Assembly: GCF_000518985.1 (NCBI RefSeq)
Contig: NZ_JAEQ01000025.1
Location: 1 to 58,187 of the forward strand
From: Chelativorans sp. J32
Lineage (GTDB): Bacteria; Pseudomonadota; Alphaproteobacteria; Rhizobiales; Rhizobiaceae
Reading direction: 5' to 3'
Length of the DNA stretch: 58,187 bases
In this document: positions 1 through 58,187 of the stretch, piece by piece
Numbering within the stretch: position 1 is the stretch's first letter
Layout of the letters: each line of letters starts with the position of its first letter
Notes under the pieces: model-generated
The model's input: only the letters and a program-made list of their open reading frames with translations
Told to the model about the DNA's origin: nothing
Databases searched by the model: none
Translations under genes and position numbers: made by a program

Positions 1-507
1 GGCGTGGTGGTCTGTCTCCTGGTGCGGGTGCAGAGCTCGGCCGTCACGCCACGGGGGGCGCGGCTGCGCTACCAACTGACCGCGACGACCACCCTCGGCA
101 TCACCCAGGCGATGCTCGCCCCGCTGGAGAACATCGACCGGGTGGTGGTGGCGGACGGTGCGGTGCAGGTGCTGAAGCGGGTGCGCAATGTGACGCTGAA
201 CGAAACCTCCTTCTCTACCACCAGCAGCAGCGCGCCCGGCAATATCCTGGAGTATCAGGTGATTTTCCAAAATCCGTCGGCCAGCCGGATCGACCAGGTG
301 CGGGTGCTGGACATGACGCCGGAATACACCAGCCTTGCCCAGGCGATCTGGGTCGAGCAGCAACCTTCCGGCGTTGTCTGCCAGCCAGACCTGCCGGCCG
401 GCGGCGGAACCGCGGGCTATCAGGGCGATCTCAGATGGCTGTGCACCGGCTCAATGATACCAGGCGCAAAAGGCGAAGTCCGGTTCAGGGTCAAAGTCCA
501 GGAGTAG
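1..507 (+). CDS. DUF11-type surface/secreted protein, C-terminal fragment
   Basis: The frame is open from the first base, so the gene begins upstream and only its last 168 codons are present. A segment with the residues APGNILEYQVIFQN followed by VRVLDMTPEY has the layout of a DUF11-like beta-sandwich repeat (APG, a Tyr strand, an Asn, then DxxP). The protein ends in a strand-like stretch, FRVKVQE, typical of the last beta strand of such domains. DUF11 proteins are usually large exported or surface proteins of unknown ligand. A second, small protein of the same style follows at 664, suggesting a pair. Family assignment is by pattern only. Confidence 0.7.
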   Translation, partial: GVVVCLLVRVQSSAVTPRGARLRYQLTATTTLGITQAMLAPLENIDRVVVADGAVQVLKRVRNVTLNETSFSTTSSSAPGNILEYQVIFQNPSASRIDQVRVLDMTPEYTSLAQAIWVEQQPSGVVCQPDLPAGGGTAGYQGDLRWLCTGSMIPGAKGEVRFRVKVQE

Positions 508-663
508 GACCAGAAATGATTGCTTATTTTACTTTCACAAATCCAGCGAGGTTACTTGCACAGGCTCTAGCCATCTTCGCAACTTCAGCACCGCTGGATG
601 TTCGTGCAGGGTTGTCGTGCATCGTTCCGCAAATTGGGCCTGTAGCAAAAAACGGGAGATACA

Positions 664-1172
664 ATGAGATACTGGATCAAAGCCGCATTGTTCGCTGCGG
701 GCCTAGCCTTTTCGGCTGGCATGGCATTCGCACAGGACGCAGCACCGAGCGAGGGGCCGTTAGCAGCGAAGCTGACGGTTGAGCGTGTCGTGTTCGATGA
801 GGAGAGCAAGAAAGAGACGCTGGTTGCCGCCGAAACGGCGGCCCCGGGCGACCTGCTCCAATATAAGGGCACCTATACCAATATTTCCGAAGTGCCGCTT
901 GCCGGCCTCGTCGTGAAGGGACCCATTCCGAGCAACACCGTCTTCAGCGAGGGCGGGCTCTCTGTTTCGGCCAAGGCTACTCTGGAAGTGTTGATAGAGG
1001 GGAACCATGGCAGACCTTGCCGGCATATAAGACGGTCAAACAGCCGGATGGAAAGGAGGAGCGGGTTGTGGCCAGCCCGTCGGACTATAAGGAACTTCGC
1101 TGGAAGATCTGGGAGGCACTGGAGCCCAAGGAAACCCTGGTCACGATCTATCGGGTGAAAGTAGAACAATAA
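664..1172 (+). pseudogene. small secreted DUF11-like protein, broken by a one-base frameshift
   Basis: The frame from ATG 664 encodes a clear signal peptide (about 24 residues, ending AGMAFAQ) and then a domain with APGDLLQYKGTYTN, close to the APG-x4-Y-x5-N pattern of the neighbour at 1-507. After KATLE (about base 987) this frame becomes Arg-rich and unlike a protein. The frame one base back continues sensibly with SVDRGEPWQTLPAYK and ends in VTIYRVKVEQ with TAA at 1170-1172. One lost base near 985-990 explains both halves. The intact product would be about 169 residues. It is either a true pseudogene or a sequence error. Confidence 0.7.
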
Positions 1173-1181
1173 ACCCGCGGC

Positions 1182-1511
1182 TCAGTGGCCGTGCCGTATC
1201 GGGTCCTGGCGCGAAAGACCAGTCAACACGCCCCGTGGACCTTCGGCAGGGAAGGCGCCGCTGTCATCTTCCACCACGCGATAAAGACGCTGGTCGCGAA
1301 ATGCGCTGGCAAAGCTCGTCGACACGCCGTCGCCGGGCTTGGCTCCGACATCGAGGAAATCCAGTTCGGCTTCCGCCGCCACGATTCGCGCATCGGCTTC
1401 CGAGCGAGCACGCACCACCACCTCACCCGCGGGTTCGGCAAGATCCCAATTGGGGTCCGTTTCTGCCGCATCCGGTACGAGCCTATAGATCTTGAGTGTC
1501 TCTGCTGGCAT
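1182..1511 (-). CDS. small conserved protein of unknown function (109 aa)
   Basis: The ATG at 1511 is preceded by GGAGG eight bases upstream. The product is acidic and soluble, with no signal peptide or membrane segment. The N terminus (LKIYRLVPDAAETDPNWDLA) and the following EVVVRARSEADARIVAAEAE look like a compact alpha/beta fold of the sort found in short rhizobial hypothetical proteins, but I do not recognise a named family. It is isolated: the gene on its 3' side is on the other strand and tamB ends 236 bases from its start. Confidence 0.7.
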   Translation of the reverse strand: MPAETLKIYRLVPDAAETDPNWDLAEPAGEVVVRARSEADARIVAAEAELDFLDVGAKPGDGVSTSFASAFRDQRLYRVVEDDSGAFPAEGPRGVLTGLSRQDPIRHGH

Positions 1512-1689
1512 TCAAGGGTCCTCCAATGCATGCCGGCCCAACACATGACCGGGGCGGCGGTTCCTTAGAGCCGAGATTCGCCGGTTCAAATAATTTTAAG
1601 AATTATGGGAACCTTCCTGCGGGCTGCGCATTTGGAGTGTGACGGCACGCACTCCCCCCGCCCCCCAACCCCACAATTGCGTGTCGTTT

Positions 1690-1717
1690 GCCGGCGCTAG
1701 AACGCCGGCATTTTTTT
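1690..1717 (+). terminator. Rho-independent terminator-like hairpin (plus orientation)
   Basis: A seven-base-pair GC stem (GCCGGCG / CGCCGGC, loop CTAGAA) is followed by A and seven T on the plus strand. Read on the minus strand, after tamB, the U-tract is missing, so the structure is oriented for a plus-strand transcript although no plus-strand gene lies directly before it. Confidence 0.6.
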
Positions 1718-1747
1718 ATCCGCAATTTTGATTTGCCGCTCTGCGGC

Positions 1748-4700
1748 TCAATAATCTCGTTCATAGAAGATGCCGAGATCGGAATCTCCGTTGGATCCCA
1801 CACCGCCGCGCACCCGTAAATTGTCGGTAAGGTCGAGATTGATGGTGCCGCGCGTCGTACCTCCTGCGCCCGCTTCCACGCCCAGATACACATTTTCCTG
1901 GATATAGCGCCCTGCGCGCACCGCAGCATTGCCCTCATCCGTGGTGACGATATCGAGCTCGTCGAGACCGGTTGCGCTCCGCAACGAACCCAACAGGGAG
2001 GTATCCGATCCCCCTGCAAGCTCTGCAGCCGCCGCCGCAAGCTGGGCGAGTTGAAGGGGCGAAAGCTGATCAACGCCACGATTGAAAAGGAGCCTTGCCA
2101 AAACCTCGTCCTGTGGCAGCTCCGGCTGTGAGGAGAATACGACTTCGGGGTCTGACACGCGGCCGCGCACCGTGATGAAGACGGTGATGTCGGACCCTTC
2201 CGACCGCGCTACGAAATCGAGGAATGGGTCGAGATCGCCCACAAGACTTACAGTAGCCTCGTCAAAGGTGATGCGCTGCGCAAGGATTGAAAGCCGGCCG
2301 CGGATCAGCCGAAAGCCGCCCACCGGCTGAACGGATGTCACCGGGCCGGTGATCTGGACCGAGCCACCCAGTTCTGCGTCAAGCCCGCGCCCTCGCACGA
2401 AGATGCGGGCAGGGGCGTTGATGTTGACATCAAGACGCATGACGCTGGGACGCGCGCTTGGCATGGGCGTTCCGTCATCTGCGCGGGCGCGCTCCAGCGT
2501 TTCCTCCACCGCCGGCGAAGGGTTGATATGCCGTACGTTCAAAGATGCTGCGCTACCGCCGAAACTGTCAGGGACGAGGATTTCTGCGCGGCTGATCTCG
2601 ATGTTTCCGGAAAGCAGTGGATCACGGGTGATCGGGCCCGTCAGACGCAGTTGGCCGCTGACGGTTGCCGTTACCAGTTCCCCGTCGGCATAACGAGCCT
2701 CATTCAGCCGCATTGCCAGATCGGCTGGAAACCCAGCTGAAGCGTTGGTCGATACGGTGCCCGACAGGGAGACAGTGCCGCCTTCGGCCACGGCGGCCGA
2801 GCCCGAGCGGATGGTAACCGTTTCGCCGGATAAAGCTGCTTCAACGCTGATGCCCGTCAGACGCAGGTTTGAGCCGGGATCGACGACGGAAGCTCCGCTT
2901 GTCGAAAGAGTTCCCGAAATCGCGGGTACGGCAAGGCTGCCGCCGATCTGCAGATCGGCAAGCGCGGTTCCGGCAAGCTGGGTACCCCGATCCGCAAGCA
3001 GCCGGTTCGCCAGCGAAAGCGGTGCGCTGCCGCGCAAATTAAGGGCAAGACCGCCACCCATGAGAGGGATGCGGCCGCTCGCCGAGATCGAAAGACCAGC
3101 TGGCCCTGACGCGCTTAGCGTACGAAGATCGACGCTATTTCCCGCAAAACTCCCCAATGCGGAGACATTGAGCGGTGCTGCTCCGACCGAGCTGAGCGTG
3201 CGAGCGGTGAGACCGGTTGCCTCGGCGTTAAATGTCGCGGCCGGATTCTGGAGAGTTCCGGTCACCCGCGCAGAACCGGTCAGGCTACCGCCGAGATCCT
3301 GGCCGGGAATGCGGGTATTGAGGAGCGAAAGCGGAAAAGATCTCAGGTTTATGTCAACCGCCATCTGCCCTTGAGAGAAAGGCACTGCGCCCGTCACTGT
3401 CGCATTAAGGCCGTTGGGGCTTGTCATCCGCGCATTCAGGTTCAGGGTTTCGCCCTGTGTTGCACCGTTCGCCTCCACCGCAAGTGAGTTGATCCCTGCT
3501 TGTCTCAGGGCGGCAGCGGTGATGTTCCGGCCGGTCAGGTTGAAATTCGCTTGCGGGAATTCGCGCGTCCCGGAAATGGCCGCCTCTCCGTCAATCGTCC
3601 CGCCGAGAGCCAAGTCCGGCCGGATCGTGTTTGCGATCGACAGAGGCACGCGAGTGAGGCCGAGTGCGACGTTGAGAGTCTGGCCAACTTCGCCCTGAGC
3701 GATCACTTCTCCGCCGGCAACGTCAAGTCGCATCGGGTCGAACGAGACGGTATCTCCACGGACCGAAATCCGCGCGGCTTGCAGGAGGCGTGCAGAAACG
3801 GCTGCCTGAGTGAGCTCCGCCTGATCCAATGTCAGGAGGTATCCTCCCGCCTGGGGCGCAAGCGTGCCACGCGCGGAGATGTCGGTGCCGTTGGCAAGCG
3901 CCGCCTGACCGGAAAAATTGGTTGCGTCACCGCTGGTCTGAGCATTCGCCGTTAGTGTTGCGACCTGGATGCCGGCAAGCTTCAGTCCTCCTGCCTGCAG
4001 GTTCCCTTCTACCGCGGGCACGCCGAAGAGATCGTCGATCGTTGCTTGAGCTTCGCCGCTTTCGAGCGAGAGCTGGGGCAGCGAGAGACGCGTCGCTGAC
4101 GCGTTTACACTCGCGTGCTGGCCGTTCTCTCGTGGTTGGAAGGAGAGTTGGGCGTTTACCGCACCCTGAGCTTCGACCAGGAACAGGGCGGCGGCGGTTG
4201 AGATATCGGTGGCACCGAGTGTGAGTGCGCCGGTGAAAAGACCCTCGCGATTTTGCGCGATATCGCCCGACAGCTGCGCTCCTCTCGTTGAGAACTCGAT
4301 GTCGGTCAAGCGCCGTTCGCCTGATGCCACCGAGAGGTCTGCCCGCAGATTGGCGGGGGTACCTTCCAGCGCGGCTTGTCCGACAATTTGCCCCGTAAGC
4401 GCCTCGGCCCGAAGCCTGCCATCAAAGCTGATGCGCGCATTTTCGAGTGCTTTGTCCAGGAGCCTGCCAGTGGGAACCTGGGCGGCAAAGGTTAGGCTGA
4501 AATCTCCGTTGCCTCCGAGCGCACGGCCGGTGGCGGTCAACCTGCCTTGCGCGCGATCGGTGATGACGGCGAGATCTTCGAGCGTCGTGTCGAAACGGAA
4601 ATCTGCAGCTTGGCTGGAGAAAGTGCCGTCAGCGGTGAGCTGCATTTGCTCACTCGCTATACGGAATCCCTCGGCTGAAAAGCCCTCGGTTGTTCGCGCG

Positions 4701-6361
4701 ACACGTCCCGTAAGCCGCGTCTGACCCGTCAGAAGAGGATCGAGCGCCTCGATCCCCAGTCGAAGTTCGTCCGCGGTGCCGTCAAGCCTCAGGTCGAATG
4801 CGCCGCTGATCGGGCGAACTTCTCCATTGGCGGTGAGGTCCACGCCGCCGCTCAGCTCTCTGCTTGCAAGCGCAGAGAAAGGCGCGATGCTGGAAGCGCG
4901 CAGGCCGATGTCGCCACGGAACGCGAATTCGAGCATGGTGCCGGATAATGTCGCCGCAAGACCGTTGCCGAGCAGTTCGGCATTATCGATTGCGAGCGGT
5001 TCTCCGGCTTGCCACTCGCCTCCTGCACTGAAACGAATCTCTCTTCCCAACGCTTCCGCGATATCGGCCCGCTCGGCAGTGATGCCGGTAACCGCGCCCC
5101 GGGCGTCATAGGTGATGTGGCGCTCGTTCGGCGTGGAGAGATTAGAGGCGGTACCGTTCAGGGTAATTGTCGCGCTGCCCGCCGCGAAAGTGCCCGTCTG
5201 CAGGTTCTGAACATCGAAAGACGCGTTCCAGTCCTCGCCTCCGGCCGCCCCGAACCGAGCTGCAAGCCTGGCGGTGCGGACGGAAGTCTCGCCGCCGCTT
5301 ACTGGCAGGAGCACCTGATTGCCTGCCGCATCCGCGATATTCGCGTCGAGCGACAGCGAGGTCAGGAATCCATCGCCTGCGGTTTCCGCATTCGCTTCGA
5401 GCGTGAGTGCCGCGCTTGAGAGATCGAGGCGATCAAGCCGCAATCCGCCGCCGTTCTTTGCCACGCCCGCCGCTTCGAGGCTGGTTTCCGCGCCGAAAAA
5501 GCTACGAAAGCGCGTCGGGATCAGCCTTGCGATGGGGCCGCCCAAATCCACGGTAAAGCCGAGACCTTCCTGTTGCTGGCGGAAGCTGGCCGTTCCAGAA
5601 AGCGCAGGCTCCCCGGCCGCAGCGAGGGTCATCGAGAGGTCGAGATCGTTGATCGGGCCCGAGCCGGCCAAGGTCAGGGCGAGAGGCGGGCGACCTTCGA
5701 TATTGAGAAGATTGGCCACGACACCGTTTTGCGGTTCTGAGAGGGCAAAATCCAGGTCGAACCGCTCCGCTGGCTTGTCATAGACCGCCTGCAGCGACAA
5801 TTGCCCTCCGGGGCCGTCGAGACGCGTTATATCGAGCGCGGTATCCAAGGATCCGCCTTCCAGCCGCAAGCGCCCTTCGATGGAGAGATTCGACTGGAGC
5901 CCGAAGATGTCTTGCCCGAACGAAACCGACGGCACTTCCAGCCGGCCGAGATTGATGGCGATGGGCAACTCAGGAATGGCAAAGGCGCGCGCTTCAGGTG
6001 AGGGCAGGGCGTTCTCGTCCGGCAGAGGAGGGCGCAACACCTCAATCGAATCCGCGGTGAGGCGCGAGATTTCGAGCCTTTGCCGCAGGAGAAGCGTCGA
6101 GCGGCTCCAGTCGATCGTGGCATTCGTGATCCGCAGCCATATGCCCTGCCGGTCCGCCACCGTGATTTCGCCAATGGTCGCCTCGGATGAGAGCACGCCT
6201 TGGATGCCGTTGATACGGATTTGCCGGTTGGGCGTGGAAAGGCGGTTCTCGACGAATGACAGGAAGAACGAGCGCTCTTCCTCGGGCGTCTCCTGCGGAG
6301 CGTCCTGTGCAAGCGCCGGAAAAATGGTCAAGGCCAGAAGAAGGGCGATGAGAAAGCGCAT
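1748..6361 (-). CDS. tamB: translocation and assembly module protein TamB
   Basis: TamB is the inner-membrane-anchored, periplasm-spanning partner of TamA; the pair helps insert some outer-membrane proteins and is linked to lipid transport to the outer membrane. The 1537-residue product starts with a hydrophobic segment (MRFLIALLLALTIFPALA) and is then a very long series of short beta-strand repeats of the AsmA/TamB type. The last ~350 residues match the TamB C-terminal (DUF490) domain, ending IFYERDY. The length is normal for alphaproteobacteria. Its ATG shares one base with the TGA of tamA (TGATG), so the two are translationally coupled. Confidence 0.92.
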   Translation of the reverse strand: MRFLIALLLALTIFPALAQDAPQETPEEERSFFLSFVENRLSTPNRQIRINGIQGVLSSEATIGEITVADRQGIWLRITNATIDWSRSTLLLRQRLEISRLTADSIEVLRPPLPDENALPSPEARAFAIPELPIAINLGRLEVPSVSFGQDIFGLQSNLSIEGRLRLEGGSLDTALDITRLDGPGGQLSLQAVYDKPAERFDLDFALSEPQNGVVANLLNIEGRPPLALTLAGSGPINDLDLSMTLAAAGEPALSGTASFRQQQEGLGFTVDLGGPIARLIPTRFRSFFGAETSLEAAGVAKNGGGLRLDRLDLSSAALTLEANAETAGDGFLTSLSLDANIADAAGNQVLLPVSGGETSVRTARLAARFGAAGGEDWNASFDVQNLQTGTFAAGSATITLNGTASNLSTPNERHITYDARGAVTGITAERADIAEALGREIRFSAGGEWQAGEPLAIDNAELLGNGLAATLSGTMLEFAFRGDIGLRASSIAPFSALASRELSGGVDLTANGEVRPISGAFDLRLDGTADELRLGIEALDPLLTGQTRLTGRVARTTEGFSAEGFRIASEQMQLTADGTFSSQAADFRFDTTLEDLAVITDRAQGRLTATGRALGGNGDFSLTFAAQVPTGRLLDKALENARISFDGRLRAEALTGQIVGQAALEGTPANLRADLSVASGERRLTDIEFSTRGAQLSGDIAQNREGLFTGALTLGATDISTAAALFLVEAQGAVNAQLSFQPRENGQHASVNASATRLSLPQLSLESGEAQATIDDLFGVPAVEGNLQAGGLKLAGIQVATLTANAQTSGDATNFSGQAALANGTDISARGTLAPQAGGYLLTLDQAELTQAAVSARLLQAARISVRGDTVSFDPMRLDVAGGEVIAQGEVGQTLNVALGLTRVPLSIANTIRPDLALGGTIDGEAAISGTREFPQANFNLTGRNITAAALRQAGINSLAVEANGATQGETLNLNARMTSPNGLNATVTGAVPFSQGQMAVDINLRSFPLSLLNTRIPGQDLGGSLTGSARVTGTLQNPAATFNAEATGLTARTLSSVGAAPLNVSALGSFAGNSVDLRTLSASGPAGLSISASGRIPLMGGGLALNLRGSAPLSLANRLLADRGTQLAGTALADLQIGGSLAVPAISGTLSTSGASVVDPGSNLRLTGISVEAALSGETVTIRSGSAAVAEGGTVSLSGTVSTNASAGFPADLAMRLNEARYADGELVTATVSGQLRLTGPITRDPLLSGNIEISRAEILVPDSFGGSAASLNVRHINPSPAVEETLERARADDGTPMPSARPSVMRLDVNINAPARIFVRGRGLDAELGGSVQITGPVTSVQPVGGFRLIRGRLSILAQRITFDEATVSLVGDLDPFLDFVARSEGSDITVFITVRGRVSDPEVVFSSQPELPQDEVLARLLFNRGVDQLSPLQLAQLAAAAAELAGGSDTSLLGSLRSATGLDELDIVTTDEGNAAVRAGRYIQENVYLGVEAGAGGTTRGTINLDLTDNLRVRGGVGSNGDSDLGIFYERDY

Positions 6362-8289
6362 CAGAAGGCCTGTCCTATGCCGACATAGAAGGCAACGTTC
6401 GGATCGTCCTCACGCGGGTCGAGCGGCACCGCCACGTCGAGGCGGATCGGTCCGAAGCCTGTAAGATAGCGCAAGCCGCCGCCTACGCCGATCCTGAGAT
6501 CCTCGGAAAAATCAGGAATGGCGCTTTCGCCCACATAGCCCGCATCCACGAATCCGACGAGGCCGATCGACTGCGTCACACGGAAGCGCAGTTCCGCCGA
6601 AGCCTCGATCAGAGACCGGCCACCGGTGGTTCCCGCAGCCGTCTCCACGCCGATGCTGCGATAGGCATAGCCGCGTACCGAGCCGCCTCCACCGGCGAGG
6701 AACAGCCGGTCAGGCGGTGTTTCCTCGATGGGCGGATCGACCAGCGCGCCAAGTTTCAGACGGCCGGCGGCGACAAAGCGACTGTCCTCGTCAAAACTGT
6801 AATAAGCCCGGCCCTCCGCGGTCATGCGCGCGGCGGCATTGCCGTAATTGAATTCGTAGAAGGGCTGCAGTGTGAGTTCGGCAAAGATGCCTTCAGTTGC
6901 ATCGGCGGCGTTGTTGCGGGAATCATAGGCGATGCCGCCCAGGAAGCCCGCGGTGACGAAATCACGCTCGCCAAGATCGTCCTCGAAGGTGGCATAGCCG
7001 ACATTGGCTAACAGCCTGCCGGTAATCTGGTCCGTGAACCGGTGGGTAAAACCGGCCTCAGCCGTCACGCCGGTTCGCGTGTAGATATCCAGCACCTCGC
7101 GATCGCCGAAGATCGAAGCAACGAAATCCGTGTTCGGCGTGTAGATGCCGGGTTTGGTAAAGGTGGCGCCCACGCGATAGGTGAACTTCGTGGGATCGAT
7201 GGTTTCCCCGATCCCCGCCACCTTGCCTTCGATGCGAAGCCGCTCCGCCCGCCCGAAAAGGTTCCGGTGCAGCCAGAAGGCCTCCAATCCGAGCCCGTCT
7301 ACGGTGGAATAGGAACCGCCGACACCGAAGCGGCGCGGCAGCCGTTCCTGGACGATGATCTGTATAGGCAGGCTCCCCTCCGGGCCGATGGTTTCAGCCT
7401 CCTGAACGCGGGCCGAGCGGAAAACGTCGAGTCTCGAGATATTGTCCCGCGCCTGCTTCAGATCGTCGGGATCGTATTCCATGCCTGGCACCAGGCCGGT
7501 CTGGCGTGCGACGAAGTCCGCGTCCATCCGTTCCGTGCCGGTGACTGTGATCGGCCCGAAGACGGCATATCGTCCTGGATCCACGGTCAGTTCTGCATCT
7601 ATGGTGCTGTTTGTGTGAGCGGCGACGATACGCTGCTCGATGACTTCCGCTTTGGCATAGCCCTGCTGGCGCCAGGCTTCCGTGGCAAGCTGCGCCGCCT
7701 GGATGATGACGCCGCTGCGCGCAGGCTCGCCGACGCGGAATCCCTGATCCGCCGGATCCTCCACACGGTCCCGCCGGTGCATCGCAGGTGGTGCTTCATT
7801 AATGATCCGCGCTTCGGCGAAATTGAACAAGGGACCGGGATCGATTGCAATGCGTACGCTGGCAGGACTTGCCAATTCCGTGTCAGGCAAAAGATTGGCT
7901 GCCTCGCGCCCGTCGATCGTGATCGAGATCGTACCGCCGTAACGCGCCTCGGAATAGAGCGCGTTCAACAGGCGTCGGTAGTCCCCACGTGCTTTCGCGA
8001 TGAGGCCTGCTGCCCCCGAGGCAGGCTCCTCCCGGTCGCTCCAGAGTTGGGAAGCTCGCTGCAGCAAGCGTTCCATATCGGCATCGTCGCCCTGGACTGC
8101 GAAATCCACGGTGTAAGGTTGCGGTGTGCCAATAACCTCTTCTTCAGGCTTGTCGCGCTCGAAAAGGCGCAACCCGAAAATCTCCAGCGCAAGGGCTGGA
8201 GCAGGCGCCGCCAAAGCAGCGGCGCAGATGAATACCGCAGCTTTCAGGCGCAATGAGATTTGCCGGAAATCGGCATCGCGGTTAACCAA
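6361..8289 (-). CDS. tamA: outer-membrane protein TamA (BamA/Omp85 family)
   Basis: Omp85-type barrel that works with TamB. I place the start at TTG 8289, because GGGAGG lies just upstream and the product (642 aa) then begins with a short basic stretch and a signal peptide ending APAPALA. The frame is open further upstream, but those 40 residues look non-coding. POTRA-like repeats occupy roughly residues 130-350 (for example VFGPITVTGTERMDADFV). The C-terminal ~280 residues are a barrel with the GGGGSVRGYAYRS loop typical of BamA/TamA, and the chain ends in Phe (YVGIGQAF), the outer-membrane insertion signal. Confidence 0.92.
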   Translation of the reverse strand: MVNRDADFRQISLRLKAAVFICAAALAAPAPALALEIFGLRLFERDKPEEEVIGTPQPYTVDFAVQGDDADMERLLQRASQLWSDREEPASGAAGLIAKARGDYRRLLNALYSEARYGGTISITIDGREAANLLPDTELASPASVRIAIDPGPLFNFAEARIINEAPPAMHRRDRVEDPADQGFRVGEPARSGVIIQAAQLATEAWRQQGYAKAEVIEQRIVAAHTNSTIDAELTVDPGRYAVFGPITVTGTERMDADFVARQTGLVPGMEYDPDDLKQARDNISRLDVFRSARVQEAETIGPEGSLPIQIIVQERLPRRFGVGGSYSTVDGLGLEAFWLHRNLFGRAERLRIEGKVAGIGETIDPTKFTYRVGATFTKPGIYTPNTDFVASIFGDREVLDIYTRTGVTAEAGFTHRFTDQITGRLLANVGYATFEDDLGERDFVTAGFLGGIAYDSRNNAADATEGIFAELTLQPFYEFNYGNAAARMTAEGRAYYSFDEDSRFVAAGRLKLGALVDPPIEETPPDRLFLAGGGGSVRGYAYRSIGVETAAGTTGGRSLIEASAELRFRVTQSIGLVGFVDAGYVGESAIPDFSEDLRIGVGGGLRYLTGFGPIRLDVAVPLDPREDDPNVAFYVGIGQAF

Positions 8290-8486
8290 TGTCCCTCCCG
8301 GCTGCGCAAAAAACGCCGCGCTTGCCAGCTCTTCAAAATGTCCCCGCCTGCCGCACCACCATATGCTGCAGCGGCACACGCTAGCGGCAAATGGCAATGC
8401 GGCAAGCACTATCCCAAGAAGGGGCTGCCCATCAAGCAGGTAACGCCAAGTCGCGACGTGCTTTTTTCGGGTTCGTGGCTATCCGG

Positions 8487-8993
8487 TCACTGTTGGTTAG
8501 GACAGCGTGCAAGTGAGGTTGTGCTCTGCGGGCCTTCCGGTGAGGCGGTAATCGTCAGGGTATCTTCACCGGTCTTGCGAAGGGTGAACGTACGCTCGCG
8601 ACGGTCGCCCCCAATGGTGCAGTTGGCAAAAATCTTGGCCGTATCGTCCATGGTTTCCACGTCACGGATGCTGCAGGTCGCGTCTTCTGACCGGACGATC
8701 GTATCGGTAAGATATATGCCTTGACCGTTGCTCTCCTGGTTACACGCGGCCTCGTCGCTCGCCCAAGCACCCGGAATCTGGACGAACGCCTCCAGCTCGG
8801 AACGAAAATCCTTCCGGTCTTCCGTCGGCTGGCCACCAACCCTGTCGGGATTCACGATGACTGGTGACTTATCGGCATCAATGTCATCGGCGGTTCCGCG
8901 TGTATTGTTCGGGCCGGTTTGCTCCTGGGCGGGCGAGGGTGCCGCGGCGAGACATGCGACAAGGAAAACCGCCGGAGGCAGCCAGTGCTTCAT
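8487..8993 (-). CDS. secreted protein of unknown function with four cysteines
   Basis: The 168-residue product has a signal peptide (MKHWLPPAVFLVACLAAAPSPA) and an acidic linker, then a domain containing four Cys (ACNQ, TCSI, NCTI, RCPN) that could form two disulfides. The start is preceded by AGGAG at suitable spacing and overlaps the stop of the gene upstream (ATGA at 8990-8993), so the two are probably co-transcribed. I do not recognise the family. Confidence 0.75.
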   Translation of the reverse strand: MKHWLPPAVFLVACLAAAPSPAQEQTGPNNTRGTADDIDADKSPVIVNPDRVGGQPTEDRKDFRSELEAFVQIPGAWASDEAACNQESNGQGIYLTDTIVRSEDATCSIRDVETMDDTAKIFANCTIGGDRRERTFTLRKTGEDTLTITASPEGPQSTTSLARCPNQQ

Positions 8994-9241
8994 TTGTCTC
9001 TCCTGTTGCCTTTGCCGAGATCGGCGCGTGCGCGTTCTTCCTTGTCCATCTTGGTGAAGCTTTCCATCACCTCGTCGGGGTCGGTACGAGCGTCGGGCCC
9101 GGCATGGCGCTGATTGCGGACATTCAGCTGATCGTCACCCTGCAGACTGTTTCTGCCCATCTCGTCATTTGCCAGATCGGTCTGGCCGAGTTTCGTCGAG
9201 TCGTTTGGCTTGCGCCCCTGGTTGGCCTTAGCTGCCGGCAT
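8990..9241 (-). CDS. small hydrophilic protein of unknown function
   Basis: An 83-residue, highly charged, Asn/Asp/Lys-rich protein with no signal peptide or membrane helix, probably intrinsically disordered. I chose ATG 9241 because GGAGAG stands six bases before it; an in-frame ATG at 9253 is possible. Its TGA overlaps the start of the secreted protein gene downstream. Function unknown. Confidence 0.6.
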   Translation of the reverse strand: MPAAKANQGRKPNDSTKLGQTDLANDEMGRNSLQGDDQLNVRNQRHAGPDARTDPDEVMESFTKMDKEERARADLGKGNRRDK

Positions 9242-9437
9242 GTCACTCTCCATCGCTTGGATAACCTGCCGAACCGGGAGAACGCCAAGTGGTTTCCTCG
9301 CATCGCGGATTTCCTTGCGGAACGGAGCCCGCGCCGCAGCGTTTGCGCTGACGGCTTATTGGCGGACCGTGGGCAAAGCCGACAAAGGCCTCTATTCTCT
9401 CCGGTACCCAAGGGTTTGAACGAATCAAGGGGTGAAC

Positions 9438-10805
9438 ATGTCAGAGCCAGCCAATACGACGACCGACACCGTCCCCAGCCCCGGCGTTGGTGCAGGGCTG
9501 AGCGTGCGGCGCTCCGAATCCGGAAAGAGACCCGTCTATCTGGGCGATGGCGCGCGCACGCCTTTTCTGAGAGCGAGGGGAAAACCCGGCCCGTTCACGC
9601 CGGTTGATTTGGCGGTGCAGTGTGGGCGACCGCTCCTTGACCGGCTGCCTTTCGCGCCGGAAGAATTCGACCTCGTCATTCTCGGCTGCGTGAATGTCCT
9701 TGCGGATGAGATGAACCCCGCGCGTGTGGCAGCACTCCGCCTCGGCATGGGTGAGGCGATGCGCGCCTTTACGGTGCAAATCAACTGCGGTTCGGGCATG
9801 CAGTCGATCGACACGGGCTTTCGCCTGATCGAAGGCGGCGAGGCCGACCTGATCCTCGCCGGTGGGGCGGAAGCGCTCTCGCACGCCCCGCTCGTGCTTT
9901 CCAGAAAGGCCGCCGGCTGGTTCGCCCGGTTTGCCATGGCGAAGACGGCGTGGGACAGGGCGGCCGCCATTGGCGCCTTCCGGCCGGACATGGCCAAGCC
10001 CATAATCGGGCTCGAGCGAGGGCTAACGGATCCTGTCACCGACCTCAGCATGGGGCAGACAGCCGAGATCATCGGCCACGCCTTCGGGGTGACGCGGGAG
10101 GCGGCGGACGCCTATGCCCTGGAAAGCCATCAACGGCTTGCGCGCGCCCAGGCGGAGGGCTTTCTAAAAGGCGAGGTCGTCGCCTCCGTCGCGCGTGACG
10201 GCACGCTCTACGACCATGACGACGGTGTGCGGCCCGACACCTCCATGGAAAAGCTCGCCAAGCTCAAACCGGCCTTCGAGCGGCCGCATGGCCGGGTGAC
10301 ACCCGGCAACTCCTCCCAGATCACCGATGGCGCAAGTTGGGTTGTGATCGCTTCGGAAGAGGCGGTCGCGAAATATGGGCTGACGCCGCTTGCGCGCATC
10401 GTAGACAGCGAATGGGCTGCACTAGATCCTTCGGTGATGGGACTGGGTCCGACGATCTGTTCGACCGAACTTATGAAGCGACGCGGGCTCCTTCGCGAGG
10501 ATATCGATCTCTGGGAGATCAACGAGGCCTTTGCGGCGCAAATCCTGGCATGCCTTGCCGCGTGGGAGGATGATGAATATTGCCGCGAGATACTGGGCTT
10601 GGAGCGGCCCTTTGGCACGGTGGACCGCGACCGGCTCAATGTCGATGGCGGTGCCATCAGCCTCGGCCATCCGGTCGGCTCCAGCGGAAACCGGATCGTG
10701 CTTCATCTTGCGAACGCCATGCGCAGGCTGGGCCTCAAGCGCGGCATCGCCACCGAATGCATCGGCGGCGGACAGGGTGGCGCCATGCTTCTGGAGGTGG
10801 TGTGA
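9438..10805 (+). CDS. acetyl-CoA C-acyltransferase (thiolase II, beta-oxidation)
   Basis: Catalyses the thiolytic last step of fatty-acid beta-oxidation. The active-site residues are all visible: the acyl-accepting Cys in INCGSGMQS, NEAFA, the His in SLGHPVGSSG, and the second Cys in ECIGGGQGG. The 455-residue length suits the long FadI-like thiolases. ATG 9438 was preferred over an in-frame GTG at 9432 because AAGGGG lies five bases upstream. Its TGA shares a base with the next ATG (TGATG), coupling it to the multifunctional partner, which is the usual fadI-fadJ arrangement. Confidence 0.9.
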   Translation: MSEPANTTTDTVPSPGVGAGLSVRRSESGKRPVYLGDGARTPFLRARGKPGPFTPVDLAVQCGRPLLDRLPFAPEEFDLVILGCVNVLADEMNPARVAALRLGMGEAMRAFTVQINCGSGMQSIDTGFRLIEGGEADLILAGGAEALSHAPLVLSRKAAGWFARFAMAKTAWDRAAAIGAFRPDMAKPIIGLERGLTDPVTDLSMGQTAEIIGHAFGVTREAADAYALESHQRLARAQAEGFLKGEVVASVARDGTLYDHDDGVRPDTSMEKLAKLKPAFERPHGRVTPGNSSQITDGASWVVIASEEAVAKYGLTPLARIVDSEWAALDPSVMGLGPTICSTELMKRRGLLREDIDLWEINEAFAAQILACLAAWEDDEYCREILGLERPFGTVDRDRLNVDGGAISLGHPVGSSGNRIVLHLANAMRRLGLKRGIATECIGGGQGGAMLLEVV

Positions 10806-12928
10806 TGCCTATCTCGCACAAGGTTTGGCAATTGTTGGAGCATCGCAACAATTATCTGGGCCCGGAAGGAGAGCCGACGCGTGTGCTTGCCAATTGGCGC
10901 TACACGAAGGACGAGGATGGCGTTGTCTGGCTCGTTCTTGACCGGGCTGGTGAAAGCACGAACACGCTCTCCGAAGCGGTACTGGCGGAACTCCAGATCG
11001 TGTTGGAGGACCTGCGAACGCTGAACGCGCGGGCACTTGTGATCCGCTCGGGGAAGAAGGGTGGCTTCGCGGCCGGCGCGGACATCCGAGACTTCCGCGG
11101 CATCCGGGACGCGGGGGAAGTAGAAAGGCACATTCAGCGCGCGCACGACATCATCGACCGGCTGGCGGCGCTCGCGATGCCCACGGTCGCCGTCGTCCAC
11201 GGCCACTGTTTGGGCGGAGGGCTCGAACTGGCGCTCGCTTGCAGGTACCGCATTGCGGTCACTGGTGCGAGCTTCGGCTTTCCGGAGATCCTTCTCGGGC
11301 TTCATCCCGGTCTGGGTGGCACATTCCGGCTCACCTCGCTCATAGACCCGGTCGAGGCTATGACAATGGTGCTCACGGGCCGCACCGTACATACGAAAAA
11401 GGCGAGGGCGATCGGGCTCGTCGACGAGGTCGTCGAGGAGAGGCATGTCCGTCAGGCGATAACCGCGGCGATCGCCGGAGAAATCAGGCGTTCATCCGGC
11501 GGATGGAAGGCGAGCATCTTTGGCGTTGGGCCCGCGCGCCGCATGGCGGCCGCCCGCATGCGGGCGGAAGCCGAGAAGAATGCGCCGAAACAACACTACC
11601 CCGCGCCGTACCGCCTTATCGATCTGTGGGAGGAGCATGGCGGAGACCCCAGAGCCATGCAGCGGGCGGAGATCCGCTCCTTCTCCGAACTCCTGGTCGG
11701 CGAGACGGCACAGCATCTCATCCGCGTCTTCTTCCTGCGCGAAGGATTGAAGTCGCTCGCCAAAGGAGAGAGCGGCATTTCTCGCGTTCATGTCATCGGC
11801 GCGGGCACGATGGGTGGCGATATCGCTGCCTGGTGTGCAGCGCGGGGCCTGCGGGTGACGTTGACGGACCTCGATCCCAGGGCCATAGCCCGCGCCGTCG
11901 GTCGTGCCTCCGCCTTCTTCGACAAGCGGCTTCATTCCAGTCTCGAGCGCCGCGACGCGCTAGACCGCCTGTTACCCGATTTCGATGGAGGCGGTCTCGC
12001 CAAGGCTGATCTCGTCATCGAAGCGGTAGCGGAGAAGGCGGAGGTAAAGCGCAGGGTCTATGAGGCGATCGCGCCTGGTATGAAGCCCAGTGCGATCCTG
12101 GCGACGAACACCTCATCGATCCCGCTGGAAGTGTTGCGCGAGGGACTGCCTTTCCCAGACCGTTTCCTGGGGCTCCACTTCTTCAATCCGGTCACGCGGA
12201 TGGAACTGGTGGAGATCGTGGCTCATGACGGGGCAAGCGAGGAGACGCTTGCGCGGGGGCGTGCTTTCTGCGGCGATATCTCCCGCTTGCCGGCGCCGGT
12301 GAAGAGCGCGCCCGGATTTCTTGTCAACCGTGCCCTCACGCCTTATCTGGTCGAAGCCTTTATCATGTTCGACGAGGGCCTCCCGAAGGAGGCGATCGAC
12401 CGCGCGGCCCGTAACTTCGGCATGCCCATGGGGCCGCTCGAACTGGCGGACCGCGTGGGTCTCGATATCTGCCTGGAGGTCGCGCGCATGCTCAAGGAGC
12501 GTTCGTCCGACCCCATGCCCGAAATCCCCTTATGGCTCGTCCACAAGGTCGAGGCGGGCGAGACCGGCCGCAAGGCGGGCAGGGGCTTTTATGTCTATGA
12601 TGAAAAGGGCGTGCCGCGGAAGGAGGAGACGAAGGTGGCGGACGATCCGCAGATCCCCCGGGCCGACGCCGAAACGGCAGACCGGCTAATCCTGCCTATG
12701 CTGAACACGCTTGTGCGCTGTCTGCGCGAAGGCATTGTCGCCGATGAGGAAATTGTTGATGGCGCCATGATCTTCGGCACGGGCTTCGCGCCGTTCCGAG
12801 GCGGACCTCTTCTCTACGCCCGCGAACGCGGAGCGAGCGACATCATCGCCAAGCTGCGCCGTCTCGAAGAGAAGCATGGCGAACGGTTCGCGCCTGACGA
12901 GGGCTGGCAATCCATCATGACAAGGTAA
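10805..12928 (+). CDS. enoyl-CoA hydratase/3-hydroxyacyl-CoA dehydrogenase (FadJ/FadB-like)
   Basis: Two-domain beta-oxidation enzyme of 707 residues that hydrates enoyl-CoA and oxidises the product with NAD. The N-terminal crotonase domain (about 1-260) has the oxyanion-hole stretch HGHCLGGGLELAL and GLHPGLGGT. The central domain has the nucleotide-binding motif VIGAGTMGGDIAAW, and the HFFNPVTRMELVEI signature of 3-hydroxyacyl-CoA dehydrogenase follows. The C terminus contains the two dehydrogenase C-domains (PGFLVNR..., GAMIFGTGFAPFRGG). The start at 10805 overlaps the thiolase stop; the frame is open further upstream but that part lies inside the thiolase gene. Confidence 0.92.
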   Translation: MPISHKVWQLLEHRNNYLGPEGEPTRVLANWRYTKDEDGVVWLVLDRAGESTNTLSEAVLAELQIVLEDLRTLNARALVIRSGKKGGFAAGADIRDFRGIRDAGEVERHIQRAHDIIDRLAALAMPTVAVVHGHCLGGGLELALACRYRIAVTGASFGFPEILLGLHPGLGGTFRLTSLIDPVEAMTMVLTGRTVHTKKARAIGLVDEVVEERHVRQAITAAIAGEIRRSSGGWKASIFGVGPARRMAAARMRAEAEKNAPKQHYPAPYRLIDLWEEHGGDPRAMQRAEIRSFSELLVGETAQHLIRVFFLREGLKSLAKGESGISRVHVIGAGTMGGDIAAWCAARGLRVTLTDLDPRAIARAVGRASAFFDKRLHSSLERRDALDRLLPDFDGGGLAKADLVIEAVAEKAEVKRRVYEAIAPGMKPSAILATNTSSIPLEVLREGLPFPDRFLGLHFFNPVTRMELVEIVAHDGASEETLARGRAFCGDISRLPAPVKSAPGFLVNRALTPYLVEAFIMFDEGLPKEAIDRAARNFGMPMGPLELADRVGLDICLEVARMLKERSSDPMPEIPLWLVHKVEAGETGRKAGRGFYVYDEKGVPRKEETKVADDPQIPRADAETADRLILPMLNTLVRCLREGIVADEEIVDGAMIFGTGFAPFRGGPLLYARERGASDIIAKLRRLEEKHGERFAPDEGWQSIMTR

Positions 12929-12964
12929 CCTTCGCCCCTCTGGCCTGGCCAACGGGGGCGAAGG
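12929..12964. terminator. hairpin between convergent genes
   Basis: A perfect ten-base-pair stem, CCTTCGCCCC / GGGGCGAAGG, with a 16-base loop begins directly after the stop of the beta-oxidation gene and lies just before the end of the convergent SDR gene. There is no strong T-run on either side, so it is a likely but not classical bidirectional terminator. Confidence 0.5.
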
Positions 12965-12986
12965 AATGCTTCGTGAAGCACGTACT

Positions 12987-13838
12987 CTATCCACCCACCA
13001 GCGTTCCGCCGTTGGGGTGCAGCGTCTGGCCGGTGATGTAGGAAGAATCCTCGCAAGCGAGGAACAGCATGCAGGGCGCCACTTCGTTCGGTTGGCCGGG
13101 CCGGCCAAGCGGCACGTTCTTGCCAAATTTTGCGACATTCTCGGCAGGGAAAGAGGCCGGAATCAGCGGCGTCCAGATCGGGCCTGGTGCGACGGCATTC
13201 ACACGGATGCCTTTCGAGGCGAGATTGCCTGAGAGCGCACGCACGAAGGCGAGGATGGCACCTTTGGTTGACGCATAATCCATCAACACATCCTGTCCCT
13301 TAAAGGCAGTCACAGATGTCGTGCAGATGATGGACGAGCCTTGTTGCATATGCGGCAAGGCAGCCCGCGTCACCCGGAACATGCCGAAAATGTTGGTCTT
13401 GTAGGTCCGCTCCAGTTGCTCATCCGAAATGTCGGTCAGCTCTTCCTGATAGTGCTGCTCGGCGGCATTGTTGACGAGAACATCGATTTTTCCGAAACGG
13501 TCGATCACGGCCTGGACGAAGCGCTCCGCCGTGTCGGTCTCTCCCACATCGCCGGCCATGGAGAACACTTCCGCCCCTTCGGCCTGAACGAGCTGTTCGG
13601 TTTCCTCGGCGTCCTTCTTCTCGTCCTTGTAGAGGAATGCGACCTTCGCTCCCTCACGTGCGAAGAGAATGGCGGTGGCACGGCCGATGCCGGAATCGCC
13701 GCCTGTGATGACCGCCACCTTTCCTTTCAGTCGGTCCGAGCCGCGGTAGCGGGGAGTGAAATCCGGACGCGGATCCATCTCGTGCTCTTTGCCCGGCTGG
13801 TGTTCTTGCTCCTGCTTCGGAAGTGTCTGCTCGCTCAT
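12987..13838 (-). CDS. SDR family oxidoreductase (YghA-like, 283 aa)
   Basis: Classical short-chain dehydrogenase. Cofactor motif VITGGDSGIGRATAIL follows a polar N-terminal extension of about 45 residues (PKQEQEHQPGKEHEMDPRPD) typical of the stress-induced YghA/YhdG-like group. NNAAEQ and the catalytic Ser with YASTK are intact. I start at ATG 13838; the frame is open 64 codons further but that part looks non-coding. The substrate cannot be read from sequence. It lies divergent from a DUF3008 peptide gene and near trehalose genes, which fits a general-stress role (inference). Confidence 0.87.
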   Translation of the reverse strand: MSEQTLPKQEQEHQPGKEHEMDPRPDFTPRYRGSDRLKGKVAVITGGDSGIGRATAILFAREGAKVAFLYKDEKKDAEETEQLVQAEGAEVFSMAGDVGETDTAERFVQAVIDRFGKIDVLVNNAAEQHYQEELTDISDEQLERTYKTNIFGMFRVTRAALPHMQQGSSIICTTSVTAFKGQDVLMDYASTKGAILAFVRALSGNLASKGIRVNAVAPGPIWTPLIPASFPAENVAKFGKNVPLGRPGQPNEVAPCMLFLACEDSSYITGQTLHPNGGTLVGG

Positions 13839-13960
13839 TGCCTTGCCTCGTGTCCAGGGTTTCTCAGAAGAACACGATGCGCAGTCTTCCTGTTCCCGTT
13901 CCGTCCGGAACTTTCCTTTGCCTTGAGGGATTTTTCGTCCATCAAGCAAGGAGGCGAGTG

Positions 13961-14146
13961 ATGCCTGCAAAATCCAAGGCACAGCAGAAAGCAGCCGGTG
14001 CCGCGCTATCGGCCAAGCGGGGTGAGACACCGAAATCCAAGCTCAAGGGCGCTTCACGCGGAATGGAGGAATCCATGAGCGAGAAGCAGCTTGAGGAGCT
14101 TGCCCACACCAAGCGAAAGAACCTGCCGAACAAGAAAAAGGACTGA
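13961..14146 (+). CDS. DUF3008 family small basic protein (61 aa)
   Basis: The ATG is preceded by a strong AAGGAGG with six-base spacing. The 61-residue product is Lys/Ala-rich: MPAKSKAQQKAAGAALSAKR near the start, SRGMEESMSEKQLEELA in the middle and TKRKNLPNKKKD at the end. This is the pattern of DUF3008, small soluble proteins of unknown role often seen next to stress genes. It diverges from the SDR gene, sharing a 122-base promoter region. Confidence 0.8.
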   Translation: MPAKSKAQQKAAGAALSAKRGETPKSKLKGASRGMEESMSEKQLEELAHTKRKNLPNKKKD

Positions 14147-14263
14147 CGAGCGGTTCTTGTAAAAGCGCCTGCGGTTTCGTTCAGGCATGGATCCTGCGGA
14201 TTAAGCGGAGGCACCCACGCCCGAAAGCGGCCGAACGCGCCGGCTCGCCGGAGAATGCCTTCC

Positions 14264-15655
14264 CTATTCCTCGTCCTTCTTCGTCTCGCCCCTTTCGAGC
14301 GCGGCCATGAAGCAGTTCAGCCAATTGGTCGAGTCGTGTTTGCGGATTCTTTCCATAAGCGCTGCCTGCCGATCCTGCCTTTCCTCAAGCGGCATTGTAA
14401 GCGCTCGGCAGAGATTGCGGGCCATGTCGTCCACATCGTAGGGATTGACGATCAATGCCTCGTGCAGGTCCTCGGCGGCACCCGCGAATTTCGAAAGCAC
14501 CAGCACGCCAGGGTCGTCCATGGATTGGGCGGCGACATATTCCTTTGCAACGAGGTTCATGCCGTCGCGCAGCGGCGTGACGAAGCCCACCTGGCTTGCG
14601 CGATAGAGGGCCGCGAGCGCATCGCGTGGCACCGTGCCGTGGATGTAGCGCACGGGCGTCCAGTTGAAATCGGCAAAGCGGCCATTGATGGCGCCGGAAA
14701 GCGCTTCAAGCTCCTTGCGGATCTCGACATAGGCCTCGACCTCCTCACGCGTAGGCGTGGCGATCTGCATGAGCGCGACGGACTTGCGCATCTCCGGATA
14801 CATTTCCAGAAGACGGGCGAATGCCCGCAGCCGATCCGGCAGGCCTTTGGTGTAGTCCAACCGATCGACGCCGATAATCTGTCTACGCCCCAGGATTTCG
14901 CGGCGTTTCGTCTCGATCTGCACGGCGTCGTTTGGCTTCTCGGCCATGGCCACGAAGGCGTCTACGTCGATGCCGATCGGATAGAAGCCGGCGATCACCT
15001 CCCGTTCGCGCGTCTTGATGCGGCCGTCGGGAAGCAGCTCGCAGCCCAGATGATCCTCGACATAGCGCAGGAGATTGTTGAGGTCCGTCTGCGTCTGGAA
15101 GCCGACCACGTCATACTTCAGGAGGCACTCGACCAGCCAGCGGTGGCGGGGCACTGCCGCGAGGATTTCAGGTGGCGGCAGGGGGATATGCAGGAAGAAG
15201 CCGATGCGCTGCTTGCAGCCACGCTCGCGCAGTTCCGCCGCGAGGGGGATCAGGTGGTAGTCATGGATCCAGATCAGATCGTCATCACGCAGGATGGAGG
15301 CCAGCGCGTTCGCGAATTTCGCGTTGACTCTGCGGTAGCCCTCCAGGAACGCCGTCTTGTACTCCACCAGGTCCAACCGGTAATGGAAGAGGGGCCAGAG
15401 CACGCTGTTGGCGAAACCCAGATAATATTCTGCGTAATCCTGTTCGGTGAGCGGGATCGTTGCCTGCGTGACCTCCCCGATCTTGCGGATGCGCGGCTCG
15501 GGCTCCTCCTCGTATTTCAGCGTCTGACCGTCCCAGCCCATCCAAACGCCGCCCCGCTGGCGCAGGGAATCCGCAAGGCCCACGGCCAGGCCGCCGGCCT
15601 GAGACGTCCTTGTCAGATCCGCAACGCGGTTCGAGACGACGACAAGCCTGTTCAC
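14264..15655 (-). CDS. otsA: alpha,alpha-trehalose-phosphate synthase (GT20)
   Basis: Makes trehalose-6-phosphate from UDP-glucose and glucose-6-phosphate. The N terminus [14 protein letters not shown] matches the start of OtsA proteins, and the family residues continue through [19 protein letters not shown] and [15 protein letters not shown] start at GTG 15655, which overlaps the stop of the upstream GH15 gene by four bases (GTGA); upstream in-frame ATGs would add residues not seen in the family. Length 463 aa is normal. It is the last gene of otsB-GH15-otsA. Confidence 0.92.
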
Positions 15656-17433
15656 ACTACTGTCTCCCATGGTTTGGATAGCCGGCGGGCGCCATTGATG
15701 ATGCCCACCATAGAATAGGTCTGCGGATAATTGCCCCACATCTCGCCGGTGACGGGATGGGTATCTTCGGACAGAATCCCCAGCGGGTTACGAGCCTTCA
15801 GCAATGCCTCGAAAATCTCGCGCGCTTCCTCCCGCCGACCGATGCGTGCAAGCGCGTCGAGACGCCAAAAAGCGCAGATATTGAAAGCGACTTCCGGCTT
15901 GCCGAAATCGTCGGCGGCCTCGTAACGCATCATGTGCGGCCCAATGGCGAGCACCTTCTCGAGCTCGTCAACAGTGCTCACAAAGCGCGGATCGCGCGGA
16001 TCGATAAAGCCGACTTCCGCCATTAGAAGCACGCTCGCGTCGAGCGTCTCGCCTCCAAAGCTTTCCACGAATGCCCGACGCTTCTCCGACCAGGCTTCGG
16101 CCAGGATGCGCTCCTTGATCTCGTCCGCACGCTCTCTCCAATAGCGAACACGCGCAGCTTCTCCTAATTGGGCGGCTATGTGGGCGAGCCTGTCGCAGGC
16201 GGCCCAACACATAAGGCTAGAGGACGTGTGAACGCGTGAGCGGGAACGGAGTTCCCACATACCCGCATCAGGTTGATTGTATAGCCGGTAGGCCTGTTCG
16301 CCCGCTTGTTCCAGCAACTGGAAGTGCGTGATATTCGGCTTCATCTCGATGCGGCGGTCGAAGAAGATCTGGGCCGCGCCCAAGATCACATTGCCGTAAA
16401 CGTCGTGTTGATAGTGCTCGAAGGCTTGGTTTCCGCAGCGCACGGGCCCCATGCCGCGATAACCTGCGAAATGGTCGAGGATATTCTCGGTCAGCTGCCT
16501 TTCCCGCCCGATGCCGAAAACCGGCTGCAAGTGGCCCCCATCGGCATCGGCCACGATATCCATCAGATATCGGAAGTAGTTTTCCATCGTCTGGACGGTG
16601 CCAAGGCTGTTTAAGGCCCGTACGACGAAGAAGGCGTCGCGCAACCAGCAGAAGCGGTAGTCCCAATTACGCCCGCTGTCGGGTGCTTCTGGAATGCTCG
16701 TCGTCATCGCCGCGATGATGGCGCCCGTGGGCTCATAGGTGCACATCTTCAGCGTGATCGCCGCGCGGATCACCGCATCCTGCCATTCGAAGGGCAGAGC
16801 GAGATTGGCCACCCATCCGCGCCAGTAGGCCGCCGTCCGCTCCTCGAACTCGCGCGCGGTATGCGCTACGCCGTCCTCAATGGTCTCGTCAGGACCGAAG
16901 ATGAAATCGATCGGTGCGGACAGATTGAAAAAGGTCTCATCGAGCACATAGTCGATCGGAGCGTTCGTGGTGAGCCTCAAGGTCATCTCAGGCCCGACAT
17001 AACGTATATGGTTTGAGCCACGGGTCGACTGAGGACGCTGGGTCCCATAGCCGAAGGTCGGTTTGACCCGAATGGAGATGCGCGGTGTGCCTGAAAGAGG
17101 GCGGATACGCCGCACCAGTGTTTGCGGACGGAAAATGCGGTCGCGCCAGAAGAAGCGCGGTGCGGAATCGGTTATTTCCAGTGAACCGGAACTGCTGTGC
17201 AGCCGCGTGACGAGAACTGCGGTATTGCCGTCATAATGCTGTTCTGTCTCCGTCAGGCCTTCAAGCCCGATCGAGAAAAGCCCTTCCGAGGGATCGTCCT
17301 CCCCCGCCAGCAGCGCGTTGAAGACCGGATCTCCATCGAAACGCGGCAGGCAACACCACAAAATGCGACCCTTTGGGTCGATGAGCGCAGAATAGGTGCA
17401 ATTGCCGATAACGCCCAGATTGAGTGTTGTCAT
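15652..17433 (-). CDS. glycoside hydrolase family 15 protein (glucoamylase/trehalase type)
   Basis: A 593-residue cytosolic GH15 enzyme: no signal peptide; N-terminal beta domain beginning LGVIGNCTYSALIDPKGRIL, and a catalytic (alpha/alpha)6 barrel with the motif SGRNWDYRFCWLRDAFF. Members of this bacterial clade are called glucoamylases or trehalases. The position between otsB and otsA argues for alpha-trehalose or a related glucoside as substrate, but this is inference. It overlaps otsA by four bases and starts 19 bases after otsB, so the three form one operon. Confidence 0.87.
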   Translation of the reverse strand: MTTLNLGVIGNCTYSALIDPKGRILWCCLPRFDGDPVFNALLAGEDDPSEGLFSIGLEGLTETEQHYDGNTAVLVTRLHSSSGSLEITDSAPRFFWRDRIFRPQTLVRRIRPLSGTPRISIRVKPTFGYGTQRPQSTRGSNHIRYVGPEMTLRLTTNAPIDYVLDETFFNLSAPIDFIFGPDETIEDGVAHTAREFEERTAAYWRGWVANLALPFEWQDAVIRAAITLKMCTYEPTGAIIAAMTTSIPEAPDSGRNWDYRFCWLRDAFFVVRALNSLGTVQTMENYFRYLMDIVADADGGHLQPVFGIGRERQLTENILDHFAGYRGMGPVRCGNQAFEHYQHDVYGNVILGAAQIFFDRRIEMKPNITHFQLLEQAGEQAYRLYNQPDAGMWELRSRSRVHTSSSLMCWAACDRLAHIAAQLGEAARVRYWRERADEIKERILAEAWSEKRRAFVESFGGETLDASVLLMAEVGFIDPRDPRFVSTVDELEKVLAIGPHMMRYEAADDFGKPEVAFNICAFWRLDALARIGRREEAREIFEALLKARNPLGILSEDTHPVTGEMWGNYPQTYSMVGIINGARRLSKPWETVV

Positions 17434-17451
17434 GCTTGAAAACCTTATTTG

Positions 17452-18228
17452 TCAACGCCTCCGAAGGTCAAAACTATCGGCCAGACGGCCGAGCCACTCA
17501 CGAAAACTGGCCGTCCCTTCGGTCCGAAATTGGGCCGCGGTGGAACCCTCACCGATTTTGATGGAAATCCCGTTCAGATTTGCGATCTGATTGAAGGCAT
17601 CCTCGTCGGTTACGTCGTCGCCGGCAAAGAGCGGCACCCGTCCGCGAAAAGGCTCCTCCTGCATGAAGGCGCTCAAGGCGTCCGCCTTCGTCGCCTTTCC
17701 CCCTTTTACCTCGACCACCATCTTGCCATGAAGAAGATGAAGGCCATGCACGCCCGCTACTGCCGCATGCACGGCGGCAATCGACTCATCTGCCAGTTCA
17801 GGCCGCTGACGGTAGTGCAGGGCGAGAGAGCCGTGCTTGGTCTCGACAAGGACCCCGTCATGCGCATGAGCAAACGCTTCCAATTGTACCCGGACATGAG
17901 CGAGGGTCTCTTCGTCCACCACGCTGTCGATGCGCTGTCCGCCGGCTGTCCTGCGCTCCATGCCATGCACGCCTGCAACGGGCAGCCGTAGAGGCACCAG
18001 AAAGTGATCGATCGTCTCGATCGGCCGGCCCGTGATGATCGCAACCGCTCCGCGGGTGCTTTCCTGAAGGCGTGCCAGTATTTCGCGTGTGGCGAGGGGA
18101 ACGGAAACATCCTCTGGCCGTTCGGCGATATCTGCGAGCGTGCCGTCGAAGTCGAGAAAGATCGCGGTTGTCTCGGGCTTCAACGCCGCGTAATCGAGTG
18201 TCAGAAGAGATGCTGTTTCGCCGGCCAT
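17452..18228 (-). CDS. otsB: trehalose-6-phosphate phosphatase
   Basis: HAD-family phosphatase completing trehalose synthesis. The nucleophile motif FLDFDGTLADIA is at about residues 24-35, and the C-terminal GDDVTDEDAF metal-binding motif is intact. ATG 18228 gives 258 residues, the usual OtsB length; the open frame upstream is unlike a protein. First gene of the otsB-GH15-otsA operon. Confidence 0.9.
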   Translation of the reverse strand: MAGETASLLTLDYAALKPETTAIFLDFDGTLADIAERPEDVSVPLATREILARLQESTRGAVAIITGRPIETIDHFLVPLRLPVAGVHGMERRTAGGQRIDSVVDEETLAHVRVQLEAFAHAHDGVLVETKHGSLALHYRQRPELADESIAAVHAAVAGVHGLHLLHGKMVVEVKGGKATKADALSAFMQEEPFRGRVPLFAGDDVTDEDAFNQIANLNGISIKIGEGSTAAQFRTEGTASFREWLGRLADSFDLRRR

Positions 18229-18366
18229 GACTTCACGAAATTGTGGGTCTGGCGGCCGTGATTGTGCCGCGCTGACCGCATTTGTGAGGAACTGCCGGCG
18301 CAAGTCCAGCAGCCGTGCTGGGAGGCAGATAAAGCGATTTTGTCGTTTGGACAAGGTTGAGGACAG

Positions 18367-18705
18367 ATGATGCAAAGCTCAGGAATAATGGGGCGCGGCT
18401 TGGCGGCGTTTGCTCTGCTCGCCCTTTCGACCACTCTGGCAACCGCACAGGGCAGGGTGGATGCGCGCAATCTTTCTTGTGGAGAAGCTCGTTCCCTGGT
18501 GCAGCAAAATGGGGCGGTCGTGCTCACGACTGGGCGCTTCACCTACGATCGCTATGTCGCCGGAGAGCGCTTCTGTCCCGTTGGGCATGTCGCGGATGAT
18601 GCGTGGATCTCGACGCGCGATACCCAATCCTGCCGGGTCGGCTACAGGTGTATCCTCAATCCATGGGACGATGACGAAGACACCATTCTGAGGATCCCCC
18701 GCTAG
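18367..18705 (+). CDS. small secreted protein with four cysteines (112 aa)
   Basis: GAGGA precedes the double ATG at 18367/18370. The product has a signal peptide ending in LATAQ and a mature part of about 85 residues with four Cys (LSCGE, RFCPVG, QSCRVG, YRCILN), suggesting a compact disulfide-bonded periplasmic domain. The tail is acidic (DDDEDT). Similar small secreted proteins are common and uncharacterised in this order. It diverges from otsB and ends six bases before the stop of the convergent clpP gene. Confidence 0.75.
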   Translation: MMQSSGIMGRGLAAFALLALSTTLATAQGRVDARNLSCGEARSLVQQNGAVVLTTGRFTYDRYVAGERFCPVGHVADDAWISTRDTQSCRVGYRCILNPWDDDEDTILRIPR

Positions 18706-18711
18706 TGAGGG

Positions 18712-19338
18712 CTATATGCACGGCGCTGGAAGCGAGACCGCTCCTTCACGCCGACGATAGACGTGATCGACCAGTCCCCACTCCCGGGCATCCTCTGCGG
18801 TCATGAAGAAGTCGCGGTCGAGCGTACGCTCCACCTCTTCCTCGGTGCGGCCGCAGTGTTCGGCGTAGAGGCGGATCATCCTGCGCTTCAGCCTCATGAC
18901 ATTCTGCGCATGGCGTTCAATATCGGACGCCTGCCCCTGAAAGCCGCCCAAAGGTTGATGCAGGATGATGCTGGCGTTCGGAAGCGCGACGCGCATGCCA
19001 CGTTCGCCCGCCATCAGCAGGAACGATCCCATGGAGGCCGCGGTGCCAAGGCAAAGCGTGGCGACGGGGCATTTGATGAACTGCATCGTGTCGTAAATCG
19101 CAAACCCGCTGGAGACCACGCCGCCCGGCGAGTTGATGTAGAACGCGATTTCTTTTTTCGGGTTCTCGGCTTCCAGATGCAGCATCTGCGCGCAGATGAG
19201 CGCAGCTGAGTTGTCGTCCACCTGGCCGTTCAGGAAGATGATGCGCTCGCGTAGAAGCCGCGAAAAAATGTCGAAGGCGCGTTCTCCACGCGCTGATTGC
19301 TCGACAACCATGGGCACGAGATTCATCATGTCGCGCAT
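18712..19338 (-). CDS. clpP: ATP-dependent Clp protease proteolytic subunit (ClpP paralogue)
   Basis: Serine protease of the ClpP family, 208 residues. The catalytic Ser is in [11 protein letters not shown], His in ILHQPLGG, and Asp in the [11 protein letters not shown] segment. GGAGG lies seven bases before ATG 19338. There is no clpX, tig or lon beside it, so this is probably the additional, stand-alone ClpP that rhizobia carry besides the clpP-clpX locus (inference). The C terminus (SLPAPCI) is short. Confidence 0.88.
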
Positions 19339-19431
19339 GGCGCAACCTCCTTGCTTCCAGTTTGGACGTTGGGAGCGAATGGGGCAGGGCGACCGGACGC
19401 GTCCCGATCCCTAGTCCCGTTCGCTATTTCT

Positions 19432-19806
19432 TCACCCCGCCATCGCCAGCGGTTGGCGGTTCGTGTTTGCCGCCATGGCATGAATTCCGCTTGCCACCGG
19501 CCCGTGCGTCAGACGAAACCAGGTGCGCCCGGCCGGCAGCCGCTCGAGTTCGACCGTGACCAGGGAGGGCGCGTCAGGGTGGTCAGGATCATGCCAAGCG
19601 TAGCTGACACGGCTATAAGGTTTGGCTTCTAGAAGCCTGTAGTTACGACACTCCGGCGCTTGCACGGCTTCATCTGAAGGGCTGGCGTCCAGCCAGTCGG
19701 ACAGGAACGCCTCTTCCGTGAGCGCCCGCCACAGCTTTTCGGGCGTAGTCTCCATTTCGCATTCCACGACGACCTCGTCCCGCTTCGTATCCACGCTGAG
19801 CGTCAT
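19432..19806 (-). CDS. SRPBCC (AHSA1-like) domain protein, partner of ArsR
   Basis: A 124-residue single-domain START/AHSA1-fold protein: DEVVVECEMETTPEKLWRAL near the start, then SDWLDASP and a C-terminal helix. Its ATG overlaps the ArsR stop by four bases (ATGA), the common arsR-SRPBCC pair in alphaproteobacteria. The domain has a hydrophobic ligand cavity in relatives; the ligand here is unknown. The open frame extends far upstream through arsR but is not used. Confidence 0.82.
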   Translation of the reverse strand: MTLSVDTKRDEVVVECEMETTPEKLWRALTEEAFLSDWLDASPSDEAVQAPECRNYRLLEAKPYSRVSYAWHDPDHPDAPSLVTVELERLPAGRTWFRLTHGPVASGIHAMAANTNRQPLAMAG

Positions 19807-20117
19807 TGGTCCATCTCCTTCAGAAGCGTTTTCAGCCTTTCGACGCGGGCCGGCCAGTAGGCGCGATAACGGCTGAGCCAGTCGAACACGGGCGCGAGCC
19901 CGTCCGGTGCCAGGCTGTAATGCACATGGCGGCCATGCTTCTTTTCCGCGATCAGACCAGCGCTCCGCAACACCGCGACATGCTGCGAAACAGCCGGCTG
20001 CGAGATACCGAGGCCCTCCCGCAGTTCCGTCGCATTCTTCTCGCCCTCGAGCAGCCGCTCCAGGACAGCTCGCCTGGTCGGGTCTGCAAGTGCGCGAAAG
20101 ACGTCCGACTCGTTCAT
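19803..20117 (-). CDS. ArsR/SmtB-family transcriptional regulator (autorepressor type)
   Basis: A 104-residue winged-helix protein: FRALADPTRRAVLERLLEGE, recognition-helix region LGISQPAVSQHVAVLRSAGL, and wing KHGRHVHYSLAP. There is no Cys/His metal site (no CVC motif), placing it with the non-metal SdpR-like group. A perfect inverted repeat immediately upstream (20124-20143) is a likely operator. It overlaps the SRPBCC gene it probably controls. Confidence 0.87.
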   Translation of the reverse strand: MNESDVFRALADPTRRAVLERLLEGEKNATELREGLGISQPAVSQHVAVLRSAGLIAEKKHGRHVHYSLAPDGLAPVFDWLSRYRAYWPARVERLKTLLKEMDQ

Positions 20118-20123
20118 GAAGAT

Positions 20124-20143
20124 AGATAAGCATAGACTTATCT
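20124..20143 (-). promoter_or_regulatory. putative ArsR operator (inverted repeat)
   Basis: AGATAAG, six bases, CTTATCT: a perfect seven-base inverted repeat that starts seven bases upstream of the arsR ATG. The AT-rich symmetric form fits an ArsR-family dimer site. Its position means binding would block the promoter or the very short leader. Binding is inferred. Confidence 0.55.
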
Positions 20144-20289
20144 GTCATGCAAGCAGTGTTGCGCCAGCAGGGAAAAGAAGGTGTGGCAGCGGCGCTGCGC
20201 CTTGCCTCCTGCGGATGGGTGCATAGGATGCGACGTCTGCCCGAATCCGGCATGGGCTTAGCGTTCCGGCGCTCTCCAACAAGAAACCG

Positions 20290-21534
20290 ATGTCCTTTTT
20301 CAATTTCCTCCGCGAAAATGCCCGCTGGCTCGCCGGCGGTTTCCTGCTCACCTTCTTCTCCTCCTTCGGCCAGACATTCTTTATTTCCATTTCCGCCGGC
20401 CACATCAGGGAAGAATACGACCTTTCCCATGGCGCATTCGGCATGATCTACATGCTGGCGACGCTTGCCAGCGCATTCACGCTCACAAAATTCGGGCAGA
20501 TCGTCGACCGCTATTCTCCGAAAACCGTAACCCTGATCACTGTGCCGATGCTGGCGCTTGCCTGCATTTCGATGGCCCTATCCCAATCGGTGATTCTGCT
20601 TTGCCTGACGATCTATCTCCTGCGGCTTTTCGGCCAGGGGATGATGACGCAGAATGCATTCACCGCGATGGGGCGCTGGTTCTCCGCCCAGCGCGGGCGC
20701 GCGGTCTCCATCGTCACGCTCGGGCACAATGGGGGCGAGGCCACACTTCCGCTCATTTTCGTGGCGCTTGCCGCACTGGTCGGCTGGCGCAACGGCTGGC
20801 TCATATCCGCTGGTTTCCTCCTGCTGATCGCACTGCCGGCCATCTCCTCGCTCATGGCGGTGGAGCGCACGCCGAGGGCGAGCGATCCTGCCGCCCGCGT
20901 GACGACAGGACGCGATTGGACGCGTGCCGAGGTGGTGCGCGATCCGCTGTTCTACATCTTGCTGCTCGGTGTCATGGCGCCTGGATTCATCGGCACGACA
21001 ATCGCCTTTCATCAGGTGTACTTGGTGGAACTTAGGGGCTGGTCATTGGAAGTCTTCGCATCGGCCTTCACCGTCTCTGCGAGTATGACGGTGATCTTTG
21101 CGCTCGTTTCGGGCCAGCTGATCGACCGCTTCTCCGCCGTGGCGATGCTGCCTGCTTTCCTCCTGCCCCTGGCTGTCGCTTGCTTCGTGCTCGCATCCTT
21201 TGATGCGCAATGGAGCGTGTTCGTCTTCATGGGCCTGCTCGGCATGTCCAACGGGTTTTCGTCCACGCTTTTGGGGGCTCTTTGGCCGGAGATCTATGGG
21301 ATTCGTCATCTTGGCGCGGTACGGGCTCTGATCGTTGCGATCCTGGTGTTTGCCACTGGCGCGGCGCCGGGTCTGACGGGGTACCTGATCGATATCGGCG
21401 TATCCTACCCGCTGCAAATCGCGGCCATGGGTGTTTATTGCATAGGGGCGGCCATCCTCATGCTGATGGTCTCCCGCCGGCTCCAGGCACGGTCCTTGCA
21501 AATGGCCGAGGTGTCGGCTACCTCCGCGCCATGA
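20290..21534 (+). CDS. MFS transporter (12 membrane segments)
   Basis: A 414-residue inner-membrane carrier. Twelve hydrophobic segments are visible, with a loop after segment 2 reading [13 protein letters not shown], the MFS motif A region, and a central polar loop around [18 protein letters not shown]. The substrate is not readable. The stop overlaps the gltX start by four bases (ATGA), so the two genes are coupled, although no functional link is obvious. Confidence 0.83.
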
Positions 21535-22901
21535 CCGTAACAGTTCGCTTCGCACCGTCACCGACGGGGCAGATTCATATCGGCAACGCCCGCACGGCGC
21601 TGTTCAACTGGTTGTTCGCCAAGAAGGCGGGCGGTTCTTTCGTGCTGCGCTTCGACGACACGGATGTCGAACGCTCCCGCCGGGAATATGCCGATCAAAT
21701 CGAGGTCGATCTGGGTTGGCTCGGGATCGAGCCCGATGTGACGGTGCGGCAGTCCGATCGGTTTGCGCTTTACAATCGCGCGGTCGAGAAGCTCAAAGAG
21801 GCGGGACGTCTCTATCCCTGCTACGAGACCGCAGAGGAACTGGAACTGCGCCGGAAGATCAGGCTCTCGCGCCGGCTGCCGCCGATCTATGGCCGTGAAG
21901 CGCTGCGGCTTTCGGACGAGCAGAAAGCGGCCTATGAGGCGGAAGGCCGAAAGCCGCACTGGCGCTTTCTCCTGCCCAATTTCGAGAGCGATCCTTTTAC
22001 GACCAGGCGCACCGAGATCCATTGGGATGATATCATCCGCGGCTCCCAGACCGTCGATCTCGCTTCCATGTCAGACCCGGTTCTGGTCAGGGAAGACGGA
22101 ACCTTCCTCTATACGCTGCCTTCCGTGGTGGACGATATCGACCTTGGCATCACCCATGTCATCCGCGGCGACGACCACGTGACCAACACCGGCGCGCAGA
22201 TCGCGATTTTTGAAGCGCTGGGTGCAAAAGCGCCAGGCTTTGGCCATCACAACCTGCTTACAACCGTCACGGGCGAGGGCCTTTCCAAGCGCACCGGGGC
22301 GCTCTCGATCGCCAGCCTCCGCGAAGCGGGCGTGGAGCCAATGGCGGTCGCATCGCTCGCCGTGCTCATCGGCACGTCGGAAGCGGTGTCGGCCTATCGC
22401 GACATGGATGAGCTTGCAGCCCATTTCGACCCGGCGTCGAGTTCCAAATCCTCGGCAAAATTCGATCCTGCGGAGCTTGAGGCGCTCAGCCGTTCGCTCA
22501 TCCAGGCAATGCCGTTCGAACAGGTCGCTCCCCGTCTTGAAGCGATGGGTGTCGAGGGACTTTTAGCTCAGCCGTTCTGGAATGCGGTGCGCGGCAATAT
22601 CGAGAAGCTCCAGGATACGGCCGGCTGGTGGCGCATCGTGACCGAAGGTCCGGAACAGGCCGAGTTTTCCGATGAGGATCGCATGTTCCTGCGCGATGCC
22701 TTCGATCTCCTTCCGCCCGAACCGTGGAACCACGAAACGTGGCGCATCTGGACCGAGAAGGTAAAAGAACGGACCGGTCGCAAGGGGAAGGCCCTCTTCA
22801 AGCCCTTGCGACTGGCGCTTACCGGGCGCGATTCCGGCCCGGAGCTCGCAGATCTATTGCCTCTTCTGGGTCGGGAAGGAACTTTGGGCCGACGACCCTG
22901 A
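21531..22901 (+). CDS. gltX: glutamyl-tRNA synthetase
   Basis: Class I aminoacyl-tRNA synthetase, 456 residues. The HIGH-type motif is in [13 protein letters not shown] and the KMSKS-type motif is GLSKRTG. The full C-terminal anticodon-binding domain is present, ruling out the short Glu-Q tRNA(Asp) enzyme. The chosen ATG overlaps the MFS stop; the frame is open upstream but that part is inside the MFS gene. The last 83 bases overlap, antisense, the 3' end of the convergent small secreted protein gene. Confidence 0.93.
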
Positions 22902-23184
22902 CATTCTTCTCTGCCTCGGTCATCGGTCGGGCAGCAGCTTCGTGGGTGCGGGCCGGTTCCGGTACAATTGCGTTTACAGGCGGAATTTCCTGGATGGAAG
23001 GAAATGCTTCCGGCGCCTGGATGGAAGAGGTTTTCTCGGCGTCGGGCGCCCCATTGTCGGTTCCACCGCCGATGACGACATAACCGGCGGTTTGAGCCGC
23101 AGCGCCGCCGCTTGCTGCCAAGAGCACCGTACCTGAAAGGATCACCAGGCGAGCGCCCGCCCGCCATCTTTCCGAGAGACGCAT
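22819..23184 (-). CDS. small secreted Pro-rich protein of unknown function
   Basis: GCGGAG stands six bases before ATG 23184. The 121-residue product has a signal peptide (hydrophobic core [18 protein letters not shown]) and a mature part rich in Pro, Glu and Ala with no recognisable fold. Its last 27 codons lie antisense to the end of gltX; such a convergent coding overlap is unusual, and the true stop could be affected by an error. Moderately supported. Confidence 0.55.
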
Positions 23185-23356
23185 TACACACTCCGCCAAA
23201 CGCCGTCTGCGGCTCGTTCAAGCGACCGCAGTTACGAGCCAGAGCGTATCAAGCCAGTCTTAATCCCGCGTTACGTCGGGCAGGCTCGGGGACGAGCAGG
23301 GAACGGTGCGCGTTACCGAACTGCGTATCTCGCGAAACCGATTCCGGTCCTCGGCG

Positions 23357-25669
23357 CTAACCCGGCAGGTGCAGCTGACGGTTCTGGCTCTGAAGAACCT
23401 CGACGGCCGCAAGCGCGGTCATGTTGACGATGCCGCGCGAGGTGACGGAAGGCGTAAGGATATGAGCCGGCCGAGCCATTCCGAGCAGGATTGGCCCGAC
23501 ATGGAGCGCATCCGTCATCGCCTTTACCGTGGTAAGCGTGATGTTGGCGGCATCGAGGTTCGGGAACACCAGCAGGTTTGCTTCGCCTTTCAGCAGTGCG
23601 TGCGGATAGACACGCTGGCGCAACTCCTCGGAAAGCGCGGCATCGCCATGCATCTCGCCGTCCGCGATGAGGTCCGGTGCGATGCGATGCAGAATACCGA
23701 CGGCCTCGCGCATCTTCAAAGCACTTGCGGAGTCGCGCGAGCCGAAATCCGAATGCGAGAGGAGTGCTGCCTTTGGTTCGATGCCGAAACGGCGGATCTC
23801 CTCCGCCGCGAGCACTGTCATCTCCGCTATTTCCTCCGCGGATGGATCGAGCGTCACATAGGTATCGGTGAAGAACATCACGCCCTGCTGCGTGATGAGC
23901 AGCGACAGTGCTGAAATATCCCGCACTCCCTCCCGACGGCCGATGATCGCATCCACGTAACGCAGATGCCGCTCGAAGCGGCCTTCGAGACCACAGATCA
24001 TGCCATCAGCCTCGCCGCGCATCATGGCAAGAGCGGCGATGACGGTGGTGTTCGTCCGCACGAGCGTGCGCGCCACCTCAGTCGTCACACCGCGCCGGCC
24101 CGCGATGCGGATCAGGAGATCCACATAGTCGCGGTAGCGCGGATCGTCCTCCGGATTGATGATCTCGAAATCGATGCCGGGCCTGATCTTCAGGCCGTAT
24201 CGCTTCAGGCGTACCTCGACCACATGCGGGCGGCCGATGATGATGGGCTGCGCAAGCCCTTCCTCCAGCACAACCTGCGCGGCGCGCAGCACCCGCTCGT
24301 CTTCACCATCCGCATAGATGACGCGCTTACGCCCGGCCTGCTTGGCGGCAGAGAAGACCGGCTTCATCACCAGGCCGGTGCGGAAGACGAATCGGTTCAG
24401 CCGATCAAGATAGGCGTCCATGTCCTCGATCGGGCGCGTCGCGGCGCCCGAATCCATTGCCGCCTTGGCGACCGCGGGCGCGATCCTGAGAATCAGCCGT
24501 GGATCGAAAGGCGAGGGGATGAGGAAATCCGGTCCGAAGACAGGCGTCTCACCGGAATAGGCGCGGGCGGCGACTTCCGAAGGCTCCTCACGGGCAAGCG
24601 CGGCGATGGCACGCACCGCCGCAAGCTTCATCTCTTCGTTGATCGCCGTGGCGCCGACATCGAGCGCGCCGCGGAAGATATAGGGAAAGCACAGGACGTT
24701 GTTGACCTGGTTCGGAAAATCTGATCGTCCCGTGCAGATCATGGCGTCGGGCCGCGCCTTGCGTGCCTCCTCCGGCATGATCTCCGGATTTGGGTTGGCG
24801 AGCGCCAGGATCAACGGCCGATCGGCCATCTCCTTGAGCATTTCCGGCTTCAGAACGCCGCCGACCGAAAGGCCAAGAAACACATCCGCCCCGCCAATCA
24901 CGTCTGTCAGCTCCCTGGCGTTCGTGTCCTTGAGATAGGGCTCCTTCCAGCGGTCCATCTCCTCAACACGCCCGCGATAAGCGACGCCATACCGGTCCGT
25001 GATCCAGATATTCTCCGTCTTTGCGCCCAGCGAGACGAGCAGGTTCAAGCAGGCGAGCGCCGCGGCGCCCGCACCGGAGGTCACGATCTTGGCAGAGGCG
25101 ATGTCCTTGCCCGCAAGCTCCAAGCCGTTCAGGACCGCTGCCGCCACGATGATCGCCGTTCCGTGCTGGTCGTCATGGAAGACAGGGATCTTCATGCGCG
25201 CCTTGAGGCGCTCCTCGACCTCAAAGCATTCCGGCGCCTTGATGTCTTCAAGGTTGATGCCGCCGAAGGTGGGCTCCAGCGCGGCGATGGTCTCCACCAT
25301 GCGGTCGACATCGGGCGCGTCGATCTCGATGTCGAAAACATTGATGCCAGCGAATTTCTTGAAGAGGACAGCTTTCCCCTCCATCACCGGCTTCGAGGCG
25401 AGCGGACCGATATCGCCAAGGCCGAGGACTGCGGTTCCGTTCGACACCACGCCGACCAGATTGGCGCGAGAAGTGTAGTCGGCGGCAAGGGCCGGATCCT
25501 CCTGGATCGCCAGGCACGGCGCGGCCACGCCTGGAGAATAGGCAAGCGCCAGGTCGCGCTGGTTGCCGAGCGGCTTCGTCGGCTGGATCTCCAGCTTGCC
25601 CGGTACGGGGTGACGATGGAAGAAAAGGGCAGCCTCATCCAGATCCGAACGTGTCTTCTTCGCGGCCAT
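23357..25669 (-). CDS. maeB: NADP-dependent malic enzyme with C-terminal phosphotransacetylase-like domain
   Basis: Converts malate to pyruvate with NADPH formation; in rhizobia this long form is the MaeB/TME type. Residues 1-430 are the malic enzyme: [14 protein letters not shown], the metal site in [12 protein letters not shown], and the NAD(P) fold [16 protein letters not shown]. Residues from about 440 to 770 match phosphotransacetylase but without acetyl-transfer activity in studied homologues, where the domain is regulatory (acetyl-CoA). The length of 770 is normal. Confidence 0.93.
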
Positions 25670-25719
25670 GGCCTATTCGGCTGTCGCCCCTCTTCTTACA
25701 GAAAACATGTGGGATTCAA

Positions 25720-26562
25720 TCAGCGTGCGATGACGCGCTGGCGCTGCTCGCCCAGGCCCGTAACGCCAAGAAGCATTTCGTCCCCGGCCTTCAGGTAGAC
25801 CTGCGGCTTCTTGCCCATGCCGACGCCCGGCGGTGTGCCGGTGGTGATCACGTCGCCCGGCTCGAGCACCATGAAGCGCGAAAGGTATGAGATGATCTCA
25901 GCGACCGAGAAGATCATCGTGCTCGTGCTTCCGGTCTGCATGCGCTCGCCGTTCACGTCCAGGAACATGTCGAGGTTCTGCGGATCGGAAATCTCGTCGG
26001 ATGTCACGATCCAGGGGCCGAGAGGTCCGAAGGTCGGCGCGCTCTTACCCTTGATCCACTGGCCGCCGCGCTCGGCCTGATATTCGCGCTCGGAAACGTC
26101 GTTGCACACGGCGTAGCCGAACACGCGCGAAAGCGCTTCCTCTTCGGAGACGTAGTCGCAGCGCTCGCCGATGATGACGGCAAGCTCGACCTCCCAGTCG
26201 CCCTTCTGAGAGCCCTTTGGCAGCACGACATCGTCATTCGGCCCGGAAAGGCAGCTGGGCGCCTTGGAAAACACCACGGGTTCGCTGGGCACAGGTTGGC
26301 CGGACTCGGCCGCATGGTCTGCATAATTGAGGCCGATGGCGATGAAATGGCCGGTGCGAGCGATCGGAGCTCCGATACGTGTCACCTGAGGCACCGTGGG
26401 CAGCGAGCCGATATCGGCGGAGGCGAGAATGCGCAGGAGCGCCGGTGAAATGGTTGACGGGGTATAGTCAGCCACAAGGGAAGATACGTCCCGAATGGTC
26501 CCGTCGGTATGAAGAACGGCCGGCTTCTCCGAACCTTTGTTGCCAAAACGCAAAAGTTTCAA
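25720..26562 (-). CDS. fumarylacetoacetate hydrolase (FAH) family protein
   Basis: A 280-residue FAH-fold enzyme. The family core GHFIAIGLNYADHAAESG, the metal-binding Glu residues in DWEVELAVIIG, and GDVITTGTPPGVGMG are intact. Members cleave C-C bonds in, or isomerise, small diketo acids in aromatic and sugar-acid catabolism, or act as acylpyruvases; the substrate is not determined here. The SDR gene (26612-27391) lies just upstream on the same strand; its stop precedes this start by 49 bases, so the two may share a transcript. Confidence 0.86.
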   Translation of the reverse strand: MKLLRFGNKGSEKPAVLHTDGTIRDVSSLVADYTPSTISPALLRILASADIGSLPTVPQVTRIGAPIARTGHFIAIGLNYADHAAESGQPVPSEPVVFSKAPSCLSGPNDDVVLPKGSQKGDWEVELAVIIGERCDYVSEEEALSRVFGYAVCNDVSEREYQAERGGQWIKGKSAPTFGPLGPWIVTSDEISDPQNLDMFLDVNGERMQTGSTSTMIFSVAEIISYLSRFMVLEPGDVITTGTPPGVGMGKKPQVYLKAGDEMLLGVTGLGEQRQRVIAR

Positions 26563-26611
26563 TCATCCCTCCATCAATCACCGATTCGCCGCCGAAGCGG
26601 AGGACAGTTTA

Positions 26612-27391
26612 TCAGAATGCACTCGGGAACAAGCCGCCGTCGAGCCGGATGTTTTGGCCCGTCAGGTAGCCCGCATGGATAGAGCACAGGAAGGCACAGA
26701 CCTGCCCGAACTCCTCAGGCGTGCCGAAGCGGCCGGCAGGCACTTCCGATGCCTGACGCTGCGCCTGTTCTTCGAAAGAGCGGCCGGCCTTTTCGGCAGC
26801 GTGCCTGATGTTGCTGTTGAGCCGGTCTGTCCCGAATTTCCCCGGCAGCAGATTGTTGATCGTAACGCCCTTGTTCGCCACCTTGCGAGAAACGCCGGCC
26901 AGAAACGCCGTCAAGCCGGCGCGGGCGCCAGAGGAAAGATCGAGCCCGGAAATAGGCATATAGACCGACAGAGACGTGATGTTGACGATACGCCCAAAGC
27001 CGCGTTCCGTCATGCCGGGCAGCGCAGCCTGGATCAGCTCCAGCGGCGTGACCATGTTCTGGGTTACGCCTTTCAGCAGCTCTTCCCGCGACAATGCCTG
27101 AAAATCCTTCAGCGGCGGACCAGCATTGTTGTTGACGAGAATGTCGGGCGCGGGACAGGCGGCCAGCAGGGCCTTCTGCCCCTCGTAGGTCGAGACATCC
27201 GCCGCAACCTCGGCCACTGAGACGCCGAACCGGTCCCGGATCTCCTGTGCCGTCTCCTGCAGCGTCTGCGGATCGCGGCCGTTGACGACCAGATTGCAAC
27301 CCGCTTCCGCCAATGCCATCGCGCAACCGCGGCCAAGGCCTCTGCTCGATGCGCACACGATAGCATTCTTACCCGCGATACCCAGATCCAT
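26612..27391 (-). CDS. SDR-like protein with atypical catalytic residues (SxxxR instead of YxxxK)
   Basis: Rossmann-fold SDR of 259 residues: cofactor region NAIVCASSRGLGRGCAMALA and NNNAGPP. At the catalytic position the sequence reads ITSLSVYMPISGLDLSSGAR: thirteen residues after the Ser the expected YxxxK is SxxxR. Relatives with LS-x-x-x-R at this place form a separate SDR branch with uncertain activity. ATG 27391 was chosen as the start of the fold; upstream codons look non-coding. Possibly co-transcribed with the FAH gene downstream. Confidence 0.82.
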   Translation of the reverse strand: MDLGIAGKNAIVCASSRGLGRGCAMALAEAGCNLVVNGRDPQTLQETAQEIRDRFGVSVAEVAADVSTYEGQKALLAACPAPDILVNNNAGPPLKDFQALSREELLKGVTQNMVTPLELIQAALPGMTERGFGRIVNITSLSVYMPISGLDLSSGARAGLTAFLAGVSRKVANKGVTINNLLPGKFGTDRLNSNIRHAAEKAGRSFEEQAQRQASEVPAGRFGTPEEFGQVCAFLCSIHAGYLTGQNIRLDGGLFPSAF

Positions 27392-27510
27392 TGAGCTGTT
27401 CCCGCATTGCCTTCCATGATCGTCTACTCCCGGGAGTCCGGCATGGCAACCGTCACATGCCTGTGACATGAATCGGGGCATAGGGAACGCGACGAAAAGC
27501 TGGAATTGCT

Positions 27511-28332
27511 ATGCTCCCGATCGCGCCACGCTCATTTCGAACGATCTTCCTGTCAGACATCCATCTGGGGTCCAGGCCGGCAAAGGCGAAGTTCCTCATC
27601 GATTTTCTGCGCCATCACGATGCGGAAACGATTTACCTCGTCGGTGACATCGTGGACGGATGGCGGCTGAAGCGCTCATGGCATTGGCCGCAGGACCACA
27701 ACGACGTGGTGCAGAAGCTTCTGCGCAAAGCGCGTAAGGGAACCAGGATCTTCTACATCGCAGGCAATCACGACGAATTCCTGCGCGCTTTCGAAGGCAT
27801 TCATTTCGGCGGCATCGCCGTGGCGGACAGGGTCATCCATGATGGCGCTGACGGGCGGCGCTTTCTCGTCATCCATGGCGACCAGTTCGACGCCGTCGTT
27901 CACAATGTCCGCTGGCTGGCTTACCTGGGGGACCGCGCCTATGACGCGGCCATCGTGGTGAACCGGGTGGTCGCGGCTTTCCGCCGCCTCACCGGCCAAC
28001 CTTACTGGTCCTTCTCGTCCTGGGCGAAGGTGAAGGTAAAGAAGGCGGTAAAATTCATCAGTTCATTCCAGGATGTGCTTGCCCAGGAAGCCCTCCGATC
28101 CGAGGTGGATGGGGTGATCTGCGGCCACATTCACCACGCCGCGATCGAGCGGATCCGCGGCGTCCAATACATGAATGCGGGTGATTGGGTGGAAAGCTGC
28201 ACGGCGCTGGTGGAGGACTTCGACGGCAATTTCGAGATCATCACCTGGGCGAAAATCGAAGCTGCGAAAATGACTGCAACTGGTCGGCCTGCGCGCGCGC
28301 CGCTCAAGGAAGAGGTCCCTGAGGCTGCCTGA
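27511..28332 (+). CDS. LpxH-like metallophosphoesterase (UDP-2,3-diacylglucosamine diphosphatase family)
   Basis: Calcineurin-like phosphoesterase of 273 residues with all five metal motifs: FLSDIHLG, GDIVDGW, AGNHDE, VIHGDQFD and CGHIHHA. The fold and motif spacing match the LpxH-like family annotated in rhizobia. Many alphaproteobacteria use the unrelated LpxI for lipid A synthesis, so the role in lipid A is uncertain. A hydrophilic tail of about 30 residues follows the catalytic domain. Confidence 0.82.
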   Translation: MLPIAPRSFRTIFLSDIHLGSRPAKAKFLIDFLRHHDAETIYLVGDIVDGWRLKRSWHWPQDHNDVVQKLLRKARKGTRIFYIAGNHDEFLRAFEGIHFGGIAVADRVIHDGADGRRFLVIHGDQFDAVVHNVRWLAYLGDRAYDAAIVVNRVVAAFRRLTGQPYWSFSSWAKVKVKKAVKFISSFQDVLAQEALRSEVDGVICGHIHHAAIERIRGVQYMNAGDWVESCTALVEDFDGNFEIITWAKIEAAKMTATGRPARAPLKEEVPEAA

Positions 28333-28346
28333 GCGGCGATGCCCCC

Positions 28347-28685
28347 TCATGGCGTCCGTGGGGCGAAGAGAATAATCAACGCGGCAAAAATCGCGATCGC
28401 TCCGCCCGATATGTCCCATAGATCCGGTTTTTGCCCCTCGGCAAGCCAGAGCCAGAGAAGCGAAGCGGTGATGTAGATCCCTCCATAGGCGGCATAAGCC
28501 CGACCCGCGTGATCGCTCGGCAAAAGCGTCAGAAAATAGGCGAACAGCAGGAGCGAAACGGCGCCCGGAGCGATCCAAAGGATCGATTTGCCTTGCCGGA
28601 GCCAGGCCCAGAAAGCAAAACATCCGGCGATCTCCGCAAGGGCGGCTGCGATGAAGATGAAGGCCGTGCTGATGGTGGCGGGCAT
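28347..28685 (-). CDS. YnfA/UPF0060 family membrane protein
   Basis: A 112-residue protein with four predicted membrane helices and the family features [18 protein letters not shown] near the N terminus and [19 protein letters not shown] in the third helix. It resembles small multidrug-resistance-type transporters in size; function is unproven. It is convergent with the phosphoesterase gene, with only 14 bases between the stops. Confidence 0.87.
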
Positions 28686-28790
28686 TTCAGGTGTTCCGGA
28701 TCTGGAAAAAAGTGCGAGGTTCAGGGCCGTGGGGTGGGGCTATGGCGTTTCACTTGGAGGTTAGCCTCATCGCTGCCCGACCTGAAATGC
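28682..28790. repeat. 11-base inverted repeat flanking the ynfA leader
   Basis: GCATTTCAGGT (28682-28692) overlaps the ynfA start codon, and its exact reverse complement ACCTGAAATGC lies at 28780-28790. The two arms are 87 bases apart. It could be a long-range hairpin, a regulatory pair, or the remnant of a small mobile element. The rest of the 28686-28874 gap holds no gene. Confidence 0.4.
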
Positions 28791-28874
28791 GGCTGAGGCG
28801 GCCAGGCTCGTTGTGCCGCTGCTTCCTCCTGCAGCGCCGACGGTTGTGCTCGCAATGGGGCACACCGGAGATCG

Positions 28875-29858
28875 TTATCCCCATAGTTCCGGCTCGGGCG
28901 GCGCCACGAGCGCGCCGTCATAGGCGAGCCCAGGGATACGGTCGCGCGCAAGCAGGAGAGGGCCGTCAAGGTCGACATATTCAGCACCCTGCGCCAGCAG
29001 GACCGCCGGCGCCATCGCCAGCGACGTGCCCACCATGCAGCCCACCATGATCGAGAAACCGAGCGCACGAGCCCGATCGCGCAGGAGAATTGCCTCCGTG
29101 AGGCCGCCTGTCTTGTCGAGCTTGATGTTCACTGCATCGTAGAGACCGCGAAGCCCTTCGAGATCAGCTGTCGTATGCAGGCTTTCGTCGGCGCAGATCG
29201 CTATGGGATGCGCGATTTCGCGCAGAAGGGCGTCCCTGCCGGCGGGAAGCGGCTGTTCAACAAGCGCCACGCGGTGTGTCGCCGCTATCCGCAGATATTC
29301 CTCGATATTATTCTCGGTCCAGCCTTCGTTCGCATCGAGGATGAGCCGGCTCTTCGGGGCGGCAGATGCAACAGCCTTTATCCGTGCTTCGTCATCTTCT
29401 CCGCCGACCTTGATCTTCAGGAGGGGCCGGGAAGCATATTGACGCGCTTGGCTTGCCATCTCTTCGGGGGTGCCTAGGGAGATCGTTTGAGCCGTGACCA
29501 GCGGCTGGGGAGGGGCGACGCAGACAGCTTGCGCCACACGCCTGCCCATCCGTTTGGCTTCCAGGTCCCAAAGCGCGCAATCGATCGCGTTGCGCGCAGC
29601 TCCCGCGGGCATACGCTTCAGCAATGTATGCCGGTCGATGCCGTTGGCGATATCCGCCCGCATCTCTTCAATTTGTGCGGCGACGCTTTCCAAGGATTCG
29701 CCGTAACGGGCGTAGGGCACGCACTCCCCCCATCCCCTGGCCTCTCCCTCGGAAATCGTACAGGTGAGCACCCGCGCTTCGGTCTTGGCACCGCGCGAGA
29801 TTCGGAACACGCCTGCGATCGGGAAATTTTCGATCTGGATGGAGATTGAGCGTGACAT
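28875..29858 (-). CDS. dgcA: enolase-superfamily dipeptide epimerase (N-acetyl-D-glutamate racemase DgcA type)
   Basis: 327-residue muconate-lactonizing subgroup enzyme. The catalytic Lys pair is in LLKIKVGG, metal ligands are in LILDANEG, LVEQPLP and ICADESLH, and the second Lys is in NIKLDKTGG. Rhizobial relatives are named DgcA (N-acetyl-D-Glu racemase) and normally sit with dgcN; no dgcN is present here, so an L-Ala-D/L-Glu epimerase role in peptidoglycan recycling is also possible. Start at ATG 29858, preceded by GAGG. Divergent from the MCE transporter operon. Confidence 0.8.
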   Translation of the reverse strand: MSRSISIQIENFPIAGVFRISRGAKTEARVLTCTISEGEARGWGECVPYARYGESLESVAAQIEEMRADIANGIDRHTLLKRMPAGAARNAIDCALWDLEAKRMGRRVAQAVCVAPPQPLVTAQTISLGTPEEMASQARQYASRPLLKIKVGGEDDEARIKAVASAAPKSRLILDANEGWTENNIEEYLRIAATHRVALVEQPLPAGRDALLREIAHPIAICADESLHTTADLEGLRGLYDAVNIKLDKTGGLTEAILLRDRARALGFSIMVGCMVGTSLAMAPAVLLAQGAEYVDLDGPLLLARDRIPGLAYDGALVAPPEPELWG

Positions 29859-29963
29859 GAAAACCTCAGACGATCGAGAGAGCGGCAACGTATCTTGTCT
29901 ATGCAAAGCTTTCGGGGGCAAGGGCGTTTTCTTCTCGGTCTCGCCGCTTTAAGGATGTTGGGT

Positions 29964-31151
29964 ATGGTGTTCAACATTCTGACGCGGAGAAATGGCACTG
30001 CCCAGGAGCGCGACCCGACCGCGCCGCAGCTTGAGTTGCGCGAAGACGAGGGGGCGCTTTTCTGCCGGCTCTCGGGCAATTGGACCACGCGCACGGTGAG
30101 CCAGGTGGACGAGCCCATGCGTCTTCTGCGCGATCGGAGGGATGCGAAGGCTCTCGAAATCGACCTGAGCGATGTGGGCCAGCTCGACACGGCAGGGGCT
30201 TGGCTGGTGGCCAGGGTGATCGCTGCCCAGAAACAGAGGGGAACCGAGGTCCTTGTCACCGGCGCTTCCGATGCGGCGGCCATTCTGCTGGCGGCCGTCG
30301 GTCCGACAGCGGAGGAGCCTGTTCTTCCCAAGGACGCACGTCGCGGCTCGGCGCTCGTCGCCATACTGGTGGCAATCGGACAGACCATCTACGACATCAA
30401 GGACGATTTCCTCTACGGGATGAATATCCTGGGCGCGACCATCAGCGGCGCGCAGATGAAGCTTGGGCGCGGGCACGCGGTGAATCTCGCCGCCATAGCC
30501 AGTCAGATCGATCGTATGGGCGTCGGGTCCATTCCGATCATCGTGTTAATGTCGGCCGTGGTGGGCGCCATCATTGCTCAGCAGGGTGCCTTCCAGCTCC
30601 GTTATTTTGGTGCCGAGATCTTTGTGGTCGACCTGGTCGGCATCCTGATCCTGCGAGAACTCGGCGTCCTTCTGACCGCCATCATGATCGCAGGTCGTTC
30701 CGGCAGCGCCATCACCGCCGAGATCGGTTCGATGAAAATGCGCGAGGAGGTCGATGCGCTGACCGTGATCGGGCTCAACCCGGTCGGCGTTCTGGTCTTT
30801 CCTCGCCTGGTTGCGCTTGTCGTGGCCGTTCCATGCCTCACGATCATTGCCAATTTCGCGGCCTTGGGCGGAGCTATCCTTGTCGCCTGGTTCTATTCGG
30901 ACATCGCGCCGCCAACCTTCATCCAGCGCCTCCACGACGCGATCGATCTCACCAGCATCTTTGCCGGCCTGATCAAGGCTCCCTTTATGGCGCTCATCAT
31001 CGGGATCATCGCCTCGGTCGAGGGCATGAAGGTGGGTGGTAGCGCCGAATCCCTCGGCAGGCACGTGACATCGTCGGTCGTTAAAACGATCTTTCTCGTC
31101 ATCGTGGTCGATGGTCTTTTCGCCATGTTCTATGCAGCGATCGACTTCTGA
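29964..31151 (+). CDS. MlaE-family lipid ABC transporter permease with fused N-terminal STAS domain
   Basis: 395 residues from the preferred ATG 29964 (AAGGA eight bases upstream); in-frame ATGs at 29895 and 29955 are alternatives. Residues ~15-120 form a STAS (MlaB-like) domain: RLSGNWTTRTVSQVDEP and EIDLSDVGQLDTAGAWLVAR. The rest is the MlaE permease, with the motif ITAEIGSMKMREEVDAL in the EQ-type loop and about five membrane helices. In E. coli MlaB and MlaE are separate proteins; here they are one. First gene of an operon with MlaF-, MlaD- and PqiC-like genes. Confidence 0.88.
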   Translation: MVFNILTRRNGTAQERDPTAPQLELREDEGALFCRLSGNWTTRTVSQVDEPMRLLRDRRDAKALEIDLSDVGQLDTAGAWLVARVIAAQKQRGTEVLVTGASDAAAILLAAVGPTAEEPVLPKDARRGSALVAILVAIGQTIYDIKDDFLYGMNILGATISGAQMKLGRGHAVNLAAIASQIDRMGVGSIPIIVLMSAVVGAIIAQQGAFQLRYFGAEIFVVDLVGILILRELGVLLTAIMIAGRSGSAITAEIGSMKMREEVDALTVIGLNPVGVLVFPRLVALVVAVPCLTIIANFAALGGAILVAWFYSDIAPPTFIQRLHDAIDLTSIFAGLIKAPFMALIIGIIASVEGMKVGGSAESLGRHVTSSVVKTIFLVIVVDGLFAMFYAAIDF

Positions 31152-31152
31152 G

Positions 31153-31980
31153 ATGGCGACGGAAACTTACGAGACCCCCCACCAGGCTTCCCACCAAGGG
31201 GGCGCGGCCGCGGCCGCAAATGGCTCCGAGGTCGTGTTGGAGGCTCGCGATATCACCGTGCGGTTCGGGCGGACGACGGTGCTGGAACACCTTTCGCTTG
31301 ATGTCTATCGCGGGGAGATCCTCGGCTTCGTTGGCGCTTCAGGCGCCGGAAAATCCGTGCTTCTCCGAACGATCCTGGGGCTGATCCCGAAGCAGGCGGG
31401 CACGATCTGCATGTATGGCCAGGATCTTGCCGACCTCAATGAAGCTCAGCGTATGCTCATCGATATGCGCCAGGGGGTGCTTTTCCAGCATGGTGCGCTG
31501 TTCTCCGCCCTGACGGTGCTTGAGAACATTCAGGTGCCTATGCGGGAATATCTCGATCTCCCCCGCAAGCTCATGGACGAACTCGCTCTGTTAAAGCTGG
31601 AGCTTGTGGGATTAAGGCGAGATGCTGCCAATAAATTTCCCTCGGAGCTTTCCGGTGGTATGATCAAGCGTGCCGCCCTCGCACGTGCACTTGCGCTTGA
31701 TCCGGATATCGTCTTCCTTGACGAGCCGACTTCAGGGCTCGATCCGATCGGAGCGGCGGAATTCGACGAGTTGGTCGCGAAAATGCGCGATACGATGGGC
31801 CTGACCGTCTATATGGTCACCCATGATCTCGACAGTCTTCTCACCGTATGTGACAGGATCGCTGTGCTGGGCAACAAACGGGTGCTCGTGGAAGGCACGG
31901 TGGACGACATGATGAGGAGCGAAGAGCCCTGGGTAAAGTCGTATTTCCGAGGCAAGCGTGCCCGACAGGTTGTGCGCTGA
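31153..31980 (+). CDS. MlaF-like ABC transporter ATP-binding protein
   Basis: 275 residues; Walker A GASGAGKS, signature LSGGMIKRAALARAL, Walker B DPDIVFLDEPTSG and H-loop VTHDL are all intact. An extra N-terminal tail rich in Ala/Gln precedes the domain. The ATG follows the permease stop by one base. It should power the MlaE/MCE complex that moves lipids between inner and outer membranes; direction is not known from sequence. Confidence 0.9.
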   Translation: MATETYETPHQASHQGGAAAAANGSEVVLEARDITVRFGRTTVLEHLSLDVYRGEILGFVGASGAGKSVLLRTILGLIPKQAGTICMYGQDLADLNEAQRMLIDMRQGVLFQHGALFSALTVLENIQVPMREYLDLPRKLMDELALLKLELVGLRRDAANKFPSELSGGMIKRAALARALALDPDIVFLDEPTSGLDPIGAAEFDELVAKMRDTMGLTVYMVTHDLDSLLTVCDRIAVLGNKRVLVEGTVDDMMRSEEPWVKSYFRGKRARQVVR

Positions 31981-32003
31981 AGATGAACAAAGATGCTTAG
32001 ATA

Positions 32004-33380
32004 ATGGAAACAAAAGCAAATTACGTCATCGTCGGGATCTTCACCGTCTTTGCCATCCTGGCGGCATTCGGCTTTGTCTATTGGACGGCCGGCGTCGGCG
32101 ACAGCAGCAATATGGCGCCCATCCGATTCAGGATACCCGGTTCGGCCGCGGGCCTTGGAACAGGCAGCGCCGTACTTTTCAACGGTGTGCGGGTGGGCAC
32201 GGTGGAACGGGTCCAGATCGATCCGAACAATCCGGCTATTGCCATTGCCGACGCCCGTGTCGACCGCAAAACACCGATCACCAAGTCAACCCAGGCCGAT
32301 ATCGGGCTGGCAAGCCTCACCACCGGGCAGGCCAATGTCGATCTAACGGGCGGAAATCCGCGAGAGCCGAATCTCCTCCAGCTTGCGGAAGAACAGGGCA
32401 CGATCGCGGAGATGACGGCCAATCCTTCGGCGGTCAGTAATTTGCTACAGAGTGCACAAGGCCTCATGGCGCGCGCCGATTCAGTCGTGGACCAACTCGA
32501 GGAATTCGTGACCGACGCGCGCGGCCCGCTCACGCAAACGGTTCGCAATGTCGAGACATTTTCCGGCGCTTTGGCACGCAATGCGCAGGGCATCGACGAC
32601 TTCCTGGCGAATGTCAGCGCGCTGTCCCAAAGCATCTCCGGTGTTTCAGGCCAGCTCGATTCGACCTTGAGGGCGGCGGAAGACCTGATCACCTCCGTGG
32701 ACAAGGATCGCATCGCTAATATCGTGCAGAATGTCGAAACCTTTACTCAACGTCTGGATAGCGTCAGCGGCCAGTTCGACACGATCGCAACAGGCGTGAA
32801 CGAGGCCGTGGGTTCGCTTTCGAGTTTCTCCACCCAAGCCAATGAAACGCTGCAAAGGGTCGACAGGCTCGTGGCCGGCGTCGATCCTGATCAGGTCTCA
32901 GACGCCGTGCGCAATTTCCAGCAGGCAAGCGAGGCGATCAACAAGGCTTCCGCGCAAATCGCAGAAGTCACCGACACGGTGAGCGACAGGACCGAAGACA
33001 TCGATCAGTTCATTACCGATGCGAAGGAGCTCGCAAGCCGGCTCAACGCAGCCTCCGTCCGGGTGGATGGCGTGCTGGCCAAGCTCGATGGAATGCTGGG
33101 CTCCGGAGAGGGGCAGGATCTCTTTGCCGAGGCAAGCTCCACGCTCAAGTCGTTCCGGCAAGTCGCCGACACGCTTAATGCGCGGCTCGGTCCGATTACG
33201 GAAGGACTTTCGCGCTTTTCCGGCCAGGGCTTACGCGACGTGGAAGCGCTGGTCGGGGATGCACGACGGGCCATTTCCCGCATCGAGAGCGCCGTTAGTG
33301 ATCTAGAGCGAAACCCGCAGCGCATCATTACCGGTGGAGATGGCACGATCCGGCGCTATGACGAGCGGGCGCGCCGTTGA
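32004..33380 (+). CDS. MCE (MlaD-like) lipid-binding protein
   Basis: 458 residues, with one N-terminal membrane anchor (YVIVGIFTVFAILAAFGFVY) and one MCE domain (about residues 35-120, with GLGTGSAVLFNGVRVG). A long predicted helical region follows (150-400), with repeated NVETFSGAL/NVETFTQRL-type segments that could form a periplasmic needle or tube, as in longer MCE proteins. It is 24 bases after the ATPase gene. The long C-terminal part distinguishes it from the short E. coli MlaD. Confidence 0.88.
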   Translation: METKANYVIVGIFTVFAILAAFGFVYWTAGVGDSSNMAPIRFRIPGSAAGLGTGSAVLFNGVRVGTVERVQIDPNNPAIAIADARVDRKTPITKSTQADIGLASLTTGQANVDLTGGNPREPNLLQLAEEQGTIAEMTANPSAVSNLLQSAQGLMARADSVVDQLEEFVTDARGPLTQTVRNVETFSGALARNAQGIDDFLANVSALSQSISGVSGQLDSTLRAAEDLITSVDKDRIANIVQNVETFTQRLDSVSGQFDTIATGVNEAVGSLSSFSTQANETLQRVDRLVAGVDPDQVSDAVRNFQQASEAINKASAQIAEVTDTVSDRTEDIDQFITDAKELASRLNAASVRVDGVLAKLDGMLGSGEGQDLFAEASSTLKSFRQVADTLNARLGPITEGLSRFSGQGLRDVEALVGDARRAISRIESAVSDLERNPQRIITGGDGTIRRYDERARR

Positions 33381-33411
33381 CAAGCTTTAAGGTCATCCGC
33401 AAGAAAGGTCG

Positions 33412-34044
33412 ATGGGGCCGAATCCGTCTTTCAGGAGCAAGCGGTTGGGATTGAAGCGGGCTTATTGCGGGCTGTTGATCCTGAGCCTGATGCTCGGCGG
33501 TTGCGCCGCTATCCCGGGCTTTGGCCCTCGTCCTGTGGATGTCTATGATCTCACTGCTCCGGCACTCCAGCTTGCGGCCGCAAGGCGATCACGCACCCAG
33601 ATCCTGGTGCCGGAGCCGGAAGCCCTGAAGATCCTTGACGGCGAGGACATCGCCATCCGTACTTCCAGCGGTGCTCTTCAGCTCCTGAGCGGCGCACGCT
33701 GGTCGGACCGGCTGCCGCGACTTGTGCAAGCCGGATTGGTCGAAGCCTATCAGCGGTCCGGCAGCCTGGCTGGTGTCGGCCGGCCGGGCGAAGGTCTCGC
33801 GATCGACTATCAGGTGATCGTGGACATCCGCTCGTTCGAGGTGCAGGTGGGAAGCGGCTCGGCCTATGTCCAGCTCTTCGTGCGCGTCCTTGACGATCGC
33901 ACGGGCCAAGTGCGTGCTTCCCGCGATTTTTCTGCCACTGCGACGGTGACCGGAAGTGGCGATGTTGCGTTCGTGGCCGCTCTCAATCAGGCATTCAACG
34001 CCGCGGCGAGCGATATCGTGGATTGGTCATTGGGCGTGATGTAG
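33412..34044 (+). CDS. ABC-type transport auxiliary lipoprotein (PqiC-like)
   Basis: 210 residues with a lipobox (LSLMLGGC, Cys at about residue 27) after a positively charged N terminus, then the PqiC/ABC_trans_aux domain starting VYDLTAPALQL. Family members are outer-membrane-facing lipoproteins that partner MCE systems. It closes the four-gene operon (permease, ATPase, MCE, lipoprotein) and is followed by a strong bidirectional terminator. Confidence 0.82.
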   Translation: MGPNPSFRSKRLGLKRAYCGLLILSLMLGGCAAIPGFGPRPVDVYDLTAPALQLAAARRSRTQILVPEPEALKILDGEDIAIRTSSGALQLLSGARWSDRLPRLVQAGLVEAYQRSGSLAGVGRPGEGLAIDYQVIVDIRSFEVQVGSGSAYVQLFVRVLDDRTGQVRASRDFSATATVTGSGDVAFVAALNQAFNAAASDIVDWSLGVM

Positions 34045-34115
34045 TCGCAGGTGCGACGGCATTCCCAAGCGCCGCTGCTACCGCCACCACCTAGTCAACT
34101 AGTTCTCTGTCGGCA

Positions 34116-34149
34116 ATAAAAAAGCCCCCGTTTCCGAGGGCTTTTTATT
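34116..34149. terminator. bidirectional Rho-independent terminator
   Basis: AATAAAAAAGCCC pairs with GGGCTTTTTATT around a CCGTTTCCGA loop. The A-run and T-run give a U-tract in both directions, so it can end both the MCE transporter operon (plus) and glnA (minus). Confidence 0.88.
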
Positions 34150-34164
34150 GCATTCAAGAACGGC

Positions 34165-35574
34165 TCAGACCGAATAGTACATGTCGAATTCGACCGGGTG
34201 CGGCGTCATCTCGAAGCGCAGCACTTCGGCCATCTTCAGCTCGATATAGGAGTCGATCTGATCGTCGTCGAAGACGCCGCCGGCCTTCAGGAAGCCGCGA
34301 TCCTTGTCGAGGCTCATGAGGGCCTCGCGCAGTGATCCGCAGACGGTCGGGACCTTCTTGAGTTCCTTCGGCGGCAGGTCGTAGAGATCCTTGTCCATCG
34401 CCTGGCCCGGATGGATCTTGTTCTTGATCCCGTCGATGCCGGCCATCAGGAGGGCTGCGAAGCACAGATAGGGATTGGCCGTGGGATCAGGGAAACGGAC
34501 CTCGACGCGCTTCGACTTGGGCGAGGTGCCAAAGGGAATGCGACACGAAGCGGAGCGATTGCGCGCAGAATAGGCGAGCAAGACCGGCGCTTCAAAGCCT
34601 GGCACCAAGCGCTTGTAGGAGTTCGTCGTCGGGTTGGTGAAGGCGTTGATCGCCTTGGCATGCTTGATGATGCCGCCGATGTAGTAAAGGCAAGTCTCGG
34701 AGAGGCCGGCATACTCGTTGCCGGCGAAGGTGGGCTTGCCTTCCTTCCAGATCGACTGATGCACGTGCATGCCCGAGCCATTGTCGCCATAGATGGGCTT
34801 CGGCATGAATGTTGCCGTCTTGCCATAGGCATTGGCGACCTGATGCACGACATACTTGTAGATCTGCATCTTGTCGGCGTTGCGCACCAGGGTGTCGAAC
34901 TTGATGCCAAGCTCGTGCTGGGCTGCGGCGACCTCGTGATGGTGCTTTTCTACCCTGACGCCCATCTCCGTGAGGACCGAGAGCATCTCGGAACGCATGT
35001 CCTGCAGCGAGTCGATCGGCGGGACGGGGAAGTAGCCGCCCTTCACGCGTGGCCGGTGACCGAGATTGCCGGTCTCGTAATCGGTGTCGTCGTTGGACGG
35101 AAGCTCGGAGGAATCCAGCTTGAAGCCGGTGTTGTAGGGATCGGCTTTGTACTTCACGTCGTCGAAAATAAAGAACTCGGCCTCAGGTCCCACATAGACG
35201 GTATCGCCAATGCCTTCCGCCCGCAAATAGGCCTCTGCCTTCTTGGCGATGCCCCGAGGATCGCGGTTGTAGGCTTCGCCGGAAACCGGGTCCAGGATGT
35301 CGCACAGGATGACCATCGTGGACTGGGCGAAGAAGGGATCCATGTGAGCCGATTCGGTATCCGGCATCAGGACCATGTCGGACTCGTTGATGGCCTTCCA
35401 GCCGGCAATCGAGGAACCGTCGAACATGACGCCGTCGGCGAACATGTCCTCGTCCACCTCGGCGACGTCCATCGTCACGTGCTGGAGCTTGCCCTTCGGG
35501 TCCGTAAAGCGCAGGTCAACGAACTTAACATCGCTGTCCTTGATCTGCTTCAGGATGTCCTGTGCTGTCGTCAT
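34165..35574 (-). CDS. glnA: type I glutamine synthetase
   Basis: Makes glutamine from glutamate, ammonia and ATP; main ammonia-assimilation enzyme. 469 residues, with the GS signatures [18 protein letters not shown], the ATP-binding [14 protein letters not shown] and the adenylylation-site Tyr in [10 protein letters not shown] near residue 400, showing control by GlnE. Start ATG 35574. It follows glnB by 55 bases and is presumably co-transcribed from the glnB promoter, possibly with its own promoter in the gap. Confidence 0.95.
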
Positions 35575-35612
35575 TCTCTTCAACCCCTGTAAGTGAGAAC
35601 TCTTCTTGCAAT

Positions 35613-35628
35613 TCGGCCGTGCGGCCGG
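35613..35628 (-). other. GC hairpin between glnB and glnA
   Basis: CGGCCG TG CGGCCG forms a short strong stem at the end of glnB, followed by no U-run. It may attenuate or stabilise the glnB-glnA transcript. Confidence 0.4.
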
Positions 35629-35629
35629 T

Positions 35630-36172
<543 letters not shown>

Positions 36173-36266
36173 TTAAAAGGCAAGCCTGAAAGGGTGACGG
36201 GGCGAAACCCGATTTACGGCGCCCGCTTCCGCGAGCAAAAATGCCTCACTCAACGGGTGTTTCGGT

Positions 36267-37766
36267 ATGCACGAACTTCTTTCTCCTGAGGAAATGGCGC
36301 GCGCTGATCGGCTTGCGGCTGAGATGGGGCCACTCGATGGCTATGATCTCATGCGCAATGCGGGCGCGGCTGTGGCGGCTGAGGCTCTCTCACGCTTTGG
36401 CGATACATCCGGCGTCGATATTCTCTGCGGTCCGGGGAACAATGGCGGCGACGGATATGTTGCGGCTCGCCTGCTTCAGGAGCGCGGGCTCGATGTGCGT
36501 GTTTGGCGAGAGGTGGAGCCAAGGCCCGGAACCGACGCGGCACGCGCGGCGGCAGATTGGCCTTCGCTCGCCGGCGGCTTGAAGGATTTTGTGCCGGAAC
36601 AGGGAAACCTGGTCATCGATGCAGTGTTCGGTGCAGGTCTCGCACGGCCGCTCGACGGCGCTTATGCAGACGCTCTTCGTCGCGTAGCAGCCGCCAAGGT
36701 GCCTGTCTTGGCCGTTGACCTTCCCTCGGGCGTATCAGGGGAGAGCGGGACGGTGTTGGGCACAGCCGCTTCCGCTAGCCTGACCGTCACATTTTTTCGC
36801 AAGAAGCCTGGACATGTCCTCTATCCGGGTCGGACGCTTTGCGGCGAGGTCGTGGTCGCCGATATCGGTATCGACAATCGTGTGCTCGATACAATCCGCC
36901 CACGATGCAGCGAGAACTTGCCGTCTCTTTGGCAGTCCCTCCTACGGCGACCGGCTGATGACACGCACAAATACGAGCGGGGTCATGCTGCGATCTTTTC
37001 CGGAGGCCCAACATCGACGGGAGCCGCGAGGCTTGGGGCGCGCGCAGCGGCTCGGGTTGGGGCAGGGGCTGTCACTTTGCTTTCGCCCGCTGCCGCTCTT
37101 GCCGTCAATGCCATGCATCTGACGTCGATCATGCTGAGACGGGTCGAGGCCGTTGACGAGCTTGAAGCCTTTCAGCGCGACAGGAGGGCTTCCGCTTATT
37201 TGCTCGGCCCCGGCTTTGGCATCAGCGAGAAAGCACGCATCTTTGCCGCCGCGGTCCTCAGAACGGGCGAGGACGGGCCTCCGGCGCATCTGGTGCTCGA
37301 CGCTGATGGGATCACCGCCTTCGCGCAGGAACCGGAACTGCTCTTTGCGGAGGCTGCTGGAAGGAAGGGGAGCATCGTGCTCACTCCGCATCTGGGTGAG
37401 TTCGCCCGCTTGTTCCCCGATCTTGCGGCCGACCGACACTTGTCGAAGCTTGGCAAGGCACGGGCCGCCGCCGCCCGCAGCGGTGCGATTGTGCTCCTGA
37501 AGGGGCCGGACACCATCATAGCCTCGCCCGATGGGCAGGCTTGCATCAACACGAATGGTACACCCTATCTGGCGACCGCAGGCTCGGGCGACGTGCTTGC
37601 GGGAATGATCACCGGGCTCTTGGCGCAAGGCATGCCGGCATATCCAGCGGCAGCGGCTGCCGCCTATCTTCATGCGGAGGCAGCGAAGGCTTTCGGACCG
37701 GGACTGATCGCCGAAGACCTGTGCGAAATTCTTCCCGGGGTGTTTCGGGAGTTCCTCCGCGATTAG
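36267..37766 (+). CDS. nnr: bifunctional NAD(P)H-hydrate repair enzyme (epimerase and ADP-dependent dehydratase)
   Basis: 499 residues. The N-terminal YjeF epimerase domain (1-215) contains YDLMRNAGAA and GPGNNGGDGYVAARLL; the C-terminal ribokinase-like dehydratase domain contains LTPHLGEFARLF, LLKGPDTIIASP and GSGDVLAGMITGLL. It repairs hydrated NAD(P)H. It diverges from glnB, an arrangement seen in related genomes. Start ATG 36267. Confidence 0.92.
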   Translation: MHELLSPEEMARADRLAAEMGPLDGYDLMRNAGAAVAAEALSRFGDTSGVDILCGPGNNGGDGYVAARLLQERGLDVRVWREVEPRPGTDAARAAADWPSLAGGLKDFVPEQGNLVIDAVFGAGLARPLDGAYADALRRVAAAKVPVLAVDLPSGVSGESGTVLGTAASASLTVTFFRKKPGHVLYPGRTLCGEVVVADIGIDNRVLDTIRPRCSENLPSLWQSLLRRPADDTHKYERGHAAIFSGGPTSTGAARLGARAAARVGAGAVTLLSPAAALAVNAMHLTSIMLRRVEAVDELEAFQRDRRASAYLLGPGFGISEKARIFAAAVLRTGEDGPPAHLVLDADGITAFAQEPELLFAEAAGRKGSIVLTPHLGEFARLFPDLAADRHLSKLGKARAAAARSGAIVLLKGPDTIIASPDGQACINTNGTPYLATAGSGDVLAGMITGLLAQGMPAYPAAAAAAYLHAEAAKAFGPGLIAEDLCEILPGVFREFLRD

Positions 37767-37852
37767 GCATTGGGCATCCCGCGCGGAGCAGCAGAGATCA
37801 TCATAAACGATATGTCGGTGTTAGCTCTAGGTAAACGATGGTTACAACTTGT

Positions 37853-37870
37853 CGCCAGCGTTCGCTGGCG
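37853..37870. promoter_or_regulatory. perfect palindrome upstream of the amine oxidase
   Basis: CGCCAGCG TT CGCTGGCG: a perfect eight-base inverted repeat with a two-base centre, 60 bases before the chosen start of the amine oxidase gene and 87 bases after nnr. No U-run follows, so it is better read as an operator or a leader hairpin than as a terminator. Function not established. Confidence 0.4.
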
Positions 37871-37930
37871 GATAAACAGGAGTATGCATACCTTCGCGCC
37901 TCGGAAGAATCTGCCGAGCGAGGAGAGTGG

Positions 37931-39532
37931 ATGCAGCGTAACCAAGGATATCTCAGCTTAAGCCGGCGCAATCTCTTATCTCTGGTGGGGATCACAGCCG
38001 GTAGCGCTGCCATGTATCAAGCCATGGTGACGCTGGGGCTGGCCGCCGAGTCGAGCTACAAGGGACCGATCCAGCTCGAAGGCGATCCCAAAGGCACGTC
38101 CGTCTTGATCCTGGGTGCCGGATTGGCCGGCATGACGGCTGCGCTCGAAATGCGCCAAGCCGGGTATAAGGTTCAAATACTGGAATATAACGATCGTGCC
38201 GGTGGCCGAAACTGGACCATACGGGGCGGCGATATCATTACGGAAATGGGCGGAGCCACACAGGAATGCCGTTTCGCCGAAGGGCTGTATTTCAATCCTG
38301 GCCCATGGAGGATCCCATACCATCATTATGGACTGCTCGCCTATTGCAAGCGCTTGGGCGTGCAACTCGAGGCATTTCAGCAGCTCAACTACAATGCCTT
38401 CCTCCACTCCAGCACCGCATTTGGCGGAAAGCCGCAGCGCATTCGAGACATCATCACGGACTTTCGCGGCCACGTATCTGAGCTTCTGGCCAAGGTGACC
38501 AATAGAGGGCAACTCGAAGGCGAGGTCACCAAAGAGGACCAGGAGATGCTGCTTGAGGCGCTTCGCTCCTGGGGCGCGCTCGATAAGGATTACGCTTATA
38601 AAGAGAGCCTCCACACGAGCGACTTCCGCGGTTACTCGAAACTGCCCGGCGGTGGTCCAGGAGGGGCTCCGCTGCCCTCGAAACCCATCGCTCTTTCCGA
38701 CATCCTCACCTCGCGTCTCTGGGCCAGCCTGGCCAATTTCACCCTTTTTGAATATCAAACGACGATGTTCCAGCCGGTCGGCGGCATCGACATGATCGGC
38801 AAGGCTTTTGCCCGAGAAGTGGGTGACCTGATCACCTATAATGCCAAGGTCACCAAGATCGAACAGAACGACAGTGGCGTAACGGCCTATTATGAGGACA
38901 CGAAGAAGCCTGGCGTGGTGCGAAAGGCCAGTGCTGATTGGTGCATCTGCACCATTCCTCTCCCAATCCTGAGCCAGATCGACATCAATGTCAGTGCCCG
39001 CATGCGGGCAGCGATCCAAGCCGTCCCATATCTGTCATCCGTGAAGGTAGGACTGCAGTTCAAACGTCGTTTCTGGGAAGAGGACGACCACATCTTCGGC
39101 GGTGTTAGCTATACCGACCTGCCCATTTCCGAGATTTCCTATCCCAGCAGCCGTTTCAACACCACCGGCAAAGGCGTCCTCTTGGGCTGTTATACCTGGA
39201 ATGGAACGCATTCCTACGAATTCACGGCCATGCCCCCGGAAGAGAGGGTCAGGAAGGCGGTCGAATATGGCGCCCAAATTCATCCTCAGTACAGGGACGA
39301 GTTCGAAAATGGCGTTTCGTGGGCCTGGCACCGCTCCCCTTTTACCCTCGGTTGTGCCGCCGACTGGTCGGAGGAAGCGCGCAAGCAATATTACGACGAC
39401 CTTTGCCAGATCGATGGGCGCATCGTGCTCGCGGGCGAGCACGCGTCATATATCCCCGCATGGATGGAGGGAGCGATATTGTCGTCGCTGGATGCGGTCA
39501 GACGATTACATCAACGCGTGGTGGGAGGCTGA
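37931..39532 (+). CDS. Tat-exported flavin amine oxidase/dehydrogenase (monoamine oxidase family)
   Basis: 533 residues from ATG 37931, which has AGGAGA just upstream. A twin-arginine signal (LSRRNLLSLVG, residues 10-20) precedes the FAD domain: GAGLAG at 62-67, then EYNDRAGGRN. The C terminus has GRIVLAGEHASYIPAWMEGA, the FAD-binding signature of flavin amine oxidases. Export folded, with FAD bound, is implied. A c-type cytochrome gene starts five bases after its stop, as in the nicotine-oxidising NicA2/CycN pair. The substrate (amine or amino acid) is not readable. Confidence 0.86.
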   Translation: MQRNQGYLSLSRRNLLSLVGITAGSAAMYQAMVTLGLAAESSYKGPIQLEGDPKGTSVLILGAGLAGMTAALEMRQAGYKVQILEYNDRAGGRNWTIRGGDIITEMGGATQECRFAEGLYFNPGPWRIPYHHYGLLAYCKRLGVQLEAFQQLNYNAFLHSSTAFGGKPQRIRDIITDFRGHVSELLAKVTNRGQLEGEVTKEDQEMLLEALRSWGALDKDYAYKESLHTSDFRGYSKLPGGGPGGAPLPSKPIALSDILTSRLWASLANFTLFEYQTTMFQPVGGIDMIGKAFAREVGDLITYNAKVTKIEQNDSGVTAYYEDTKKPGVVRKASADWCICTIPLPILSQIDINVSARMRAAIQAVPYLSSVKVGLQFKRRFWEEDDHIFGGVSYTDLPISEISYPSSRFNTTGKGVLLGCYTWNGTHSYEFTAMPPEERVRKAVEYGAQIHPQYRDEFENGVSWAWHRSPFTLGCAADWSEEARKQYYDDLCQIDGRIVLAGEHASYIPAWMEGAILSSLDAVRRLHQRVVGG

Positions 39533-39536
39533 TGCC

Positions 39537-39986
39537 ATGAAGGTTCAGACATCTCCATCGCTTTCACGAAAAAGTGCGGCGGCATTGTTCAGGCAGACAG
39601 GAATCTTCGCTCTTGTCTGGGCACTCGCGACCATATTCACGCTGAAGCATGCATCCGCCGATTCGGCCGGCGTCACGCTCGGTGACGACAAGTTCACGCA
39701 GCAGACCGGGGAAGCGCTTTACGCCAATGTCTGCGCGGCATGTCACATGAGCGACGGGCAGGGGGCGGTGGGGGCAGGGCGCTACCCTGCGCTCGCCAAG
39801 AATGAACGATTGGAAGCCGGGGATTACCCCGTCTATGTCGTTCTCCACGGACTTGCCGGTATGCCCCCATTCGCAGACATGATGAGCGACGAACAGGTGG
39901 CGGCGGTCGTCAATTATGTGCGCACACATTTCGGCAACAATTACACCGACCTGGTCACTGCGGAGGAAGTGGCGGGCAGCCGGTAG
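39537..39986 (+). CDS. c-type cytochrome, partner of the flavin amine oxidase
   Basis: 149 residues. One N-terminal hydrophobic segment (about 20-40), then a single haem site CAACH at 66-70 and an axial Met in LAGMPPF (residue 109). The C terminus, SDEQVAAVVNYVRTHFG, is the last helix of class I cytochromes c. GGGAGG precedes ATG 39537. The tight spacing indicates co-translation with the amine oxidase, and it is the likely electron acceptor. Confidence 0.88.
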   Translation: MKVQTSPSLSRKSAAALFRQTGIFALVWALATIFTLKHASADSAGVTLGDDKFTQQTGEALYANVCAACHMSDGQGAVGAGRYPALAKNERLEAGDYPVYVVLHGLAGMPPFADMMSDEQVAAVVNYVRTHFGNNYTDLVTAEEVAGSR

Positions 39987-40211
39987 AATCATTGCCGAGG
40001 ACACGACAGGGCGTCGCCACGGTGCCGGTCGCAAATCCCGTCAATTTCAGGCGTCAATGGGAATCTGGCTTATCGAGCCGGACGCCTTACGTTGAAGCGG
40101 CTGAGGAAATTCCAGATTCCCTTTCGAGCTTGGCCGCCCGGCACGGAGCCGTTCTCCGTAGGCCATCTGAAATTAATGCGATTATGCGTCCTTCAATATC
40201 CGGTTTTCCGG

Positions 40212-40240
40212 TTGACCCGATGCGAGCACCTCACTATGTT
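40212..40240 (+). promoter_or_regulatory. sigma-70-type promoter of tRNA-Lys
   Basis: TTGACC and TATGTT separated by 17 bases, ending 36 bases before the mature tRNA 5' end. Confidence 0.6.
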
Positions 40241-40276
40241 CCGCCGCAATTCGCGGGCGGCATTTCAGCCTCGTGC

Positions 40277-40352
40277 GAGCGCGTAGCTCAGCCGGTAGAG
40301 CAACTGACTTTTAATCAGTAGGTCCAGGGTTCGAATCCCTGCGCGCTCACCA
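40277..40352 (+). tRNA. tRNA-Lys (anticodon TTT)
   Basis: Complete cloverleaf: acceptor GAGCGCG/CGCGCTC, D arm GCTC...GAGC, anticodon arm ACTGA-CTTTTAA-TCAGT with anticodon TTT, T arm CAGGG-TTCGAAT-CCCTG, discriminator A and encoded CCA at 40350-40352. The variable loop is AGGTC. Confidence 0.97.
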
Positions 40353-40609
40353 CCTCTGTGGTTTTGAAAGATAAGCAGAACTTTCGATATCCCAGACTGG
40401 AGTATGCGGAGAGAATCTGTTCGCGTATGACTGGAAGAAAGTTGCACGAACAATGGTGCAGCCGACAGCCATGCCCAATCAGCGTTTTCGTTCCGCACGG
40501 TCTTAGATGCAAACCACGCTGCCGCCTAAAACTTGATTAGCCGCCGATTGACCATTCGTCCCTCACGCTGCACGCTGCTGGCGGGCACGAGCAGATGAGG
40601 GCTCGGAAA

Positions 40610-40783
40610 ATGGATGGTATGGTCTACGAAGCGTTGATTGATCTGAAGAAATCAGTCGATCGGCAGAATGAGCTTTCGGATGAGACCAACAATCTCTTAC
40701 GAGCGCTGATCTCCACTTTGCAGGATACCGGCCAGGCCGCCGCCGATCTGGCCGAAGTCATGCGCGAAGACGACGACGACTGA
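40610..40783 (+). CDS. possible small protein, coiled-coil-like (57 aa)
   Basis: ATG 40610 follows GAGG by nine bases. The product is a single predicted amphipathic helix (VYEALIDLKKSVDRQNELSD onward) with an acidic tail MREDDDD. No relatives are recognised. It could be real or chance; the helical periodicity and ribosome site favour a real gene. Confidence 0.4.
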   Translation: MDGMVYEALIDLKKSVDRQNELSDETNNLLRALISTLQDTGQAAADLAEVMREDDDD

Positions 40784-41014
40784 AGATCAGCCAACGCCTT
40801 TGCTTCACCTCCAAAGCGGGCGGCAATAGAAGCTATGCCTTTCGGTAAGCTTCCGAGTGCGTAGTCAGGCACGGTGATCGCGGGACATGCCAGATCTCGT
40901 TAGAAGCATCACAGCATCCGGCCAACTCCCCGGGCTGCGGCGCAATGCCACGAGATGGTGATTGGAGCTTCTCCGGGCTCGCCGCTATATCGGGTGGCGG
41001 GAAAGGGTGAGCAA

Positions 41015-41752
41015 ATGGCAATTGACATCGGATACACGAGCGCACTGGTTGCGGGGGCATTGTCATTCCTTTCCCCATGCGTGCTTCCGCTGGTCCCGCC
41101 TTATCTCTGCTACATGGCTGGCGTCACCGTCGACGATTTTCGTCGCCCGGAGGGTGGTGGAACCGCCCGTCTTTCGCTCATCAAGGCAGCCTTGGCCTTC
41201 GTGCTGGGTTTCTCGACCGTTTTCGTGGCCCTCGGGGCAGGCGCGTCAACGATCGGTGGTCTCCTGCGTGCCTGGCAACAGGAACTCGCCATCGTAGCAG
41301 GCATCGTCATCATTCTGATGGGGCTCAACTTCCTTGGCATCATCCGCATACCGCTGCTTTCGCGGGAGGCGCGGCTGCAGGCGGAAGCCAAGCCCGCCAA
41401 TATAGGCGCCGCGTATTTGATGGGGTTGGCTTTTGCATTCGGTTGGACCCCCTGCATCGGACCGGTGCTTGGACCCATCCTCACTCTGGCGGGGGGGCGT
41501 GAGACGGTAGGGGAGGGCGCGCTGATGCTTGCGGTCTATTCTGCCGGGTTGGGCATCCCCTTTCTTCTCGCCGCCTTGTTCTCCGATGCTTTCATGCGGT
41601 TCCTGCAGCGGTTCCGAATGCATCTGGGGCAGGTGGAAAAGGCGATTGGCGGACTTCTCGTGCTCGCCGGCGTGCTGTTCCTCACAGGCGGGATGCAGAG
41701 CATGGCATTCTGGCTGCTCGAAACCTTCCCGTCGCTGGGCACTCTTGGCTGA
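41015..41752 (+). CDS. ccdA: cytochrome c biogenesis protein CcdA (DsbD core)
   Basis: 245 residues with six membrane helices. The two redox Cys are in LSPCVLPLVPP (helix 1) and GWTPCIGPVLG (helix 4). CcdA passes reducing power from thioredoxin to the periplasm for c-type cytochrome maturation. Start ATG 41015. It could serve the cytochrome c 1 kb upstream, as well as the respiratory ones. Confidence 0.92.
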   Translation: MAIDIGYTSALVAGALSFLSPCVLPLVPPYLCYMAGVTVDDFRRPEGGGTARLSLIKAALAFVLGFSTVFVALGAGASTIGGLLRAWQQELAIVAGIVIILMGLNFLGIIRIPLLSREARLQAEAKPANIGAAYLMGLAFAFGWTPCIGPVLGPILTLAGGRETVGEGALMLAVYSAGLGIPFLLAALFSDAFMRFLQRFRMHLGQVEKAIGGLLVLAGVLFLTGGMQSMAFWLLETFPSLGTLG

Positions 41753-41824
41753 GTCCCCTTTTGCGCCGAATGCGTCGGGGTGGTAGAGATCGCTCCGACC
41801 TATCGCGATTCACGGTAAACCAGC

Positions 41825-43198
41825 ATGACCAACCGCACCTGTCTTGCCGTCATCCTTGCCGCGGGCGAGGGCACCCGCATGAAGAGCGCCCTTCCCAAGG
41901 TGCTGCACAAGATCGGTGGTTTGGAAATGGTCGGCCATGTCATGGCCGCCGCGTCGGCAGCCGGTGCGGATGGACTTGCCCTGGTGGTGGGAAACGGCGC
42001 GGAGCAGGTGCGGAGCTTTGCTGAAACACACTCACAATCCGGAAAGCAGCCCGATATATACGTCCAGGAACAACGGTTGGGGACGGCGCATGCTGTCCTC
42101 GCTGCGCAGGAGGCGATCGCCCGGGGCTATGACGATGTGCTGGTGGTCTTTGGAGACCACCCGCTTCTCGATCCTGCGGTTCTTCTGAATGCACGCGCGA
42201 AGCTTGCGGAGGGCGCGGCAGTAGCGGTCCTGGGTTTCCGGCCGCAGGATCCGACGGGTTATGGAAGGCTTATAGAAAAGGATGGGCGTCTGCTCGCCAT
42301 CCGCGAGGAGAAGGATTGCTCCGAGCGGGAGAAGCAGATCACGTTCTGCAACAGCGGCGTCATGGCAGTGGCGGGCCAACATGCGCTTCCATTGCTCGAT
42401 CAGGTGGGCAACGACAACGCGAAGGGCGAATTCTACCTTACCGACATCGTGGAGATAGCCAATCGGCAGGGTCTTCTCGTGGTTGCCAGCGAGGCCGGAA
42501 TTGAAAGTGCGCTCGGCATCAACAACCGCGCCGAGCTGGCAGAGGCTGAAGCTGTCTGGCAGCGAAGGAAGCGCCGGGAGATGATGCTTTCCGGTGTCAC
42601 GCTGATCGCACCCGAAACGGTCTTTTTTTCCCATGACACGCAGATCGGGCCGGATACTGTCGTGGAACCGAATGTCTGGTTCGGCCCCGGCGTGAAGATC
42701 GCATCGGGCGTGCGGATCCATGCATTCTCGCATCTGGAAGAGGCCGCGGTGGAGACGGGTGCGGTGATAGGGCCCTTCGCGCGGCTGCGCCCTGGCGCCT
42801 CCATCATGGAGAAGGCCAAGATCGGCAATTTCTGCGAGGTGAAGAACGCACGCGTCGAGCCGGGTGCGAAGGTGCCGCATCTTTCCTATATCGGCGATGC
42901 CACGGTGGGCGCGGGCGCCAATATCGGCGCGGGCACCATCACCTGCAATTATGACGGCTTTGGCAAGCACCATACCGAGATCGGCGCAGCTGCCTTTATC
43001 GGCACAAATTCCTCGTTGGTGGCGCCGGTGTCCGTCGGTGCAGGCGCCTATGTCGCTTCCGGCAGCGTTGTAACGGAAAACGTTCCGGCGGATGCGCTTG
43101 CCTTCGGGCGTGCGCGCCAGGCTACTTATGAGGGCCGGGCCAGGGACCTGCGGGAGAGGCTTGCGGCCGAGAAGGCCGCCAAACGGTCGGAAGGCTGA
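41825..43198 (+). CDS. glmU: bifunctional GlcNAc-1-P uridyltransferase/GlcN-1-P acetyltransferase
   Basis: 457 residues. The uridyltransferase domain has [20 protein letters not shown]; the C-terminal acetyltransferase is a left-handed beta-helix of hexapeptide repeats with [23 protein letters not shown] and [11 protein letters not shown]. It makes UDP-GlcNAc for peptidoglycan and lipopolysaccharide. Normal length. UbiX follows after 34 bases, possibly in the same transcript. Confidence 0.96.
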
Positions 43199-43232
43199 CG
43201 GCGGATCCTTGGCCTGCACTTGGAGGGACTGA

Positions 43233-43826
43233 ATGGCCGAGAAAAAGCGGCTGATCGTGGCGATTACAGGAGCCTCTGGTGCGATCTATGGGGTTCGCGC
43301 ACTGGAGCTTCTTCGCAAACTCCCCGACATCGAGACGCATCTAATTCTCTCGCCCTCGGCAGTGCGCACGCTCGCCGAAGAGACGGATTGGAGCGCGGAC
43401 GACGTCCGTTCGTTGGCGGACCACGTCCACGGTTACAAGGATATCGGCGCTTCTCTGTCGTCCGGCTCCTTTCGCACGATTGGCATGCTGGTCGCCCCCT
43501 GCTCGGCAAAGACGCTTAGCGGCATAGCCCACAGCTACAATGATGAGCTCGTCGTTCGGGCCGCCGATGTCTGCCTCAAGGAGCGGCGGCGGGTCGTGCT
43601 GCTGTTCCGCGAGACCCCGCTCCATGCAGGCCACATCACACTGATGGACCTGGCGACGCGGGCAGGGGCCATCGTCATGCCGCCGGTGCCGGCCTTTTAC
43701 CACCGCCCTTCGACGCTCGACGACATCGTCAACCAGACCGTCGGACGCGCGCTCGACCTCTTCGATATCGACGTCCGGGTGGTGAAGCGCTGGAGGGACG
43801 AGGATTCAGGAAAGGACGGGAAATGA
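43233..43826 (+). CDS. ubiX: flavin prenyltransferase UbiX
   Basis: 197 residues beginning with the flavin-binding IVAITGASGAIYGVRALELL, followed by PCSAKTLSGIAHSY and a C-terminal PPVPAFYHRPSTLDDIV. It makes the prenylated FMN used by UbiD-type decarboxylases in ubiquinone synthesis. Its stop overlaps the start of the TIGR02444 gene (ATGA). Confidence 0.93.
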   Translation: MAEKKRLIVAITGASGAIYGVRALELLRKLPDIETHLILSPSAVRTLAEETDWSADDVRSLADHVHGYKDIGASLSSGSFRTIGMLVAPCSAKTLSGIAHSYNDELVVRAADVCLKERRRVVLLFRETPLHAGHITLMDLATRAGAIVMPPVPAFYHRPSTLDDIVNQTVGRALDLFDIDVRVVKRWRDEDSGKDGK

Positions 43827-44344
43827 TCGTGCAAGCGGACAAGGCCCCTCATTGGCAGTTCTCGCTGGCGGTCTACGGCCTGCCCGATGTCGCACCGTCC
43901 TGCCTGCTGCTCCAGGACCGCTGCGGCGTCGACGTCAATGTGCTTCTGCTTGCGCTCTATGCCGCGGTTCGGTGCAAGCAGTCGCTGGATGAAGACGCGA
44001 TAGCAGAACTCGACACTCGCGCGAAAGCATTGCGCGAAAACGTCGTCGTTCCCCTGCGCCAGGTCAGGCGCCATATGAAGGATGCCGACTACGGGCCGGA
44101 GGCTGAGAAGGTGCGCCAGCATGTGAAGGTCTCCGAGCTGAAGGCGGAGGAGCTCGAGCAATCATTGCTGGCGGCGTGGGTGGCCGAGCGCCCTGCATCC
44201 GACGATCCGACGGATCCGCAGGCGGCGGCGCTGCTCGTGGTACGCCATTTTCTGGGACTTTTCTGCCAGAGCAGGGACATAGAACCGGAAGAAGAAACGG
44301 CTCTGAGGCATGTTGCAGCGGCTGCGCTGAAAGTCGCCTCGTAG
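43823..44344 (+). CDS. TIGR02444 (DUF2390) family protein
   Basis: 173 residues. The N terminus WQFSLAVYGLPDVAPSCLLLQDRCGVDVNVLLLALY, read in segments, is the family signature (FSLxxYxxpGVxxAcLxLQDrxgxDVNlLLw). Function unknown; the family is widespread in proteobacteria. Four-base overlap with ubiX. Confidence 0.82.
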   Translation: MIVQADKAPHWQFSLAVYGLPDVAPSCLLLQDRCGVDVNVLLLALYAAVRCKQSLDEDAIAELDTRAKALRENVVVPLRQVRRHMKDADYGPEAEKVRQHVKVSELKAEELEQSLLAAWVAERPASDDPTDPQAAALLVVRHFLGLFCQSRDIEPEEETALRHVAAAALKVAS

Positions 44345-44448
44345 TGACCGCCGCCCTGGATTCGTACAGTTCCTTCGACGGTCGCTTTGTTGCAAAACTT
44401 TCCGAATCCCGCAGGAACAAAGGACCGGCGCCGGTGTTCTGGGGCGCC

Positions 44449-44703
44449 ATGTCGATCGGATCCTGGAGCATACCCGTCAGTGTTCAGGCGGGCAAACGCG
44501 GAGACACCCGTTGCCTCGTCGGCGACACCATGCGCGCTGCGGAAATCCTGACTTCCCACTGGCCGGACCACGTCTTCCGCGGCCCCAAATATTACGACGC
44601 CTGTAGGGCCTGCCGGAACGTGCTTATCGGCGATGCCGCGCCGGAGACCGCGCGCAAAGCCTTCGTTGAGGCCGCCGAGGAGGCCGAGATCCTGGCGGAG
44701 TGA
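44449..44703 (+). CDS. DUF982 domain protein
   Basis: 84 residues from ATG 44449: WSIPVSVQ, DTMRAAEILTSHWPDH, YDACRACRNVLIG and TARKAFVEAAEEAEIL follow the DUF982 pattern (conserved W, WP, C, A-R-x-A-F-x-x-A). A GTG at 44344, overlapping the previous stop, would add 35 residues; the family length favours 44449. Small rhizobial protein of unknown role. Confidence 0.72.
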   Translation: MSIGSWSIPVSVQAGKRGDTRCLVGDTMRAAEILTSHWPDHVFRGPKYYDACRACRNVLIGDAAPETARKAFVEAAEEAEILAE

Positions 44704-44735
44704 CGCGGATGCCACCGGTTTGGCCGGCCCGTGCG

Positions 44736-44981
44736 TCATGCCTTCGAGCGGCTTGAAGGCTCCCAGGTCAGCCCGTCATCTGCCGTCTGCCAGATCTCCC
44801 ATGTGCGGTCCCCGTCGCGCCTCTCCATCACCAGATAGCCGGTGCTGTTTTGGGTGATGAAGCATTGCGACGGTGCCTGGCGCGAGAGGCGGTGAGAGGC
44901 GGCTTCTGCCTCAAGGCCTCGGGTGTGTGGCGCGGCCAGAACCGTCCCGCTGAGGAGACCGAGAAATTGCCTGCGCTCCAT
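44736..44981 (-). CDS. small exported protein with an Asp-box-like motif
   Basis: 81 residues from ATG 44981; an ATG at 44990 is also possible. The N terminus MERRQFLGLLSGTVLAAP is a short twin-arginine-like export signal. The mature part ends with WQTADDGLTWEP, which matches the Asp-box pattern (SxDxGxTW) of sialidase-type propeller blades, but only one is present. Function unknown. Confidence 0.6.
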   Translation of the reverse strand: MERRQFLGLLSGTVLAAPHTRGLEAEAASHRLSRQAPSQCFITQNSTGYLVMERRDGDRTWEIWQTADDGLTWEPSSRSKA

Positions 44982-45451
44982 TTCGAACATCCCTCAAGAT
45001 GCTGCGTCACCATTATCTCAGCACCGCATCTGCGGCGATAGCTGGCCGAAAGGCGGAGCATTCATCCCGGATGCTTGGTCCTGGACCTCTGCCGCCCCGG
45101 CCGATCCCGCAGCACGATGAACTTGCGTCCGGGAAAGGTCGGGACCTCCCTCCGCATTTTTATTCACGCACTTTCAGGACCGGAATTTTCCCCAACGTGC
45201 GTGATACCAGATCACTTTGCCGAAGCGCGATAGCGTAGGGCATCAGACACGTATCCGGTTTCACCAGACGATGGTCTGAACGTAAGGACAGCCTGGCGAT
45301 AGGCTTAGCCGGATCTGAGAAAGTCAAAAGAAAGTGATTTCCGGGAAAGGGAATCTATTGTGTGTGTAGTTCATTTACGCATGATATTTATCGTGTGCGT
45401 CAAGTTTTCAAATCGAAGAATATTTTGTTTCATTCTTTACTTAGGTGCATC
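44982..45451. other. 470-base gap without a supported gene
   Basis: It separates two divergent small genes and becomes AT-richer toward the membrane-protein gene, so it presumably carries both promoters. I see no RNA gene or reliable hairpin in it. Confidence 0.5.
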
Positions 45452-45931
45452 ATGAATTTTTTAAGAGATAGGGAACTGGCGTGGCGCTTCAGAGAAAACT
45501 CCGTCGGGTCGCGAGAAAGGTTTCATTACTTCCTCGCTATTAGCTTTTTAACATGGCTGGCATCATCCAACATCTTGTCTTCGAGTGTTTGGATCGTCCT
45601 GGACTGGTGGCTCATTGCCACGGACATAGCCTTGCTTGCGATTTGTATCGTGGGCTCCATTCTGTGCTACCGGACCAATCGGAACGGTGACGACAGGGAA
45701 TTCATCGCGAGAGCGGTCTGCATAGGATTTCCAATCTGCATCCAGGCAGCGCTGCTGGGTATAGCCATCTCTCTAGTATGGAATTCCGGGATGGGCCTCG
45801 CGTCGATCCATTTTGAGCGTTTACGCGAAATTCCTGATTCCTTTTCTGCCTTCCTCTTTGAGGTGATCCTCGGAGTGTATTTCTATTGGCGGCTCGATAC
45901 CGCGCTGAGGATTGCAGCCGGTGGTGCATAA
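45452..45931 (+). CDS. membrane protein of unknown function (4 helices)
   Basis: 159 residues from ATG 45452; an open frame runs upstream to 45362 but looks non-coding. Four hydrophobic segments are visible, with a charged N terminus NFLRDRELAWRFRENSVGSR. Lower GC than its neighbours. Not recognised; possibly an acquired accessory gene. Confidence 0.6.
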   Translation: MNFLRDRELAWRFRENSVGSRERFHYFLAISFLTWLASSNILSSSVWIVLDWWLIATDIALLAICIVGSILCYRTNRNGDDREFIARAVCIGFPICIQAALLGIAISLVWNSGMGLASIHFERLREIPDSFSAFLFEVILGVYFYWRLDTALRIAAGGA

Positions 45932-45994
45932 AAAGCTCATAGCGCGACTTCAGGTAGAGCCATATGGCGGTACCGCGCTCTTGTCGGCCAGGAA

Positions 45995-46465
45995 TCACTC
46001 TATGAAGGCGGCGAGGTTTTCGAGCGTGGATCTTAGCCCCGCGTCGTGATCTTCCTTGGAAATACCCGGCGGAACATTCTCGGCGATGATCGTCACTTCT
46101 GTTCCGCCGGGGGCAGGGGCGAAACTCCAGGTCATCTTCATTTCGCCGGCGAAGGATGGATCGTCGGACTTGAACGTGACCGCCCAAACGATGCGCTCGT
46201 TTTCGACAAGCTCGACAAAACGCCCCTCGACGACGTCCTTGTTGTCTTCGGTCTTGCCGCGCTGGCCGTCCGCCTCATAGTTGAGCGCCATGCGGAGCGC
46301 TCCGCCAGCGCGCGGCTGGAACGCAAAGATCTCGGCCGTCATGCCCAAGGGCGGAAGCCATTGCGCCAGCGCATCGGCGTTCACGAAGGCGCGGTAGAGG
46401 ACGTGCGGAGGGGCCTTGATGAATCGCGCGGCACTGTCGGTTCTTCGAATGGCTGCATCTCCCAT
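45995..46465 (-). CDS. SRPBCC (AHSA1-like) domain protein
   Basis: 156 residues: APPHVLYRAFVNADALAQWL at the start, KMTWSFAPAPGGTEVTI in the middle and a long C-terminal helix HDAGLRSTLENLAAFI. START-like ligand cavity; ligand unknown. It begins 30 bases after the alpha/beta hydrolase stop, same strand. Confidence 0.84.
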   Translation of the reverse strand: MGDAAIRRTDSAARFIKAPPHVLYRAFVNADALAQWLPPLGMTAEIFAFQPRAGGALRMALNYEADGQRGKTEDNKDVVEGRFVELVENERIVWAVTFKSDDPSFAGEMKMTWSFAPAPGGTEVTIIAENVPPGISKEDHDAGLRSTLENLAAFIE

Positions 46466-46494
46466 TCTGCAACTGCCTTTGCCCGATTCTGACT

Positions 46495-47391
46495 TTAGAG
46501 CGAGGTTCCGGCCTCACCCGTTTCGGCAACCTCTGTGTTCACGCTGAGATCGCCCAGGAAATCGGCGACAAACTCCAATGCTCCGTGCCGATACATGTCA
46601 AGGTGCCCAGCTCCCGGCAGGATCTGCAGCCAGGAGAGCCCCTTGCTCAACGAGGCAAGTTTCTCGGCGAATATCGGAGGCGTGACGGTGTCCTTTTCTC
46701 CGGCCAGAAGCAGGATCGGCTCGTCTATATATGGAATGCGCTGCGTGGTATCGAAATGGGTGCGGATCAGCCAGGTGGGAATCGTCGGAACCTGTAGCCG
46801 GACCGCGGCGGGAAACGAGGTGAACGCCCCCTCCAGGATGAGCCCCTGCGCCTCGGACTTCATCGCCGCGTAGCTGGCAACGCCTGTGCCCATGGAATAG
46901 CCGTAGAGAACGAAGCCGTCCGGCGCGAGTCCTTCCCGAGAAAGCTTGTCGATGAGGGCTTCTGCATCGCGGTAGAAGTGAAATTCACTGGGACTTCCGG
47001 GATTTCCGCCGAAGCCGCGATAGCCGACGAGCGTCAGGCCATATCCTTCTTCGGCGAGCTTGAAGAGGTGCGAGGACTTGCGGATGAGGTCGCCGTCGCG
47101 TCCCGGGAAATACACGATGACGGGCTTTCCGGAAGAGGGCGGATGATACCAGGACCGCAGGCTTAAGCCGTCGGTAGTCCTCAGATCGAGCGCCTCAAGC
47201 TCGACATTGGTCCTGAGCTCGAGAATGTTCAGCGCGAGCCGCTTGTTGAACAGGAACCATTCCGGCACGGTCATGACCGCCGCTGTCGCCGCGCTTCCAG
47301 CGAGAAGCATCAGCGCTGAAACGCAGAAGGCGACGCGGCGCAGCACGGATGAGCGACGGCGTGTGCCATCCACGCGGAAGGCATCGTCCAT
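46495..47391 (-). CDS. alpha/beta hydrolase with N-terminal membrane anchor
   Basis: 298 residues from ATG 47391 (in-frame upstream codons to 47433 are less likely). A hydrophobic segment at ~20-40 (RVAFCVSALMLLAGSAATAAV) anchors or exports it. The catalytic domain has VIVYFPGRDGD, the nucleophile elbow GYSMGTG, Asp in LLAGEKDTVTPP and His in GAGHLDMY. This is the bem46/YqkD-like group; the substrate is unknown. Probably co-transcribed with the SRPBCC gene. Confidence 0.82.
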   Translation of the reverse strand: MDDAFRVDGTRRRSSVLRRVAFCVSALMLLAGSAATAAVMTVPEWFLFNKRLALNILELRTNVELEALDLRTTDGLSLRSWYHPPSSGKPVIVYFPGRDGDLIRKSSHLFKLAEEGYGLTLVGYRGFGGNPGSPSEFHFYRDAEALIDKLSREGLAPDGFVLYGYSMGTGVASYAAMKSEAQGLILEGAFTSFPAAVRLQVPTIPTWLIRTHFDTTQRIPYIDEPILLLAGEKDTVTPPIFAEKLASLSKGLSWLQILPGAGHLDMYRHGALEFVADFLGDLSVNTEVAETGEAGTSL

Positions 47392-47661
47392 GGTGGGATT
47401 CCCCGCCCGAAACGTAAAGTTGGTTACCCGCACTCACGGCGGCTACAGCGTTAATAACACGCTATTTTGCGCCGTTACAAGGCGTGAGGTTGGCGGCTTG
47501 CTCCCTGCTTCAAGTTCTGTTCCCTCCGTTGCAGGCACGACACAGAACCGGTGCCAGGTAGGGGCTGTCCCTGTGCGAGCGGCGAGGCTTTCGTGGGTAC
47601 AGTCCCGCGTCGGCTGGTGACGCCCCCGACAGTAAAGGTTAAGCGCCTTTCCCTCCGCTTT
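47392..47661. other. gap upstream of the hydrolase gene
   Basis: No supported gene. It should contain the promoter of the hydrolase-SRPBCC pair; an AT-rich patch TAATAACACGCTATTTT lies near 47451-47468. Confidence 0.4.
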
Positions 47662-47800
47662 GTCATGCTCGGGCTTAACCCGAGGAACCATGCCGTGATG
47701 TTCGTGCGGGATGCGAGGTTTCCCGGGCCATTGCCGGAAGCGCTGGGCGTGGATGCTAGGTTCCACGCCTGGCTGCGCCGGGGCTCCGCGCCAGGATGAC
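47662..47800. repeat. intergenic palindromic repeat element, rhizobial type
   Basis: The unit starts GTCATGCTCGGGCTTAACC and ends CCAGGATGAC, so its ends GTCAT/ATGAC are inverted. Inside are hairpins CTCGGG-CTTAA-CCCGAG (47668-47684) and a larger CTGG...CCAG stem near the end. Elements of this form are dispersed in many Hyphomicrobiales genomes. An 82-codon open frame across it is not a gene. Confidence 0.6.
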
Positions 47801-47931
47801 GAAGGGCTATGTGGTTCATGCCATAGATCGCTCAACAACAAGCCAACCCGAGCGCAACGCCTGATGTGGAGGGCGATGGCGTGCATCACCTTGCTCCCGT
47901 TCGGGGGAGGGCCATAGTCAGGCAAATGTGG

Positions 47932-48671
47932 CTACTTCGTCCGCCTAAATGCTTGTCTTAAGCGGACTTCCTCCTCCTCAATCAAACGCTTACGAATGGC
48001 AGGCCATCGATCGGCGATCTCCTGACAGGAGGCCCCTAGGAGTTTCCGCCGCTGCTTAAAGTTCTTGGGAGCTGAAACGATATTCTGAGCGAACACATCG
48101 ATAATGAAGCACAAGCTTGGCTGCGCTTCACCCAGTGTGGGGAATATTTCTTCAGCATACCAATGCAGAAGCGCACCATGTAAAGCGGCGGTTTCCGTGT
48201 TCAGCGGCTGGCACTTAGCAAAGTAAGGTCGGACAAGGCCAAACCTGCTGTCTTGTTTCCCGAGCGGAGCTACGGTGATGGAATTAGTAGGATGTACGCT
48301 GACAGAAACTCCAGAAATATTTAAGCGAGGTTGCCGCTCGGGCAAAGCGGCGATTTTTCCTTGGTTGAGAATCCCTCTAAAATCCAATGTCCGGGAAAGC
48401 TCAATTGCATCATGCGCGATGAGAAGCCTTTGCTCCTCGTGGGAAGACGCCGGCTCTCTCAACAACAGTGCTCCGTCGAGTTGTACGAGGCGACTATCGT
48501 TAATACCGCGGCTTCAATAAAGAACATCATTGCCCTCTCGATGTCGTTATATCTTGTATCGAGAAGGAAGTTTTTCGGCCTAATTATATCTTGAATTATC
48601 ACGTTCCTTCTTTGGGGGCTTGCAAAACAATATTCAACGAGCTTGTTTGCGCTTATTTTGGGTTCTTTCAT
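47932..48671 (-). pseudogene. conserved protein of unknown function, split by a one-base frameshift
   Basis: Two adjoining minus-strand frames make one protein. The first (ATG 48671) starts MKEPKISANKLVEYCFASPQ and stops at 48459 after a tail that no longer looks like protein. The second frame enters within bases 48515-48466 (INDSRLVQLDGALLL) and runs to 47932 with KLLGASCQEIADRWPAI. The join falls at GAAGCCGCGG (about 48508-48516) where one base is missing. The layout (NKLxxY, RRxxIIxD, VSVxP, then a Cys-Glu-Ile C-terminal helix) resembles an uncharacterised family often met in accessory islands. True pseudogene or sequence error. Confidence 0.62.
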
Positions 48672-48818
48672 CCTATGAGTCCTTTTGTAGTTGATGAAGG
48701 CAGAAACTGCCGACGCCTTCTCGACTCTGGGACCCGACTCCCCCTATAGTAACCTTGCTACAGGAGAGGGGATTCCGGTCTCTTCGCCCCGCGTGGGCTT
48801 CGGCTTACTTCGCGGTAC

Positions 48819-48848
48819 CCAAAGCCGATCCGATTGGGTCGGCTTTGG
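48819..48848. terminator. strong hairpin
   Basis: CCAAAGCCGATCC pairs with GGGTCGGCTTTGG (one G-U pair) around GATT. No clear U-run follows in either direction, so termination is only likely. Confidence 0.45.
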
Positions 48849-48914
48849 TGTTTCTGGTTGAGGAAAAGACATAAAGACATCCTTATGTTGTTTCCTGTTT
48901 TGTTCTCCTAAGTA

Positions 48915-48944
48915 GCTCGGCCCGATCTTGCGACCGGGCCGAGC
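48915..48944. terminator. hairpin downstream of nrdJ
   Basis: GCTCGGCCCG pairs perfectly with CGGGCCGAGC around a ten-base loop, 36 bases past the nrdJ stop. It is the best terminator candidate for nrdJ, though the U-tract is weak. Confidence 0.5.
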
Positions 48945-48979
48945 CTTAAGCCTCGTCTTCTTCTTCTTCGTTTACTCGC

Positions 48980-51900
48980 TCACGAGCACCCGCTGGTCGC
49001 GCCGCACGTATCGCACTTCTCGCAGGTCCCGTTCCGCACCATGGTGAAGTTCTGGCATTCGGAGCACATGTTGCCCGTATAGCCCTGCATGATCGCCTGC
49101 TGGCGGCGCTGGGATTCGAGCTTCTTGGCTTCCGCCGCCTCTTCGGCTGCCGTGTCGGTGAAGAGGGCGTTCACGCCTTCCTCTTCGGCCACCTCCTCGG
49201 CCAGATCCCTGGCACGCTCCTCGTAGTCGCGGCGGAAGGCGGTCGCTTCCTCCTGAAGGCCCGCATAAGCGTGCTTCAGCGCCGTGACGGTAGCGCCGGA
49301 AGAGATGGCGCGTACATTGGAGCCGCTCGAGGCGGTCGGCGCAGCGCGGGCATTGGCGAGAGAGCCCGGGGCGGCTTCGCCCTTCGGCTCGCCCTTGCCG
49401 CTTACCACCTTGAAGGGAGTGGCGCCGCGCATCAGGCCCTTGGAGAAGGGAAGCGCCTTGCCCTCATTGATGCCGCGGCCGAGCGCGGTGTTGGAGAAGT
49501 CCGACGTGTCGACATGCGCCAGGTCCGCGCGGCCGAGATAGGAAACGGCGAGCTCGCGGAAGACATAGTCGAGGATCGAGGTGGCGTTCTTGATGGCGTC
49601 GTTGCCCTGCACCATGCCCGCCGGCTCGAACTTCACGAAGGTGAAGGCATCGACGAATTCCTCCAGCGGCACGCCATATTGCAGGCCGATGGAGATGGCG
49701 ATGGCGAAATTGTTCATCATGGCGCGGAAGGCCGCACCTTCCTTATGCATGTCGATGAAAATCTCGCCCAAGCGTCCATCATCGAACTCGCCGGTGCGCA
49801 GATACACCTTGTGCCCGCCGACCACGGCTTTCTGCGTGTAACCCTTGCGGCGGTTGGGCAGGCGCTCGCGCTCGCGCACGACGCGCTCGACCACGCGCTC
49901 CACGATCTTTTCCGTGACCTGGGCTGCGCGGGCGGCCATGGGTTGCGCGAGCAGAGCTTCCACCGCGTCCTCTTCGTCCTCCTCATCATCGGCGATGAGG
50001 GAGGCATTGAGGGGCTGCGAAAGCTTCGAACCGTCGCGATAGAGCGCGTTCGCCTTCAGCGCCAGCTTCCAGGAGAGCATATAGGCGTTCTTGCAGTCCT
50101 CGACGGTGGCCTCGTTCGGCATGTTGATCGTCTTGGAGATCGCGCCGGAGATGAAGGGCTGGGCCGCCGCAAGCATGCGGATATGGCTTTCGACCGAGAG
50201 GAAGCGCTTGCCGATCTTGCCGCAGGGATTGGCGCAGTCGAAGACGGGCAGGTGCTCTTCCTTCAGATGCGGCGCGCCTTCGAGCGTCATGGCGCCGCAG
50301 ACATGGATGTTGGCGGCCTCGATGTCCTTCTTTGAGAAGCCGAGCGCCGGCAGCATCTCGAAGGAGAAGTCGTTCAGCTGCTCGTCCGTGAAGCCGAGGG
50401 TCTCCTTGCAGAAATCCTCGCCCAGCGTCCACTTGTTGAAGGCGAATTTGATGTCGAAGGCGGATTTCAGCGCCGCGTTGAGCGCCTCGATCTTCTCGTC
50501 GGTGAAGCCCTTGACCTTGAGCGTGGACGGGTTGACGCCCGGCGCCTGGTTCAAATTGCCGTGGCCGACGGCATAGGCCTCGACCTCGGCGATCTGCGCT
50601 TCGGAATAGCCGAGCGTGCGCAGCGCCTCCGGCACGGCACGGTTGATGATCTTGAAATAGCCGCCCCCGGCGAGCTTCTTGAATTTCACCAGCGCGAAAT
50701 CGGGCTCGATTCCGGTCGTGTCGCAGTCCATGACGAGGCCGATCGTGCCGGTGGGCGCAATCACGGTCGCCTGCGCGTTGCGGTAGCCATGCTTTTCGCC
50801 GAGCGCCAGCGCGCGGTCCCAGGCGGCGCGGGCATGCTCGATGAGGGCCGGATCAGGGCAGTACTTCGCTTCGAGCGGCACCGGATTGACGGAAAGTTGC
50901 TCATAGCCGTCGCGCTGGCCATGGGCGGCGCGGCGGTGGTTGCGGATGACGCGCAGCATGTGCCTGGCGTTGCGCTCGTAATCCGGGAAGGCGCCGAGTT
51001 CGGACGCCATTTCCGCCGAAGTGGCGTAGGCGACACCCGTCATGATCGCGGTGAGCGCGCCGCAGATGGCGCGGCCCTCGTCGGAATCATAGGGGATGCC
51101 GGAAGTCATGAGCAGGCCGCCGATATTGGCATAGCCAAGGCCGAGCGTGCGGTACTCGTAGGAGAGCTTCGCGATTTCCTTCGAGGGGAACTGGGCCATC
51201 ATCACGGAGACCTCGAGCACGACGGTCCAAAGGCGGACGGAGTGCTCATAGGCCTCGATGTCGAACTTGCCGTCCTTGCCGCGATAGGCAAGCAGGTTGA
51301 TGGACGCCAGGTTGCAGGCCGTATCGTCCAGGAACATGTATTCCGAGCACGGATTGGACGCGCGGATGGGACCGGCCTCGGGCGAGGTGTGCCAGTCGTT
51401 CATCGTGGTGTTGAAATGCAGGCCCGGATCGGCCGACGCCCAGGCCGCATAGCCGATCTTGTCCCACAGTTCGCGGGCCTTCAACGTCTTGGCCGGCTTG
51501 CCGTCGATGCGCCGGATGAGCGTCCAGTCGCCGTCATTCTCCACGGCGCGCAGGAAGTCGTCCTTGATGGAGACGGAATTGTTGGAGTTCTGGCCGGAGA
51601 CGGTGAGATAAGCTTCCGAATCCCAATCCGTGTCATAGGTCTTGAAGTCGATCGACGTATAGCCCTGGCGCGCGAACTGGATGACGCGCTTGATGTAGTT
51701 CTCAGGCACCGCGTTTTTCTTCGCCGCCTTGATCTCGCGCTTCAGAGCCGGGTTCTTGGTGGGATCGAAGCAATCGTCATTGGCGCCTTCGCAGTTCACG
51801 CAGGCCTTCATGATCGCGTCGAGATGCTTCCGCACGATCTTGGAGCCGGTGACGAGGGAGGCGACCTTCTGTTCCTCGTTGACCTTCCAATCGATGAAGG

Positions 51901-52774
51901 CCTCGATGTCGGGGTGGTCGACATCGACGATCACCATCTTGGCGGCGCGCCGCGTGGTGCCGCCCGATTTGATGGCGCCGGCCGCGCGGTCGCCGATCTT
52001 GAGGAACGACATGAGACCCGAGGACTTGCCGCCGCCGGAAAGCTTTTCGCCTTCGCCACGCAGCTGCGAGAAATTGGAACCGGTGCCGGAGCCGTATTTG
52101 AACAGGCGGGCCTCGCGCACCCACAGGTCCATGATGCCGCCTTCATTCACGAGGTCGTCGGCGACGGATTGGATGAAGCAGGCATGCGGCTGCGGATGCT
52201 CGTAGGCCGACTTGGATTTGGTCAGCTTGCCCGTGAAGGGATCGACGTAATAGTGACCTTGCCCGGGGCCGTCGATGCCGTAGGCCCAGTGCAGGCCCGT
52301 ATTGAACCATTGCGGTGAGTTGGGGGCGACGCGCTGGGTGGCCAGCATATAGGCAAGCTCGTCCATGAAGGCTTGGGCGTCGGCCTCGGAATCGAAATAG
52401 CCGCCCTTCCAGCCCCAATAGGCCCAGGTGCCGGCAAGCCGGTTGAAGACCTGACGCGCGTCGGTCTCGGAGCCGTAACGCTCACCTTCGGGAAGTGCAG
52501 CGAGCGCCTCCTCATCGGCCACGGAGCGCCACAGGAAGGAAGGAACGTCGTTCTCTTCAACCTTCTTGAGGCGCGCGGGCACGCCGGCCTTGCGGAAATA
52601 TTTCTGCGCCAGGATGTCGGCGGCGACCTGGCTGAATTGTGCGGGAACGTCGATGTCCTCAAGCCGGAAGACGATGGAGCCGTCCGGGTTCTTGATCTCG
52701 CTCAATGCTTTGCGGAAAGGGATCTCCGCATAGGGAGACTGGCCTTCCTTGGTGAATCGACGTTCGATACGCAT
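48980..52774 (-). CDS. nrdJ: vitamin B12-dependent ribonucleotide reductase (class II)
   Basis: 1264 residues, the normal length of the alphaproteobacterial long form. Active-site region [20 protein letters not shown], the [11 protein letters not shown] segment and [20 protein letters not shown] mark the ten-stranded barrel. The C terminus is a Cys-rich zinc-like tail ([21 protein letters not shown]) that carries the redox cysteines. It makes deoxyribonucleotides with adenosylcobalamin and works with or without oxygen. ATG 52774 is preceded by GAGGGA. Two NrdR-like boxes lie 235-281 bases upstream. Confidence 0.96.
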
Positions 52775-53008
52775 CTTTCGCGTCCCTCATGATCTCAAGA
52801 TATAGCGCCTGCCGCGAAAGAATGCTCGTCGCATCCGCCTCGCCGGCCGCCCAAATCCGCCGCCTGCTGCCATGCGCTGACACATGACAGCCCCAATACC
52901 TGCTCCCGCCCGCTGCCTGGCCCGGATGAAACATCCACGCAAAGCTGCCGGGCAAGTCCGGCTGGTCCCCATGACGCTTCCTGTGATTGTCTCTCCGAAT
53001 GGAGAACT

Positions 53009-53024
53009 TCACATTATATGGTGT
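53009..53024 (-). promoter_or_regulatory. NrdR box 1 upstream of nrdJ
   Basis: TCACATTATATGGTGT agrees with the NrdR consensus ACACWATATATWGTGT at 13 of 16 positions. A second box starts exactly 31 bases away, the spacing known for paired NrdR sites. Confidence 0.65.
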
Positions 53025-53039
53025 CGAGTATGCCGCGCA

Positions 53040-53055
53040 ACGCTAAATATAGCAT
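53040..53055 (-). promoter_or_regulatory. NrdR box 2 upstream of nrdJ
   Basis: ACGCTAAATATAGCAT agrees at 12 of 16 consensus positions; weaker than its neighbour but supported by the 31-base phasing. Confidence 0.55.
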
Positions 53056-53606
53056 TAACAGCCTGCAAATACCACTACGACACCCGCGCCCCCGTCGCCT
53101 TGCCATCGGACAGAAAAACACCGTCTCCACCCGCGGCGACAGCGGGTGAAGCGCAACGCGCTACAACTGACAAAAGGAATAACCGACTGACTGTCCGAAC
53201 TCTCGGCGCGCCCGTGACAGGCGCTCCTTTCATATAAAAGGCGACTCGAATGCGCGCGTCAAGCAGTCGTTTGATGTAGGTTTGATGACGCTAGATATTG
53301 TGTGTCCCGGGTGTGGATATCGGGGAGAAGGCGCGAGAGGACTTGAGGCGTTACATGACGGGCTCATGGCCCTGGGGAACGCTCGCTCGATCGAAACGGT
53401 CCGGTTCAGGATAGGGTTTCCTCTCTTACCATTTCAGGCTTTTGGTCTCCGGGGACGGTCCTGGACCTGAGCCGTGGTGTCCTCCGCTACCTCTGCAGGA
53501 GCAATAGCCGTGGCATCCCGGCAGTCATCCTGGTGCCGCCCATGATCGGCGGCCCCATCATCATGAAGCCTTACGGGCGATGCTTTCTAGCCGACCCCGG
53601 GGAAGG
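53056..53606. other. 551-base gap without a supported gene
   Basis: A 62-codon frame (53282-53470) starts LDIVCPGCGYRGEG, a zinc-knuckle-like pair of Cys, but the rest is unlike a protein and there is no ribosome site; I do not call it. A short AT-rich patch near 53230 may be a promoter. Otherwise nothing seen. Confidence 0.4.
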
Positions 53607-55166
53607 CTAGGCGAACGCGTCTAATAGGAGAAAGACCACAGCTGCCAACGCGGCAGACGCAGGAACGGTGAGCACCCACGCCGCTACGATCGTGCGAACA
53701 TGGGCGCGACGCACCAGTTTGCGCCGGATGATTTCCTCGCGGGAGAGGCCGGCGCCCCTCTTCTCGTTATCTTTGGTCTTGCGGGCAGCCTCGCTCCGCT
53801 TTCCGCTCTTGTCTTTGCTTCCGTTCCGCACCGAGTATTTCCGCTCGATGTAGGCGCGGCGGCGCTTGGAATTCGCGGTGTACCACTCGCGAAAGAAGCC
53901 GACGCCGAATACGGCACCGACCGCCGTGTGTGTGGAACTGATAGGCAAACCAAGGGCGGACGCGATGATGACGGTGAGCGCCGCCGACAGCGCGACGCAG
54001 AATGCACGCATCGGATTGAGCTTTGTTATCTGCTCGCCCACCATACGGATCAGCTTCGGGCCAAAAAGCAGAAGCCCGAGCGAAATGCCGATCGCACCGA
54101 TGATCATCACCCAGGGGGGGATGAAGACTTCCGCCGAAACCGTATTCGCTTGAGCAGCCGAAACGATTGCCGCGAGCGGGCCTACGGCGTTCGCGACATC
54201 GTTTGCCCCGTGGGCAAAAGAGAGGAGGGCGGCTGAAATGATGAGGGGCAAGTTGAACAGGCGGCGCAGCGACTGGTTTCGATTCTCCATTCCTTCCGAC
54301 TGGCGGCGGACCTGGAAATGGGAGATCGCCCAGGAAAGGGCGAAGGCGGCAAGCCCCAGAAACACCACGGCGCCGTTCGAGACATGGAGGACCTGCCGGA
54401 GCCCCTTCATTACCAGATAGGCGGTGAAGGAGCCTGCCATGATGGCGATGAGCAGCGGCACCCAGCGACGCGCCGAAGCGATCTTGTCGTCCTGGTAGAT
54501 GATCATGGTTTTTATGAAGGCCAGGAAAATCGCTGCCACGACGCCGCCGATCAGCGGTGAAACGACCCAGCTCGCCGCGATCTGAGCCATCATCGGCCAA
54601 TTGACGGATGACAACCCGGCTGCCGCGATACCCGCGCCCACGACACCGCCGACAACGGCATGTGTGGTGGAGACCGGTGCTCCGATCCATGTGGCCAGAT
54701 GCACCCATAGAGCGGAGGAAAGCAGCGCGGCCAGCATCGCTCGTATGAATACACCTGGATCGCCCACCGCTTCAGGGGCGATAATGCCCCTGGAAATGGT
54801 CTCCACCACATCGCCCCCGGCGATAAGCGCGCCCGCGCTTTCAAAAATGGCGGCGATCAGAAGGGCGAAGCCAAGCGTCATGGCCCGGGCGCCGACGGCT
54901 GGCCCGACATTGTTGGCCACATCATTAGCACCGATGTTTAGCGCCATATAGGCCCCGACCGTGGCGGCTGCGATGATAACGACGGCACCGGGCTCGCCGA
55001 AGACATAGAAGCCGGCAAAGACGGATGCGAGCGCAAGGAAAAGGAGCGCAAGACCAGGCGCAGCAAGCCCGCGCGCGACATGGCTCGTCGCTTCCTCGAC
55101 ATAGACGAGCTTGTCTAAGTCCTTGTCGAGAGTTTCTTTTCTCGGTTTGATCGTCGTCTCGGTCAT
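53607..55166 (-). CDS. pit: inorganic phosphate transporter, PiT family
   Basis: 519 residues with about ten to twelve membrane helices and the two family signatures, MALNIGANDVANNVGPA in the N half and FAHGANDVANAVGPLAA in the C half, plus GAPVSTTHAVVGG and GLPISSTHTAVGA. Low-affinity phosphate (metal phosphate) uptake driven by protons. A charged cytosolic loop rich in Lys/Arg/Glu lies near residues 440-480. No phoU-like partner gene is adjacent. Confidence 0.92.
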   Translation of the reverse strand: MTETTIKPRKETLDKDLDKLVYVEEATSHVARGLAAPGLALLFLALASVFAGFYVFGEPGAVVIIAAATVGAYMALNIGANDVANNVGPAVGARAMTLGFALLIAAIFESAGALIAGGDVVETISRGIIAPEAVGDPGVFIRAMLAALLSSALWVHLATWIGAPVSTTHAVVGGVVGAGIAAAGLSSVNWPMMAQIAASWVVSPLIGGVVAAIFLAFIKTMIIYQDDKIASARRWVPLLIAIMAGSFTAYLVMKGLRQVLHVSNGAVVFLGLAAFALSWAISHFQVRRQSEGMENRNQSLRRLFNLPLIISAALLSFAHGANDVANAVGPLAAIVSAAQANTVSAEVFIPPWVMIIGAIGISLGLLLFGPKLIRMVGEQITKLNPMRAFCVALSAALTVIIASALGLPISSTHTAVGAVFGVGFFREWYTANSKRRRAYIERKYSVRNGSKDKSGKRSEAARKTKDNEKRGAGLSREEIIRRKLVRRAHVRTIVAAWVLTVPASAALAAVVFLLLDAFA

Positions 55167-55280
55167 TGGCGGTCCGAACTACTGGCACCCGCGTCTTAAC
55201 CGCGTTGCCCCCAAATTGCTCCGCCTAGGCAATAATCACCGAAGGTATCGACGCCAACGAGAAAAACGATCCATCGTTCC

Positions 55281-55766
55281 TCAGGCGGCGATTTTCCGTG
55301 GATTACCTTCGAAGGTTCCGATTATTCGGGAAAGATCCGGCTCGATGACGAGCAGCGCTGCTTCTTCGGGCGCGAACCAACGGCGGGTTCGCTGCTTCTT
55401 CTCGGCCCAACGCTTGGCCTCACGCTTTACCTCGAGGGGAAAGACAGCCACCTCGCACCGCGACCGCAGGCCTGAAGACATCTGCTTGCCATAGATATAG
55501 CGGCCGATCTCCGCCGAGATGGTACCTTCAATACCCGCCTCCTCCATAGCTTCGCGGACGGCCGCTCGATCGAGTGTTTCGTCACCCTCCGGCCAGCCTT
55601 TGGGGAGGACCCAGCGTCCCGTGTCGCGGCTCGTAACAAGCATGACTTCGACCACGCCATCCTTGCACCGCCAGGGCAGGGCGGCTGCCTGGATGCGCGG
55701 CGGCTTCCCACCGAACAGCCTGCGAAGCCGCTCCAATATCGTCGTCCGCTCGAGCCGGCCTGTCAT
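55281..55766 (-). CDS. Nudix hydrolase
   Basis: 161 residues with a full Nudix box (G-x5-E-x7-REAMEEAGI) beginning at the Gly of GWPEGDE, after VTSRDTGRWVLPK. The size and flank match the diphosphoinositol/Ap4A-type Nudix group. Reaction on a particular nucleotide or inositol is not determined. Its stop is 115 bases before the pit start. Confidence 0.87.
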   Translation of the reverse strand: MTGRLERTTILERLRRLFGGKPPRIQAAALPWRCKDGVVEVMLVTSRDTGRWVLPKGWPEGDETLDRAAVREAMEEAGIEGTISAEIGRYIYGKQMSSGLRSRCEVAVFPLEVKREAKRWAEKKQRTRRWFAPEEAALLVIEPDLSRIIGTFEGNPRKIAA

Positions 55767-56014
55767 TCCGTTCGCTACCTCATCGAAGCTTTGACGAATA
55801 ACATATGCCTCGCCAAGCTATAGGCAAATAATGGTCGACGTCGTGCTCGTTCCCCGGGCGCTCCTCCAAGCGGGAGATCATCAAAATGAGGAGGAGAAGC
55901 GTAAGCCGAACCAGCGGGCCGAAATAACGAATAACTATCACCCTATTTGGGTCACGCGCGCCTATCGATATGCCATCCTAATACTTAAATTCATTTTTTC
56001 AGCGGAATAGTAGA

Positions 56015-57517
56015 ATGGTAACCGGAATATCCACGATCGGCAGGCGTCGACACTGCACCAGCGCTGAAGATGAGCCTACTTCCAAGAAAGCCAGAACGAC
56101 TGCGCCGACGCGCAACGAGATATTGGATGGTTGGGGGATAAAGCTCTCCACGCCGAAACCCGAGAATACGCGCACGGTCGCAAATCTCGTGAAAGTCAGT
56201 GAAAGCAAAGCCTTCGAGTCTCCGGTCAGCAGACTGAGACATCTGCATCCAGACAGCCTCTATGGAAAAACTGATCCGAGTAGGGCAGGGGATCATTCCC
56301 CCTCCGTGGCCGCGTTCGGCAATGCGACGTTGAGAACAGAATGGGAAAATGCCTTCAACAGCAAAGGCTGCGAAGACTTGCGCCAGAGGACGATCGAGGA
56401 GCAACTTGAAAAGCATGGGGTGCCACCGATCACGGTCATCCGCGGCAGGTTCAAAGAAGTAGAATTCGGATTGAATCTCGATCAGCACTTCGTGCCAACA
56501 CTGCAGTTCACGATCGACGACTTTTACAACGACCCGGGCGGAAAATCCCGGAACAGCGCGATGGGCGCAACTGCTCACACGATGCTCACATCACTGCGCG
56601 AAATGAACAATGCAGGCGAAAAGGCTGGCCAAGACGATCAGGATCGGTTGCTCGACAACACGGCGTCTTCCTATTCTCGCTATAAGCCGGCCAGCTACGC
56701 GGAGCAGCTTATGGCTCGTGATTTGCTGAGCGGGAAGGCAGAAAAGGGCGACGGCGGAGAGGCAGGCCGAACTGCGCCCTCCTCCGAGGAGGGCCTATCC
56801 CCTTGCCCCATCCCGGAGGACCCCAAAGTTCCGGAGGTGCAAGCCGGCGGCGTGCATCTGCCAAGGGTCAATGTTTATGCTGGCCAGCGTGAAACAGCTC
56901 CACAGGTGGCTTATCACTGGGTGAAGGAGCCAGTCGGGGAGCGCCGAAAGATTGCCGTCCTGCAACCCATGCCCGATGTGGCACGCAAGGCCGTGCTGCA
57001 CCATTCCAAAAGCGGCGTTGCGCCCCTGATCGGCCAGCTCGCAATAAATATGTGGTATCGCGAAAAACGAAGCGAATATGAAAATGCGCTGAGAGAGGCG
57101 CGAAGAGAGGCGCTGAGGGAAGGTTTGAGGGAAGCGCTGAAGAATCCGTCCGACGAGGAGCAGGAGAATGTGCTCAGGAATGCATCCGACGAGGTGGAGA
57201 AGGCGCTGAAGAACCGGTCTGACGATCTGGAGGAGGTGCTGAAGAATGCTCGGGATGTGCTGGTAAAGGCGAACTACAAGCCGGTAAGGGCGCTGAAGAT
57301 CGACTATAAGCCGAGCGATACTCTGACCTTTTTGGAAACGCTGAAGGCGCGCCGGGACGAACTGTCGGAAGAGACGGAATCGGGTTTGCGCACACCCGAA
57401 AGCACCAGCTCGACCGAAACGGCTCGTTCGCATCCGTCCATTGACGAATTGTCCGGGGCTTCAAGCCCGGCGAGGGAAGACGCCGAACCAGGCCCGATGG
57501 TCAAGGTAGAAGGATGA
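56015..57517 (+). CDS. orphan 500-residue protein with effector-like features
   Basis: I do not recognise this protein. It has no signal peptide or membrane helix. The N terminus is Ser/Thr-rich and contains RRRHCTSAEDEPTSKKAR (residues 10-27), the shape of a bipartite nuclear localisation signal. The middle (130-360) looks folded (VIRGRFKEVEFGLNL, VAYHWVKEP), and residues 374-418 are four copies of an 11-residue helix repeat. The tail is acidic and Ser-rich. The ribosome site is weak. It sits between a conserved Nudix gene and a decayed transposase, suggesting recent gain. A secreted effector is one idea; no secretion system is in the window. Confidence 0.6.
   Translation: MVTGISTIGRRRHCTSAEDEPTSKKARTTAPTRNEILDGWGIKLSTPKPENTRTVANLVKVSESKAFESPVSRLRHLHPDSLYGKTDPSRAGDHSPSVAAFGNATLRTEWENAFNSKGCEDLRQRTIEEQLEKHGVPPITVIRGRFKEVEFGLNLDQHFVPTLQFTIDDFYNDPGGKSRNSAMGATAHTMLTSLREMNNAGEKAGQDDQDRLLDNTASSYSRYKPASYAEQLMARDLLSGKAEKGDGGEAGRTAPSSEEGLSPCPIPEDPKVPEVQAGGVHLPRVNVYAGQRETAPQVAYHWVKEPVGERRKIAVLQPMPDVARKAVLHHSKSGVAPLIGQLAINMWYREKRSEYENALREARREALREGLREALKNPSDEEQENVLRNASDEVEKALKNRSDDLEEVLKNARDVLVKANYKPVRALKIDYKPSDTLTFLETLKARRDELSEETESGLRTPESTSSTETARSHPSIDELSGASSPAREDAEPGPMVKVEG
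57134..57268 (+). repeat. four tandem ~33-base units encoding 11-residue repeats
   Basis: The units encode ALKNPSDEEQEN, VLRNASDEVEK, ALKNRSDDLEE and VLKNARDVLVK (12, 11, 11, 11 residues). An 11-residue (hendecad) period suits a right-handed coiled coil. Such tandem DNA can change copy number by slippage. Confidence 0.65.
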
Positions 57518-57642
57518 GACCGGATCGCCTTTAGGAACTGCTAGGCTGAAGTTCCAATCATCCAGAAGCGGATGGAGGACGGCGTTCCCTGTCAGGTGTC
57601 GCCGTCCTGCTTTTTAATCAAGCGATTGCAGCCTAAAGCCTT

Positions 57643-58187
57643 TCAGGTTTTGACGGAAGCCTATCCGGCATTGAGAAAGTAGTTTCTGCATTCGGTTGGC
57701 TGGATCGAGGAGACGAGATGGCCGATGTGTCGCCAGGTGTCCTCGATGGTTCGCTTCTAGGCCTGGCGCATCCAGTGCTTGATCTTGGCGAAGGCCTGCT
57801 CGATCGGATGAGGTCGGGCGAGTATGGGGGCAGATACCAGAGCCTGGCATTGGCGGCGCGGATCATCTGGCGAATGGCAGCGGCCTTGTGGGAGCCGAGA
57901 TTGTCCATGACGACGATGTCGCCGGGTTCGAGTACCGGTACGAGCTGCTGCCTCGACATAGGAGCGGAAGCACTGGCCATTGATCGGCCCGTCGAACACG
58001 CAAGGTGCCGTCAGCCGGTGGCAGCGCAGCGCGCCGAGGAAGGTCAACGTGCGCCAGTGGCCGTGCGGGGCGTAGCCGCGCAGGCGCTTGCCCTTTGGCC
58101 CCCAGCCCCGCAGCGGCGCCATGTTGGTCTTGATCCACGTCTCGTCGATGAACACCAGCCGCCGTGGATCGAGATCCACCTGAAAGG
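57643..58187 (-). pseudogene. IS630-family transposase, decayed and cut by the window end
   Basis: The DDE core is present in pieces: [29 protein letters not shown] and [12 protein letters not shown]. Reading needs a +1 insertion near 57951, a -1 deletion near 57808 (PYSPDL | PIEQ), and two in-frame TAG stops (57757-57759 and 57661-57663). The stop TGA is at 57643-57645. The N terminus lies beyond the window, so terminal repeats cannot be checked. Confidence 0.88.

Follow-up and report, generated by a model that had tools for sequence, protein, structure and literature searches.

In Chelativorans sp. J32, a two-gene cluster most probably encodes a periplasmic L-amino-acid:cytochrome c oxidoreductase, i.e., a dehydrogenase of the lao-cccA-ridA type, a reading to which we assign a probability of about 80%. 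The cluster comprises a gene for a flavoenzyme related to L-amino acid oxidases (LAAO), predicted to be exported, and, immediately downstream, a gene for a cytochrome c; it is located in the window, a term used here for the complete stretch of 58,187 nt analyzed from contig NZ_JAEQ01000025.1. The operon type itself has been published and is little studied; new here are the clade-wide pairing of enzyme and cytochrome, a placement in the LAAO branch that is apparently not covered by the published survey of NicA2-related enzymes, and a tryptophan residue, W126.

The flavoenzyme, its cytochrome and the active site

The first gene (37931..39532, plus strand) starts with an ATG at position 37931 that is preceded by a ribosome-binding-like GAGGAG (37920-37925, plus strand), and its stop codon ends at 39532. 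It encodes a Tat-type FAD-containing L-amino-acid oxidoreductase of 533 residues, assigned on the basis of PF01593 and its match to solved structures, that begins with MQRNQGYLSLSRRNLLSLVG and matches the Pfam Amino_oxidase domain (PF01593, 3.8e-58) at residues 65-526. A twin-arginine signal region containing SRRNLL (SRRNLLSLVG) is predicted by eye for about residues 1-38 (37931..38044, plus strand). R12 and R13 are invariant in all 37 rows of alignment A2, while in alignment A1 R13 is present in 30/30 rows and R12 in at least 90%, locus L042 featuring KR. The dinucleotide (FAD) binding motif GAGLAG is found at residues 62-67 (38114..38131, plus strand), with G62, G64 and G67 invariant in 30 rows, and the combination of an Amino_oxidase domain with a GxGxxG FAD motif places the enzyme in the flavin amine oxidoreductase superfamily. 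Both the Tat signal LSRRNLLSLVG and the amine-oxidase FAD domain named in the original prediction are thus present.

The second gene (39537..39986, plus strand) starts with an ATG at 39537 and is separated from the first by 4 bases (39533-39536), one less than originally reported; its ribosome-binding-like GGGAGG (39523..39528, plus strand) is located within the end of the oxidoreductase gene. The product, predicted to be periplasmic, is a mono-heme class I cytochrome c of 149 residues (PF13442, Cytochrome_CBB3, 6e-15; PF00034, 1.2e-11) with a putative Sec-type signal peptide ending in A-S-A before D42 (39537..39659, plus strand), in which no lipobox was seen; this signal was read by eye. The heme attachment motif CAACH (residues 66-70; 39732..39746, plus strand) and the axial methionine M109 within MPPF (39861..39863, plus strand) occur as predicted and agree with the family rows, C66, C69, H70, M109 and P110 being invariant in 135/135 cytochrome sequences, some of which are repeats of one genome. 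A promoter scan returned one promoter-like site (40212-40240) ahead of a tRNA gene, with 1.4 expected, and a terminator scan returned none.

The best solved relative of the flavoenzyme is the LAAO from Rhodococcus opacus (PDB 2jae, E 1.7e-86); among the best 60 of 104 structure matches, the next ranks are taken by LAAOs of ancestral-vertebrate, snake-type and other origin. Of the best 26 structure sequences retrieved with the C-terminal half, 25 carried the names of L-amino-acid, L-glutamate or L-lysine oxidases, the remaining one (5ts5) is named only "Amine oxidase", and the next match was 8i6i (E 4.2e-5). With the R. opacus enzyme, the window enzyme shares the domain, 36.7% identity over 469 residues and the aligned catalytic residues. 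R127 (38309..38311, plus strand) corresponds to R. opacus Arg84, which we take to be the substrate-carboxylate arginine, and is present in 140/140 aligned rows; Y421 (39191..39193, plus strand) corresponds to Tyr371, presumably the carboxylate-binding tyrosine, and is Y in 135, F in 4 and a gap in 1 of the 140 rows. W511 is kept in 139/140 rows. The kinship to solved LAAOs and the retention of the carboxylate-binding arginine and tyrosine assign the enzyme to the LAAO branch. An L-amino acid is the most likely substrate; as the carboxylate-binding pair is conserved, a plain amine is far less probable. The originally predicted periplasmic dehydrogenase feeding respiration is supported. The position of R. 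opacus Trp426 in the pocket is variable among relatives (residues including A, F, Y, S and W; A476 in the window enzyme), so that side-chain preference probably differs between family members.

NicA2 had originally been put forward as the family precedent. Indeed, the NicA2/Pnao-CycN system of Pseudomonas putida S16 likewise combines a Tat flavoenzyme with an adjacent Sec cytochrome and an expected electron transfer from FADH2 to cytochrome c, and this common layout is what would favor a NicA2-type nicotine or amine dehydrogenase in the window. However, the window enzyme falls into the LAAO branch and carries the amino-acid clamp, no nicotine enzyme by name occurs among the best 60 structure matches with either the full-length or the C-terminal half query, and 7khn, which we take to be NicA2, matches the C-terminal half with E 0.071. 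We therefore regard a nicotine or amine dehydrogenase as extremely improbable and treat NicA2 as an analogy of mechanism rather than as demonstrated kin, the closest solved relatives being LAAOs.

The enzyme also retains K372 (39044..39046, plus strand; 140/140 aligned rows), a lysine near the flavin N5 that is typical of the superfamily. It is presumably equivalent to Lys340, for which such a role is described in PMC12224317. The equivalent lysine helps the reaction with O2 in true oxidases, yet it is present in nearly all published dehydrogenases as well and is consequently indecisive in the question of oxidase versus dehydrogenase.

Pairing with cytochrome c among relatives

In the taxonomic family of the window, 23 of 297 genomes gave homologs at E 1e-60, in its order 8 of 397 at 1e-60 and in its phylum 27 of 398 at 1e-40, each count including the genome of the window; further homologs were collected from named genome contigs and from 35 plasmid records. 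The enzyme family is common: relatives are encoded in at least 582 genome-contig stretches (tblastn, E no higher than 1e-3), of which the best 80 were included. Downstream of the enzyme, a homologous cytochrome gene of the same orientation is present at 122 of 125 loci with at least 50% identity (the window locus and some repeated genomes among them) and at 3/3 loci with 41-50% identity. The original prediction was to fall if homologs usually lacked the cytochrome; the opposite holds at 41% identity and above (125 of 128 loci), where the figures count loci and not independent events, since several genome-contig loci repeat genomes from other searches. The three exceptions, all at 50% or above, are a truncated enzyme (L025), a cytochrome located upstream (L058) and a locus with no recognizable cytochrome downstream (L097). 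Below 41% identity, cytochrome matches occurred in 2/10 loci, both weak or partial and both to di-heme proteins.

When the query was an unpaired member, a class-level search returned 19 loci, four of them repeats of earlier ones (L174, L182, L183 and L187). Nine feature the cytochrome and share at least 40.8% identity with the window enzyme, and ten, with at most 40.1% identity, do not; among the 19, L192 has a flank of only 896 bases, and at L174 a CAACH lies 972 bases downstream and has no match to the cytochrome profile. Among the 14 plasmid regions fetched of the 35 records, twelve carry an annotated cytochrome c adjoining the enzyme, located after it in ten and before it in two, both Deinococcus plasmids, and two regions do not. 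The pairing of enzyme and cytochrome is far beyond chance. On a quick tree, for which thinning at 78% identity retained 77 of 152 rows (with seven loci excluded before alignment, labels of the di-heme rows and of L058 assigned by hand, the deepest forks unresolved and a long reference row), the pairing labels changed 4 times versus a shuffled mean of 17.0, a value as low being reached in 0/200 shuffles; the three di-heme rows group together in a single clade. A further comparison set consisted of 12 of the 14 fetched plasmid regions (35 records), without seven loci and exact repeats. With LAAOs as its closest solved relatives, the window enzyme apparently lies outside the published survey of NicA2-related enzymes.

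In that survey (PMC12224317), a Tat signal together with an adjacent cytochrome predicts cytochrome-using dehydrogenases among NicA2-related enzymes, and the rate constants with cytochrome c are 1e4-1e6 per M per s for clades 2 and 3. Its enzyme set was gathered via NicA2 BLAST, and the term "L-amino acid" has 0 occurrences in the main text. The window pair, as read by eye, exhibits both features of the rule, the Tat signal and the adjacent cytochrome with a Sec signal.

These observations bear on the question whether the enzyme could be a true periplasmic oxidase that passes electrons from FADH2 to O2 with formation of H2O2, the cytochrome serving in peroxide handling or general respiration. 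The nearest solved relative, R. opacus LAAO, is an oxidase by name, which also speaks against the dehydrogenase reading as such; it has T at the position of W126 and W at that of A476. K372 is kept, and relatives without an adjacent cytochrome exist that also carry twin-arginine starts. On the other hand, the pairing above 41% identity is near-complete, the cytochrome is a mono-heme His/Met protein and not a di-heme peroxidase, terminal oxidase genes adjoin the pair on two plasmids, and the published rule predicts a dehydrogenase (PMC12224317), so that a true oxidase appears very unlikely. Also to be weighed against a dehydrogenase is that clade 1 enzymes in the same survey reacted only slowly with their cytochromes. 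Among the literature matches listed, neither kinetics nor measured cytochrome coupling was found for the LAAO branch.

For a periplasmic dehydrogenase, signals and genome content suggest that the flavoenzyme would fold with FAD in the cytoplasm and then be exported via Tat, and that the cytochrome would be exported via Sec and receive its heme from the Ccm system; the host genome encodes TatC and CcmH, making export and heme attachment possible. In the periplasm, the enzyme would bind an L-amino acid via R127 and Y421 and transfer a hydride to FAD, and the imino acid formed would, in keeping with the chemistry of the family, be hydrolyzed to a 2-oxo acid and ammonia. Gene context together with the NicA2 precedent suggests that FADH2 would be reoxidized not by O2 but by the neighboring cytochrome, two molecules of which would take up one electron each, and that the cytochrome would in turn supply a cytochrome c oxidase. 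For the window pair, we infer both electron acceptor and substrate from sequence. If the paired enzymes are dehydrogenases, no peroxide would be made and external amino acids would be respired, and expectations about the scavenging of nitrogen, the supply of auxin and redox stress would change.

Terminal oxidase genes adjoin the pair in 2 of 170 loci scanned, many with flanks of only 1.5 kb, and both loci are located on Rhodobacterales plasmids. In Dinoroseobacter shibae, coxB, ctaD, a gene for a hypothetical protein and an oxidase assembly gene are directly followed by the enzyme-cytochrome c pair, and in Roseinatronobacter sp. S2 the order is ctaD, a hypothetical gene, cytochrome c, enzyme and cytochrome c. 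The blocks at L195 (270-7003) and L199 (424-7005), where the pair stands in line with genes for terminal cytochrome c oxidase, possibly represent a whole chain from amino acid to oxygen. At L041, L045 and L199, an additional multi-heme cytochrome, with open frames between 432 and 494 aa long, is encoded directly upstream of the enzyme; with the protein from Roseinatronobacter, those at L045 and L041 share 72% and 43% identity, respectively, and they perhaps form a membrane electron route.

Among 125 loci whose flank was long enough, 83 carry a gene of the RidA family downstream of the pair, an assignment for which two sequences were checked against Pfam, and 42, the window included, lack it there. 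The six RidA seed sequences all start with a signal-like stretch. At identities below 41%, RidA often directly follows the enzyme or a di-heme cytochrome (L049, L050, L052, L054-L057, L060). The core module thus likely consists of an exported LAAO and an imine deaminase, which in one large group are joined by a cytochrome as the third component. In L050, L052 and L054, which form a separate clade, the enzyme is followed by a protein with two CxxCH motifs and by RidA, i.e., by a second, different cytochrome partner. In the window, no ridA was found near the pair (39987-40960), and nothing in the host genome closely matches the RidA of the relatives (best E 1.7e-4), although the RidA family as a whole is represented by 15 matches. 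As the window copy is devoid of a RidA-type imine deaminase, the imine would presumably hydrolyze spontaneously.

An unpaired relative is encoded on the Metabacillus plasmid pBY2G20 (L203, 3950-7213), where it is followed by Rid, tatA and tatC and seems to bring its own translocon. It resembles the window enzyme in its twin-arginine start and LAAO family membership (42.4% identity in local alignment, 40.2% by tblastn) and differs from it in the lack of an annotated cytochrome beside the enzyme and an A at the position of W126. A metallo-beta-lactamase gene lies about 2 kb upstream.

Tryptophan 126

W126 (38306..38308, plus strand), directly before R127, is the sole column that separates paired from unpaired relatives without exception: all 62 paired rows have W there, while each of the 21 unpaired or di-heme rows has A or G. 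The count excludes 80 genome-contig loci, because these had been fetched with patterns one of which contains W126. From its position next to R127, the residue would be expected close to the flavin. All paired enzymes may share one origin, and W126 may therefore reflect a single ancestral event.

A more far-reaching proposal, which we put forward tentatively and would sooner expect to fail than to hold, is that the LAAO branch constitutes an ancient lineage of its own of cytochrome-c-coupled L-amino-acid dehydrogenases, separate from the NicA2-related clades, in which the invariant W126 acts as the switch by closing the flavin to O2 and/or relaying electrons to the heme. If so, hundreds of genes named oxidases would encode respiratory dehydrogenases, and the 5% auxin output cited for cytochrome c maturation mutants of Gluconacetobacter would be explained. 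If the paired enzymes are dehydrogenases, W126 with a cytochrome versus A or G without one would provide a clean natural contrast for the question of O2 reactivity; what sets this reactivity in the superfamily is described as open in PMC12224317.

Published cluster, genomic setting and possible role

The closest described counterpart is lao-cccA-ridA of Gluconacetobacter diazotrophicus PAL5 (GDI2456-GDI2454), which encodes a Tat LAAO of 533 residues (PMC5053998). As the cluster is already published, the original suggestion that the system may be new is weak. Among the literature matches listed, we recognized no other description of this operon; GDI2456 is also mentioned in PMC6981854. In both clusters, a 533-residue Tat flavoenzyme resembling R. 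opacus LAAO is accompanied by an adjacent cytochrome c, while the window differs by lacking ridA as third gene; their putative orthology rests on enzyme length, gene order, the Tat signal and this resemblance to the R. opacus enzyme, compared by description. In G. diazotrophicus, lao Tn5 mutants fed with tryptophan lost indole-3-acetic acid (IAA), lao being needed for auxin formation from tryptophan, and ccm mutants cited in the same article formed IAA at 5% of the wild type level, while the role of the cccA cytochrome is presented as a hypothesis only (PMC5053998). Taken together, PMC5053998 and PMC12224317 support the cytochrome-coupled mechanism.

The mutant phenotypes (PMC5053998) also favor a dedicated auxin enzyme with the conversion of tryptophan to indole-3-pyruvate as its main job, as proposed for G. 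diazotrophicus, and related pairs occur on plasmids of nodule isolates, e.g., pRtrCIAT899b of R. tropici CIAT 899 and in R. gallicum. However, no indolepyruvate decarboxylase was found among 8 typed of 15 matches to thiamine-diphosphate enzymes in the host genome (E up to 1e-80), plasmid-borne relatives also stem from seawater, an alkaline spring and Deinococcus, and the variable Trp426 position suggests varied substrates, so that we consider this specialization unlikely. An unusual carboxylated amine encountered near plants (an opine, a rhizopine-like compound or an N-methyl amino acid) instead of a protein amino acid would accord with the patchy distribution in the family (23/297 genomes), with the plasmids of nodule isolates and with the variable side-chain pocket, but the typed neighbors of the window pair are housekeeping genes and relatives originate from many habitats, which makes such a substrate quite unlikely. 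For an L-amino-acid dehydrogenase, the likely role is to draw on external amino acids for energy and nitrogen, and aromatic oxo acids may serve as precursors of auxin. Such pairs are common and often carry the name "oxidase", which is probably wrong; 22 of the 35 plasmid records annotate the match as "flavin monoamine oxidase family protein."

In the window, the pair is located between nnrDE and a block of tRNA-Lys, a CcdA-like gene and glmU (37767-40954). None of nine nnrDE loci from the same genus carries the enzyme or the cytochrome beside nnrDE. Three of them (L154, L156 and L157) show the order nnrDE, tRNA-Lys and CcdA-like gene, relative to which the tRNA-Lys segment of the window is inverted; in the other six, the CcdA-like gene is not present within the 1.5-kb flank, where L153 has a tRNA-Thr. 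Among the five genomes listed for the genus, that of the window included, two encode the enzyme, and the other copy is only 62% identical. The absence from sibling nnrDE loci, the inverted tRNA and this distribution point to horizontal acquisition of the pair with rearrangement, i.e., a small insertion and an inversion. The host genome encodes no second close copy of the enzyme, the next best match having E 5.7e-6, and the cytochrome has only one other match, a weak one (E 2.6e-4).

The CcdA/DsbD-like gene (40955-41752), of a cytochrome c biogenesis type, was considered as a part of the pair and rejected; it is an old neighbor, since the order nnrDE, tRNA-Lys and CcdA-like gene occurs without the pair in the three sibling loci. 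Divergent from and beside nnrDE, genes for glutamine synthetase and a P-II (glnB-like) protein are located on the minus strand (34165-36085); the proximity of an ammonia-releasing enzyme to nitrogen-control genes is probably a coincidence.
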